The notes under the pieces: generated by a model
Told to the model about the DNA's origin: nothing
The model's input: the letters and a program-made list of their open reading frames with translations, nothing else
Database searches by the model: none
IMG/VR virus record: IMGVR_UViG_3300023202_000007
Coordinates: 1-46,127 of that record
Direction: 5' to 3' (one strand)
Origin: a virus
Length of the DNA: 46,127 nucleotides
Shown here: piece by piece, positions 1 to 46,127 of the stretch
Layout: each line of letters starts with the position of its first letter
Numbering within the stretch: the stretch's first letter is position 1
Position numbers and translations under genes: made by a program

Positions 1-163
1 TTACCTAGAGTTATACTAGGTTATATATATATTTATTTATATACTAGGATATACTAAGGTATTGATATCCTTATGTTATTCTATGCAAAGCATAGGTAAG
101 AAAGAGCTAGACAGATACTGGCTTTCGCCTAAGTATCTGATTTTATTGCATAATCTCCGGATT
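1..163. repeat. Left copy of terminal direct repeat
   Basis: These 163 bases recur at 45965-46127 with a single difference (G at 127, A at 46091). T7-like phages carry direct terminal repeats of this size (160 bp in T7), so this may be the physical end of the packaged genome. It could also be the overlap left by assembling a circular or circularly permuted molecule. The copy is AT-rich with several CTAG sites, contains a CTATGC-AAA-GCATAG mini-hairpin (82-96), and ends in a hairpin in which CAGATACT pairs with AGTATCTG, followed by a T-rich stretch. Confidence 0.8.
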
Positions 164-459
164 TAGCCTGCAAGACAAGACACAACCCTTGTTCATATGT
201 GAGGAACCCGATTTATCCAATGTCATCAATGGCTTACAGCCGTGTACAGGATGCAAAGTATCCTGTATCCCAGCGAAGCTGGTTATACCTAAGGTATAAG
301 CCAAGGTACTTCGTGTAGTTGTGGAGCATCCTGTAATGCGGATACAGAGTATCCTGTATTTGTACTAAAGAAACATCCGTACTAAACAGGTATTATACCA
401 ATGAAAACAGATAGATAACACGAATTTACACCCCCCGGCCTTACATCGTCGATAACAAG

Positions 460-482
460 AAAACGCGGGAGCGATATCCGCG
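460..482 (-). terminator. Possible late terminator
   Basis: Read on the minus strand, CGCGG (482-478) pairs with CCGCG (468-464) across a 9-base loop and is followed by TTTT (463-460). It lies downstream of the last late gene, where a terminator would be expected. The stem is only 5 bp and the loop is large, so the call is weak. Confidence 0.3.
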
Positions 483-512
483 CATGCACCCGCGAGCGAT
501 AACCGCGCACGC
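469..512. repeat. 25-bp tandem repeat (GAGCGATAWCCGCGCAYGC)
   Basis: Two imperfect copies of GAGCGATAWCCGCGCAYGC begin at 469 and 494, a period of 25 bases, in the non-coding left end. The first copy overlaps the possible terminator. Function unknown. Confidence 0.6.
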
Positions 513-630
513 GCGTACCTATCAGATTTACCCTAGGGTATACACCAAGGGTACCCTATGGGGGAAACTCCGAGGCTGAGAAGGGTGGATGCCCCCGCAG
601 AAAATCGCATCATTTTTTTACAACGAAAAC

Positions 631-680
631 CGCATTACAGGATGCATAGCATCCGCATTACAGGATACTTTGTATCCGCG
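631..680. repeat. Paired GGATRC three-base-loop palindromes, 23-bp period
   Basis: Two tandem units share the lead CGCATTACA. The first has GGATGC (640-645), loop ATA and GCATCC (649-654). The second has GGATAC (663-668), loop TTT and GTATCC (672-677). The period is 23 bases. The same family occurs in the opposite orientation at 43961-44003, and as single units near 246-260 and 335-355. Confidence 0.8.
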
Positions 681-866
681 TTGAACCCGTGCAACCAGCA
701 GTACAACCCGAGAGCAGCCCCGGAGAGCCCCGGAGAGCCCGCAGGAGAGCCGTCAGGCTCCCCCGCGACCCGGTACACCCCGGAGACCGAGAAGGGCCTC
801 CTGAGGGCTCTCAGAAGCCCCACGCAGCCCGCAGGTGCACCGCAGTACTTTCGTACTTTTACGCTT

Positions 867-1367
867 TCACGGGATATGCACCCATGCTAGTGCGTCCTCG
901 TCCCATACGTAATCTTTCCCGTCCGCTGGATACGGCACTGGAGGCGTCCAAAATCCATCCTCCCAAATCCAAGAAGGGTAACTCTGCATCGGGATAGGTG
1001 CAACAAAGTCGAAAGTTTTTAATACAGGTCCGAGCCCTTTATTCAGCATGTTGTTTGTTAAAATACGCACATAAATGCTTACATTGTCCTCGGGCATCCA
1101 TTTTGCTTTCATTTGCATGCACAGCGGCACTATCTGATCTGTTTCCGTTGAATGCACAGTAATCTTTTTCGGCTTAATTCCCGGCCTTGGCCATTCCTCA
1201 GTAACAAGCAGTTCGGCATTTACTGATACAGAAATTTGCACGTTAAGTCCATGCAGCTCGACTAACGCGGCGGGCATATGCATCCATGCGGAAAGCCAAC
1301 CGCCGTACGGCGACCACTCGTTTGGTTCCTGAATAATTTGTGCTAAAGGAAAATATGTAATTTTCAT
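867..1367 (-). CDS. Distal tail/adhesin-associated hypothetical protein
   Basis: This 166-residue protein is the last gene of the late block. The start at 1367 is chosen because GGTGGG lies a few bases upstream and the start overlaps by one base the stop of the glycine-rich protein, suggesting translational coupling. There is no signal peptide or membrane segment. The C-terminus is rich in Trp, Pro and Asp and ends with a DGKDYVWDEDALAWV-type segment, a style common in small phage tail and fibre proteins. Its position beside a probable adhesin suggests a receptor-binding or fibre-assembly role, but the family is not recognised. Confidence 0.75.
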   Translation of the reverse strand: MKITYFPLAQIIQEPNEWSPYGGWLSAWMHMPAALVELHGLNVQISVSVNAELLVTEEWPRPGIKPKKITVHSTETDQIVPLCMQMKAKWMPEDNVSIYVRILTNNMLNKGLGPVLKTFDFVAPIPMQSYPSWIWEDGFWTPPVPYPADGKDYVWDEDALAWVHIP

Positions 1368-2245
1368 TATACCCACCATATTGTTAGCCGGCCCGATCCT
1401 CCGGGGCCGCCGCTTACGGTTGTATTGCCGTTTCCGCCCGCGCCCCCACCAGTGTTCGGTGCACCCGGTTCGTTCAGGCCGCCGAGGGTAAAAGCACCAT
1501 CTCCACCGCCGCCAAGGCCGCCTGTACCCGCAGGGACGCCGTCGGATGATCCACCACCGCCACCGCCGACATAATCGGTAGCCTCTCCCGGCACAGAAGA
1601 CAAAACGCCATCGCCACCGTCGCCGCCGCCGCCGCCCGCCGTGCCATCGCCTCCTGCCGCGCTAGCGCCACCGCCGCCGCCCGCCGGGACGGCTGTTCCG
1701 TCACCGCCTGCATTGCCCTGCCCTGCCGTTCCAGCAGCACCATTTATGCTGATCCAGCCTCCGCCACCACCGCCGGAGCCCCCGATTTGTGGATCAACAG
1801 GCCGTCCGCCAGAACCGCCGCCGAACGCCCGCAGGACTTCCGTGGTGCCGTTAGGGCCCAGAATAAAGGTGTCACCGCCGCTCGTCGCGACTGTGCTCCC
1901 CTTAATGGCCGTGACGCCACCGTCCCCCACGCTCACGATGTAGACGCCTGCGGAAAGCACGAGGGAGGTCTGGATTACGCCACCAGCGCCACCGCCGCCG
2001 CCACGAACAGACCCACCCCCGCCACCGCCGCCAACAAGCTGCACGAAAATTGTAGCCTCGCGATCAAGCGTGAAACTTTTCGTAGAAGGAGCGACAAGGA
2101 AATCGTGAATATCCTCGCCATTGGGTCCGGTAAAATTTGAGCTGCCTGTACTATTAATAGGACTACTAGGACCAGATGCGATGGGTGCGCCAAAACGCAC
2201 CCCTGACGCAAAAGCAATCCCTAATGCTGTAGGATTAATGCGCAT
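1367..2245 (-). CDS. Polyglycine-rich tail adhesin
   Basis: This 292-residue protein has an N-terminal region of about 75 residues followed by some 200 residues dominated by glycine runs (repeated GGGGG, GGSGG and GGDG), ending in a GGPGGSGRLTIWW motif. Such C-termini occur in phage receptor-binding tips whose glycine-rich strands pack as polyglycine-II helices, as known for gp38-type adhesins of some T-even phages. The likely role is host recognition at the tail tip. It lies beyond the lysis genes, away from the other tail genes. Its GC content exceeds its neighbours', explained by Gly and Ala codons. Confidence 0.75.
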   Translation of the reverse strand: MRINPTALGIAFASGVRFGAPIASGPSSPINSTGSSNFTGPNGEDIHDFLVAPSTKSFTLDREATIFVQLVGGGGGGGSVRGGGGGAGGVIQTSLVLSAGVYIVSVGDGGVTAIKGSTVATSGGDTFILGPNGTTEVLRAFGGGSGGRPVDPQIGGSGGGGGGWISINGAAGTAGQGNAGGDGTAVPAGGGGGASAAGGDGTAGGGGGDGGDGVLSSVPGEATDYVGGGGGGSSDGVPAGTGGLGGGGDGAFTLGGLNEPGAPNTGGGAGGNGNTTVSGGPGGSGRLTIWWV

Positions 2246-2502
2246 TATTTAAGACCCCAAATTTCTTGCATACCTGTACTAATACTAGCTACTCCAAGAA
2301 TAGGAATAGCGTAAGGTACACCGGGCTGAACGTTCTGAATTACCAGAGTACTTCCGTCATGCATGTAAACTTGTACTTCCGTGGGAGTAGCTGAACCAGC
2401 ATCTCCTACAATAAAGCCCCGAAAGCTATGCACAGTTGCATCTCCTACAAGTGCATCAAGTTTTTCGCATCCCGTAAAGAAAGGGTACGGATAAAAGCTC
2501 AT
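2245..2502 (-). CDS. Small hypothetical protein of the adhesin cassette
   Basis: An 85-residue protein starting at 2502, with GGAG ten bases upstream in the spacer after the holin stop. It is rich in Val, Gly and aromatic residues and looks beta-rich, like a small virion accessory protein. There is no obvious membrane segment or signal peptide. Start and stop abut the holin and adhesin genes, so it is co-transcribed with both. Family not recognised; a small head-decoration or tail component is possible but unproven. Confidence 0.65.
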   Translation of the reverse strand: MSFYPYPFFTGCEKLDALVGDATVHSFRGFIVGDAGSATPTEVQVYMHDGSTLVIQNVQPGVPYAIPILGVASISTGMQEIWGLK

Positions 2503-2942
2503 TATTCTGCTCCTTTGTCAGCGTATCTATTTAGGGTTTCCCTAGCTACGCCTTGTTTTTTCTCCCAGCTACGCATCGCGCCCAGCCCGAGCATGCCCAT
2601 CAGGACCGGCATCATGCCGCTCAGATCGGGCTCAGGGAGCGCATCTAGCGTCTCGGGCGGGTACCCTAGGGCGACCAGCAAGAAGGCGCTCACAGGGGCG
2701 CATAGGAAGGCCCACGCGAACGCCAGCCCGCAGGTCCACCCGACGAACGGTCGCCAGCCCGCGACGAACACCGAAGCGTGCTCCGCCTCGGTTTTGTTCA
2801 CTTCGATTTGTGCTAGTTGCCCAGCTTGTTCCATTTCTATGATTTTAGCCTTAGCTGCTGCTCGTTCCTCGTCACTGGTGAACAAATTGTCCACCAGATC
2901 GAAGAGACCTTTAGCAATAGGCCCGACTGCTACCAAATTCAT
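2502..2942 (-). CDS. Holin, three-TM GTA-type
   Basis: A 146-residue protein with a charged, coiled-coil-like N-terminal third, then GWRPFVGWTCG followed by hydrophobic segments at about residues 60-85 and 105-125, and a basic C-terminus. The GWRPxxGW block is typical of the 3-TM holins associated with gene transfer agents (Pfam 'holin of 3TMs'). Its role would be to permeabilise the inner membrane and release or activate the endolysin. The start overlaps the endolysin stop by four bases, a classic lysis pair. The membrane-coding part is markedly GC-rich compared with its surroundings. Confidence 0.8.
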   Translation of the reverse strand: MNLVAVGPIAKGLFDLVDNLFTSDEERAAAKAKIIEMEQAGQLAQIEVNKTEAEHASVFVAGWRPFVGWTCGLAFAWAFLCAPVSAFLLVALGYPPETLDALPEPDLSGMMPVLMGMLGLGAMRSWEKKQGVARETLNRYADKGAE

Positions 2943-3562
2943 GCTTGCAAAGCCTCATGGAACACTTTTGCGTACTTGGCAAGGCGGTCATCAATGCGAT
3001 CCCGACCTCCCCAAGTTTTATGCGCATCACCGTTCACGATTTTTCGCGCAGCCTTGTAATCAGCCTCAGATTTGATATCCTCAAGACTATGCCCTGCACG
3101 GAACAGCCCATCTCGCATACCAATAAAAAGGATATCTAGAGATACAGGCCATTCTAGGGCCAGATCAGGATTACGATCAAGCGGTACTTCAAGCAGATCA
3201 GCAAATTTCTTGTAGTTGTTGTACCAAGTAATCTGCACTAGCCCTCGCCCGTAGTAACTTTGGTTATACGGACCAGAAGGCAGAGCGTAATTCGTGCGAA
3301 TAATGCCCTTAGCAAAGATAGCCGCTACTGCTCGCTTAGCTTGCGCATCAGTATAGTCCGGTCCGAACCGCCGCGCACCTTCTCGAATAGGCTGCATCCA
3401 GTTCGCAGTTTCGTGCTTAGCAGTACCAAGTACATAAGCAGTCCAAAGATCGGAGTACTTCCACTTTCGGGCATAATCTATGATCTTGTTCATGCCGTCA
3501 ACTTGGCCTTGGGTAAGCCGGCCCCCGAATAGAGGCCGGACAGTATCGAAAAATTCTTTCAT
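2939..3562 (-). CDS. Endolysin, GH19/chitinase-like lysozyme fold
   Basis: A 207-residue peptidoglycan hydrolase. The start at 3562 has AGGGGAGAACT just upstream; the longer frame lacks such a site. The family pattern is visible: an AKHETANW segment with the probable catalytic Glu near residue 45, then YYGRGLVQITW-YNNY near residues 100-115, as in GH19-type phage lysins. It has no signal peptide or transmembrane segment, so it should depend on the adjacent holin. It cleaves the cell-wall glycan at the end of infection. Confidence 0.85.
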   Translation of the reverse strand: MKEFFDTVRPLFGGRLTQGQVDGMNKIIDYARKWKYSDLWTAYVLGTAKHETANWMQPIREGARRFGPDYTDAQAKRAVAAIFAKGIIRTNYALPSGPYNQSYYGRGLVQITWYNNYKKFADLLEVPLDRNPDLALEWPVSLDILFIGMRDGLFRAGHSLEDIKSEADYKAARKIVNGDAHKTWGGRDRIDDRLAKYAKVFHEALQA

Positions 3563-3572
3563 AGTTCTCCCC

Positions 3573-3944
3573 TTACTTGAATTGTTCGCGCAGTTTCTTA
3601 GCTTTAGCTTCGTGCCGAGCGGCATCTTCATCTGCTTTGCGCTTCTGCTTAGCCACAATGCGCTCCCGCGCGCTAACAGCGTTCTCACGAGCTTGCACGC
3701 GCTTCTCCGTGTCGCCTTTGAAGCGGTTCTTAGCGTAGCTTTCGATAAGCCGCAGATGCGCGATCAGGCGCTCTAGCTTATCTTTATCGCCTTGCACCCG
3801 GTTCGCAGCTTTCACACCGCCATCTCGGAGCGCAGAGCACGTACCCTGCGGGTCTTGCGGCCAAGGAATACGAAGCGAGTTAGTACCAGCTTCATAAACC
3901 TTTTTGGCAGGTTTTTGTTCAGTATTTTCAGTATTTTCAGTCAT
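3573..3944 (-). CDS. Charged coiled-coil hypothetical protein
   Basis: A 123-residue protein with AAGGAAG before its start. The first residues repeat TEN (from a repeated ATTTTCAGT word in the DNA), and residues about 55-123 are a Lys/Arg/Glu/Ala-rich helix likely to form a coiled coil. It lies between the large terminase and endolysin genes, where spanins are often found, but no transmembrane segment or lipobox is present, so a spanin call is not supported. Function unknown. Confidence 0.7.
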   Translation of the reverse strand: MTENTENTEQKPAKKVYEAGTNSLRIPWPQDPQGTCSALRDGGVKAANRVQGDKDKLERLIAHLRLIESYAKNRFKGDTEKRVQARENAVSARERIVAKQKRKADEDAARHEAKAKKLREQFK

Positions 3945-3945
3945 C

Positions 3946-5745
3946 TTAGAACTTCCTTTTCATTCTTTTAACGGCAGATTTGCCGCCTTTTAGCCCTAGT
4001 TTCGCTAGCGTGCTAGCCGGGAGCTTAGTCCCGTCTCCTAGCGGATTACGCATGCGCTCAGCCCACGCTCTTTTGCGCTGCTGGTTTACGACTTTCAAAC
4101 TGTCTTGCGCTAGTTCTTCTGTCCAATGCCTGACTGACCATGCTACTGCATCAAGTCGGTCATCGTGCTTAAGCGCGCCTTTGTCACGAGTAATTCTGGA
4201 CAGTTGGTAAAAGAAGCTGTACGAGGCTCTCTTTTCGATAGGATGCTTTTCGCAAAGCTCTAGGTCTTTCCTGAGCAAGCCTTCATCTACAATGAGCCTG
4301 CTAGAACCTATTACCGGAGAAAGAGTATCAATAATCCTTAGCTCTTTTTGCCCGGATGCCCAAACATCTTCAATTTCAGCTCTGTGCTTTTGATAAAGCC
4401 TAGGTCTCCAAACAGATGCTAGAGCACCGTCACCGAAGTTCTTTTCTACGATGATTTTAGTAGGCTTCCACTTCAGTGCAATATCTGTTAGAGCATCCAG
4501 TGCCTCGTCATCAACACCCCCCGTAACTGCCCCGAAGTCAACTAGAAATACTCTGCCAGCCAAGAACTTGGTTACAGCGTAAGTAGTTTCGTCCGAGCCT
4601 TTACCTGATGGGTCCACGGCCATGTTGCAGCCAGTGAACTTAGCGTGCTCTTTACCGAACTCCGCTGCCCTATAGTAGTTGTCTTGCACAAAGAAGCCCG
4701 GAGGCGTAGTAAGAAGTGTCGCCCTACTACGCTGCACATAGATTTCCAGAGGCGCTGTATTGTCGCTGATTTGCATGAACACAAGCTTCTCGCTTTTTAA
4801 CGGGAAACGCTCTGCGTCAGCCAATCTGGTGTCTAGCATATGCTGCAACTGGAAATAAGCTGCGCCTTGGTCGATCTCTTTCTTAGTAAGAACTTCTTCA
4901 GGAAGAATTACAGGGTCAATAGCTTGCCCTCTTTCTCCTGTAGGGCCTCCTCCGGTTCTCAGGCTAGGGTCAGCCTGCATACGCTTTTTAATGAACGGAG
5001 CCAGCGTTTCCCCGTAGTTATCCTGTTCTTCCTCAGTAGGATACCGGCCCGGCCAGACACGAATAGTGTACCCGCGGCTGTACAAACTATTATAGATGCT
5101 GTCGATGCTCTGCGGAGTACCAAGGTAAATTATGTCCCCGTTAGAACAGATCGAAGTAAAGTCACGAGTAAGATGCAGCAGCCTTTCTCGCTGGTGCTCT
5201 GTCTGAGAATTTTTCGCGCTTTCAACGTCATCTGCAATAAGGATGTCTGCTCGTTTACCCTGCATGTTCGATGTAATACCAACGCAAGCTACACTAGGAG
5301 ATTTTTCAGGCCCCTTAAGCTCGTAGTGCACATCAAAGCTTTCTACTGATACGCGGTCTCCAGCAGTTCTATCAGGATACAAGCAAGCTAGTTCTTCTGT
5401 GTTACCAATGATCTGGATAACCCAGTTAGCGATTTCTGTAGCTTGGTTGCTTCCGGCCGATAGAATCAGAACTCTAGAGTGCGGCTCGTGAATAAGCCGC
5501 CACACGGCGTAAGCAGCAGTAATAGTAGTTTTAGCTTGACCCCGCTGAGCTTGGATCATTCTTTCTTGCGGGCCGAACTCTAGGAACTCGGCGATATCAA
5601 TTTGTACATCGCTGCACTCGAATCCGAGCAGCCCTGTCATGATATCGAACAAGAAAGTTGTAAAATGTTTGTACTCGTTTCTTAGAATTTCAAGTTCGGC
5701 CCAGCGTTCTCCTGGGCCAAACTCTCTGTGTACTGATCTAGCCAT
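3946..5745 (-). CDS. Terminase large subunit (DNA maturase B)
   Basis: A 599-residue packaging motor (T7 gp19 is 586). An ATPase domain is visible, with the P-loop AQRGQAKTT at residues 66-74 and a Walker B segment ADILIADDVE at 166-175. The C-terminal half has the nuclease-type block MAVDPSGKGSDET, typical of the RNase H-like fold that cuts concatemers. It translocates DNA into the prohead through the portal. Its start directly follows the small terminase stop. Assignment is firm. Confidence 0.95.
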   Translation of the reverse strand: MARSVHREFGPGERWAELEILRNEYKHFTTFLFDIMTGLLGFECSDVQIDIAEFLEFGPQERMIQAQRGQAKTTITAAYAVWRLIHEPHSRVLILSAGSNQATEIANWVIQIIGNTEELACLYPDRTAGDRVSVESFDVHYELKGPEKSPSVACVGITSNMQGKRADILIADDVESAKNSQTEHQRERLLHLTRDFTSICSNGDIIYLGTPQSIDSIYNSLYSRGYTIRVWPGRYPTEEEQDNYGETLAPFIKKRMQADPSLRTGGGPTGERGQAIDPVILPEEVLTKKEIDQGAAYFQLQHMLDTRLADAERFPLKSEKLVFMQISDNTAPLEIYVQRSRATLLTTPPGFFVQDNYYRAAEFGKEHAKFTGCNMAVDPSGKGSDETTYAVTKFLAGRVFLVDFGAVTGGVDDEALDALTDIALKWKPTKIIVEKNFGDGALASVWRPRLYQKHRAEIEDVWASGQKELRIIDTLSPVIGSSRLIVDEGLLRKDLELCEKHPIEKRASYSFFYQLSRITRDKGALKHDDRLDAVAWSVRHWTEELAQDSLKVVNQQRKRAWAERMRNPLGDGTKLPASTLAKLGLKGGKSAVKRMKRKF

Positions 5746-6089
5746 TACGCTTCCTGAACAGGAGGAATATCGACTAGACGTAGACCTGCTTTCTTACGAG
5801 CTTCCCTGCGATCTCGCAGTCGGCGTTGCGTAAGCCCGAGTTCTTGGACTTCCTCGTTATCAATGCCGATCTCGTTGTCTTTCAGGAATTTGCTGATAGC
5901 ACTGAGCATAGCTGGATTAGGATCAGTTTTCATCAGTTCTTCTAACATATCCTGTTCAATTTCTTCTGGCTTGATGTTCTCGATTGCACGAAGTTGCATT
6001 TCGTACTTTTCGAGCACCCTGTTGAACACCCTAGCAAGTTGCTTGTGAACTTTACCTAGAGTTTCTTCTGTGGCTGCTCCTTTAGCCAT
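5745..6089 (-). CDS. Terminase small subunit (DNA maturase A)
   Basis: A 114-residue, largely helical and charged protein directly upstream of the large terminase, the position and size range of T7 gp18 (89 residues). It would recognise concatemeric DNA and hand it to the large subunit. Both ends abut their neighbours, in a tightly packed 6.4-3.9 kb operon. No classical HTH is obvious; assignment rests on position, size and composition. Confidence 0.8.
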   Translation of the reverse strand: MAKGAATEETLGKVHKQLARVFNRVLEKYEMQLRAIENIKPEEIEQDMLEELMKTDPNPAMLSAISKFLKDNEIGIDNEEVQELGLTQRRLRDRREARKKAGLRLVDIPPVQEA

Positions 6090-6370
6090 TATTGACCTCC
6101 TATTACTCTAATAAAGGCCGGAACGGCCCAATTTACAAGAGCTAGCATGAAAGGAATAAAAAGCGTACCAAAAGCCATTATGCGTCCGTAAGCTTTTTCT
6201 ACGTTCGCAAGGCGGTTTTTGATTTCCTTAGTTTCTTCTTGTTGGTCCGCTCTCATCTTTCCTATATCCTGCAAAACGTGACTAACATCGGTAGATAGCT
6301 CTCCTAATATGAAACCCAGTGTAGTACTGTTTACAGAGCCATCTTCTTTTTCTAGTTGGCTTCTATCCAT
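6089..6370 (-). CDS. Coiled-coil plus C-terminal TM protein, holin candidate
   Basis: A 93-residue protein. Residues about 20-65 are a charged helical segment (EETKEIKNRLANVEKAYGR); residues about 67-90 form one strong transmembrane helix. The layout resembles XhlA-type or class-III-like lysis proteins and the small membrane protein encoded beside the terminase in many T7-like phages. AAGGTAG lies before the start at 6370. It overlaps the end of the TIM-barrel gene by 19 bases. With a separate 3-TM holin at 2.5-2.9 kb, it may be an accessory holin or antiholin. Confidence 0.65.
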   Translation of the reverse strand: MDRSQLEKEDGSVNSTTLGFILGELSTDVSHVLQDIGKMRADQQEETKEIKNRLANVEKAYGRIMAFGTLFIPFMLALVNWAVPAFIRVIGGQ

Positions 6371-9021
6371 GATCTACCTTGTAGCCAGTGCCCCACGTTG
6401 TAATTAGCCCCGTCAGACCACACGTCCTCGAACCTAGGAAAAGCAGGCCACGGCCTAGCGTCCCAAGTCCAAGCGATCATCATAGTGTAATCAATGCAGT
6501 ACTCTCCTGTAAGGGAGCTTACCGGATTATTTCCATCTTCCGGGTTCCAGTATTCTGTCATTGCTTGATAATACGCTTGCTGAATGCGGTCGTCTCTGGT
6601 GCCGTCTGAGAAAAACGGCAAGACACTTTCTTTTGATTTAGGGTCTACAAACTTGTTCGGCTGATTAGTACCTTTATCAATAGCTGGGCATCCGTACTCG
6701 GTGTACACGATGCGCTTAAGTTCAGGCACCCATTCAGTCGGGAACAAATTTTGCGTTCCATCTTTGATATCGTAATGCAAGTTCTGCCAAGCGATCTTGT
6801 GCGCTTTGTCTCTGTACCTGTATTCTGATATCGGTGTGCGAATTTGAGATTGCCTGTCGAACAGATCAACGTATTGGTAATCCCAACCTTCTCCGCCCTC
6901 AATTTGCGACTTAAGATAGCCTATATCGTAGATGCTGTCGAACTGAGCGTCATCAATAGCTAGTTCGCTTCCCTGCCAGTCCGAAATGGGAAGATAATTG
7001 TCGATACCAACGAAATCAATGTTTTGGCTTGCCCAAAGACGGTCAAGATGCCATATGCTATTAAAGCCGCCAGCGGTATTGTAGTTCCTAGGCATGAACT
7101 CAGACCAGTCACAAGCGTAAGTAATTTCCGTGTCATCGCCAAGGATACTACGCACATCGTTCGCAAGTTCGATAAGCTTTTGTACAGCCGGAAAAGAATG
7201 ATCCCCGTCCCTAGCTGTAGTCAGTCCTCGCATTTCTGTAGCAATAGCAAAGGCGTCTACTCCGCCTGCAAGGTTGCACAAGTGCGCGTAATGCAGGATC
7301 ATTCTTCGGAATTTGTACTCAGCAGGCCCACTGTATTGAACAGTAGCATTAGCCTCGTCCGGAGTGAAATCCGTGGGTTTACAGCTTCCGAAGAAATTCT
7401 GCACTTGCGCTGTAACTGCGCTCGTGCCTTGATCGCTGGCCGTTGGTTGAATGCGCCCCCTCCACGGGTAAGCCCCTTGCGGCCCGCTCTCATCCGGGTC
7501 AGGGAGCCTTTGGAAATCTGTGATATCCATAAGGATGAACGGATAGAACAGAACTTTGTACCCGCGAAGTTTCATCTCTTTAATACCCTCAATAATACTG
7601 CGATCAGAGGGAGTTCCCCCGTAAGCTACCTTAGGGTTTGTTAGAGAGAAAATAGTGGTGTTGGTGCTGTAGAACCAAGGCTGGTCCATGTTTTCTTTGT
7701 CCAGAACGAACTCGACATAACTAAATGTCCCGTCAGTAGGGAAATCTACAGCAATTTCTGTCCAAGTTTTAGCTGGGACAGTTTTAGGCTCTGGAGAAAC
7801 GATGTACGAGTTTCCTGGGCCACCTTTACGAGCAGCGGGCTTAAAAACCCGTTGTACAGGAGACCAAACAAAAGTTCTCCAGCGGTAATACCCGTAAGGA
7901 ATGTTCCCTCCTGGCCCGTCAGCGTAGTTCCACGGAGAATATGCTTCTTGGTCTGTACTGGTAGTTCCTGAGTCGCAAAGCACAATACCAGCGCTTTGAT
8001 CCTCAAATCCAGTAGGATCAACGTACGGCTGCCCGACTGTTGCATCCGGGTCTACAGAGGCGTCGTAGTTTTGCGTTACAGTAAATCCATTCCTACCTAA
8101 AAGGAACTGGACAAACACAGGGTTAAACTCTGTAGGGCTTTCCCAGAAAAGAGACGGAGTTTCGTAGCTGTCTCGTCCAAGACCTTGCACTAAGTACGAA
8201 AAAGGTACGCTGTCGCCTTCTGATGTGTCAAGTTCTATGGCAATGGGTGGAGACACAGTGTCAAGAACGCGGTCTGCCGCAATATCATTCCATGCTCCAT
8301 CTGTACTACGAGTTACCTCTACAGCAATCGCTTTAGTAGCTGACGGGATATCTTGGGCACCGGAAAGAATGCTACCCGAAAGCGGACCTGAAACCCCTTG
8401 TGTCTGGTTCTCGGTAGGCAGCTGCACTTCTGATAGCAGTCCCGTCCCGTTAGTGTTTTCGTAGAACCTAATAGTGATGTTAATGGTTACTTCTGTAGCC
8501 GCTGAAACAGAGTAGTTGTATTCTAACAGTACGTCCGTGCTACCATCAGTAATCCGAGTAGGAACAATAGTGGTGTTCTCAAGGTTGTAAACAGTTCTAG
8601 TTAGCACGCCGTTAGCGCCTACATCCCATGCTCCTAGTTCGTCGCTAATAGAAATCTCCCCGCCAGCCCCACCGGGGCGCTCTAGCAGAAATTTTTCGGT
8701 CTTGGGAACAATATCGCATTCGTTCAAACGAAGATCAGTTCCAAACCACGAGCAAATAAGAGATATCCATTTAGTGTCCGGAAGAACGTCCCTAAGATTA
8801 TCCAGACTACGTTCCAGATTAGTTTGCACAGGCGCAGGCGGAATTTGAGGAACTAGGTCCTCTGGTTGCCATTGCGTGTTCTCAGGTACATCTTCCTCTA
8901 GAAATTCTGACGTAAATTTAGTAGGAGTCGTTCCGTACACCCATTCACCAGTAGAAGGAAGAAGAGATACGCCTGTAAACAAAGATTTAGGAGTGCTATT
9001 ACTCTTAGATCGAAGGATCAT
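6352..9021 (-). CDS. Large tail protein with GTA-type TIM-barrel domain
   Basis: An 889-residue protein. The N-terminal half is beta-rich and tail-like. From about residue 480 a TIM-barrel glycosidase-like domain begins, with TYACDWSEF, IDFVGIDNYLPISDW and KRIVYTEYGCPA. These blocks are characteristic of the TIM-barrel domain in the large tail-tip ('megatron') protein of alphaproteobacterial gene transfer agents and related phages. In the virion it probably sits at the tail tip and may bind or degrade cell-surface glycans. It follows the fibre-anchor gene by one base. The domain call is good; the substrate is unknown. Confidence 0.8.
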   Translation of the reverse strand: MILRSKSNSTPKSLFTGVSLLPSTGEWVYGTTPTKFTSEFLEEDVPENTQWQPEDLVPQIPPAPVQTNLERSLDNLRDVLPDTKWISLICSWFGTDLRLNECDIVPKTEKFLLERPGGAGGEISISDELGAWDVGANGVLTRTVYNLENTTIVPTRITDGSTDVLLEYNYSVSAATEVTINITIRFYENTNGTGLLSEVQLPTENQTQGVSGPLSGSILSGAQDIPSATKAIAVEVTRSTDGAWNDIAADRVLDTVSPPIAIELDTSEGDSVPFSYLVQGLGRDSYETPSLFWESPTEFNPVFVQFLLGRNGFTVTQNYDASVDPDATVGQPYVDPTGFEDQSAGIVLCDSGTTSTDQEAYSPWNYADGPGGNIPYGYYRWRTFVWSPVQRVFKPAARKGGPGNSYIVSPEPKTVPAKTWTEIAVDFPTDGTFSYVEFVLDKENMDQPWFYSTNTTIFSLTNPKVAYGGTPSDRSIIEGIKEMKLRGYKVLFYPFILMDITDFQRLPDPDESGPQGAYPWRGRIQPTASDQGTSAVTAQVQNFFGSCKPTDFTPDEANATVQYSGPAEYKFRRMILHYAHLCNLAGGVDAFAIATEMRGLTTARDGDHSFPAVQKLIELANDVRSILGDDTEITYACDWSEFMPRNYNTAGGFNSIWHLDRLWASQNIDFVGIDNYLPISDWQGSELAIDDAQFDSIYDIGYLKSQIEGGEGWDYQYVDLFDRQSQIRTPISEYRYRDKAHKIAWQNLHYDIKDGTQNLFPTEWVPELKRIVYTEYGCPAIDKGTNQPNKFVDPKSKESVLPFFSDGTRDDRIQQAYYQAMTEYWNPEDGNNPVSSLTGEYCIDYTMMIAWTWDARPWPAFPRFEDVWSDGANYNVGHWLQGRSWIEAN

Positions 9022-9022
9022 G

Positions 9023-9793
9023 TTACACCGTAATGCTGCTAGCGTCTACTGCTCCGATAACAGTAATACCGCATTCTAACGTTGCATCAGAAAGACCACT
9101 GGTTACTTCACAGGTAGTTTGCCCTGCTGAAAGAGTGAACTCAGTTCCTCCGCCCGGAATTGCACGAGTTACTGTGCCGTCTTGTTGAATATCCACAGTT
9201 GCCTTAACTGATCCCGCATTAGATATAAGGAACTGGACTGTCTGCGTTGGATTAGTCTGTACATCAACTTGAATATCGTCAACTTGGCATACAGCAGGCA
9301 GAGCAGTAACAATGTATTCTTTTTGTCCATCAAAAGTACGATAGAAGCCAAAGAATAGCTGCTCAAACTGTTGTAGTTGTACTGAGAGGTTAGCCAGAGC
9401 TTCGTTCACCGCTTCTTCTGTAGCGGTAATAATTACGTCTTCTACTGAGAAGCTGTCTGCAATACGGCCGTCCAGCACTTCGTGCAAAGCTCGCATTACA
9501 TGCTTAGAAAGAAGCTCAAGATTTTCCCGTGTAGCTCGTCCGGGTACAGTCAGGTCTACAGGAAGCGCAGTCTTTGAAACTGTGCGCCGAAATACAATCT
9601 CGTCTCCGTTAGTAAGCCCTTGCCCTGAATTAAGCTGTACTCTGCTGTCAGTCAGGAAGTCAAAAGTCAGGTCAACCGGCGGGTCTCCCTTTTTGTACGC
9701 TGTGATATCAGCTTTTGATGCGTACCCTAAAGCGAAGTTCAGGTCAAATACGTCCGAACCTGCGTACACGAACTCATTAGTGCTCAGTGACAT
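9023..9793 (-). CDS. Tail fibre anchor protein, T7 gp17 N-terminus-like
   Basis: A 256-residue protein starting at 9793, behind AAAGGAGAAATA. The N-terminal 150 residues match the T7 tail-fibre attachment domain style: FVYAGSDVFDLNF, GYASKADITAYKKG, GDEIVFRRT and a RATRENLELLSKHVMRAL block. The C-terminal 100 residues are beta-rich. T7 gp17 is 553 residues, so the long fibre shaft and tip are missing. This protein likely works as an adaptor that fixes other receptor-binding proteins, such as the TIM-barrel protein or the distal adhesin, to the tail. Confidence 0.85.
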   Translation of the reverse strand: MSLSTNEFVYAGSDVFDLNFALGYASKADITAYKKGDPPVDLTFDFLTDSRVQLNSGQGLTNGDEIVFRRTVSKTALPVDLTVPGRATRENLELLSKHVMRALHEVLDGRIADSFSVEDVIITATEEAVNEALANLSVQLQQFEQLFFGFYRTFDGQKEYIVTALPAVCQVDDIQVDVQTNPTQTVQFLISNAGSVKATVDIQQDGTVTRAIPGGGTEFTLSAGQTTCEVTSGLSDATLECGITVIGAVDASSITV

Positions 9794-9814
9794 TATTTCT
9801 CCTTTCATGTATAA

Positions 9815-9836
9815 GGCAGGGCTCGAAAGCCCCGCC
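9815..9836 (-). terminator. Hairpin behind the internal virion protein D gene
   Basis: On the minus strand, GGCGGGGCT (9836-9828) pairs with AGCCCTGCC (9823-9815) through a TTCG tetraloop, nine pairs including one G-T. Only TTAT follows, so it may be a weak terminator, an mRNA-processing site or a 3'-end stabiliser. It fills the short gap between the internal virion protein D stop and the fibre gene's ribosome binding site. Confidence 0.5.
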
Positions 9837-9838
9837 AG

Positions 9839-12800
9839 TTACATGCTTTCCCAAAGTTGTTTCATACCGTACCAGTTCAGAAAGAACATAGTCCGTGCAT
9901 TCTTCATGTCATCGTACGTTCCTTCTCCGCTGAGTGTTCCTATCACGCCGCCGGGTGCCTGAGCAAGTCCTTTAGCAACCTCGAATACGGGTGTATCAAG
10001 ATAGGAAGTGTATCTACCGTACGGGCTGAAATTGAGGTCATCAAACCCTAGCATGGAAGTCATCGGGTCTGTAATCATAGGAATAGTCCCGATGTTAGGA
10101 GTGTACGCTGCCGCCAGTCGCCCTTTTTCAAACGGTGACATTTCTGTGCCATTGATAGCCATGGCCAAGGACAGCACGGCGTAAGCGAAGCCTAGCTGCC
10201 AAGCAGATGCACCCACGAAATGCGACTTACCTCCGATCATCAAATTCCTAGCCATTTGCTTTTGAGTAGCAACTAGCGAGAAAGTTTTGAGCACAGAAAG
10301 TAGTTTACCCACATCTGTGTTCATCCATACAGAGGTTTCTCCTGTCAGCCCTCGCTGTACTTGCTGGTGCATACCTCGAACCATAGCTGCGCCGAACTCT
10401 AGTTTAAGATCGTCAGGCCATTGCTTGTTGTTCAGGTTAACTCTTGCACCTGATACATTGATGGTACCGTCGTTAATCAAGGCCGTTAGCTCAGCTATGC
10501 GGTTTTCTTCAAGCCCAAGGTCTCTTAGCATACGCGGAGTTAGATTAGTCTTTTCTCCCGCGAGCGTGCGGATTACATTACTAGTAATAGCTGCGGCTGC
10601 TGTCTGCTGTTGCAGCTTAGTAACGTGCACCTGCCCGGATACAAAATGCGTCCACCTTTCGATGGTCCCCATAGCTTTTTGTGAAGAACCTATGAGCCAC
10701 GAACTAGCTATTTCGCTTTCATCAATAGTAAGATGCGGAGCAAAGATATCGTGGTCTCTGCCTGCGATAACACCGATGCTGTCTAGCTCGTCTTTGAAGT
10801 CCTGTAGTTCTGCCTTAGTGCGAACACCGGGTTTGTTGATGTTAAGCTCGGCCATGATAGGTTCCATGTACCTAGCCAGACCATTACCTACGATACCGTT
10901 AGCAGCATCCATTACCTGAGTAAGTCCGGTTCGCTGTAGAAGGCTGGCCCGAGTAGATTTTAGAAGAACGTTAGTAAGAGGATTGATACCCTCATTTCTG
11001 TGGTTCCACATGAACCCTTGATGAGCGCCTCCTGTGAACTGACTAAAGATCGCCTCTATTTCTTCTCGTTTCATAGCGTTCTCGCCTAGTGCGAACTGTT
11101 CTTCGACAATAGTGTCGATTAACTCATTCATCTCAGCTTTGCTACGAATACCTTTATGCGCTAGTGCTGCTGCACCTGAGGCGTCACCAACGTACTGATG
11201 CAAAGATCGCTCGAAGTCAGCCATTAGATCGACTATTCGATACTCTGATCCCGGAATAGGTGTACTAAGATCGACTTCTACTCGCTGCTTAAGATATCCC
11301 TTTTTAGTACGCTGTTGCGTGTTCACAGTAATGTTCTGCAAAATACGATCTATCTCTTTTTGAGACAGCTTTGCATCCTGCAGTACTTCTTCAATTCCCG
11401 ACCTACTATCAAGATCGAGCAACCTAGTATCAGCAGCATCTCTGCCTACACCACGAGTACGAAACCTCCGCACTACAGCTTTAGCTACTGATCTAGCAGT
11501 CTTTTTATCAAGTCCGCTAGCTTGCATGTACCCTTTAGTGAAAGCTTGCACGAGCGCCTTGTTGCCGCCTGCTCTTTGAAGAAATGTTCGGAAACGCTCG
11601 GGGTCCCAAGCGTACCGGAAATATCCGGGTCTATGCTCAATTTCACGAGCGCCCAAAACTGCGCGGTCCTCGTCTACACCCTGCAATCTGCGCAGCATTT
11701 CTGCGTGCGTTTGATCTAGAGCATTCAGGATATCCACGTACTCGTCATTAACAGGTTGCCCTAGGTACCGTCGTTGAGCTTGCAGCCGCAGTTCCGCGCT
11801 AAATGCACGATGGCTTTCCATGCGGATAGGATTAAGCCCTCGGGATTTCATCCAAGCAGCACGAAAATCTCGTAGCGGCTTTGCGCTATGCACAAGTGCC
11901 GCGGAATGAAACATCTCCCGAAGTACCGCAGAGCTACTTCCTTGCCTTACTAGACCGCTGGCACTCTCAAGAATTTCTGCTGCCACAAAATTAGATGCAG
12001 GAGATTTGCTGTTAATAAGGCGGGTGAAGTCTCGTTGAGCAAGAGTGAATACAGTACCCGCTATTTGCCCTACAGGGATTTTCTTGTCTGTAAACGGAAC
12101 TTTAACTTCGTAGTTACTTCCGCCTACCAGCATACGAACTAGGGGGTTAGCTGTATCTTCTGCGTAAAGCTCAGAGATGCGCCTATCTGCTTTCCAGTTT
12201 TGATACCGAATGCTGTTCCTGACGATGCTTTTAGGAACGTTCTTGTCGAACGCAATCTGGCTTTCTGTGATAGTCTCAGGAGTGTCTCCTACTTCCGCAG
12301 CGCCAATTCCGCGGTCTGCTTGATCTGCACCTTCTTCTCCCTCTGGTCTAGGGGCAGGAGGCACATCTGTTTCTGCTAGGTCCACATCGTTCACAGGAGA
12401 CGTGTTTCTATTCAGCGAGCTATCAGGATCAACAGCTTGCTGCTGAAAATCCCTTTGCATAGCTGCTAGGCTTTGCTCTAGTTCTTCTTCTGCTGCCTGC
12501 TGCCACACGTCTCGATCTGGTAGAACTCTGCTGGCGATTGGGTTAATTACCCCGCCTGTTGCCGCTCCTGCGATAACCATATTGAGCAAAGTGTTCACAT
12601 CGTAGTCGTCCCGAGCGAGCGTCCCCACAGCGCCCACCACAGCGCCGCTCAGAGCCCCTCCGCTAGCCCCTATCGCTAGGTCCCCGGCAACGCGGGATAG
12701 GCTGGTGGAGGCGCCCAAAGCGCGTGCGGCCCTAGCAGCGCCGAGCGCCGTTTTGCCCGCCGCGAGCGTGCCTCCGGTGGCGAGGATCAAGGGGAGGTCA

Positions 12801-13267
12801 GCGTCAAGAAGTCCCCCTGCAAGAATGATAGCCTGAGATTGCACACCTGTTTGCTGCGCTAGCCTACGCATGACTTTGTTATCCTCGCGGATACGATCTG
12901 CTCTTGCGCGAGCGCCTGCTAGAGTTCCGCTTTGCATAATTTGGTCATGCAGGTGCAGAGGAATATCTTTTGTGAGTTCTGCACGATGCGGTTCTAGTTC
13001 TTCTGTCCCTTGCCTGCGTTCTGCCATAATACTAGGCCAAGCTTGGGCTACTTCAATAGCGGAGTTAACAACACTCTGATCTAGAGTATCTCTAAAATTT
13101 TGCAAAGGAGAAGTCTGAGCCTGTTCTTCCTGCTCCTGTTGAACGAACTCAGTTCCTTCCGGAAATGTATCAGGAATACCGGGGAATCCGGCAGCATCAG
13201 GAATTTTTTCTGGTTCTTCTAGAGAAGGAAGAAGGGGCCTTGCGACCCCTCCAGGTTTGTCTGACAT
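9839..13267 (-). CDS. Internal virion protein D, T7 gp16-like
   Basis: A 1142-residue protein starting at 13267 (AAGGGAAAAAAT precedes it). By size and gene order it corresponds to the large ejected core protein (T7 gp16, 1318 residues), which helps form the DNA-translocation channel across the envelope. A Gly/Ala-rich hydrophobic region at about residues 155-240 could insert in membrane; its DNA (12.6-12.8 kb) is conspicuously GC-rich. No lytic transglycosylase motif was seen; here that lies in the preceding internal protein. The remainder is helical and charged. Confidence 0.85.
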   Translation of the reverse strand: MSDKPGGVARPLLPSLEEPEKIPDAAGFPGIPDTFPEGTEFVQQEQEEQAQTSPLQNFRDTLDQSVVNSAIEVAQAWPSIMAERRQGTEELEPHRAELTKDIPLHLHDQIMQSGTLAGARARADRIREDNKVMRRLAQQTGVQSQAIILAGGLLDADLPLILATGGTLAAGKTALGAARAARALGASTSLSRVAGDLAIGASGGALSGAVVGAVGTLARDDYDVNTLLNMVIAGAATGGVINPIASRVLPDRDVWQQAAEEELEQSLAAMQRDFQQQAVDPDSSLNRNTSPVNDVDLAETDVPPAPRPEGEEGADQADRGIGAAEVGDTPETITESQIAFDKNVPKSIVRNSIRYQNWKADRRISELYAEDTANPLVRMLVGGSNYEVKVPFTDKKIPVGQIAGTVFTLAQRDFTRLINSKSPASNFVAAEILESASGLVRQGSSSAVLREMFHSAALVHSAKPLRDFRAAWMKSRGLNPIRMESHRAFSAELRLQAQRRYLGQPVNDEYVDILNALDQTHAEMLRRLQGVDEDRAVLGAREIEHRPGYFRYAWDPERFRTFLQRAGGNKALVQAFTKGYMQASGLDKKTARSVAKAVVRRFRTRGVGRDAADTRLLDLDSRSGIEEVLQDAKLSQKEIDRILQNITVNTQQRTKKGYLKQRVEVDLSTPIPGSEYRIVDLMADFERSLHQYVGDASGAAALAHKGIRSKAEMNELIDTIVEEQFALGENAMKREEIEAIFSQFTGGAHQGFMWNHRNEGINPLTNVLLKSTRASLLQRTGLTQVMDAANGIVGNGLARYMEPIMAELNINKPGVRTKAELQDFKDELDSIGVIAGRDHDIFAPHLTIDESEIASSWLIGSSQKAMGTIERWTHFVSGQVHVTKLQQQTAAAAITSNVIRTLAGEKTNLTPRMLRDLGLEENRIAELTALINDGTINVSGARVNLNNKQWPDDLKLEFGAAMVRGMHQQVQRGLTGETSVWMNTDVGKLLSVLKTFSLVATQKQMARNLMIGGKSHFVGASAWQLGFAYAVLSLAMAINGTEMSPFEKGRLAAAYTPNIGTIPMITDPMTSMLGFDDLNFSPYGRYTSYLDTPVFEVAKGLAQAPGGVIGTLSGEGTYDDMKNARTMFFLNWYGMKQLWESM

Positions 13268-13277
13268 ATTTTTTCCC

Positions 13278-16200
13278 TTATCTGTTTTGTACGTACATAT
13301 CCCCGATTTCTCGGATTGGTAGAACAACATTGCCGTATCCAGATACGCTAGCTACGAACTTGTTGTTAATGAACGTAACGCTAAAGTCAGGGCGCCTGTT
13401 AATAGCAAGACTGAAGCTGTTTTGCCACTCTCTAATAATAGCAGACTTTTCTGCTGCTTCTGTAGAGTTCATCCAGTTTACTACTGCTGTATTTACAGCC
13501 GCAGTACTCTGCACGTCCTGCCCTGGGAACATTTGTGCACGTATAGACGCATCTGACACTCCCGGCATAACAAACGAGTTACCCATGATAGCGCCTCTGC
13601 TGTCTAGGTACTCCCTAGTAATGCGCATAGCGTTCTCTTGAGATGTAGCAGGCATGTAAGGTACAACGTCCTCGATGAACCGTTCTGCGTACGCGATGTA
13701 ATCGCTGTTGATAACATCTTCATCTAGACCACGAGCAGCGTTTACATCAGCAGCTTCAAATTCTCGTTGCATTCCTGACAGGAGGCTATTAGGGATCATT
13801 TGCCTAGAAACATTTACATGTCTTAGCTTCCTACGCATTTGAAGTACTCGTCGTTCTGTTTCTTCCGGGGTAGCAGTTCCGATTGATAGACCGACTTGCT
13901 GAACAGCATCGAACAGAATTTGAGTACCGGGGTCTTGCTTGTTGCTAAGATCAGCATCCATCCAGACTTGTCTATCTGGTAGCTGAGTTTGAACCATAGC
14001 TGCAGCAGCAGTAATTCTGCCTTTAGCTTCTGCGTCAGGAACGTACTGATGCGCTAGACCTGTGTCCGCTTGCGCGATAGCAAGGTAAGCTTGCAGACCC
14101 GCGACTGTAGTAGGGTTAGGCTCTCCGTTTTTGTCCACCCAAGATTTACCAGATGCGACTTGGTTGATCCATTTTTGCACTTGGTCATCCACGATACCTT
14201 GTCTAGCAACAAAATCAATTCTAGCTTGCCTGCGGACCATTTCAACTGCTACAGGACTAGCATCGGGATTTTCAGCACGGTAATTTTGCACGCGCTGTTC
14301 TAGTTCTGCGTCGAACTGCTTAAGCGCCTTATCTTGCAGGCGCGGAGAAAGGTCACTGATATTCCCTGCTCTGCGAGCTTGCGAAATAAGCGCGTTATCT
14401 TCTTCTCCCCGCAAAGCGTTCTGCGCAGCTTCCGAGGATTGCCGAACTGCTGAAGCAGCCCTAGAGGAAATTTCAGAAGCATTCATAGTAGTGCCGGTAC
14501 TGTTGTACGCATCGAGTACTTGTTGCATGTACCCTTGATTGATTTCATCAAGAGACAGCCCAGAATTACCTTGCTCAAATGTTCGCAAGTTCTGCTCGTA
14601 CTGTACCTCAGCAGCTTCAAGGGTGCTTTGCAATTCTACAGCAGTTTGCACATTGCCCTGCTCCTGCAATTCTTTGATACGTGACCCGACCACAGAACGC
14701 ATCATAGCCTGCTCTTGGCTGATCCGGTTCTTTGTTAGTTCAAGCCCGTACTCGTCGTAAATAGCCTGCCGGTTCTGTACCCAAGTTTCGACAGGAATTT
14801 CTCCTTGCATGAACAGTTCATCATTTTCTGCGCGTTCTGGTCCGCTGCGTTCAAGAGCCCTAATACCAGCTTGATTATAAGCTTGCTGCAAGTTGCGCTC
14901 TGCCGCGACACGCTCTGCTTCTGGATCAGGAATATCGTTATTCCAAGCCTTGTTCAAACTAATAACATAGTTTTTAGTCTCTGGATTAAGGCTGTCTATA
15001 TTTCCGTCCCATTGCTCAGCTATTGCAGGTCCAGCATTGTAAGCTACGAGAGCGCGGTTTACATCCCCGTTGAACTCCCTGAGCATGGCTTCTAGGTATT
15101 CAGTGCCCATCTGCCTGTTAACATCAGGATTACGCATAAGCCTAGCTGCTTCTTCTCTGGTCCTGCCGCTGTAAGAAACACCTAGGCTGTCAGCGTGCTG
15201 AAAAATGTTCCGCACTTGATAACCGGGGTCCATAGCTGTACCCGGCATAAGCTGCATTACACCAGTTGCGCCTTTGTTAGACACAGCGTTAGCACGCCCA
15301 CCGCTTTCCTGCTGCTCCACAGCATTTTGCATTAGCTCAGCTTGCAGACCGTAATCTCCGTTTACTCCTGCGGCCGCAATGTTCAGTCCGCGCGTACCCT
15401 GATCAAACTGTACACCAAGGCGAGCGCGATCATAGATTTGGCCACCTTGTGCTGCGCCAGTACGAAGCCCGTATTTAGCGTTAGCTGCTGCTAGCTGCTC
15501 TACGGCTTCAAGCGGGCTTAGGTCTCCTGCTGCTGCTTGCTCGTTAATTCGCTGAACTTCTTTATGATGGTCTGCGTTGAACTCCTCTTTGAACCTAGCT
15601 TCGTACTTCCGCTGTGCAGTCCTAATTTTGCTGATCTGAGTAGAAGTAAGATTTTCTGTGCTAATAAATCCTGCATCGTCCAGATGCGCGTAAGCGGCGG
15701 GGTTGTTATTCGTGAAAGCATTAACGATGCCTTGAGTAACAGCCTCTTTCCTGCGGGCTTCACTTAGACTCGCAGTAGCTTCGCTTTTACCAGATGCGAA
15801 TGCTATTAGATCACCAGTGCTAGTATTATCCCGGCTTAGTACATCCACAGACTGAGCCAAGGTATCAAAGTTCTGCTGTTCTTTGAAAGCCAAGTTCTGC
15901 TTGATATGCTGATCGACAAGAACCGGCATTTGCTTCATCAGGTTCTCTGTAGCAAGCTCTCTAGTGCGCTCATCCTCGATATCCGAAGTCATAGCTTCGA
16001 TACGCTGGACGAGCCGCTCCCGATAAATTTCAGGGTTTTGCTCGTAAGCTCCGCGAGAAATCTCCGCTTCTTGAGCACGCAGCAAAGAGCTAGAAAGGCT
16101 CTGCGCAGTAACTACGCGCCAGCCTTCCATAGCCCATTTGTCTCCGTCCATCTTTACTTGATCTAGGGACTGCCCTTGCATAGCAGCTAGCTGTCCATCA

Positions 16201-16418
16201 AGAACGCTTTGCTCTTGGCGTTTCTTTTGAATTTGCTGTAGCCGCCCACCTACGAACTGATTAAGGCTATTAGCAATTTCTGCGCTGTAGCTGTTGTTAG
16301 GAATCTTAGGAACCTTAGGTCTAGGAATTGCTACAGGTTGTGCGGTAACAGGCTCAATCGCAGAAGCACCACGAAGGTTGTCTTGTATCTGCGGCCTACG
16401 TTCTAGTCCTTCTGTCAT
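13278..16418 (-). CDS. Internal virion protein C with lytic transglycosylase domain
   Basis: A 1046-residue ejected core protein. The start at 16418 is the ATG behind AAGGGTGAAC. Most of it is long helical, Gln/Glu/Ala-rich sequence as in T7 gp15. A soluble lytic transglycosylase domain occupies about residues 360-470: QQESGG with the catalytic Glu near 371, KGATGVMQLMPGT, and RALVAYNAGPA. This activity would open the peptidoglycan locally during DNA injection. In T7 the equivalent domain is at the N-terminus of gp16, so the domain layout differs. Confidence 0.9.
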   Translation of the reverse strand: MTEGLERRPQIQDNLRGASAIEPVTAQPVAIPRPKVPKIPNNSYSAEIANSLNQFVGGRLQQIQKKRQEQSVLDGQLAAMQGQSLDQVKMDGDKWAMEGWRVVTAQSLSSSLLRAQEAEISRGAYEQNPEIYRERLVQRIEAMTSDIEDERTRELATENLMKQMPVLVDQHIKQNLAFKEQQNFDTLAQSVDVLSRDNTSTGDLIAFASGKSEATASLSEARRKEAVTQGIVNAFTNNNPAAYAHLDDAGFISTENLTSTQISKIRTAQRKYEARFKEEFNADHHKEVQRINEQAAAGDLSPLEAVEQLAAANAKYGLRTGAAQGGQIYDRARLGVQFDQGTRGLNIAAAGVNGDYGLQAELMQNAVEQQESGGRANAVSNKGATGVMQLMPGTAMDPGYQVRNIFQHADSLGVSYSGRTREEAARLMRNPDVNRQMGTEYLEAMLREFNGDVNRALVAYNAGPAIAEQWDGNIDSLNPETKNYVISLNKAWNNDIPDPEAERVAAERNLQQAYNQAGIRALERSGPERAENDELFMQGEIPVETWVQNRQAIYDEYGLELTKNRISQEQAMMRSVVGSRIKELQEQGNVQTAVELQSTLEAAEVQYEQNLRTFEQGNSGLSLDEINQGYMQQVLDAYNSTGTTMNASEISSRAASAVRQSSEAAQNALRGEEDNALISQARRAGNISDLSPRLQDKALKQFDAELEQRVQNYRAENPDASPVAVEMVRRQARIDFVARQGIVDDQVQKWINQVASGKSWVDKNGEPNPTTVAGLQAYLAIAQADTGLAHQYVPDAEAKGRITAAAAMVQTQLPDRQVWMDADLSNKQDPGTQILFDAVQQVGLSIGTATPEETERRVLQMRRKLRHVNVSRQMIPNSLLSGMQREFEAADVNAARGLDEDVINSDYIAYAERFIEDVVPYMPATSQENAMRITREYLDSRGAIMGNSFVMPGVSDASIRAQMFPGQDVQSTAAVNTAVVNWMNSTEAAEKSAIIREWQNSFSLAINRRPDFSVTFINNKFVASVSGYGNVVLPIREIGDMYVQNR

Positions 16419-16426
16419 GTTCACCC

Positions 16427-16960
16427 TTACTCTAGTAGCTTGCTGCCCGGAGGCTGATGACTATCATAGATATCCAGCAAGGTTGTTCCGGCACCTAGTA
16501 GTGCGCTTCCAATGGAAGGCTTAGGAATTACTTGTACATCTTGATCTGCAATACCTGCGACAGCTATACTGGTCTTTTGGTCATTAAAGCCTTGCATCTT
16601 TTGGTGCAGCATTCGCTTTTGTGCGTAGCTAGCGGAACCAGCAGAAGCTTTCAGGTCTTTAGCAATAGCATCTACTGTGTTACCTTTAACTCCTGCTGCC
16701 GCAGCTTCAACTTCTGCTCTAGCTTGGTCTCGCATAGCTTGCTGCTGGATGCTGAAATCTGCTCTTACCGCTGCATCCCTAGATCGTACCGCGTTTACTG
16801 TAACCGCGTTAGTCTGCATAGCAGAACTAAGCCTAGACATGCTGTTACGATACTCTTGCAGTTTTTCTTGTAGATCAGCTTGAATGCTGGCTGTCTGGAA
16901 CTGACCCCATGCAGAAGTAAGGGACATTCCCATTTGAGCTAGCATTAGAGGATTGCTCAT
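16427..16960 (-). CDS. Internal virion protein B, T7 gp14-like
   Basis: A 177-residue protein (T7 gp14 is 196) between the tail tube B and internal virion protein C genes, the conserved position of the smallest ejected core protein. It has an N-terminal amphipathic stretch, a long Gln/Ala-rich helix, and an Ala/Gly-rich C-terminal part (IGSALLGAGTTLL) suited to membrane association. T7 gp14 forms the outer-membrane pore during infection. It overlaps the tail tube B stop by four bases. Confidence 0.8.
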   Translation of the reverse strand: MSNPLMLAQMGMSLTSAWGQFQTASIQADLQEKLQEYRNSMSRLSSAMQTNAVTVNAVRSRDAAVRADFSIQQQAMRDQARAEVEAAAAGVKGNTVDAIAKDLKASAGSASYAQKRMLHQKMQGFNDQKTSIAVAGIADQDVQVIPKPSIGSALLGAGTTLLDIYDSHQPPGSKLLE

Positions 16961-19314
16961 GCTCTACGCCCCTTTGTTCTAAGAATTTGGCCAACCCACT
17001 CTAGTTCTAGAATAGTAACTGGCCTAATGTCATTTCCAGCCAGCCTTAATGTAGACCAGTCTGCTCGTTCTCCCCAAGGAATGTAGAACTCGCCTGTTTG
17101 AACAATTAACCTATCAGGATCGAGAGGTTCGTTATCTAAAGGAAAAACGTAAGCACTGTATTCCCAAGGATCGCTGTACGGGCTAAATCCAATAGCCTTG
17201 AACTCACCGCTGTTTTCAACGTGTACAATGTAATCCTGAATTGTAATCTTCTGACTAGTATCTACACGCTGCTGGTAGTCTACTCCGTACACTTCTGTAG
17301 GATCAAGCAGCCAAGGAATTTCTTGCCCGCAGATTACAGTAGCCCCGTTAGGAATAACGTCCTGCTCGAATATGTACTTAGTACGGAGTGCGTTCACTTT
17401 GATTTCAAACACTGGCCTAGTTTCTAGACCCGGATTAGGACAGCCGGCACCTTGAAGAAATTTAGCGTTATCATAAGGTAGCTCGATTTCATTCTGATCC
17501 ACTGTACGAGTAACTCTGCGATCCAGCATTTCATGATAACCGTACTCCCCTTCTGGCCTATTCAAGTCCATGCTATGAATAAACACGTCGTTGTCTAGGT
17601 CGATACTAACCAAGTACATTGTGTTATCATCAAAGAACGCATGCCGGATGTTATCTTTGAACTCCCACTTGCTCCAAGATGATTGAAGAAGCTCTCTTCC
17701 ATCCCACAGGTATTTGTACACGTACAGAAACTTCGGGGATGCATCAGTGCGGAACACAGCTAGACTAAAGCTTTGGCTGATATCCGAGCCTATTACTTGC
17801 CCTACAATGTACCTGTCTTGGGTTTCAGTAAGGGAGTTAGCTGCTTGCACAGCGTTGTCGCTGTCAGTGTAAAACTCTTTGATGCCACTGAATTTGCCTG
17901 TATTGAACGCGAACAGGATGCTGCGTCCAGTACTGATAGGCGGGGTGCCACCAGAAGAAATCTCGAACTCTGTAGTAAGCACCATACCAATGTTTTCAGG
18001 AGTTACCCCTAGTCCACCACGAATTACGAATTGGCTGTTACCGGGGTCAGACACCACGAACAAGTCTCTGTCGAATGGAACGAACCAATCAAGAGCTAGC
18101 TCGTCTTTCTTGGTGCTTGTAATGTCAATAGGGTCTGTAGCTGAAACTACTGTTGCGCTTTCTCGCCACAGATCAAACGGAACATTAGTACGAGACATAA
18201 CAACAGTGTCTTGGGATAGCAAAGCAATCCTGCTTTCAAATCCAGCCACGTCTCTGAGCTTCTTGTCAATGATGCTAGGAAATGGTGCGCTGTTTTTATC
18301 GCCTACTGATCTGCCGTTCCACGGCCCCTGTTCCAGATAGAACGTACCGTTTTCGTAAACCAGTGTATGCGGCATGGTACTCAGGTTGAACTCTCGTTCT
18401 TCTTCTGGATTGTACCATTCTCGCCAGATACCTTCTGACCCGAACCCTGCGCTCCCGTTTTCAGGAATAACTCGTTTAGCATCGAATTTTAGCCAGTAGT
18501 TATCCTCGTCTGCATCACTGGACACAACTTGCACGATTGTACCGTTCGGCGCAAACCTAGGTAAATCTTCCACGTCCCTCACGCTGTCAGAAGTAGCTCG
18601 AAGGATTGTACCACCAGCGCCGTCAGCAACGCCGATGTCTATCTTTAGCGTAGGGTGATAAACCCTGCCCACGTCGAATGCCCTACTAATCTGTGTACCC
18701 GGAGGCAAGTTAGGATCAGACAGCAGCCCTGATACTAGTTCGCTGACAATAAAATCAGAGGCTACTTGCGCAGCGTCTCCTGAGCTAGTACCATCCGGCG
18801 CTGTGTAATCTGCGCTAATGACACTGCCGTCGCTGAACGTTACTGTAACAGCGTAAGTCTTAAGGAATTGCCCACCAAGGGCGTTGAACAGACCAACGTA
18901 CCAATCCCTGCCATCAACGGCGGTACTCTTGCGTACTACCTTGTTTCTGTTAAGAGCAATGATACGGTCCTCCACGGAATGAAAAACCATGTCATTACTG
19001 ATGTACGACGGACTACCAGAGTTCCGGTACTGAATGTTCTGTCTAACACCTTCTAGGGTCCAAATCTGGATGTCACCGTTCTTGTACCCGATGATATAAT
19101 CTTGCCCACGGAATTTGATGTTCTGAAATTTATGCTGCGCATCAGCGCGGTCAAGGGTGCTACCGTTATCTGTAGCTGGCCTAGTGCTCAGACCTTTGCT
19201 AACATCAGATATCATATTGATCTGTTCGGATACTTGACCCTTAAGTCTAACCCTAGCTGGCTGCTGGCTTACACCTTGAAGAAGTGATCCTAGAGAACCT
19301 GAACTAAGTGCCAT
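16957..19314 (-). CDS. Tail tubular protein B (nozzle)
   Basis: A 785-residue protein, close to T7 gp12 (794). The opening SLQGVSQQPARVRLKGQVSEQ is characteristic of this family, followed by DVSKGLSTRPAT and a long beta-rich body. It forms the tail nozzle below the gatekeeper ring and contacts the fibres. The start abuts the tail tube A stop and it ends overlapping the internal virion protein B gene. Confidence 0.95.
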   Translation of the reverse strand: MALSSGSLGSLLQGVSQQPARVRLKGQVSEQINMISDVSKGLSTRPATDNGSTLDRADAQHKFQNIKFRGQDYIIGYKNGDIQIWTLEGVRQNIQYRNSGSPSYISNDMVFHSVEDRIIALNRNKVVRKSTAVDGRDWYVGLFNALGGQFLKTYAVTVTFSDGSVISADYTAPDGTSSGDAAQVASDFIVSELVSGLLSDPNLPPGTQISRAFDVGRVYHPTLKIDIGVADGAGGTILRATSDSVRDVEDLPRFAPNGTIVQVVSSDADEDNYWLKFDAKRVIPENGSAGFGSEGIWREWYNPEEEREFNLSTMPHTLVYENGTFYLEQGPWNGRSVGDKNSAPFPSIIDKKLRDVAGFESRIALLSQDTVVMSRTNVPFDLWRESATVVSATDPIDITSTKKDELALDWFVPFDRDLFVVSDPGNSQFVIRGGLGVTPENIGMVLTTEFEISSGGTPPISTGRSILFAFNTGKFSGIKEFYTDSDNAVQAANSLTETQDRYIVGQVIGSDISQSFSLAVFRTDASPKFLYVYKYLWDGRELLQSSWSKWEFKDNIRHAFFDDNTMYLVSIDLDNDVFIHSMDLNRPEGEYGYHEMLDRRVTRTVDQNEIELPYDNAKFLQGAGCPNPGLETRPVFEIKVNALRTKYIFEQDVIPNGATVICGQEIPWLLDPTEVYGVDYQQRVDTSQKITIQDYIVHVENSGEFKAIGFSPYSDPWEYSAYVFPLDNEPLDPDRLIVQTGEFYIPWGERADWSTLRLAGNDIRPVTILELEWVGQILRTKGRRA

Positions 19315-19919
19315 TACTCTATCCTACCCCCGACTGTGTTGCGGTATCTGCCGAACCCAACTCCTTTACGGAGTCTGTTGATAGTGTTCGACGGATTGTC
19401 CCTAGCGTTCGTCTGCCTGTTCCTGATGTGCTCTCGGTGCAGGTTAGACCAAGCTACTCGCTGTTCTTCTTTGTACACCTGTACTTTAGGACCCGAGCCA
19501 TCTTCGTTCACATAGAAATCATGCACGCATTTAGTCCTGATGTACTCTTGTGCTTCTAGAGGAATATCCTGTATATCGAGCTTGAAGTACATCCGGAGCT
19601 TGATAGGTTTATGCGCGATGAAGAACTCGCCAGTTGTACGGTCGTACAGCTTTTGGTCTCTTAGTACGAGGTCATGCACCCTGTCTACTGGATCAGCTTT
19701 GATGCAGCCTTGTGGTACAATGACAGTGCCGTCAGATTGCGGCGTAATATCCCGTACCTCTGTGTTGAAATAAAGCCCATAAGAAAGGACTGATTTAATA
19801 ACGCGGTCCAGAATTTTGCTAGCTTTCTGGTACAGCGGGTGCCTAGTTTGTTCAGCAGTAAGGAGCCTAGCACCAGTTGCTCCTATCATTTCATTCACGA
19901 TATCTAGTCTTGTGTACAT
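19314..19919 (-). CDS. Tail tubular protein A (gatekeeper)
   Basis: A 201-residue protein, matching T7 gp11 (196). The N-terminus (DIVNEMIGATGARLL) and the HDFYVNEDGSGPKV region are typical of this head-tail connector family. It forms the ring joining portal and nozzle. AAAGGAAA precedes the start. It is the first gene after the strong post-capsid terminator, so its expression depends on read-through, as for the T7 genes behind T-phi. Confidence 0.9.
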   Translation of the reverse strand: MYTRLDIVNEMIGATGARLLTAEQTRHPLYQKASKILDRVIKSVLSYGLYFNTEVRDITPQSDGTVIVPQGCIKADPVDRVHDLVLRDQKLYDRTTGEFFIAHKPIKLRMYFKLDIQDIPLEAQEYIRTKCVHDFYVNEDGSGPKVQVYKEEQRVAWSNLHREHIRNRQTNARDNPSNTINRLRKGVGFGRYRNTVGGRIE

Positions 19920-19967
19920 TGCTAGTTTCCTTTTTGCTTGCTGATACCCGGCTGGGCATTAGGAAAC

Positions 19968-19999
19968 AAAAAAAAAAGCCCCCGCCAAAAGGCGAGGGC
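19968..19999 (-). terminator. Strong intrinsic terminator behind the capsid gene
   Basis: On the minus strand, GCCCTCGCC (19999-19991) and GGCGGGGGC (19986-19978) form a 9-bp stem with one mismatch, closed by TTTT and followed by ten T residues (19977-19968). It lies 15 bases past the capsid stop, exactly where T7 has T-phi. It probably boosts capsid mRNA relative to downstream tail genes. Confidence 0.95.
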
Positions 20000-20013
20000 C
20001 GGTGATAAATAGA

Positions 20014-21042
20014 TTACGGGTTATTCGAGTTATCGAACGTAAACACCGCACCAGTTTGGTCAGGCCGACGAGGCGCTGCACCAAAGGCGAGGTAGCTGTC
20101 GATGTACCACGAAAGCCGCAGATCGCTGTAGAACACGTTACTAGTGAGCGGAATAGTCTCAGCGCCCAGGACCGAGTTCGGGTGCATGATAAGACCGATG
20201 CACGAAGTCTCGATACCCGAGAGAACGTACTCGCTGCCGTCGGACAGAATGCTGAGGTCGATGTTCGGGTCAGCCAGACGAGCAGTAGGCATGATCGGAA
20301 CACCCATAACGGTTTTGATAGTGCCGTCAGCGAAGTCCCCATTATCCCTGCTGAACTCGCGGTTAACAAGTTTGTCGTTGTTCATGAGCACCGCAGCTTG
20401 CGTAGGACGAACCCACAGCGCCATTTCATCAGTATCCACGTCATTCTCTTGCATCTCGACAATGACGCTTTCCAGAGCAGTGTAGTACTTGTCCGGGTCC
20501 GCTTCATCGCCACCAGCAGCAAGTTCAACGTGCTTACCAGATTTGAACGCATCGCCGAGGTCGCGGCCTTGATTGCCTTTAATAGCAGAGTCGGCTGCAC
20601 CGGCAGTCACGTTAGAAAGAGCAGCCTTGATGCCCATGCTGAGCATAGCAGCGTCGAAGAACTTGCCGATTTCCTTGCCGTGGTCTTTGCCGATTTCTGC
20701 ACGAGCCGAAAAGTCAGTCTGGAACTCGTTCAGCAGAGCACGAACATCGCGGGCGAGGATAATCGTGTCAACAGTGACTTGCGCCCGGTCGAAGTTACGC
20801 GGGTCAGCGGACATTTCCTGCCCTGCTTCGGTATCGGTAATACCTTTCAGAACAGTGTCGCCCATGCGGCGAACAGTCTTAGTATCCGTGCCTCGAATAG
20901 AATGCATGGGCACAAATTGCCGCATCATGCTTTTCTTAGCGATCTGAGCGTCCACCACACCGGCGTACTGCTCGATCATATCTGCGCGGTCGAAGTCCGA
21001 CAGATGCGTGTTATTCTGCGGGAGAGCAGATTCAGTACTCAT
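20014..21042 (-). CDS. Major capsid protein
   Basis: A 342-residue protein, nearly the length of T7 gp10A (345), located between scaffold and tail tube A. The N-terminus is polar, followed by the HK97-fold-like mixture of helices and strands (FDRAQVTVDTIILARDVRAL, GVPIMPTARLADPNI). AGGAGATAAAAT precedes the start. The terminator just downstream fits a highly expressed gene. The coding sequence has a slightly higher GC content than its neighbours, consistent with codon adaptation. Confidence 0.95.
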   Translation of the reverse strand: MSTESALPQNNTHLSDFDRADMIEQYAGVVDAQIAKKSMMRQFVPMHSIRGTDTKTVRRMGDTVLKGITDTEAGQEMSADPRNFDRAQVTVDTIILARDVRALLNEFQTDFSARAEIGKDHGKEIGKFFDAAMLSMGIKAALSNVTAGAADSAIKGNQGRDLGDAFKSGKHVELAAGGDEADPDKYYTALESVIVEMQENDVDTDEMALWVRPTQAAVLMNNDKLVNREFSRDNGDFADGTIKTVMGVPIMPTARLADPNIDLSILSDGSEYVLSGIETSCIGLIMHPNSVLGAETIPLTSNVFYSDLRLSWYIDSYLAFGAAPRRPDQTGAVFTFDNSNNP

Positions 21043-21073
21043 ATTTTATCTCCTGTAAAATCCTCGGGCTATT

Positions 21074-21892
21074 TTAGATGCCCTGCTTAATACCTGCATT
21101 ACGGCGTGCTTTTAGAGCAGCAAATTCCTGCGCGCTCGCACCCCGGCGTTCTAGTTTCATAAGAGCGTCCCCGTATTGCCTGCGTGTCATAGGCTCAACT
21201 TTAGGAGCACCCTTAGTTGCATCGCCCTTCATCTGATTTTTGCCAGCATTCAAGGCGGTGTTATTTGGAGATGCGTTGTACTCTTGCACGAGTTGAGCAG
21301 CAGCGTATTTCGCTTTCCTGCCTCCTGCATCAAGCATCTCTCGGTATTCGTTCATATCCTCTGCGGATACATTCTTCTGCGCCCAGTCTCGTACCTTGGC
21401 CCAGTTAGTTTCCCCGCCAGCAGCTTCATGCGCGATGCCTAGAACTTCTTGCACACGAGCGTTATTACGTGCAGTGACGTTCTCCACTCCGGCCATAATA
21501 AGCGAAGCCTTAGCTTTGCCAACTTTTTCGACCAGAGCATCGCGATCTACTTTAGAGGGGTCCCCGGCTTCAACTGCGTCCCATAGGAGAGCTTTAGCAT
21601 CACTAGTGCTAACACCAGAGTTCTGAAGAGTTTGCAGAACCGAATTTGCAATCTCGTCGCCAGTATCTCCCCATACAGAAGTGTCAAGGGGTTCATCTTT
21701 TTCCTCCTGTTCTTCCTCGGGGGATTCTTCGGTGGCCTCTTCGGTGTCTTCGGTATCTTCGGTTTTCACCTTAGCTTTTTCAGCTTCGGCTGCTTTCGCC
21801 CGTTCTGCATTAGAAGGCGGTGGAGTACCTTGGCTCTCGCCTTCTTTACCAACGTTTTCGTCAGTTTGATTTTCTTCTGTTTCCTCAGTCAT
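21074..21892 (-). CDS. Capsid scaffold (assembly) protein
   Basis: A 272-residue protein (T7 gp9 is 307) between portal and capsid. The N-terminal 80 residues are extremely acidic (EEATEESPEEEQEEKDEPLD) and the rest is helical, ending in a basic region near the C-terminus that should bind the capsid protein. It guides prohead assembly and then leaves. Only 31 bases separate it from the capsid start. Confidence 0.9.
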   Translation of the reverse strand: MTEETEENQTDENVGKEGESQGTPPPSNAERAKAAEAEKAKVKTEDTEDTEEATEESPEEEQEEKDEPLDTSVWGDTGDEIANSVLQTLQNSGVSTSDAKALLWDAVEAGDPSKVDRDALVEKVGKAKASLIMAGVENVTARNNARVQEVLGIAHEAAGGETNWAKVRDWAQKNVSAEDMNEYREMLDAGGRKAKYAAAQLVQEYNASPNNTALNAGKNQMKGDATKGAPKVEPMTRRQYGDALMKLERRGASAQEFAALKARRNAGIKQGI

Positions 21893-21900
21893 AGTCTCTC

Positions 21901-23457
21901 CTAGGTTCCGCTAGCTGCCTTAGAGGCAACCTGTACCTCACCTTGCTTTTCCATCAGGCGTTCTTGCTGTTCCATAGCCGCCTGTTGCTGTTGCTGCATT
22001 TCTTCCGGTGTGAACAGGAACGCTTGCCCGTCAACACCGCGGTTCGTAAAGATGAACTGCGCGAATTTAAGCGGATTGATTGCTGCGCGCAAATCTTCTG
22101 GCACAGCATCTAGCATCTGCAAATCTGCTACTGCCATCCGCAAGTTGTCCAGCTTGCCTTCCCGGCTCAGACTTTCTAAACCAGTAGTAACAATGGTTTC
22201 AAAAGCTTGCCTACCTCCGCTGAGGTACTGTTGGAAGTTAATCTGTGCTAGCTGGTATTCAGCTTCTCTGCGTTGCCAATCAAGTGCTAGCCTGCTGTAC
22301 AGTCCTCCGAATGCCGCCTCGATCTCTCTAGCAAAGAACCGGATTTCTTCTGCTGTAACTCTTTCAGCATCCCGCACTCCTGCGCTAGACAGCAAGAAAG
22401 CTTGCGCGAGTTCTCGTTCTAGCTTAGCCACGCTCTCCGCGATGATCTGTAGATCAGTGGCGAATTGATACTGCGGAACAGTAATGTCCCCTTCCTTACC
22501 GGGAACGTACTCTCCGCGCTTAGCGTTATTCCAAGCCTCTACATCGAAGCTGCTAGCATCGTTCACTAGGAACTTGATATCTGCCGCAATCCCGATCATG
22601 TCGATCATAGCTTCTGTCATAACATCTACGTTATGGAAGCTAACAGCGTAATCTTCTACGAGACCTCTACCGTAATGATCGCCGCGTCCCAAATTCCATG
22701 TAAGAACAAGGCAGGGGAAATCATCCTCGCGGTAACTAGTGCGGGCTTCGATAAGTTCGATATCGTCCACAGCCTGTCGCATGTACCATTTTCCGGAATC
22801 CCAGTAGTAGTACGTGAACAGTTCGACAGGAGTGTCATCCTTGAAATCTGCGCCTTTGCTCAGGCTGTTCGCTTTGACTTGCTCTTGCAGTTCTTCTGTA
22901 AGAGAGCCGAATAGCTTGCTATCTCGAAGGATTACCTCTTTTAGATTGCCGCTGATTTCTCGTACAACGCAGTAGTCTCGAATAGAGTACACAACGCGGT
23001 TGTCATCGGGCATACGATAAATCAGGGCATTGCCTGTGACGATCATCAAGGACACTGCTTGCACAGCAATAGGCCGATAAGCAGTTAGCTTGAAGTTTCG
23101 CATAGCTGCATTTTCAGCAGCCACTAACCCTTGATCGAGAACTTGCTTTTCTTCTTCCGTAGCTGTCTGCTCGAATTGCTGCTGTGCTTCCGGGGTTAGC
23201 GTAACAGCGAAGAAAGGTTTATCGTTCGGGAACATAGTGTCTACAATCCGGTGAGACAAGTGATTAACAAGTCGAGCACCAATAGCTACGTTACCCTTTT
23301 CGCTTTCTTCCGGGTGATCTGATTTACTTACAGTCAGGTTCGGATACAAAGATGGTACTGTCCACCTAGCGTACTGTTCGCACCTGTCATGCAGATCACC
23401 TTTGCGGCCATCTAGCTCTTGCCAGTATCCGCTGAGGGTTTGATAATCATCAATCAT
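21901..23457 (-). CDS. Portal (head-tail connector) protein
   Basis: A 518-residue protein (T7 gp8 is 536) immediately upstream of the scaffold. It has the family's mostly helical, Gln-rich C-terminus (PEEMQQQQQAAMEQQERLMEKQG) and the conserved central region with SSAGVRDAERVTAEEIRFFARE. It forms the dodecameric ring at one vertex through which DNA is packaged and ejected, and on which the terminase docks. Start overlaps the upstream stop by four bases. Confidence 0.95.
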   Translation of the reverse strand: MIDDYQTLSGYWQELDGRKGDLHDRCEQYARWTVPSLYPNLTVSKSDHPEESEKGNVAIGARLVNHLSHRIVDTMFPNDKPFFAVTLTPEAQQQFEQTATEEEKQVLDQGLVAAENAAMRNFKLTAYRPIAVQAVSLMIVTGNALIYRMPDDNRVVYSIRDYCVVREISGNLKEVILRDSKLFGSLTEELQEQVKANSLSKGADFKDDTPVELFTYYYWDSGKWYMRQAVDDIELIEARTSYREDDFPCLVLTWNLGRGDHYGRGLVEDYAVSFHNVDVMTEAMIDMIGIAADIKFLVNDASSFDVEAWNNAKRGEYVPGKEGDITVPQYQFATDLQIIAESVAKLERELAQAFLLSSAGVRDAERVTAEEIRFFAREIEAAFGGLYSRLALDWQRREAEYQLAQINFQQYLSGGRQAFETIVTTGLESLSREGKLDNLRMAVADLQMLDAVPEDLRAAINPLKFAQFIFTNRGVDGQAFLFTPEEMQQQQQAAMEQQERLMEKQGEVQVASKAASGT

Positions 23458-23810
23458 AGCCCTGCACTCGCTTGCCTTCTAGGCATACCCGCTGATTGCT
23501 GCGGAGCTACACCGCCGACCCTAGCTGACACGGAGCCTTGCCTGTTAGTACCTGCGCCTGCGCCTGCTGCGGTCCCTGTAGCTGCTCGGGATGCCCGATC
23601 CCGGCCTAGCTGGATAACCGCGCCAGTTTCGTCCCGTGCCGCGTCTACCTTAGCTCGTTCTTTTGCCTCTGTAATTTGTTGCTCTCGTGACTTCTTAATC
23701 TGAGCAGCCTGCTTTTTAGCAGCTTTTCTTTGTTGATTAACTGAGTGAACTGTGGCGGCTGCGCCTACAGCAGCAGCCCCAACTAAAGCAATGGTTGTTA
23801 AAGCTGCCAT
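23454..23810 (-). CDS. Small Ala-rich protein with N-terminal hydrophobic helix
   Basis: A 118-residue protein. Residues 2-22 form an Ala/Val/Gly hydrophobic helix (TTIALVGAAAVGAAATV), then comes a strongly basic/charged helix (QQRKAAKKQAAQIKKSREQQ) and a flexible Gly/Ala/Arg tail. Small proteins of this layout sit just upstream of the portal in many T7-like and marine podophages and are probably minor virion or membrane proteins. Overlaps both neighbours by 1-4 bases. Family not confidently recognised. Confidence 0.7.
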   Translation of the reverse strand: MAALTTIALVGAAAVGAAATVHSVNQQRKAAKKQAAQIKKSREQQITEAKERAKVDAARDETGAVIQLGRDRASRAATGTAAGAGAGTNRQGSVSARVGGVAPQQSAGMPRRQASAGL

Positions 23811-24223
23811 TATTGTCCTACCAATTTTCTGTAGCTGGCCTCTACTTTCTGATACCCTTTTCTTTCTAGCAGTTTATCAACCACAGGGTTAGTCCATAGA
23901 GTGCTCATCCTAATTTCATCAACGCCTTCCTCGTATCCCCGCTCTTCAAAAGCCGGGAGAAGGGCTAGTCCATCTTTTCCTGTACTAAACCAAGCTGTTT
24001 CAACTAGAGCCCACCAATCCCTAAGAGGGTCTTGGACTATGATACCTGTGATACCTCCATGCTCAGTCCGGAGTACTACACCGTAGGGACTATCTAGAAG
24101 ATGCACTAAGTAATCTACTAGTTTATCCGGATTAAGAGGAACGTCGTAGTAAGCTCGGTTGAACTCCATAGCTTTATCTACTAGGAACTCTAGATCATCG
24201 TAATCACAGTTCCGGACTGTCAT
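23810..24223 (-). CDS. GNAT-like acetyltransferase domain protein, T7 gp13 position
   Basis: A 137-residue protein with a GNAT-type layout: N-terminal helices, beta strands around GVVLRTEHGGITGIIVQD, and a C-terminal VVDKLLERKGYQKVEASYRKLV segment typical of the fold's end. Its place just before the portal gene corresponds to the small internal or acetyltransferase-like protein of T7-like and cyanophage genomes. It could be a virion assembly protein using the fold structurally; no substrate can be deduced. Confidence 0.6.
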   Translation of the reverse strand: MTVRNCDYDDLEFLVDKAMEFNRAYYDVPLNPDKLVDYLVHLLDSPYGVVLRTEHGGITGIIVQDPLRDWWALVETAWFSTGKDGLALLPAFEERGYEEGVDEIRMSTLWTNPVVDKLLERKGYQKVEASYRKLVGQ

Positions 24224-24456
24224 GCTCCTGCATCCTTTCTTAGTTCGTGAATAAGCTTCTGAGCATTACTAGTACTAAAATCTTTACCCATAGTTTCTGA
24301 TAGAACTTTGAGTAAGTCTGACTTAGCTCTTTCATACCCTACATCAAACAGGTTACTATCTCTAGTTAAATCCCTAGGAGTTAGCATACTTAGAACTCTA
24401 ATAAGTACCTGTCTGTTAATAACTGCTTTTCCACTTATAGATGCTATATCTGTCAT
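24220..24456 (-). CDS. Small phage protein, first gene of the late block
   Basis: A 78-residue helical protein with AGGAGATAGT before its start at 24456. A block FDVGYERAKSDLLKVL near the middle resembles short proteins found just upstream of portal or terminase genes in other podophages. It is the first gene after the AT-rich intergenic region and overlaps the GNAT-like gene by four bases. Function unknown. Confidence 0.7.
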   Translation of the reverse strand: MTDIASISGKAVINRQVLIRVLSMLTPRDLTRDSNLFDVGYERAKSDLLKVLSETMGKDFSTSNAQKLIHELRKDAGA

Positions 24457-24640
24457 ACTATCTCCTACTAGTATATACCCTAGTATATTATATTATAGTA
24501 TTACCCTAGTATTATACTAATATATTATATTATAGTATTACCCTATTATATTCACAGGGTTTATATAGTATATATATATATACAGACAGATAGAGGTATT
24601 AACCTTTATCTGATAATACAGGTATAATCCTATATCTATT
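24457..24640. promoter_or_regulatory. Very AT-rich region ahead of the late genes
   Basis: This stretch is almost all A and T with punctuating CCCTA words. A 25-base sequence occurs twice (24484-24508 and 24521-24545, 37 bases apart), giving repeated TATAAT-like boxes on the minus strand within TAATACTATAATATAATATA. It is well placed for a late-gene promoter, a replication origin, or both. TAATAC resembles the 5' end of T7-type promoters, but the rest does not match, so no specific promoter is claimed. Confidence 0.5.
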
Positions 24641-24653
24641 TATGAGGGGAGGC

Positions 24654-24686
24654 GACAGGAAGGTGGGAGAGAAACACCTTCCTGTC
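24654..24686. terminator. 12-bp perfect hairpin behind the RNR gene
   Basis: GACAGGAAGGTG (24654-24665) and CACCTTCCTGTC (24675-24686) form a perfect 12-bp stem with a 9-base loop, 29 bases beyond the RNR stop. On the minus strand it is not followed by a T run, so it may be an RNase III-type processing site or a factor-assisted terminator closing the replication operon. Similar CTATTTRTGAGG words flank both sides. Confidence 0.6.
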
Positions 24687-24714
24687 TATTTGTGAGGAAG
24701 CCTTAAGAATTATC

Positions 24715-26403
24715 TTATTCGCAAGTCCTGTTACCACTCTCCGGGTCAACATAGCATGCTGTACCTTCTTCATCCTGAACTGCGTTCAAAATACCAAAGC
24801 GTTTACCAGCAGCACGGAACGTTGTACAACCTTTAGCACCCCGGTCATAAGCTTGCATATAAACGTCTTTGAAGTCCTCGAAGGTAACATTATCTCCGAT
24901 GTTGCAAGTCTTGCTTACACTGCTATCGCAGTAGTACTGTGCAGCAGCTAGCACATCTACGTGTTCTTGCGCAGTAATCTTATCTGCGGTGATACAGTGC
25001 ACTCCCCATTTCATAAGAGCATAGTCTCGTGCTCTCATGACCTCCGGTCCTTCTTTAGTAATGACAGTGCGGTCTACATCATGCGAGAACACCGGCTCGA
25101 TACCGGAGGATACGTTGTCTGCTCCAAGACTGATTGTACCTGTAGGTGCAATAGAAATAAGGTGCGAGTTCCTAATTCCTTTCTCACGAATGATTTCTAC
25201 GGTACTATCAGAAAGCCGTTGGATGTACTCGCTGGCGAGATACTTAGTTTCGTCGTACAACGGGAAAGAACCTTTTTCTTCTGCCAGATTAGCAGAAGCT
25301 TTGTAAGCTGCATTAGCTAGGTACTTCATTAGAACGATGAGAAAATGATTAGCTTCCTCAGAGCCGTACCGCATACCAAGTATTTCTAGGACATTTGCTA
25401 GCCCGGTAATACCTAGACCCATCCTGCGCTTGCTCTTAGCTTCGATATCTTGTTCTTCCAGCGGGTACATTGTTTCGTCAATGACATTATCCATCATACG
25501 GACTACTTCAGGAATGTCTTCGAAAAATATATTCCACGCAAAGAAAGGAACGCCTTTTGCAAAATCTACGTACTTAGTCAGATTAAATGATCCAAGAAGG
25601 CATGCTCCGTACGCAGGCAAAGGTTGCTCCCCGCATGGATTAGTAGCTGAGATATCTTCACAGTACCAAAGATTGTTCATCTGGTTGATCCTGTCGATAA
25701 AGATAACTCCCGGTTCTGCCCAGTCCCAAGTGCTGTGCATGATCTTATCCCAAAGAGCACGAGCATTGACACTGCGGTACAGCCTATTACGAAATTGCAG
25801 AAAGAACTCCCTATCTTCTTTTACTGCTCGCATGAACTCGTCAGTAACGAGAACGGACATATTGAAGTTCGTGAGTTTATCGGAATTATTTTTAGCAGTG
25901 ATAAACTCTTCGATGTCCGGGTGATCCACACGAAGCGTGGCCATTTGAGCACCCCGCCTATGCCCTGCACTAGAGATAGTCCCGCACACTGCGTTCATAA
26001 TTTGCATGAAGGATACAGGACCTGATGCATGCGATTGCAGTGTCTTAATCATATCCCCCCTGGGTCGAATGTCTGAGAAGTCGTATCCTACGCCGCCACC
26101 CATGCGCATAGTCTGTCCTGCCTCAGTTGCTACTTGCATAATACCAAGAAAATCGTCGGGCACCTTGCGCATAACGTAGCAGTTAAAAGCGGTTACTTCC
26201 CTAGTTCCTCCTACTCCGGATTGAACCCGGCCAGCGGGGAGGAACCGCTGGCTAGAAAGAATGTCGTAGCATTTATCGAAATGCCTTTCATCGTCAGAGA
26301 GTGCGTAAGCGATGCGGTAGCACTTATCATCGAAAGTCTCTCCGATTTGCCTGTGCTTATCCTCGTCTGCCCACTTAGCGATATCAGTAATAGGTCCGGT
26401 CAT
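24715..26403 (-). CDS. nrdJ: Ribonucleotide reductase, class II (B12-dependent)
   Basis: A 562-residue reductase making deoxyribonucleotides. The family blocks are clear: SQRFLPAGRVQ, FNCYVM (an active-site Cys), NPCGEQPLPAYGACLLGSFNL (Cys/Glu radical site), SIAPTGTISLGADNVSSGIEP, and a C-terminal redox Cys pair in the last 15 residues. There is no ATP-cone at the N-terminus and no small-subunit gene nearby, both favouring the adenosylcobalamin-dependent class found in several marine podophages. AAGGATACACA precedes the start. It ends the replication operon. Confidence 0.9.
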   Translation of the reverse strand: MTGPITDIAKWADEDKHRQIGETFDDKCYRIAYALSDDERHFDKCYDILSSQRFLPAGRVQSGVGGTREVTAFNCYVMRKVPDDFLGIMQVATEAGQTMRMGGGVGYDFSDIRPRGDMIKTLQSHASGPVSFMQIMNAVCGTISSAGHRRGAQMATLRVDHPDIEEFITAKNNSDKLTNFNMSVLVTDEFMRAVKEDREFFLQFRNRLYRSVNARALWDKIMHSTWDWAEPGVIFIDRINQMNNLWYCEDISATNPCGEQPLPAYGACLLGSFNLTKYVDFAKGVPFFAWNIFFEDIPEVVRMMDNVIDETMYPLEEQDIEAKSKRRMGLGITGLANVLEILGMRYGSEEANHFLIVLMKYLANAAYKASANLAEEKGSFPLYDETKYLASEYIQRLSDSTVEIIREKGIRNSHLISIAPTGTISLGADNVSSGIEPVFSHDVDRTVITKEGPEVMRARDYALMKWGVHCITADKITAQEHVDVLAAAQYYCDSSVSKTCNIGDNVTFEDFKDVYMQAYDRGAKGCTTFRAAGKRFGILNAVQDEEGTACYVDPESGNRTCE

Positions 26404-26412
26404 TGTGTATCC

Positions 26413-28875
26413 TTATCCAAAGAAGAATTTGCTGCGTTTGATTTGCTCTAGGTCTAGATCACCGCAAGGCGGTAGTTCAGGAAGTTCAAGATCAGTGCTG
26501 TCTTCCACCTGATTCTTGAAATCCTCTAGGATGCACGTACTGTGCAACTCTACGAATTTGTCCCTGATGATCTTTTGGAGCTTAGGAATTTCGCATGCGT
26601 GCACACCGAAATCGTCATGTATCATTGCAAAGTGCGTGATACCCTGCCTAGCCCCTTCTTGTACAACCATGTGCATATGCGAGGAGTCGATGCTGTGCAC
26701 CAAGTTAGGGCTAGAGCCGCTTGCAGCTTTGTAAATGTCTATTCCGGGCTCTTCTTTCTTTATCTGTAGTTGAACCCTGCCGCCAATCTGCGCCTCAATT
26801 CGCTTCTTAGAGTACAGCGAAGAAAATTGTACGAGGGGAAAACCGATAGGGTTGTAGTACACAATGGGCTGGCCTTCTTTAGCCAGATACCTAGCGGACC
26901 TTTGCATCCACTTCATAGCAGCGCGAGCAGCAATTACTACTTCGCTAATACTACCCCAGATGAGTTTAGCTAGGAACACGCTGTGCTTGAAAGCTGTGTT
27001 AGCAGGGAAGTGATCTATCTTCTGGTTAATATACCATTCGTGCACTGACTGCGTGCAAGTCTGCAAGGTTGATCCGTAAGGCATAGTCATGACAGGTTTC
27101 TTAGTTAGCTTCCTAGTCATCTTACCTTCGGACAGTTTATTGAACAGTCCCTTCCAATTAGCTGCCAGAGTGTATTCTTCATGCGAAGGATCAGTAAGTA
27201 TTTCATCTAGGTGTTGAGTAGCTACATTTGCTACGTCCTGATAAATATCTGCTGGTTTATCGCTGGGAATTAGATTAACAGATTTGGCACCAACAGAATC
27301 ACGAAGCATAGCTGAGAAATGCTGCAACCCATTGCATGACCCGTCCATAGCGATAGGAAGAGCGGACTTGTACTCGTTAGGGTTCCGCATTCTAGCAGCC
27401 TTCGAGTACTCCATGCACCAAGCTAGGAACTGAAACGGTTTATCGGCGTCTTTCCATACATTCGAATGCCCGATAGGATCAAGCCCAGCTTGAATAAAGC
27501 TCTCTTTATTTTCGTTCACCCATCTGATACGATCTTCGTAAGATACTTTGTCGTACCCGTATTTGTTCGCACCGTGCACCCTGAACCAAGCCCACCCCTG
27601 TTTACCTAGTTCCCTAGACTCCCCGAACTTAAGCAGCGCCTTAGATACATCGCTACCCTGCGGGCTAACGCCACTTGTAGTGCAGTACGCTCGGCCACGG
27701 AAATCAAGCTGGTAAACCATCCAGAGCAAGTTGTACGGCTTTAATCGTGCAGCCATACGCATAGCCCTGACGACTGACATTAGCGAAGCCTTTCGGGCAG
27801 CCTCCAGGTTATGCAGAATGCGAGCCTCGTTTTTCCAAGCGTCAAATTTCTCTCTAGCTTCGCCTACTAGATCGACCGGGCGCTTATCTTGTGGAATTGG
27901 TGCATCAGGAATTTCGTAAGGCTGGGACCGTGGCATACCAATCTCAAGAGCATTGTCCCAGATGTATTGGACTATTTCAAGAACTCCGGTGTTAATGCGC
28001 CAGCTAGTGTTCTGCATGCAATTAACGCTGTCGTACACTGTAGGCATAATTGCGTTGTCCAGCAAAGGCATCTGTGCATCGCGCTGTTGCCCGCTCTTAG
28101 TTTTGACCAGCGGGGTAAGCCTTCTAAGCTTATTAGTATAAAACCCACCAGTTTTCCATGCAGTCCATTCAACAGGGCGAATAATACAAGGCATTCGATC
28201 AGGCAGCATAAGCTCAATGCTTTCATCGTGCTCTCTGATCCATTGCACCACTTCATCAGAAGGACCTACGTGTACCTGATTGCCTTTGTTAGTCCGCTTG
28301 ACAAGATCGCTAGCTTTCTCTGCTGCGCTAATAAGCAGTAGACCAACTTCTACATGCACTTCATTCGTCCAGCTGTTCCAAGTAATCAACTTGTCATTCA
28401 TCCTGTGCACTAGAACTTTGTGCCTATGCGTATAGCTAGTACTAGATCGAGCATCAAGGTCACGAATAACAGCGTTAAAATACTCCGGGGTTTCTATCTC
28501 GAACTTGCTGAACCTGAGTTCGTCCTCTACCATTACCCCGATGTTAGCTGCTACACGGGTAAGCGTAGCTGGCTTGTACACTACTTCGATAATACGATGC
28601 AGCGTGAACATAGCTAGCTTGTCGTAATCAACGCCTTTCAGCAGCCGGGTGTACATCCTGCGTTTCCTAGCGGAAGCTGCTAGGTTATGCACATCATGAG
28701 CTATCTGCTCGGACACAGCATCTAGATAAACTTTGATGAGCCGGGAACCAGCAGAAGTATCTGTGAACCGCTTTCCTTGTATAGCGTCATCCTGTTGCGC
28801 CCTGTATCGGCTCACGCCTAGCGCAGTCATACTCTGTTCCCATTTCTTTTGGTCACTTACTTGAGGATCGAGCAT
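26413..28875 (-). CDS. Single-subunit DNA-dependent RNA polymerase
   Basis: An 820-residue T7-type RNA polymerase that should transcribe the phage's own promoters. The start at 28875 is behind CAGGGAGAAAGA. Catalytic residues align with T7: Asp511 in DGSCNGLQHFSA (T7 D537), Lys592 and Tyr600 in KKPVMTMPYG (K631, Y639), and Asp754 in HDDFGVHA (D812). The first 23 bases overlap the end of the endonuclease VII gene. Its location after the replication genes and next to the virion block follows the phiKMV arrangement. Confidence 0.97.
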   Translation of the reverse strand: MLDPQVSDQKKWEQSMTALGVSRYRAQQDDAIQGKRFTDTSAGSRLIKVYLDAVSEQIAHDVHNLAASARKRRMYTRLLKGVDYDKLAMFTLHRIIEVVYKPATLTRVAANIGVMVEDELRFSKFEIETPEYFNAVIRDLDARSSTSYTHRHKVLVHRMNDKLITWNSWTNEVHVEVGLLLISAAEKASDLVKRTNKGNQVHVGPSDEVVQWIREHDESIELMLPDRMPCIIRPVEWTAWKTGGFYTNKLRRLTPLVKTKSGQQRDAQMPLLDNAIMPTVYDSVNCMQNTSWRINTGVLEIVQYIWDNALEIGMPRSQPYEIPDAPIPQDKRPVDLVGEAREKFDAWKNEARILHNLEAARKASLMSVVRAMRMAARLKPYNLLWMVYQLDFRGRAYCTTSGVSPQGSDVSKALLKFGESRELGKQGWAWFRVHGANKYGYDKVSYEDRIRWVNENKESFIQAGLDPIGHSNVWKDADKPFQFLAWCMEYSKAARMRNPNEYKSALPIAMDGSCNGLQHFSAMLRDSVGAKSVNLIPSDKPADIYQDVANVATQHLDEILTDPSHEEYTLAANWKGLFNKLSEGKMTRKLTKKPVMTMPYGSTLQTCTQSVHEWYINQKIDHFPANTAFKHSVFLAKLIWGSISEVVIAARAAMKWMQRSARYLAKEGQPIVYYNPIGFPLVQFSSLYSKKRIEAQIGGRVQLQIKKEEPGIDIYKAASGSSPNLVHSIDSSHMHMVVQEGARQGITHFAMIHDDFGVHACEIPKLQKIIRDKFVELHSTCILEDFKNQVEDSTDLELPELPPCGDLDLEQIKRSKFFFG

Positions 28876-29245
28876 TCTTTCTCCCTGCTTGAGCTTTCTT
28901 GTTCCTCGCCAGACGCTTCTCTGCCTCGGTTTTATGCGAAGGATGCAGCACGCCACCATGCTGCGGCACGCTATGCCGTTTCCAATACTCGGCTAGATTA
29001 AGCAGCCATTCAACCTCGTGGTCTTTCATAGCGCGTCTTGCTATGTTCCACACTTTACCTTCCATTCCGTTGCAATGCCTGCAAAGCACATCTCGTACAA
29101 AACCCCTGCGGTGACAATGATCTAGGGTTGGCTGTTTATCTTTAGGCCCCATTTTGCCACCGCAAAGAGGACAGGTGTTCTGCTGTTTACGCAGAAGCAC
29201 CGTCCGAGCGTGCGGAACTTCGCTGACCTTAAGTTTCCTGTGCAT
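28853..29245 (-). CDS. Recombination endonuclease VII (Holliday junction resolvase)
   Basis: A 130-residue His-Me finger nuclease. Zinc ligands are CPLC (25-28) and CRHC (55-58); the catalytic region is LDHCH (41-45) with Asn59 following. This is the endonuclease VII arrangement of T4 gp49. It would resolve branched replication and recombination intermediates before packaging, in place of T7's unrelated gp3. The C-terminus is very basic. It overlaps its upstream neighbour by 17 bases and the RNA polymerase start by 23. Confidence 0.9.
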   Translation of the reverse strand: MHRKLKVSEVPHARTVLLRKQQNTCPLCGGKMGPKDKQPTLDHCHRRGFVRDVLCRHCNGMEGKVWNIARRAMKDHEVEWLLNLAEYWKRHSVPQHGGVLHPSHKTEAEKRLARNKKAQAGRKNARSSSK

Positions 29246-29435
29246 TTTCTTTGTAATCTAGGGCCGAGTTCCAGAAGTCCAGCTCAATTTCAAGCTCTGC
29301 TTCACAAGCCTCTAATACATCAAGAACTGTCTGCGGATTTTGTCGCACGTATTGCAGGTGCTCCGCTACAGCGTCTCTTACAGCCCGAACTTCTTCCGTG
29401 CTGAGTTCCTGAACTTGCTCCATAGGGTCTTGCAT
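29229..29435 (-). CDS. Small acidic hypothetical protein
   Basis: A 68-residue, strongly acidic helical protein (EELSTEEVRAVRDAV style, many Glu), starting at 29435 behind AAAGGAAG. It overlaps the end of thyX by 58 bases and the start of the endonuclease gene by 17. No domain recognised; composition suggests a small regulatory or inhibitory protein, but nothing specific can be claimed. Confidence 0.65.
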   Translation of the reverse strand: MQDPMEQVQELSTEEVRAVRDAVAEHLQYVRQNPQTVLDVLEACEAELEIELDFWNSALDYKENAQET

Positions 29436-30085
29436 TTTTCTTCCTTTCTTAGAATAGTAGGAAACACTGGAAGCAGTACTTCTGCAATTTGCTCCGCAAC
29501 CTGAACGTGCTCTTTTTGGGTACCATTACCTGATCGCAAATCAAGGTAGTGTATCCACGAGCGCAGGCTACCTTTCATAAACAACCTGCTTTCAGTGAGG
29601 CCCTCGGGGAGAACAACTCTAGCGCACTCTTTTGCAACCCCGTGCATACGCATTTTCAGGTACGCATCTTCGCAAGCTTGTTTTGCTTCTCGTTCGAGCA
29701 CTTTAATTTGATCTTGTTCTTCAGCGCTGAAAGTATCTGTAGAGTTCTGCCTGTTTGATACATCTTGCTCTCGGTACATCCTACCGCGCATTTCTACCCT
29801 GTCGGAATAACGCTGGCTGAACTCTTGGAAAGAAAACGAGCGATGCCTCAGCATTTGCCTAGTAATATCTCTAGGTGCAGTAATGTCAACAGTTGCATCT
29901 ACCATCTCGAACGGAGACCAATGCGAATGTTTTTTCAAGTATTTAAGCAGCGGGCCGTAGTTATCTGCCCAACTAGCCTCCGGCCTACTTGAAGAAACTC
30001 TAGCGCAGTAAGCTACTAGGTCTTCTGGGCCACTGCTAGTCGATCCCGGTGCAGGCTGCGTGTAAGATACTAGTCGAACTTTCAT
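29378..30085 (-). CDS. thyX: FAD-dependent thymidylate synthase
   Basis: A 235-residue flavin-dependent enzyme converting dUMP to dTMP. The signature RHR-x7-S is at residues 80-90 (RHRSFSFQEFS), followed by QRYS, and the nucleotide-binding region continues with LRSWIHYLDLR. The start at 30085 has AAAGAGG upstream. With the class II RNR it forms a self-contained dNTP supply module, known from roseophage SIO1 and some cyanophages. It starts four bases inside the exonuclease stop. Confidence 0.95.
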   Translation of the reverse strand: MKVRLVSYTQPAPGSTSSGPEDLVAYCARVSSSRPEASWADNYGPLLKYLKKHSHWSPFEMVDATVDITAPRDITRQMLRHRSFSFQEFSQRYSDRVEMRGRMYREQDVSNRQNSTDTFSAEEQDQIKVLEREAKQACEDAYLKMRMHGVAKECARVVLPEGLTESRLFMKGSLRSWIHYLDLRSGNGTQKEHVQVAEQIAEVLLPVFPTILRKEEKCKTLWSKFRNSARKKFGL

Positions 30086-31095
30086 TGTATAACCTCTTTC
30101 GTCCAATGCAGCACGTCCATGGGGTCAGGGTTTCTACGCATCCACAAAAGCTGCATCTCACTGAACATAGCTTTGCTCCACGTTACAACTTCCCCTGTAC
30201 ACCAATGCGTGTACTGCCATTTGTGCTCAGTGCTGAGCTTCTTGTAAGCGTCACGGACTATCTCGAATGCTTCTTTGTCGTTCTTGGCAGGAGCAATTAC
30301 CTGATAAGCAAGCGCGGGTCCGCATAGTTTAGCAGACTTTCCTGCATGCACAGAAGCGGGGCATTTAGGAACTCCGCTAACATTATCAGCAGGGTCTCCC
30401 ATGAGCATTTGAGCCCAAAAGAATTTAGTACCGCGACCTTCGAGCTTTTTGGTCTTGCCAGAAGTTTTCATCTCGATGTACCCGAAATGATCTTCTTGCT
30501 TAGTAACCTCGTAAGTACGCATGTTCATACGCCAACCGGGAACCATCAATAGGTCTTTGTCAGCGCTGCACATAATACAGTTATCGAAGTCCCTGTACAG
30601 AGTTTGCGTCATAGCATCGTCGGCTTCTTGCTCAGTAGAGTTCACGCCTTGAATATCTGGCGTAGAAAGCTCACCGATATAATGCCTGATAAGATCAAGA
30701 GCCTCTGGCTTGTTATCTCTGTTCTTCCTGCTAGCTTGGTACTCTTTCAGGATAGCAATCTGGTCGCGCTTGCCTTTGTCTTGGCAAGAGGTTACATGCG
30801 CATGCGCGTATTCAGCACCAGCCATTTTGCGTATGTATTCCAAGGCACTCACTGCTCCGGACTTCATCTCTTGAATATTCCTACGAGGGGTAGGATCATC
30901 AGGGTCTAGCTCTGCTTTTGTCTCAGCAGATACTTGATACGCAATAAAGTCCGCGTCAATGCACGCAATTCTTCCGGGGACAGTTTTAGGGTAAGAGGGG
31001 CTCCGCTGATCAGGGAGAGACGCGACTACCGCCGCGTCAATCCCGAACCCTGCCAGTGCCTCAGTCAAGCCCGAGGTCCGCCAGCGGGTCATCAT
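30082..31095 (-). CDS. 5'-3' exonuclease (FEN/PIN type)
   Basis: A 337-residue nuclease. The N-terminal metal site is CIDADFIAYQ (about residues 45-54), with later acidic clusters EQEADDAM, MCSADKDLLMV and GDPADNVSGVPK, the H3TH entry of FEN-type exonucleases. It would remove primers or degrade host DNA, like T7 gp6 and the phiKMV exonuclease. The first 35 bases overlap the SSB-like gene in another frame, within a GC-rich island, so the exact start (31095, 31092, or a downstream TTG) is uncertain. Confidence 0.85.
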   Translation of the reverse strand: MMTRWRTSGLTEALAGFGIDAAVVASLPDQRSPSYPKTVPGRIACIDADFIAYQVSAETKAELDPDDPTPRRNIQEMKSGAVSALEYIRKMAGAEYAHAHVTSCQDKGKRDQIAILKEYQASRKNRDNKPEALDLIRHYIGELSTPDIQGVNSTEQEADDAMTQTLYRDFDNCIMCSADKDLLMVPGWRMNMRTYEVTKQEDHFGYIEMKTSGKTKKLEGRGTKFFWAQMLMGDPADNVSGVPKCPASVHAGKSAKLCGPALAYQVIAPAKNDKEAFEIVRDAYKKLSTEHKWQYTHWCTGEVVTWSKAMFSEMQLLWMRRNPDPMDVLHWTKEVIQ

Positions 31096-31966
31096 CGTCA
31101 GAGCCGCCCGGAGAGCCGCTGTGCTCGCCGCTCAGAGCCTTCTCGCTCTCTCCGGTATCCTCGGACCCCTCGGACAGTTCGGCGCTCTCAGAGCCGCTCT
31201 GAGGCTCTCCGCGCGGGTCAGGCAGATCGCCCTCGCGCTGCACGACAACCTGATGCAATGCGCTGCCTTCGTAGTCCAGTGCTTCTTTGCACAGATTTTG
31301 CAGCCAGTTCTTGCTGACCTCAATTTCCTGCCCGTTCTCTTTACGGGTAACTGTACCGGGGATAAAGATGCTATCCCACTGTTCAACAGTGGGGGATGCT
31401 TGCAGAAGCAATCGAAGATTAACGGTAGGTTCCGGAACGTTCAGAGGTTGCGCTTCGCCTTCCTCGTCCACGCGCACCGGAGCTTGCACAAGCCAGTTAC
31501 CGCTTTCATCCTTGATGTTAGCGTACACGCGCTTCTGTCCATCTTTTTCTACCTCGTTATGCACGACCTTAAGGATGAACCCTTCTCCGAGCATAAAAGC
31601 CATGTGCGTGTTACCGCGTCCGTAGTCCATAGCTTTAAGCAGCTTAAAGAAGCCAGCACGAGCACCTTGTTTGATAGTGATACGCTCGCGGATGATCGGG
31701 TGAACAACTTTCTTTTCGCCGTCCACTTCAATTTCCTTGCGGTGCTTCTTGCCAAGAAGCTCGAACTCAACGATAGCCTCGTGCGCAGGCGGCTTTTCTT
31801 TGCCCTGATAAGGACGCTGAGGATGCTTGCCGATTTCAACGTACGAAACTAGACGAGCAACGCACGGTCCAGCCGCGGGAGGTTCATAGCTGTACTCAGC
31901 TTTTTCTTCTGTCTGGTCAGCAAGCTTGTTCTTTGCTTCCTGAATTTGTTCAATAAGTGAAGTCAT
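31061..31966 (-). CDS. SSB-like DNA replication protein with acidic tail
   Basis: A 301-residue protein starting at 31966 behind CAGGAGAGACAC. The body (residues about 30-240) is beta-rich with ARLVSYVEIG and HEAIVEFELLGKKH, as in podophage single-strand-binding or replication proteins beside the polymerase gene. The last 55 residues are Ser/Gly/Glu-rich and end DDDDPLADLGLD, an acidic tail of the kind SSBs use to recruit polymerase or primase. The tail is encoded by a GC-rich island that differs from the gene body in base use. Confidence 0.7.
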   Translation of the reverse strand: MTSLIEQIQEAKNKLADQTEEKAEYSYEPPAAGPCVARLVSYVEIGKHPQRPYQGKEKPPAHEAIVEFELLGKKHRKEIEVDGEKKVVHPIIRERITIKQGARAGFFKLLKAMDYGRGNTHMAFMLGEGFILKVVHNEVEKDGQKRVYANIKDESGNWLVQAPVRVDEEGEAQPLNVPEPTVNLRLLLQASPTVEQWDSIFIPGTVTRKENGQEIEVSKNWLQNLCKEALDYEGSALHQVVVQREGDLPDPRGEPQSGSESAELSEGSEDTGESEKALSGEHSGSPGGSDDDDPLADLGLD

Positions 31967-31982
31967 GTGTCTCTCCTGTGTT

Positions 31983-34304
31983 TCATTGTGGTGTCCAATG
32001 ATGCAAGTCAAGCATGTTCGGTCCTACCTCTGCATCAACAGGGAATTGAACAGGACATTCGATGCCGTAGTGCTTTTTTAAGAAGTGCGGAATAGCTTGC
32101 ATGATGCGCATCATACCCGCAGTTACTTCGTCCGTTACGTCCTTGTGCGTGTCTGCCCATACGCAGTCATGCACAGTGTTAACTAGGTACGCTTGCCCGT
32201 CGAAGAAGTCTCGTTTAACAAACCATCTCCAGAGTTTTCCGCATACCATCTGCACGAACTCCCCTCCTGTACCTTGAACGGGGTAGTTCTTCATTTCGGT
32301 AGGACTGAAAGTTTCCTTGATGCCCTTGCGTTGTAGATAGTCCGGGGCATCGTAAGATCGGAAACTGTACATCGTACCTGTAGGAACTTGGTACGTACCA
32401 CGGCGGAATGTTCTCCATCCTCTTTCTCCATCTTGGAAAGGTTCTGCTGTGCGCTTTACCTCTTGCTCTACCTCGGCGTTGAACGCTGGAATACCGGAAT
32501 ATTCTTTTTCTTCTACTTCAATAAGCTCTTTGACTTCCTCAATATCCATACCAGTTTCATCAGCAATGAGCCCTGCGCCTGCACCGTAAGCTCTTTGGAA
32601 GCTAAAGATTTTGCACTTAGTGCGCTCTTTCTTCCACTTAGCGAACTCCGGGTGCTCCTCGTTTTTGCATGCATCTAGTGCGAACTCGTAGCTGACGCCG
32701 TTTTTCAAGGCAACTCGTTTGCAATGAAAATCCACCTTGTTATTCAGGTCTCGGATCAGGTTCTTATCACCTGTTAGGAAACCTTGGATAACAACCTCTA
32801 GCTGGCTGTAGTCTATCTCGACCATGTTACCATCTGTATCGAACCTGCTAACGAACATAGCCTTGATGGTACTTTTGTACTTACCTGTGCTAGCATCAAA
32901 GTCAGCACGAGTAAGGTTCTGCAAGTTAGGGTCAGAGGATGACAACCTGCTAGTAACTGTGTTCACAGGGTTTAACTTGTGATGCACAGTGTGATCCCAA
33001 GGTTGCACGCAAGTAAGCATGCCCTTTTTATCGCCTGTCTTGGGATCGACGGTGTAATAGTACGTTCCTATCTCTTTAGATAGCCTGTTAGCTTCTCCAA
33101 GAGCCTTGATGAACGGAATGTTCGAGCCGCGTTTAATAACGCGATCAATAGTATCGCTGCTAGTGCTGTAAACAGGGCCGCCTTTACCATCGGTAAGAGA
33201 GGATTTCCAATCGTCATCAGGAACAACGTAACCGGGGAACTCATAAAAGAAATCTTGGTATTTGACCTTTAGTTCACCCGGCACCTGCACGTTCTTGAAC
33301 TTGCCCTCGCCGATTTTCTTACCAGATTTGTACGTGTCCTGACCGGGGTACAGGGTAAACTCATCTTCCCCACCGTCTTCGGTTTCTATGCGTTTAAGCA
33401 AAGTTCGTGGGTCTACAGGTTTACCATCGAACACCGGCCAGCGTTCTACTTCTTTCTTACGAGCTAGTTCGCCGGTGCTTTCGTCTATGTACGTTGTCTG
33501 TCTTTGGTATTTAACAGTGCCACCGTAAATAATAGCTGACTTGTGCACAGGGCTGTTCCAATTAAAGGTGAGTCCCTCTGGAAGATCATCAGTGTACTGT
33601 GCTAGCTCTGCGTTAGCAACTTTTTGCTCTTCTAGGCGTTCCTTAAGATCCGCCCTAGCTCGGTCTACGTCAATCTTAAGCCCGTTGTACTCCATATCTG
33701 CGATAGCGCAAAGACCATCCATGCGAAGCTTAATAGCCTCTAGCATACCTAGCTCTTTAGCAGCCTTAAGCTGCCCTAGGTAAACTAGCTCGGTGTTTCC
33801 GATATCTCCGCTATTCCTGCTTTCTTCTTCTGTACCAATGAGATAATCAGTAAGCAGGTCGCGATCTATCTCGCTAGTTTGGATGCCTTCTTCCCAAAGA
33901 GCTTTGATGCCGTCGATCTTTACTCTGCCTCCGTACAAAGGCGCAATTTGATCTAGGCTGTTCATGTGGAACTTCTGCTCTTGCGCGTTCAATAAGTACT
34001 CCGCGTATTGGCAGCAAAAAATTCTGCCTCCCCTTTTGAAAAAGGTATGCAATGCTGTCCCACTAAACCGCATTTCGTACAGCAACTCGAACTTGGCGTT
34101 GAACGCCACAATTACATCTACATCGTCAGGGATATGTAAAGGCGTTACTTCTTCTGCGCTATGAAAGTATTCGCAGGAGTTCTGCTCGTCGCCCTGAACC
34201 TTCCACCCGCGCATAACGATGTAGTTCTCGTTAAGGAACGGGTTAGCTTTACGTTTGAACCTCTTGTGCGTTTGGGTTTCTAAGTCTAGAACCATGTATT
34301 TCAT
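31983..34304 (-). CDS. DNA polymerase, family A
   Basis: A 773-residue replicative polymerase (T7 gp5 is 704). The start at 34304 is preceded by GGGAGACCAG. The 3'-5' exonuclease begins with MVLDLET; polymerase motif A is EIDYSQLE (Asp498), motif B is RTKCKIFSFQRAYGAG (561-576) and motif C is VHD (His712-Asp713). It lies with ligase, helicase, primase and SSB in one leftward operon. Whether it uses host thioredoxin like T7 cannot be judged. Confidence 0.97.
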   Translation of the reverse strand: MKYMVLDLETQTHKRFKRKANPFLNENYIVMRGWKVQGDEQNSCEYFHSAEEVTPLHIPDDVDVIVAFNAKFELLYEMRFSGTALHTFFKRGGRIFCCQYAEYLLNAQEQKFHMNSLDQIAPLYGGRVKIDGIKALWEEGIQTSEIDRDLLTDYLIGTEEESRNSGDIGNTELVYLGQLKAAKELGMLEAIKLRMDGLCAIADMEYNGLKIDVDRARADLKERLEEQKVANAELAQYTDDLPEGLTFNWNSPVHKSAIIYGGTVKYQRQTTYIDESTGELARKKEVERWPVFDGKPVDPRTLLKRIETEDGGEDEFTLYPGQDTYKSGKKIGEGKFKNVQVPGELKVKYQDFFYEFPGYVVPDDDWKSSLTDGKGGPVYSTSSDTIDRVIKRGSNIPFIKALGEANRLSKEIGTYYYTVDPKTGDKKGMLTCVQPWDHTVHHKLNPVNTVTSRLSSSDPNLQNLTRADFDASTGKYKSTIKAMFVSRFDTDGNMVEIDYSQLEVVIQGFLTGDKNLIRDLNNKVDFHCKRVALKNGVSYEFALDACKNEEHPEFAKWKKERTKCKIFSFQRAYGAGAGLIADETGMDIEEVKELIEVEEKEYSGIPAFNAEVEQEVKRTAEPFQDGERGWRTFRRGTYQVPTGTMYSFRSYDAPDYLQRKGIKETFSPTEMKNYPVQGTGGEFVQMVCGKLWRWFVKRDFFDGQAYLVNTVHDCVWADTHKDVTDEVTAGMMRIMQAIPHFLKKHYGIECPVQFPVDAEVGPNMLDLHHWTPQ

Positions 34305-34349
34305 CTGGTCTCCCACATTATAGATACCAGCACAAGGAAAACAATGAGT

Positions 34350-35282
34350 TCAAGCATCCGGCTCATCTTTGTCTGGTCGCCAGCATTGGAATGTAGGCTG
34401 TCGAAGCGCGTCGTAGCTGTTGTCTCCCTTGTGTTTAATCTGTGCTATACGGTTTGGAAAGCAGTAGTAGTCCGCTGCGCTAATTGGGGAGTGCCCGTCA
34501 GGGTAGTGATCGACCGGGCTTCCGCAGCAGCAGTGCGATGCCTCTCGCTGGTACTGCTCCCAAAGTTCGATCCGCTCTTTGTGCGGCATGCGACCGGGGC
34601 CAATGCCTATGTGGCTACCTTTGTAGCTAGCAATAAGGCGCCCAGCCATGCCCTTGAGTTCACCGTATTTATCAACAGCTTCCTCTACTCCTACAATTAG
34701 CAAGTCAATAGTGGGTTCTTTCAGAAGCTTCTGGTATCCCCAGCTTCGCTTGCCGGGAGACCAAGGATCGTTGTACGACCGGACAACCATTCCCTCTGCT
34801 TTAGGATAGCATTGCATAAAAAGCTCGTAGTACTCTAGTATTTCATCCGAGCTTGAGCAACTATGCTGATGCACCACGCTTACTTGCTCGTGCACACCGT
34901 TGAGATGTTCAGCCATCCATTTCCAGCGAGTAGAATAATCTGATGTTAGGGAGCAATCGAAAAGCATGAGATAAAGTTCATCGCTTTGATCTTTGTGCCT
35001 GCGCACAACCCCGCTTACATCCTTAAAATCCGCATCGTGATTGTTCCTGAGAATTAGCTCTCCTACAAAAGACACCGGCACTTCAATAGAAACTGCTCTA
35101 GCAAAACTGTTAGCTAGTTTACGGATACTTGGAACAGGCTTGTTTTGCCTGCTGCGAACCTCGTAAGTACCATTAGGGTAAATGTCGATACGAACAGGTA
35201 CTCCATCGTACTTGCGAGACAGCATCACAGGAAATCCTAGCTTTTCTGGAGTAAAAGGTTTAGCGAGAGGAATGCAACTCAT
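34350..35282 (-). CDS. ATP-dependent DNA ligase
   Basis: A 310-residue ligase (T7 gp1.3 is 359). Nucleotidyltransferase motifs are visible: motif I SRKYDGVPVRI with the adenylated Lys24, motif III FVGELI, motif IV EGMVVRS, and motif V YQKLLKEPTIDLLIVG. It seals nicks during replication and recombination. The C-terminal 60 residues contain an unusual Cys/His cluster (CCCGSPVDHY) that might bind metal. Start overlaps the DUF3310 gene by four bases. Confidence 0.92.
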   Translation of the reverse strand: MSCIPLAKPFTPEKLGFPVMLSRKYDGVPVRIDIYPNGTYEVRSRQNKPVPSIRKLANSFARAVSIEVPVSFVGELILRNNHDADFKDVSGVVRRHKDQSDELYLMLFDCSLTSDYSTRWKWMAEHLNGVHEQVSVVHQHSCSSSDEILEYYELFMQCYPKAEGMVVRSYNDPWSPGKRSWGYQKLLKEPTIDLLIVGVEEAVDKYGELKGMAGRLIASYKGSHIGIGPGRMPHKERIELWEQYQREASHCCCGSPVDHYPDGHSPISAADYYCFPNRIAQIKHKGDNSYDALRQPTFQCWRPDKDEPDA

Positions 35283-35521
35283 AGTTCTGTTTTTCCTTTA
35301 AGCTGGTTAATACGCATCTCAGCGTACCGCCTAGATTTTTCTAGGTCTTTTATTGCGCTTTGCAGTTCATCGCAGTTGGGGTACAATTTGTTTCCAGCTC
35401 GCAAAGCGTACTTGACGATATTGCCCTGCCAAAATGGAAGCTCGTTCAGCATAATGAACGTAATGGGCTCAATGGGGAACGAAGTGTAGTGCGAAGGCAG
35501 GTATACGTCATTATCAGGCAT
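35279..35521 (-). CDS. DUF3310 protein (T7 gp1.7-like)
   Basis: An 80-residue protein. The pattern PSHYTSFPIEPITFI, then FWQGNIVKYALRAGNK and a C-terminal SAIKDLEKSRRYAEMRI, is that of the DUF3310 family. The family includes T7 gp1.7, a nucleotide kinase acting on dTMP and dGMP. Here it probably supports dNTP supply. It overlaps both neighbours by a few bases. Confidence 0.85.
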   Translation of the reverse strand: MPDNDVYLPSHYTSFPIEPITFIMLNELPFWQGNIVKYALRAGNKLYPNCDELQSAIKDLEKSRRYAEMRINQLKGKTEL

Positions 35522-35693
35522 GCTTCAAATCCTTTGCTAGTGCTGCGTAGTATTTAGACTGTTGGAGCGCGATGTGGATATCAGTGCTAACCCAAGCTGG
35601 ACGAACTCCTGTTCCGTGTTCTGCTTCTAGCTTTTTGGCTTCGTTCCTGTAGTAATTGGAAAGATGCAATGCAACAGCCGCTGTCATCGCCAT
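35514..35693 (-). CDS. Small hypothetical protein (59 aa)
   Basis: An ORF of 59 codons with GGAGAACAAAGC immediately before ATG at 35693, overlapping the metallophosphoesterase stop by 10 bases and the DUF3310 start by 8. It is a Tyr/Ala-rich helical peptide (LSNYYRNEAKKLEAEHG, QQSKYYAALAKDL). The tight overlaps and good ribosome binding site support it. Function unknown. Confidence 0.65.
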   Translation of the reverse strand: MAMTAAVALHLSNYYRNEAKKLEAEHGTGVRPAWVSTDIHIALQQSKYYAALAKDLKHA

Positions 35694-37291
35694 GCTTTGT
35701 TCTCCTTGATTGTAATGATAGTGCGCTTACCGTTCTGGTAAGTAACGATAAAGCTGTGCGACCAATCAGACGGCCCACGGTTGTACCCCATGTCCAGATT
35801 ACCAAACACCCCACCAGTGTACACACCGTCTTTAATTCCTGCAGAATGCGTGTGCATAGTGTTAGCTTTACCTACTACACGAAGATTGTTCGGAGTTCCT
35901 TTAGCTCCCTTAGGCCCATTATGCCCGTGCATACCGTACTCGATACCGTTGATGCACAGGTTGTCATCTTCGTGCACAACCTGCCATACAAACCCGTTCG
36001 GCAAGTATTTGCGCAGCCAAGTCCAGAACGGCCTGGGAGTTTTTCCCTTCTCTCGCATTTTAGCGCAGTAGAGGTTCATCTCCAACCAGTCCTGCATATT
36101 CACAGGATCAAAGAAAGCCGTTGTATCACGCAGCCAGTTTTCTACAGCTTGGTCATGGTTAGAAGTAATGATCCAATGCTGGCATCCCGGCATAACGAAA
36201 TAATCACGCAGGATGTTCGCTATGTACTCGAACTCTGTTCCTACATGATCTGACACTTCGCAGTGCATTTGATGCAAGAAGTGCGCGTCTCGCCGGTTAT
36301 GATGATTTCGCGGCTGGAAGTCAACAGTATCGTGGAACATTTGATGCCGCGGTTTAAGTACGCTCAGAGCACTTTTCATGCACTCAGCCACACCGAGGTC
36401 TATCTTGTTCCCGTGCAAATCACCATTAGTAACTGCTTGCACAGGAATGTTTCTGTATATCTGCCCATCTGGTGCATAGCAGTCTGTTAGATCGTAAATC
36501 AGGCCGTCTTTATCAGCGTTAATCTGCCTAGCCCACCAATTACCATGCCGATCGACTTCTACCAGAATAGCACCGTAGACATGATGCAGGCTAGCTTTCT
36601 GCCCCGCTGCTTTCTCGATGTAGTTCCTAGCAGTGATTGTTCCTGTAGAATAACAGAACAGGGGTTCTTCGTGCTTCATGGTCGGCACAGATTTCATCTG
36701 CATTTTGACATGCGGAATAATAACCGACGATCCTCTACCATAACTCTCGAAGCCGCTAATAGGATCAGCACGGGTAGGAATAATGTTAAGTTCCCCGCAC
36801 CACACTAGATCATCCGTTATCTGAGTACTCTCATCGGATACATACGGATCAATCCGGCTGTCAAACCAGATATCAGCATTGTCCTCTTGCTTGTGCGAGC
36901 CGGGCTTAACGCTCTTTTTCCCGTACGAACTCTTATCGTAAGTGAACCTGCTAATATGCAGGCTAGCCTGCCTGTCCTCAACAAGCGCCATAAGGGAAAG
37001 CCAGAAGTTCTCGTTCAAGTGCGTGTTAGCCTGAGCAGATGTGAACACAAAAGTATGCCCTTCCGCCCAAGCCCTTTGTTCTTCTGGGGCTTCAATGGTA
37101 CCTTGTACTTCCGGCCCTTCTAGTTCTAGCTTGGCTTCCCGTAGAATAAATCTAGCTCGGCGCTTAAATCGAGGAAGATTAGACCTGTGCGGCTTGTGAT
37201 CTTCTACAACAAAGTTTACTAGGTCCTCAACATCTGTGTCAGGAAAAGTCTGGACATACCTCTTAGCTTCTTGCTTTGAAAATTTACTCAT
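35684..37291 (-). CDS. Metallophosphoesterase, possibly DNA-acting nuclease
   Basis: A 535-residue protein starting at 37291, with GGAG spaced correctly. The C-terminal half has the calcineurin-like metal motifs: NGDLHGNK, ITSNHDQ, and YGMHGHNGPKG together with MHTHSAG. The first 250 residues are not recognised. The closest well-known relative by layout may be the T5 A1 first-step-transfer protein, a DNase-like metallophosphoesterase; this is from memory and unverified. Between helicase and DUF3310 genes it probably acts in host-DNA breakdown or recombination. Confidence 0.7.
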   Translation of the reverse strand: MSKFSKQEAKRYVQTFPDTDVEDLVNFVVEDHKPHRSNLPRFKRRARFILREAKLELEGPEVQGTIEAPEEQRAWAEGHTFVFTSAQANTHLNENFWLSLMALVEDRQASLHISRFTYDKSSYGKKSVKPGSHKQEDNADIWFDSRIDPYVSDESTQITDDLVWCGELNIIPTRADPISGFESYGRGSSVIIPHVKMQMKSVPTMKHEEPLFCYSTGTITARNYIEKAAGQKASLHHVYGAILVEVDRHGNWWARQINADKDGLIYDLTDCYAPDGQIYRNIPVQAVTNGDLHGNKIDLGVAECMKSALSVLKPRHQMFHDTVDFQPRNHHNRRDAHFLHQMHCEVSDHVGTEFEYIANILRDYFVMPGCQHWIITSNHDQAVENWLRDTTAFFDPVNMQDWLEMNLYCAKMREKGKTPRPFWTWLRKYLPNGFVWQVVHEDDNLCINGIEYGMHGHNGPKGAKGTPNNLRVVGKANTMHTHSAGIKDGVYTGGVFGNLDMGYNRGPSDWSHSFIVTYQNGKRTIITIKENKAWR

Positions 37292-38552
37292 CGTCATCTC
37301 CGTTCACGCGGGGCAAATCTTCGTACCGAGCAATTTGCGGCTTGTAATGCACGGTAGCTTTAGGATTACCCGGATTACCTTCTCTGCGGAGCTTGTTCTT
37401 AGGTAGCCCGATAAACCTTGAGGTTTCAAATCCCGGATCATCCACAGCACCAATCATACAGATGAAATCGCACGCACCCTGCTTGCCTGTTTTGCTGTCC
37501 TTGAGCATGTGATCTTGCGGGAACTGCAAACCTGCTCCGTCCGCGCTGATCTGACTTGTAGCAATACCAGCATGCCCGTATTTAACGCAGAGTTCCCTAG
37601 CCCACCCGTACATTTTCTCTAGAGCTAGGTCTGTTCTTGCGCTATCTCCGAAGCCACGAACATTGTCGATCATGTCGTACACAACTAGAGCCGGGTTATG
37701 CTGATCTACAATGCGTTCAACTGCATACGTATCGTACCCGTGAATGTCGAATACACGGATTTTATGCTGGTCGCCTTTGATAGCTTCTTCGTACTCAGTA
37801 AGCATGCGGCCTTGCCTGTGCAGGTCGATAACCTCGCTAATCTGCATACCTAGCGCAGCCTGCCACAGCCGCAGATAAATCCTATCTCCCGGCCCTTCGT
37901 TATTAAGCCACACGATAGGTTGATCCACTTGGTTCGCCATGTAAGTTAGCTCTGATGCTAGGAACGTTGTCTTGCCGCGATCAGGTCTACCGGCAACAAT
38001 ACCAAAGTCGCCGCTGCGCAAACCACGCATACTTGTATTCATGCAACTAAGCCGCCAATGCAGACCGCTATCGTTCACTTCTGCATTCAGCAGTTCATCC
38101 GCGTCAGGTCTGATATAATCTAGACCTTTAAGCCTAGCATCTTTGCGGAATTGAGTTGTTACCTTTTCTATCTCCGCATGAATGTTAGGAACTTCCCCTT
38201 CCTCAAACCTGAGGCTAATCGCAGATAGATCAGAAGCTAGGCGCAATTCAAGCAAGGAATGCAGGATAGCATCTTGTTCGTCTTTTGGAACGTCTTTCCT
38301 GCTGCGTTTAAGTATCTCAGCGTACGCATGCCGCATTTCTTTCGACAGCTTAGGATGCCAACTGCTGAACAGCGGGGCAAACGTGGGCATGTCGATGCAT
38401 TCATGCGTAGGGAACTTCTCGAAGTATCTCCCGAAATCTTTTAAGAGCGCGCGGGTACTGCTCTCGATTGCTTCCTCTGGTACTCGACCAATAATTTTGT
38501 AATACTGGTCTCTGTACTTGAGGATTTGCAATACTTTAAGGTCAATCGCCAT
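37284..38552 (-). CDS. Replicative DNA helicase, DnaB/RecA fold
   Basis: A 422-residue helicase starting at 38552 behind AAGGTAAGTGAAC. Walker A is GRPDRGKTT (188-196), Walker B VVYDMID (290-296), followed by GHAGIATSQISADG as the sensor region. Unlike T7 gp4, primase and helicase are separate polypeptides here. The N-terminal 150 residues probably bind the primase. The start overlaps the primase end by 11 bases, keeping the two stoichiometrically linked. Confidence 0.92.
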   Translation of the reverse strand: MAIDLKVLQILKYRDQYYKIIGRVPEEAIESSTRALLKDFGRYFEKFPTHECIDMPTFAPLFSSWHPKLSKEMRHAYAEILKRSRKDVPKDEQDAILHSLLELRLASDLSAISLRFEEGEVPNIHAEIEKVTTQFRKDARLKGLDYIRPDADELLNAEVNDSGLHWRLSCMNTSMRGLRSGDFGIVAGRPDRGKTTFLASELTYMANQVDQPIVWLNNEGPGDRIYLRLWQAALGMQISEVIDLHRQGRMLTEYEEAIKGDQHKIRVFDIHGYDTYAVERIVDQHNPALVVYDMIDNVRGFGDSARTDLALEKMYGWARELCVKYGHAGIATSQISADGAGLQFPQDHMLKDSKTGKQGACDFICMIGAVDDPGFETSRFIGLPKNKLRREGNPGNPKATVHYKPQIARYEDLPRVNGDDDE

Positions 38553-39315
38553 GTTCACTTACCTTTTCATTTATCTCACCTTTTGTGTGCATCTTCGGAT
38601 CACGATCAGAAACAATGCGCGAAGGTTCTACACCGTACGGGCCTAAAGCTTTTCTGAGCTTGGCAAAGCCTGCGTTTCCAGCTGCGTCTGCATCGAACCA
38701 TCCGATAACCTTCCAGTGTGAGAGCAGGAAAGCAGTCTTTTGACTAATGCTCGTCCCGAGTACAGCGAGGCTATTCTGGCCTGCTTGATGGCATTTGATG
38801 GCAGACAATGCATCTTCCACAACAACCACAGTCTTTTTTCTAGCTCTGCGTAGTTGATACCAACTACACCCTGCGGATGATCTGGATGCCAAGTACTTTG
38901 GCTTTCTGCCGTCGATAGAGCGCGATATCCAAGCATGCAAAAATTTTTCGTTCTGCATAATTGGAATTACGACCCTGTGCGTACTAGCGTGCCATGTAAA
39001 GCCGTACTTGCTTTGAGCGAGTTCGGGAGTGATGCCTGCTTTGAGTACCCATGCATGCGCTTCTCTCGGTCCTTCTGTTAAAGGCTGCGTGACAGGCTTT
39101 TGCTCTATTAGCTCTGCATCCTTCTTTTGCATCCTATGCAAATCAGAAGCAGACAGCCTGCCATGCGCCTCAAAGTCTTTGCACCCGCACCTAAAGCAAT
39201 ACAGCCGAACACCTTTCGGGCTGTTGCTTATGTACGCGGATGCATCAGTACTGCAATGAGGTATTTTTCGCTTTGCACCGAAAGGTAGCTGTTTAGCTTT
39301 CTCCTGCCACTGCAT
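38542..39315 (-). CDS. DNA primase (zinc ribbon plus TOPRIM)
   Basis: A 257-residue primase. The N-terminal zinc ribbon has HC at residues 20-21 and CFRCGC at 40-45. A TOPRIM domain follows with VVVVEDALSAIKC (Glu167) and GWFDADAAGNAG (Asp208, Asp210). It synthesises RNA primers for lagging-strand replication. No strong ribosome binding site precedes the ATG at 39315, so a downstream start is possible. Confidence 0.9.
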   Translation of the reverse strand: MQWQEKAKQLPFGAKRKIPHCSTDASAYISNSPKGVRLYCFRCGCKDFEAHGRLSASDLHRMQKKDAELIEQKPVTQPLTEGPREAHAWVLKAGITPELAQSKYGFTWHASTHRVVIPIMQNEKFLHAWISRSIDGRKPKYLASRSSAGCSWYQLRRARKKTVVVVEDALSAIKCHQAGQNSLAVLGTSISQKTAFLLSHWKVIGWFDADAAGNAGFAKLRKALGPYGVEPSRIVSDRDPKMHTKGEINEKVSEHGD

Positions 39316-39320
39316 GCATT

Positions 39321-39518
39321 TTAGTTAACCCACTTATCCCGCTTATTACGGAAGTAATGGATCATAACAGTAAAGAGGAAGACTACGAGGAAGCCTGCGA
39401 TAAAAGCAAGAGCGTACCCTACTAAGGCTTCGCTTACTTGCACCATGATCCAGAAAAACACGATGTACGTTGAAGCAGCAAGCGCGATGAACAGGAAAGC
39501 GCGGACGTAATTAAGCAT
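39321..39518 (-). CDS. Small membrane protein with two TM helices
   Basis: A 65-residue protein starting at 39518 behind GGAGAACTCA and overlapping the P-loop kinase gene by 8 bases. Two hydrophobic helices (about residues 5-26 and 33-54) are followed by a short basic tail, HYFRNKRDKW, predicting a hairpin in the inner membrane with the charged end in the cytoplasm. It could be involved in superinfection exclusion or membrane anchoring of replication; no family recognised. Confidence 0.7.
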   Translation of the reverse strand: MLNYVRAFLFIALAASTYIVFFWIMVQVSEALVGYALAFIAGFLVVFLFTVMIHYFRNKRDKWVN

Positions 39519-39975
39519 TGAGTTCTCCATTAAAAGTAGTTTCGGTAGGCCAGTCTTGCCAGCGCTGCTGCATGCGCTCGATTGTCCTAGCAGGCACACC
39601 GTGCACGCTTTTGTGCTCTCCCCTGCACCTAACAACGCGGAAATCGCATTCGATACCAGCACGCTTGATACCTTGATAATACCGATTGATTTCGCGTTGA
39701 GTGCTGAACGTGTTAGCCACGCAAACCGTGTACCCGTTGAACAGGTACCGCATTGCGCGTCCAAAGCATTCGTCGTGCGCTGCTCCGAGAAGCCTGCGAT
39801 CAAAATAATACTCTTCACCTTTTGGTGTAGTAACAGTGAAGAACTGGTCAGCTTCCACGAGGATAGCGTTGTTATTCTGCTGGATATTCGCTTCAACGAT
39901 TTTATTCGCGAGCGTAGTCTTACCAGAACCCGGCAATCCTCTGATGATGTACAACGTCTGCTGCATAGTCTGCAT
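39511..39975 (-). CDS. P-loop nucleotide/polynucleotide kinase-like protein
   Basis: A 154-residue ATPase with Walker A GLPGSGKTT at residues 13-21, a DQFF segment near 44, and NTFSTQREI/RYYQ blocks as in the AAA_33 or N4BP2-like kinase family. Related phage proteins act as polynucleotide 5'-kinases or nucleoside kinases. GGAGAGACTA precedes the start. Substrate cannot be told from sequence. Confidence 0.8.
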   Translation of the reverse strand: MQTMQQTLYIIRGLPGSGKTTLANKIVEANIQQNNNAILVEADQFFTVTTPKGEEYYFDRRLLGAAHDECFGRAMRYLFNGYTVCVANTFSTQREINRYYQGIKRAGIECDFRVVRCRGEHKSVHGVPARTIERMQQRWQDWPTETTFNGELNA

Positions 39976-40044
39976 TAGTCTCTCCTATGAATGAAAAGTG
40001 AGCAGTTTAGCTGTCTTACTCAGGACAAAGCTCAGATACGACGA

Positions 40045-40428
40045 TCAGATATCGTCAAGACCGAGCGGATCATCTTCTGCTTCTACAGCCGCGTCGCTTT
40101 CAGCCTGATCCAGAGATTCGTCCGAAACTTCTTGCACTTCCGGGGCTTCGCCGGGACCGAAGTAAGTTGCGCGAGTCGGTTTCGTGACACGCCCTGCTTC
40201 TTCCAGCTTGTTAAGCCAGTTACGCACGGTCTGCTCAGTGGGAAGTTCCACGCCGGAACGGTGCGCAGCGATCAGGATTTGCGAAAGCTTGATGGGACGC
40301 GGAGCGTTCACCACGATGCCTTCAAGGTCCTGCACCCAATCCGGCTCTTGTGCGCCTGCACGGGTAACACGGTCCTTGAGTTCTTCGGGAAGATCGTCGA
40401 GATTCGAGAAGTCATAGATATTAGTCAT
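40045..40428 (-). CDS. Acidic-tailed winged-helix-like protein
   Basis: A 127-residue protein starting at 40428 behind TGGAGAGATT. The centre (about 55-90: SQILIAAHRSGVELPTEQTV, then WLNKLEEAGRV) looks like a small helix-turn-helix or winged-helix unit. The C-terminal 30 residues are acidic and end AEDDPLGLDDI, resembling the tail of the SSB-like protein. It is the first gene after the early terminator, at the head of the replication operon. Possible roles are origin binding or SSB-partner function; this is inference. Confidence 0.7.
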   Translation of the reverse strand: MTNIYDFSNLDDLPEELKDRVTRAGAQEPDWVQDLEGIVVNAPRPIKLSQILIAAHRSGVELPTEQTVRNWLNKLEEAGRVTKPTRATYFGPGEAPEVQEVSDESLDQAESDAAVEAEDDPLGLDDI

Positions 40429-40483
40429 AATCTCTCCATTAGACGTTGCAGGGTAGCTCCCTACTAGCAAGGCACAGAATGCG

Positions 40484-40659
40484 CCCTTTTAAGCAGCACG
40501 CTGGCGTTAGTGCTAATTTTGTCTTAGTACTTTAGCCATACAGCTAGCCCTTCCATACAGGGCAGCGGGATTAGCCGTTTTCGCTGATGAATACTCTTGC
40601 AGGTGCAAGCTGCAATTTCTTCTTAACTCCTCTTGCACAGGACGTGCTGCTTAAAAGGG
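40484..40659. repeat. 176-bp element bounded by 17-bp perfect inverted repeats
   Basis: CCCTTTTAAGCAGCACG (40484-40500) is the exact reverse complement of 40643-40659. The interior has no gene but contains a TTGCAG...CTGCAA inverted pair near 40600 and CTGTATGG twice. It sits between the early block and the replication operon, and its right arm overlaps the T-tract of the early terminator. No target-site duplication was seen. It may be a replication origin, a promoter region or a structured leader. Confidence 0.75.
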
Positions 40660-40678
40660 AGCACCCGAAGGTGCGCCC
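40653..40678 (-). terminator. Intrinsic terminator closing the early block
   Basis: On the minus strand, GGGCGCACC (40678-40670) pairs with GGTGCTCCC (40665-40657) with one mismatch, closed by a TTCG tetraloop and followed by TTTT (40656-40653). It starts six bases past the stop of the exported-protein gene, the classic position. It should stop host RNA polymerase at the end of the early region, like T7 TE. Confidence 0.9.
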
Positions 40679-40683
40679 AATGA

Positions 40684-41067
40684 TTAGCTCCCTTGCCACA
40701 GCCGCAGCGTAAAGGTAGCAGTTCCCTGTTCAGGGATAACTAGGTTATCTGGTTGCACGATAACTACAAGCGGCTTATCCCATACAGCTACTGTATCCGA
40801 TGGGTCTCCGTTGTATCCCGGATGTGCCGGATTGTTCTCAGTGCTGTCGTACCTGAACGTTACTGTACCGTACTGCGTTTGCACAGACAGCCAGAAATAC
40901 CCGTTGACTAGCCCAGGGTCATTCAGTAGCCGTATATCGTTACGCACTTGCACAGTACCGATAATCCACGGCTCCGGGCTTTTGGTGAACTTGTACTCTT
41001 GTGCTGGAACATTCTGCGGAGCGCAAGCGTACATCGCGAGCAACAAGCTCATCTTAAGCATGCGCAT
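40684..41067 (-). CDS. Early exported protein with signal peptide or lipobox
   Basis: A 127-residue protein. From the ATG at 41067 there is a short basic start and a hydrophobic stretch, MLKMSLLLAMYACAPQ, which may be a signal peptide; Cys follows MYA, an imperfect lipobox. The mature part is beta-rich and aromatic, like a small periplasmic or outer-membrane-facing protein. An upstream GTG would add nine residues. As an early exported protein it is a candidate for superinfection exclusion, but no family was recognised. Confidence 0.6.
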   Translation of the reverse strand: MRMLKMSLLLAMYACAPQNVPAQEYKFTKSPEPWIIGTVQVRNDIRLLNDPGLVNGYFWLSVQTQYGTVTFRYDSTENNPAHPGYNGDPSDTVAVWDKPLVVIVQPDNLVIPEQGTATFTLRLWQGS

Positions 41068-41476
41068 GACGAGTTCCCGGAGAAATGATGTCACGGACTT
41101 GCGAAGCGTTCATTTTGCTCATTTCTTGCTTGACAGAAAAGTGCGTAGTCCGGGTGATCTGCACTTCTTGCACATGAACCAAATCAACGGGGACGTTGTA
41201 CACATTTTTGTAGTGCACGATCAGGCTACGCATCCTGCCGATTATGCGGTTGCGCTCTACTTCATTCACAGTGAGCACTATGCTGAGGGACTGTTCTTCC
41301 TGAGTTTCTGCGGTGTACGTACGCTTAGTTTCGCATGCATCGGGTTTCCAGTACCTCAGCCCGCCGCAGACAGTGCATCCTCCTGTGTACTCAGAGATAC
41401 CGTCGGCGATATCCCGGATAAAATTTGAGTAAGCAGAACCTAGCGGCACGCCCATGATAAAAGTGAGTTCCAGCAT
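41054..41476 (-). CDS. Hypothetical early protein
   Basis: A 140-residue soluble protein directly downstream of the LuxI-like gene (10 bases). The N-terminal part has GGCTVCGGLRYW, a Cys-containing turn; the centre (LSIVLTVNEVERNRIIGRMR) suggests a small alpha/beta fold such as a ferredoxin-like domain. No catalytic motif identified. Being next to the acyl-homoserine-lactone synthase homologue it may be co-expressed with it. Confidence 0.7.
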   Translation of the reverse strand: MLELTFIMGVPLGSAYSNFIRDIADGISEYTGGCTVCGGLRYWKPDACETKRTYTAETQEEQSLSIVLTVNEVERNRIIGRMRSLIVHYKNVYNVPVDLVHVQEVQITRTTHFSVKQEMSKMNASQVRDIISPGTRHAHA

Positions 41477-41486
41477 GTTTCTTTCC

Positions 41487-42020
41487 TTAGTGCCAGATAG
41501 CTATATTCCGGTCCGGATCACCATCCGGGTCGAGCAAGATGCTTTTTGCCGTCGTATTGTAAAACGCTCGCCACAAAGCCAGCGTCCTGCGGTCTGCGCA
41601 TCCGTAGATATTCGCTCCGTATTTACGCTCAGAGAAATCATGCATCCAGCGTTGCATACTTTTCTGGATATCCTCTCGTTGCATTCGGTACATGCTGTTA
41701 ACGTGCACGCACGCCCTGCTTACTTCATAGGAATCCGGATGAATAAGCGGATAGAACTGCGGCCATATTTCCCGCGTCATACTTGCAGAGTGCGGGAGAA
41801 CACGGAAACTTCCTAGAATACGGTGCGGGTTCCGAAAATCGATGAACCAGACGTAAATAGCGCTCTCGGCATCGAACTGGTCAATTTCGTACTGCCCTCC
41901 TACGTACGTAGGAATATCCCATTCGAACCTGTCGATAAAATGCCGCTTGCGCGCTTTTGCCATTTCCAAGAACACCCAAGCGGGAAGTTCCTTCCACGTA
42001 CTTTTTTTGTACGTAATCAT
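41487..42020 (-). CDS. LuxI-type acyl-homoserine-lactone synthase homologue
   Basis: A 177-residue protein starting at 42020 (GGAAGGG upstream, ATGA overlap with the preceding stop). LuxI enzymes join acyl-ACP and S-adenosylmethionine to make homoserine-lactone signals. The residues conserved in that family are all present at matching spacing: Arg24, Phe28, Trp34, Asp47, Asp50, Arg73, Glu99 and Arg102. Residues 23-50 fit the PROSITE autoinducer-synthase pattern (A-R-x3-F-x2-R-x2-W-x-I-x8-E-x-D-x-F-D). It is slightly shorter than bacterial LuxI proteins (about 190-220). No LuxR-type gene is present. Production of a signal is inference; SAM consumption as anti-restriction is an alternative. Confidence 0.85.
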   Translation of the reverse strand: MITYKKSTWKELPAWVFLEMAKARKRHFIDRFEWDIPTYVGGQYEIDQFDAESAIYVWFIDFRNPHRILGSFRVLPHSASMTREIWPQFYPLIHPDSYEVSRACVHVNSMYRMQREDIQKSMQRWMHDFSERKYGANIYGCADRRTLALWRAFYNTTAKSILLDPDGDPDRNIAIWH

Positions 42021-42322
42021 TGCATGCGCCCTTCCTTGACAGCTTCGTGCACGTAAGAGTTCCATTCAGCCCATGTGCAAAAAGCTTCGTACCATGCACT
42101 AACTCCCGCAGGATGCTCATCGTACTTGGATAGAACGAGCCTGCCTGCTGCTACATCGAAGTGATCGAAACGAAGCGGTGGAATAGTCAAAGGGTCGAAA
42201 TCTCTTTTCGCAATCGCCATGCCCTGCGGGTAATAGCTGATTACTCGCATGTAATCGAACACCTGCACTTCTATTTTCAACTCGCCCGCAGTTTCGCAAG
42301 GAAAAGCTGTGATTACCGGCAT
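42017..42322 (-). CDS. Hypothetical early protein upstream of luxI-like gene
   Basis: A 101-residue protein starting at 42322 behind GGAGAGTAAA, ending in an ATGA overlap with the LuxI-like gene, so the two are translationally coupled. The N-terminal half is beta-rich (LKIEVQVFDYMRVISYYP) and the C-terminus is helical with several Trp residues. Not recognised. Coupling makes it a candidate partner or regulator of the synthase. Confidence 0.7.
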   Translation of the reverse strand: MPVITAFPCETAGELKIEVQVFDYMRVISYYPQGMAIAKRDFDPLTIPPLRFDHFDVAAGRLVLSKYDEHPAGVSAWYEAFCTWAEWNSYVHEAVKEGRMQ

Positions 42323-42343
42323 TTTACTCTCCAGTTGTTATAG

Positions 42344-42418
42344 TCATCCAGAGTCATGCTGCGCTTTAGCTGCGGCATCAAGGCTCACGAAGACAGCTTC
42401 GTTAGGAACTCTGGTCAT
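42344..42418 (-). CDS. Possible 24-residue peptide
   Basis: An ATGA overlap with the stop of the preceding 60-residue gene gives a 24-codon frame (MTRVPNEAVFVSLDAAAKAQ and four more residues). It has no ribosome binding site of its own, so expression would rely on coupling. It may be a small peptide or simply spacer. Confidence 0.3.
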   Translation of the reverse strand: MTRVPNEAVFVSLDAAAKAQHDSG

Positions 42419-42597
42419 GCGCAAATTCGGGCAGCGAAAGCTTCGTGCTCTTGCTGCTCGATACGACGCATGCGTTCCTTGGCGCGCTGCAATTCCAGCA
42501 CGATTTCATACGGCTTGTACCCAAGGATAGACAGCCCTGTGATACCGCTGCACAGAAGCTCGTCGTGCTGCATGAAGTTCTGTTCAGGCCGCGTCAT
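42415..42597 (-). CDS. Small helical early protein (60 aa)
   Basis: A 60-residue protein whose start overlaps the stop of the 33-residue gene upstream. The C-terminal half is a charged helix (LELQRAKERMRRIEQQEHE) that may form a coiled coil. Typical of small T7-like early host-takeover proteins; target unknown. Confidence 0.6.
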   Translation of the reverse strand: MTRPEQNFMQHDELLCSGITGLSILGYKPYEIVLELQRAKERMRRIEQQEHEAFAARICA

Positions 42598-42695
42598 TTG
42601 CAGCGGTCCTCGTACTTCACGGGGCGTGCTTCTTTGGCAGGAGCCTGCATGCGCATCGAGTTATCGGAGTTCTCTGTCTTGTTCTGAGGGTTCAT
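42594..42695 (-). CDS. Small early peptide (33 aa)
   Basis: A 33-codon frame with AAAGGCTGACAAG before the ATG at 42695 and an overlapping stop/start with the next gene. Polar, with a Met-rich middle (NSMRMQAPAKEARPVKYE). The ribosome binding site and tight coupling argue it is real; function unknown. Confidence 0.5.
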   Translation of the reverse strand: MNPQNKTENSDNSMRMQAPAKEARPVKYEDRCK

Positions 42696-42699
42696 CTTG

Positions 42700-42866
42700 T
42701 CAGCCTTTCTTCGGGTTCATGCCCTTCGTGTCTTTCACCAGGTCAAAGCACGCTGGCGCGCTTCCAGCTTAGCCTTCTGCTTGCGGTTGCCTTCGCCGCA
42801 GGGCTTGCGTGCATCCATTTCGTACCAGAACTTGGCGTCCTTAGTCTAATCCTTGTCTTGCAGAAA
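42700..42866 (-). pseudogene. Decayed small gene with nonsense codon and frameshift
   Basis: Two adjoining frames read like one protein: TKDAKFWYEMDARKPCGEG and then NRKQKAKLEARQRA in one frame, continuing as FDLVKDTKGMNPKKG in the next after a one-base shift near 42750. Upstream, LQDKD precedes an in-frame TAG at 42846-42848, and no start codon with a ribosome binding site exists. The sequence looks protein-like, so this is either a broken gene or a sequencing/assembly indel. A GC-rich island lies immediately upstream. Confidence 0.5.
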
Positions 42867-42869
42867 GAG

Positions 42870-42985
42870 AGGACCGCCGTAGCGGCCCGGAGAGCCCCGC
42901 TGAGAAGCGGGTCAGCCCGAGGCACGGTTGCACCCCGGAACGCAGGGAAGGCCCTCAGCGGCGCGCTCAGAGCCGCGCAGGCGCA
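42870..42985. other. GC-rich intergenic island
   Basis: A strongly GC-rich stretch between two small early genes with a perfect hairpin CCCGCT-GAGA-AGCGGG at 42896-42911 and the word CGCTCAGAGCC shared with GC islands at about 12.65 and 31.13 kb. No gene with a start and ribosome binding site is seen. It may be a remnant of inserted DNA or a transcription/processing element. Confidence 0.4.
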
Positions 42986-43219
42986 TCAGAAGATCACGGC
43001 GAGCCCCTCTACCTCATGCGGGTCGCGATCCTGCACAAGAGCTTCGATTTGACGCTGGCTGAACACACCGCGCCATTTGAACGCGGAAAGATCAGTGCCG
43101 TCCTCGTTCTGCATAGCTTGCATGTTCTCGGTGTACGCATCGTGCGCTTCATCGAAGTCATCGAACGCTGGGCTGATGATGATGAAGTCCTGAGCGTTTT
43201 TTGCTGCCCATCTGTACAT
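42986..43219 (-). CDS. Small acidic early protein
   Basis: A 77-residue acidic protein starting at 43219 behind AGGAGAACTGTC, 10 bases past the kinase-like gene's stop. It begins with a beta-rich segment (MYRWAAKNAQDFIIISPAF) followed by an acidic helix (DDFDEAHDAYTENMQAM), then RQIEALVQD. Not recognised; composition is like DNA-mimic or enzyme-inhibitor early proteins but no specific claim is made. Confidence 0.65.
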   Translation of the reverse strand: MYRWAAKNAQDFIIISPAFDDFDEAHDAYTENMQAMQNEDGTDLSAFKWRGVFSQRQIEALVQDRDPHEVEGLAVIF

Positions 43220-43229
43220 GACAGTTCTC

Positions 43230-43820
43230 CTAGATTATTTGCACTTGGCTGTGCAGGTTGAGTTCTTCGAGCATGGTTCGCATAGCCCGAAGATTAACGG
43301 ATTCTTCGTGCGATGTGTCCTCGCGCGTCCAGCCTTTCACAGTTACCGGGTCGGTCAAAACGCACGTACCTGTTTCATTTTGCATGACGTTATGAAATTG
43401 ATCCCGGTGATGCATTTCCCAGTCTTCAATAACCGTAACACCGTGATCCCGCATGTACTTCCGGAACACAGAGAGAGAAGCACTGAAATTTTCTGCGTGT
43501 GTTTTTACCTCGGAGTAAGACTCGCAGGACTTGCAGGACTCGCAGGAGGCTTCCTGCAAACGCTGCATGACAGCGACGCAGGTCTCGTTCTGTACGTCAA
43601 TGCGCATGCCGTGAATGACCGGATGGAAGTACTCGGCTGTACCCTGCTGATGCTTGTGCATGCACCACATAGCCCAAAACACCCACCCATCCATCAGAGC
43701 GTTATCGCACACCTTGCACGCATTGCCGTCAGGCAGGATGTACACAGTGCTGAATACGCCTGATCCGCTTCTTACCGATGAAGAAGCGGTGTCGGCATCC
43801 GGTATTGCCACGGAAAGCAT
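43230..43820 (-). CDS. Minimal protein kinase-like early protein (T7 gp0.7 analogue)
   Basis: A 196-residue protein starting at 43820 behind AAAAGGAACGCGAG. A kinase glycine loop is visible (GSGVFSTVY, 19-27) with Lys36 in ACKV. The catalytic loop is HRDQFHNVM with Asp140 and Asn144. The metal-binding Asp is in LTDP (Asp157) instead of DFG. Between the lobes is a Cys-rich insertion (CESCKSCES, 93-101) from a short DNA repeat. T7 gp0.7 phosphorylates host RNA polymerase and shuts off host transcription; a similar role here is inferred from position and motifs. Confidence 0.6.
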   Translation of the reverse strand: MLSVAIPDADTASSSVRSGSGVFSTVYILPDGNACKVCDNALMDGWVFWAMWCMHKHQQGTAEYFHPVIHGMRIDVQNETCVAVMQRLQEASCESCKSCESYSEVKTHAENFSASLSVFRKYMRDHGVTVIEDWEMHHRDQFHNVMQNETGTCVLTDPVTVKGWTREDTSHEESVNLRAMRTMLEELNLHSQVQII

Positions 43821-43838
43821 CTCGCGTTCCTTTTCCTA

Positions 43839-43951
43839 GTTGCGCGTTAGAGGCATGGTGAACCTGCTGAATGTCCTATCTCTTTAATCACCCGGACTTT
43901 TCTGGTAGAGCAGTACCATGCCTCAAAGGCGCAACCAGCTTAGCTGGTTGC
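43839..43951 (-). promoter_or_regulatory. Competing RNA hairpins in leader of the kinase-like gene
   Basis: Arms 43839-43859 and 43915-43935 form a long stem (GTTGCGC/GCGCAAC plus a perfect 10-bp GAGGCATGGT/ACCATGCCTC) enclosing smaller pairings. A second hairpin, GCAACCAGC-TTA-GCTGGTTGC (43931-43951), shares bases 43931-43935 with the first, so both cannot form fully at once. They occupy the leader between two early genes. Either an RNase III-type processing site or a switch-like attenuator is plausible. Confidence 0.6.
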
Positions 43952-43960
43952 ACTTGTAAT

Positions 43961-44003
43961 GCGGATACAAAGTATCCTGTAGTGCGGATACAGAGTATCC
44001 TGT
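43961..44003. repeat. Paired GGATAC three-base-loop palindromes, 23-bp period
   Basis: Two units of TGCGGATAC-ARA-GTATCCTGT: stems GGATAC/GTATCC at 43963-43977 (loop AAA) and 43986-44000 (loop AGA), 23 bases apart. Inverse orientation relative to 631-680. A degenerate copy with a four-base loop lies near 44464-44480 before another early gene. Confidence 0.8.
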
Positions 44004-44006
44004 GTA

Positions 44007-44165
44007 TCAGTTAGCTGCCGAGGCAAAAGCCCGGAGCATCGCAGTATCCTTGATGTTCGCTCCCTGCATGTACAGTTCGCCGAGCTTCCACAGACGCTGC
44101 CGCACTAGCTGCTTCGCAGTCATTCCGAGTTCGCTCGCGGGAGTCTCGTACCAGTTCTGAGTCAT
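44007..44165 (-). CDS. Small early protein (52 aa)
   Basis: A 52-residue protein. The ATG at 44165 is chosen because GGAGAACAGGA precedes it; longer frames run into the upstream gene. Helical with ASELGMTAKQLVRQRLWKLG in the middle. Function unknown; typical of T7-like early clusters. Confidence 0.6.
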   Translation of the reverse strand: MTQNWYETPASELGMTAKQLVRQRLWKLGELYMQGANIKDTAMLRAFASAAN

Positions 44166-44211
44166 TCCTGTTCTCCGATGTTCAGGGTCTGCAATTCTCT
44201 GTGCACTCGTA

Positions 44212-44415
44212 CTACGTGCACAGCGTTTCCACTTCTTCTTCGGTGATGTCATCAGCCCCGTACCCTTTGCGGACGCTCACGGAATACCCGAGAAGTTCCC
44301 CGCGGCGCTTAACCGGGTTGATGCTAAGAAGTTCTGCGCGATGCTTCTCGCAATAAGCATTAGCTGCACGAGTTGCGGTCGCAGGGCTGATAAAGATAGC
44401 TTGTTGGCCTTGCAT
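44212..44415 (-). CDS. Small early protein (67 aa)
   Basis: A 67-residue protein starting at 44415 behind AGAGGAAAAGAC. It has a short alpha/beta pattern: RAANAYCEKHRAELLSINPV followed by GELLGYSVSVRKG and an acidic tail (ITEEEVETLC). Not recognised. Confidence 0.65.
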   Translation of the reverse strand: MQGQQAIFISPATATRAANAYCEKHRAELLSINPVKRRGELLGYSVSVRKGYGADDITEEEVETLCT

Positions 44416-44479
44416 GTCTTTTCCTCTGCTAGGTTCAAGCGCATGCACGCGGATACTGTTGCGGATACTTACGTATCCT

Positions 44480-44980
44480 TTAGTGCGCAGGCTCGGTCTG
44501 CGTGAATTCGCGGAGCTTCCGAAGCATGCCGGGATCGACCTTGCTGTTATTGCCCATTTTGTTGATATCGGTTTGCATGCGAGCGATCAGGCTGTGCACC
44601 ATCTTGGCCGGATCAGCGATGGGCTTGTACTCCTGCTCGCGCTTGAAGTCAGTCCACATGATACGCATGGCGTCATCCAGACGGAATGCCTTGGTCTTGC
44701 TGTGCACGAACTTCTTGCTCTTGCTGTCATAGACGACAGCCCCGAACGTTTCGATGAAGGCACGAAGCGCGTTCACGCGGCTACCCTTCGGCATGCTGAC
44801 GATGAGCCGATTGATCAGCGTCACATCTCCGTGCTCGACGTGATGCTGCATGGCTGACAGAGCCGCGATCTGGATTTCTCGATCCAGCTTCTTCCCACGG
44901 CGAGCGATGCTGTCGATAGCTTCTGCGATCGCTTTGCTGCCTTCAATGAGCTTGAAGGACGCGATGTTTTTCTTAGTCAT
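44480..44980 (-). CDS. First early gene, conserved-type hypothetical protein
   Basis: A 166-residue protein starting at 44980 behind AGGAGAGAACT; the first gene transcribed after the right-end leader. Helical and basic, with DREIQIAALSAMQHHVEHGD, then LINRLIVSMPKGSRVNALRAF, and FVHSKTKAFRLD. I recall similar proteins in other T7-like phages, often unnamed, but assign no function. Its composition and place suggest early host takeover or DNA binding. Confidence 0.8.
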   Translation of the reverse strand: MTKKNIASFKLIEGSKAIAEAIDSIARRGKKLDREIQIAALSAMQHHVEHGDVTLINRLIVSMPKGSRVNALRAFIETFGAVVYDSKSKKFVHSKTKAFRLDDAMRIMWTDFKREQEYKPIADPAKMVHSLIARMQTDINKMGNNSKVDPGMLRKLREFTQTEPAH

Positions 44981-45013
44981 AGTTCTCTCCTACAGGGTGA
45001 AAGCCCTAGCTGT

Positions 45014-45065
45014 GTTGTGCTAGGCTAGGAGGCACCACTAGTGATGCACCCTAGGCTAGCACAAC
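45014..45065. repeat. 52-base imperfect palindrome
   Basis: 22 of 26 base pairs match about a centre in CACTAGTG; the outer 10 bp are GTTGTGCTAG/CTAGCACAAC. It ends about 33 bases upstream of the first gene's start codon. The outer arm GTTGTGCTAG recurs at 45133-45142, giving a 14-bp alternative pairing partner (45129-45142 with 45056-45069). Confidence 0.85.
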
Positions 45066-45092
45066 GTGCGTGCATGCTTACTGCCAGCTTAC

Positions 45093-45119
45093 GCTGTCCG
45101 GGTTGGCCCGGCATACAGC
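45093..45119 (-). other. Stable leader hairpin
   Basis: GCTGT CCGGG-TTGG-CCCGG CAT ACAGC forms a two-part stem of ten pairs with a three-base bulge and a four-base loop. It lies between the two alternative arms of the palindrome system at 45014-45142. Confidence 0.6.
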
Positions 45120-45226
45120 AAACGTGCCGCACGTTGTGCTAGTTGCTTTCCCGTGCAGGCTTCCCGTCTCCGGTTATACCTGTAGAGGCACTAGCCCTGT
45201 GCTATGCAGGAGCGTCGTATCTTTTG

Positions 45227-45331
45227 CCCGATAGTCGGTGCCTAGCTGGCGCATCCACAGGGCCGGTTCCACGGTCATCCCTGGTACTTATGGTTATCCA
45301 CCTACCCTAGCCTACGCTGGCATCTATCGGG
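45227..45331 (-). ncRNA. Candidate multi-branched structured RNA segment
   Basis: CCCGATAG (45227-45234) and CTATCGGG (45324-45331) are perfect 8-bp complements enclosing about 90 bases. Inside, a CCAGGG/CCCTG pairing and a GCC/GGC hairpin can form, giving a multi-branch fold. No known RNA family recognised. The claim rests on pairing potential only. Confidence 0.3.
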
Positions 45332-45886
45332 TTGCGCATGTCCCAGTTATAGCCCTAGGTTTGGCTCTGCACTTTCATACCGGGCGGCAGTCAGCCCTAT
45401 GTCATTAACGTGCGGCATGTAGCACGCGCTTTGCAATCAACCTTTGGTAGGCATCATGCGCCACTATGTTAGACCCTAGCTTGTCTATCGGTGCACATCA
45501 AGTTATGGTTCGGGCATATCCTAGAAACATTATCCAGGTAGCGGCTTTACGGTGCATACGTCCAGTGCAGTGACAGCCTATGCTGGGCTTTGGTCCTTTG
45601 TCCGGCCCTTCCGGGCTTTCTTCGATCCTCGGTCCCCGTGGAACCCGACAGAAGCGATAACGCAGTTATGCCAGAACCTACCAGGGATTGCAAGAACTAT
45701 TTCGTGAGTGTTATCAATAGGTTAGATGAAAAGGTTTTGTATGATCTGATTATCTGTAAGTGATTGATAACATAGGATAAATCATAGGTGACAGCATAGG
45801 GATATGACATAGGAATGCATAAGTGGATTTTAAGTCATTGATATCATTTGATTATTCAGTATGTCCTTAGTCTGCATGACCTTGGG

Positions 45887-45925
45887 TTATATTCTAGGTT
45901 TATATCCTAGGGTTATATCCTAGGG
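45887..45925. repeat. Three 13-bp iterons TTATATYCTAGGK
   Basis: Consecutive units TTATATTCTAGGT, TTATATCCTAGGG and TTATATCCTAGGG, followed by a partial TTATAAGCC. Similar CCCTAGNATATNA words recur on the plus strand at 24478-24516 in the AT-rich region before the late genes and loosely in the terminal repeat. Iteron-like arrays near AT-rich DNA suggest origin or promoter function. Confidence 0.8.
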
Positions 45926-45964
45926 TTATAAGCCATTGTTTTCATGGGATTATTTAGGTTTTGA

Positions 45965-46127
45965 TTACCTAGAGTTATACTAGGTTATATATATATTTAT
46001 TTATATACTAGGATATACTAAGGTATTGATATCCTTATGTTATTCTATGCAAAGCATAGGTAAGAAAGAGCTAGACAGATACTGGCTTTCACCTAAGTAT
46101 CTGATTTTATTGCATAATCTCCGGATT
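45965..46127. repeat. Right copy of terminal direct repeat
   Basis: Matches 1-163 at 162 of 163 positions. The single change (A at 46091 for G at 127) falls in the inner GGC-TTTC-GCC stem of the hairpin and weakens it. See the left copy for interpretation. Confidence 0.8.

Follow-up and report, generated by a model that had tools for sequence, protein, structure and literature searches.

What would a phage gain from making a quorum-sensing signal for which it carries no recognizable receptor? The question is raised by a gene at positions 41487-42020 (minus strand) of a viral genome, which encodes a compact, 177-aa protein that the original prediction described as a LuxI-type quorum-signal synthase expressed early in infection. 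The window analyzed here, that is, the whole stretch of DNA, is an entire IMG/VR virus record of 46,127 bases.

The carrier genome

A 163-bp direct repeat is present at both ends of the window (positions 1-163 for the left copy and 45965-46127 for the right, no strand assigned), with copies that are 99% identical, so this whole record is very probably a complete genome. The genes of the window lie on the minus strand and include a T7-like set that comprises a single-subunit RNA polymerase, DNA polymerase, DnaB-like helicase, primase and ligase. The T7-type RNA polymerase (26413-28959, minus strand; phrog_414, E 3e-261) defines the phage group and, together with T7-type packaging and the terminal repeats, places this virus in the Autographiviridae (T7-like phages). 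Its closest cultured relatives are the Paracoccus phages ParMal1 and ParKuw1 (TerL at 79% for ParMal1; RNA polymerase at 65% and 60%, respectively), and this kinship makes a marine-type alphaproteobacterium within the Rhodobacterales its probable host. Searches of the window genome returned no tRNA and no integrase match.

Several other features of this genome deserve mention. An 889-aa late protein (6352-9021) matches, over residues 459-884, the 'megatron' baseplate protein of gene-transfer agents (NF048004, 629 bits, cut-off 800), which is unusual for a T7-like phage and is kept in ParMal1 (63%). An adenosylcobalamin-dependent ribonucleotide reductase is encoded at 24715-26403 (TIGR02504, 548 bits, cut-off 400) and has no match in ParMal1, and a second GNAT-like open reading frame (23810-24223; phrog_1249, acetyltransferase) is kept there at 57%. 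Two tandem 33-bp AT-rich repeats (24480-24549), which separate the reductase gene from the late genes, contain TAATACTATAATATAATATA on the minus strand, resembling the start of a T7-type promoter. In addition, palindrome-like repeats around GGATACAAAGTATCC (249-354, 640-677 and 43963-44000) occur almost solely near the genome ends, with 11 matches against 0.85 expected.

Position of the luxI-like gene

The luxI-like gene lies ~4 kb from the right genome end, upstream of the primase and helicase genes, and from this position we infer that it is an early gene, among the first to enter the cell. The start of the early region is marked by its first conserved gene (44480-44980, minus strand; phrog_1448, E 1.3e-41), homologues of which are found in ParMal1 and in two IMG/VR loci (L050 and L051). 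Also upstream are a 196-aa open reading frame (43230-43820, minus strand) with a C-terminal stretch, residues 144-175, like the T7-type gp0.7 host-takeover kinase (phrog_15752, E 2.1e-5), and a 77-aa open reading frame (42986-43219, minus strand) with a 38% match in L050 and L051. On the downstream side, the gene is flanked by a conserved early gene for a 140-aa protein (41054-41476, minus strand; 32% in ParMal1 and 31% in L050 and L051). Since the flanking genes at 44480-44980 and 41054-41476 are kept in ParMal1, L050 and L051, all of which lack luxI, the luxI-like gene forms an accessory insert within the early genes. The search for a promoter signal gave none, and sigma-70-like sites were fewer than in shuffled sequences. 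Nearby, positions 40684-41094 encode a small protein whose N terminus has a hydrophobic stretch and a cysteine (LLAMYACAPQ); it has no family match and is possibly an exported lipoprotein.

Assignment to the LuxI family

The luxI-like open reading frame begins with ATG and has a good ribosome-binding site, AAGGAAGG, upstream. Its start overlaps (ATGA) with the end of a 101-aa open reading frame (42017-42322, minus strand), which has a weak match in Paracoccus phage ParKuw1, so the two are likely to be co-translated. The Pfam autoinducer-synthase family PF00765 scores the protein at 32.1 bits, above its gathering cut-off of 24, and aligns residues 19-143 to positions 12-140 of the 183-position profile, which upholds the prediction of a LuxI-type gene. 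A phmmer search with the protein alone against all solved structures retrieved RpaI (E 1.7e-4) and TofI (E 2.4e-4). A profile of the protein and its relatives matched, among PDB sequences, BjaI (1.5e-39), RpaI (1.5e-38), MesI (1.7e-38), TofI (9e-35), LasI (4e-24) and EsaI (3e-17), values that call for the same caution as the fold match discussed below.

Identity to any characterized LuxI is ~20%, and the TraI-type NCBIfam models NF010408 and NF052393 score the protein at 28.7 and 25.7 bits, far under their cut-offs of 292 and 250; it is a family relative that stands outside the TraI-type subfamily. PHROG 31881, listed as of unknown function, is matched by 41487-42020 and also matches phage and bacterial LuxI proteins; this PHROG is probably a phage AHL-synthase family.

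The active site

The PROSITE autoinducer-synthase pattern matches residues 23-50 (ARKRHFIDRFEWDIPTYVGGQYEIDQFD; 41871-41954, minus strand), a stretch that holds R24, F28, W34, E45, D47 and D50. This is the sole match in the six-frame translation of the window, and none was found in 300 shuffles. The other half of the active site falls within residues 73-102 (41715-41804, minus strand) and supplies R73, E99 and R102 (EVSR). Thus both the signature and the full set of eight LuxI residues claimed for the protein (R24, F28, W34, D47, D50, R73, E99 and R102) are present, their EsaI counterparts being R24, F28, W34, D45, D48, R68, E97 and R100. These catalytic and S-adenosylmethionine (SAM)-site residues are established for EsaI, LasI and LuxI.

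To place these residues in the family, relatives gathered from phages, IMG/VR, a genome-contig scan and 385 alphaproteobacterial genomes were combined into an alignment of 41 different proteins. R24, F28, W34, D47, R73, E99 and R102 are invariant (41/41), E45 and D50 are found in 40/41, and no other column filled in most rows is conserved as well, the few further columns that were flagged being apparently insertion sites of the window protein. Overall identity in the alignment is ~20-30%, and the phage proteins are ~30% identical among themselves. The retention of the active site while the remainder diverged to this extent argues for selection on catalysis.

Predicted fold

The AlphaFold2 model, built from nine input sequences, is weak, with a mean pLDDT of 57, a pTM of 0.55 and pLDDT values below 50 at residues 131-158. 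The first matches of this low-confidence model are the solved AHL synthases BjaI, RpaI, MesI, TofI and LasI. In Foldseek, all nine matches with E < 0.001 are AHL synthases, and in VIA the top eight are AHL synthases with Z from 11.4 to 10.1, other GNAT proteins then following from Z 10.0; the best VIA match is BjaI (Z 11.4, 152 residues, rmsd 3.2), with TofI and LasI at Z 10.1. The structure comparison that had been proposed alongside the prediction turns out in its favor, within the bounds of a weak model. Because the Z margin is modest, and because the AlphaFold2 input alignment itself included LuxI proteins that partly guided the fold match, the predicted GNAT-like alpha-beta-alpha fold of AHL synthases agrees with the family assignment without proving it. 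Toward the C terminus, the final quarter aligns poorly, with the profile alignment ending near residue 154; in bacterial LuxI enzymes this part helps line the acyl pocket. Bacterial AHL synthases are 190-230 aa in length, with a longer C-terminal part, and are mostly paired with a LuxR, whereas the window protein has 177 aa. Nevertheless, the CoA-dependent enzymes BjaI, RpaI and MesI and the ACP-dependent enzymes TofI, LasI and EsaI share with it the family signature, the catalytic residues and the fold class.

The same comparisons bear on whether the protein could instead belong elsewhere in the GNAT superfamily, as a related N-acyl transferase (for example, one like FeeM or Acetyltransf_5) whose substrate would be a different amine or a protein of the host. 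The related GNAT family PF13444 (Acetyltransf_5) gives a weak match at 18.8 bits (cut-off 22.4), and FeeM appears lower in the VIA list at Z 9.0. However, PF00765 scores higher and above its cut-off, PF21926 (FeeM, N-acyl amino-acid synthase) is absent from the Pfam matches of the protein, and similarly weak secondary matches are seen with bacterial LuxI proteins run as controls. In addition, the N-terminal SAM-binding signature is complete, and the plasmid matches of a relative from Roseobacter phage RDJL Phi 2 are, where an annotation is shown, annotated as AHL synthases. We consider this alternative unlikely; HMM, profile, fold and alignment evidence supports membership of the LuxI-type AHL synthase family.

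Relatives among phages

A search of 50,697 phage records with the window protein gave five matches, in Rhodobacter phage RcCWillis, RDJL Phi 2 (two records), Dinoroseobacter phage R26L and a gut contig, none of which is T7-like as judged by name or size. No relative was found in a single-protein scan of IMG/VR, and three alignment-based IMG/VR scans, which rest on short patterns, gave no matches beyond RDJL Phi 2 and the contigs L008 and L009. The PF00765 cut-off is also passed by the proteins of RcCWillis (41 bits), RDJL Phi 2 and R26L (58 bits). The RcCWillis protein, gp81 (UUV43253.1; L002:5968-6477), is annotated as a 'hypothetical protein' and by its PF00765 score is an unrecognized phage LuxI homologue.

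In a phylogenetic tree, the window protein, on a long branch, forms one clade with RcCWillis and RDJL Phi 2 (98/93), apart from the sampled bacterial LuxI proteins. R26L is placed elsewhere in the free tree, but a constraint joining it to the phage clade is not rejected and gives a slightly better likelihood (p-AU 0.62), so a single lineage of receptor-less phage proteins that includes R26L is possible, with caution on account of the long branches. Since three unrelated phage types share the clade, the gene seems to move among phages. Phylogeny had also been proposed as a means to see whether the gene was captured from the host; a recent capture appears not to have taken place, because the nearest proteins in the tree are LuxI proteins of Rhodobacterales phages and not sampled bacterial ones.

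The individual carriers differ in other respects. RDJL Phi 2 gp55 (AKQ75845.1, annotated as N-acyl-L-homoserine lactone synthetase) is likewise compact (184 aa) and has all of the LuxI residues, and its phage, like the window phage, has no LuxR match and no integrase match. However, RDJL Phi 2 is a siphovirus-type phage of 63.5 kb, its protein is 30% identical to the window protein, and its synthase gene, rather than being part of an early operon, is a solitary gene next to the terminase on the opposite strand. RcCWillis gp81 (169 aa) is similar in size and also comes without a LuxR match, but it is 31% identical to the window protein and resides in a 68.8-kb member of the Casjensviridae that is possibly temperate, since it has an integrase and an annotated immunity repressor. 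R26L resembles the window phage as an integrase-less roseophage with a receptor-less LuxI-family gene (its AHL synthase is gp44 in PMC11981692, probably XBW75317.1 in the differently numbered PP882867.1), but its synthase is closer to ordinary LuxI.

Receptors

The original prediction that the phage has no LuxR gene stands, as neither PF03472 (LuxR) nor PF00196 (GerE) has a match in the whole window genome, and no cognate luxR was found adjoining luxI as in the prophage module of Roseobacter. PF03472 is also without a match in RcCWillis, RDJL Phi 2 or R26L. Elsewhere, the gut contig (MT835580) has a PF03472 match beside its LuxI, and LuxR-like open reading frames, read by eye, adjoin LuxI in L008 and L009. 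The prophage modules in question, xre-luxR-luxI in Phaeobacter inhibens, are phage-encoded LuxI systems from the same bacterial group, but those prophages are temperate and a cognate LuxR drives lysogeny (PMC13345283), whereas searches for a LuxR and for an integrase gave no match in the window phage.

Proposed role

The reading that we favor, with a probability of roughly 0.6, is that the gene encodes a working, compact AHL synthase of the LuxI family, made early and acting as a one-way signal; in this proposal, the catalytic activity and its AHL product, the timing, the receptors and the advantage to the phage are all inferred. The protein would be produced early in infection through early transcription and would join an acyl group from host acyl-ACP or acyl-CoA to SAM, releasing AHL and methylthioadenosine. 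The targets of the AHL could then be LuxR-type receptors belonging to the host, to neighbors that are not infected or to prophages in the cell, the window phage being a one-way sender because it has no receptor of its own. One likely benefit would be a change in host physiology or surface receptors ahead of lysis, and another would be that resident quorum-sensing prophages are held in lysogeny and do not compete.

Precedents exist for both kinds of target. In a Roseobacter lysogen, the AHLs that phage enzymes produce affect the circuits of both the host and rival prophages, and those of Phaeobacter prophages push rival prophages to lysogeny, one of them also activating host quorum sensing (PMC13345283). 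In Rhodobacter, the capsule, which is a receptor of the phage-like RcGTA, is under quorum-sensing control (PMC10218006). A receptor-less sender would fit manipulation of capsule or receptor control, or of rival prophages. On the other hand, a metabolomics study of R26L found AHLs of no kind, not even those of the host (PMC11981692), which counts against this explanation.

The enzyme might alternatively serve as a SAM sink, using up SAM or making methylthioadenosine early in infection so that restriction-modification or methylation is blunted, functionally like the T3 SAM hydrolase. All LuxI enzymes use SAM as a substrate, the residues of the SAM site are conserved here, no receptor is encoded by the phage, and the early region is the usual place of anti-restriction genes; less SAM early in infection would be a possible outcome in common with T3 SAM hydrolase and other phage SAM-degrading enzymes. 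Among the Pfam, PHROGs and NCBIfam matches of the window protein, no T3-type SAM hydrolase is listed. However, the acyl-transfer pair E99/R102, which a pure sink would need less, is invariant. Furthermore, AhyI, a characterized LuxI enzyme, is slow, with a kcat of 0.006-0.023 per second, or about one turnover per minute (PMC8188788). At this rate, 1,000 copies would make an estimated ~11,000-41,000 molecules in 30 min, roughly 20-70 uM in a 1-fL cell. Such an AHL concentration is far above the usual need of receptors, and the SAM pool, which is replenished, is a few hundred uM. A yield that is ample for receptors and modest against the SAM pool favors signaling, and we hold the sink to be improbable. 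Equally improbable is a catalytically idle LuxI relic or decoy, without a role or acting by binding (for example, to acyl-ACP or host LuxR), for although the protein is short, divergent and on a long branch, and the gene is absent from the nearest phages, every catalytic column is preserved even though the phage proteins have diverged strongly, and the open reading frame, ribosome-binding site and coupling, which decay would erode first, are intact.

Extended beyond the window phage, one-way signaling leads to a broader and tentative proposal, which we rate as distinctly less secure: that integrase-less Rhodobacterales phages have in common a separate family of LuxI enzymes, passed on horizontally and unaccompanied by a receptor, that serve as one-way chemical effectors. 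Infection would flood the cell and its surroundings with AHL, and this may reprogram uninfected neighbors (for example, their surface receptors) or lock rival quorum-sensing prophages in lysogeny.

Relation to known phage quorum sensing

Phage-encoded LuxI proteins have already been annotated individually, such as the AHL synthetase of RDJL Phi 2. The R26L synthase has been discussed as hypothetical (PMC11981692), a coral phage that carries a synthase together with a LuxR-type regulator has been described (PMC11309003), and LuxR receptors on phages are known (PMC6456758). In the open-licence literature, no description was found of receptor-less LuxI proteins as a group or of one encoded among the early genes of a T7-like phage, no paper was found on the RDJL Phi 2 synthase, and only a genome announcement was found for RcCWillis.

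Known phage quorum sensing is centered on temperate phages, which listen (LuxR) or both speak and listen (luxR-luxI) in choosing between lysis and lysogeny. The window phage, which shows neither a receptor nor an integrase, faces no choice of this kind, so that an intact signal synthase in this phage must act on someone else. It thus offers a testable case of phages that would manipulate the communication of bacteria or of rival phages, for which RDJL Phi 2, RcCWillis and R26L provide cultured relatives.
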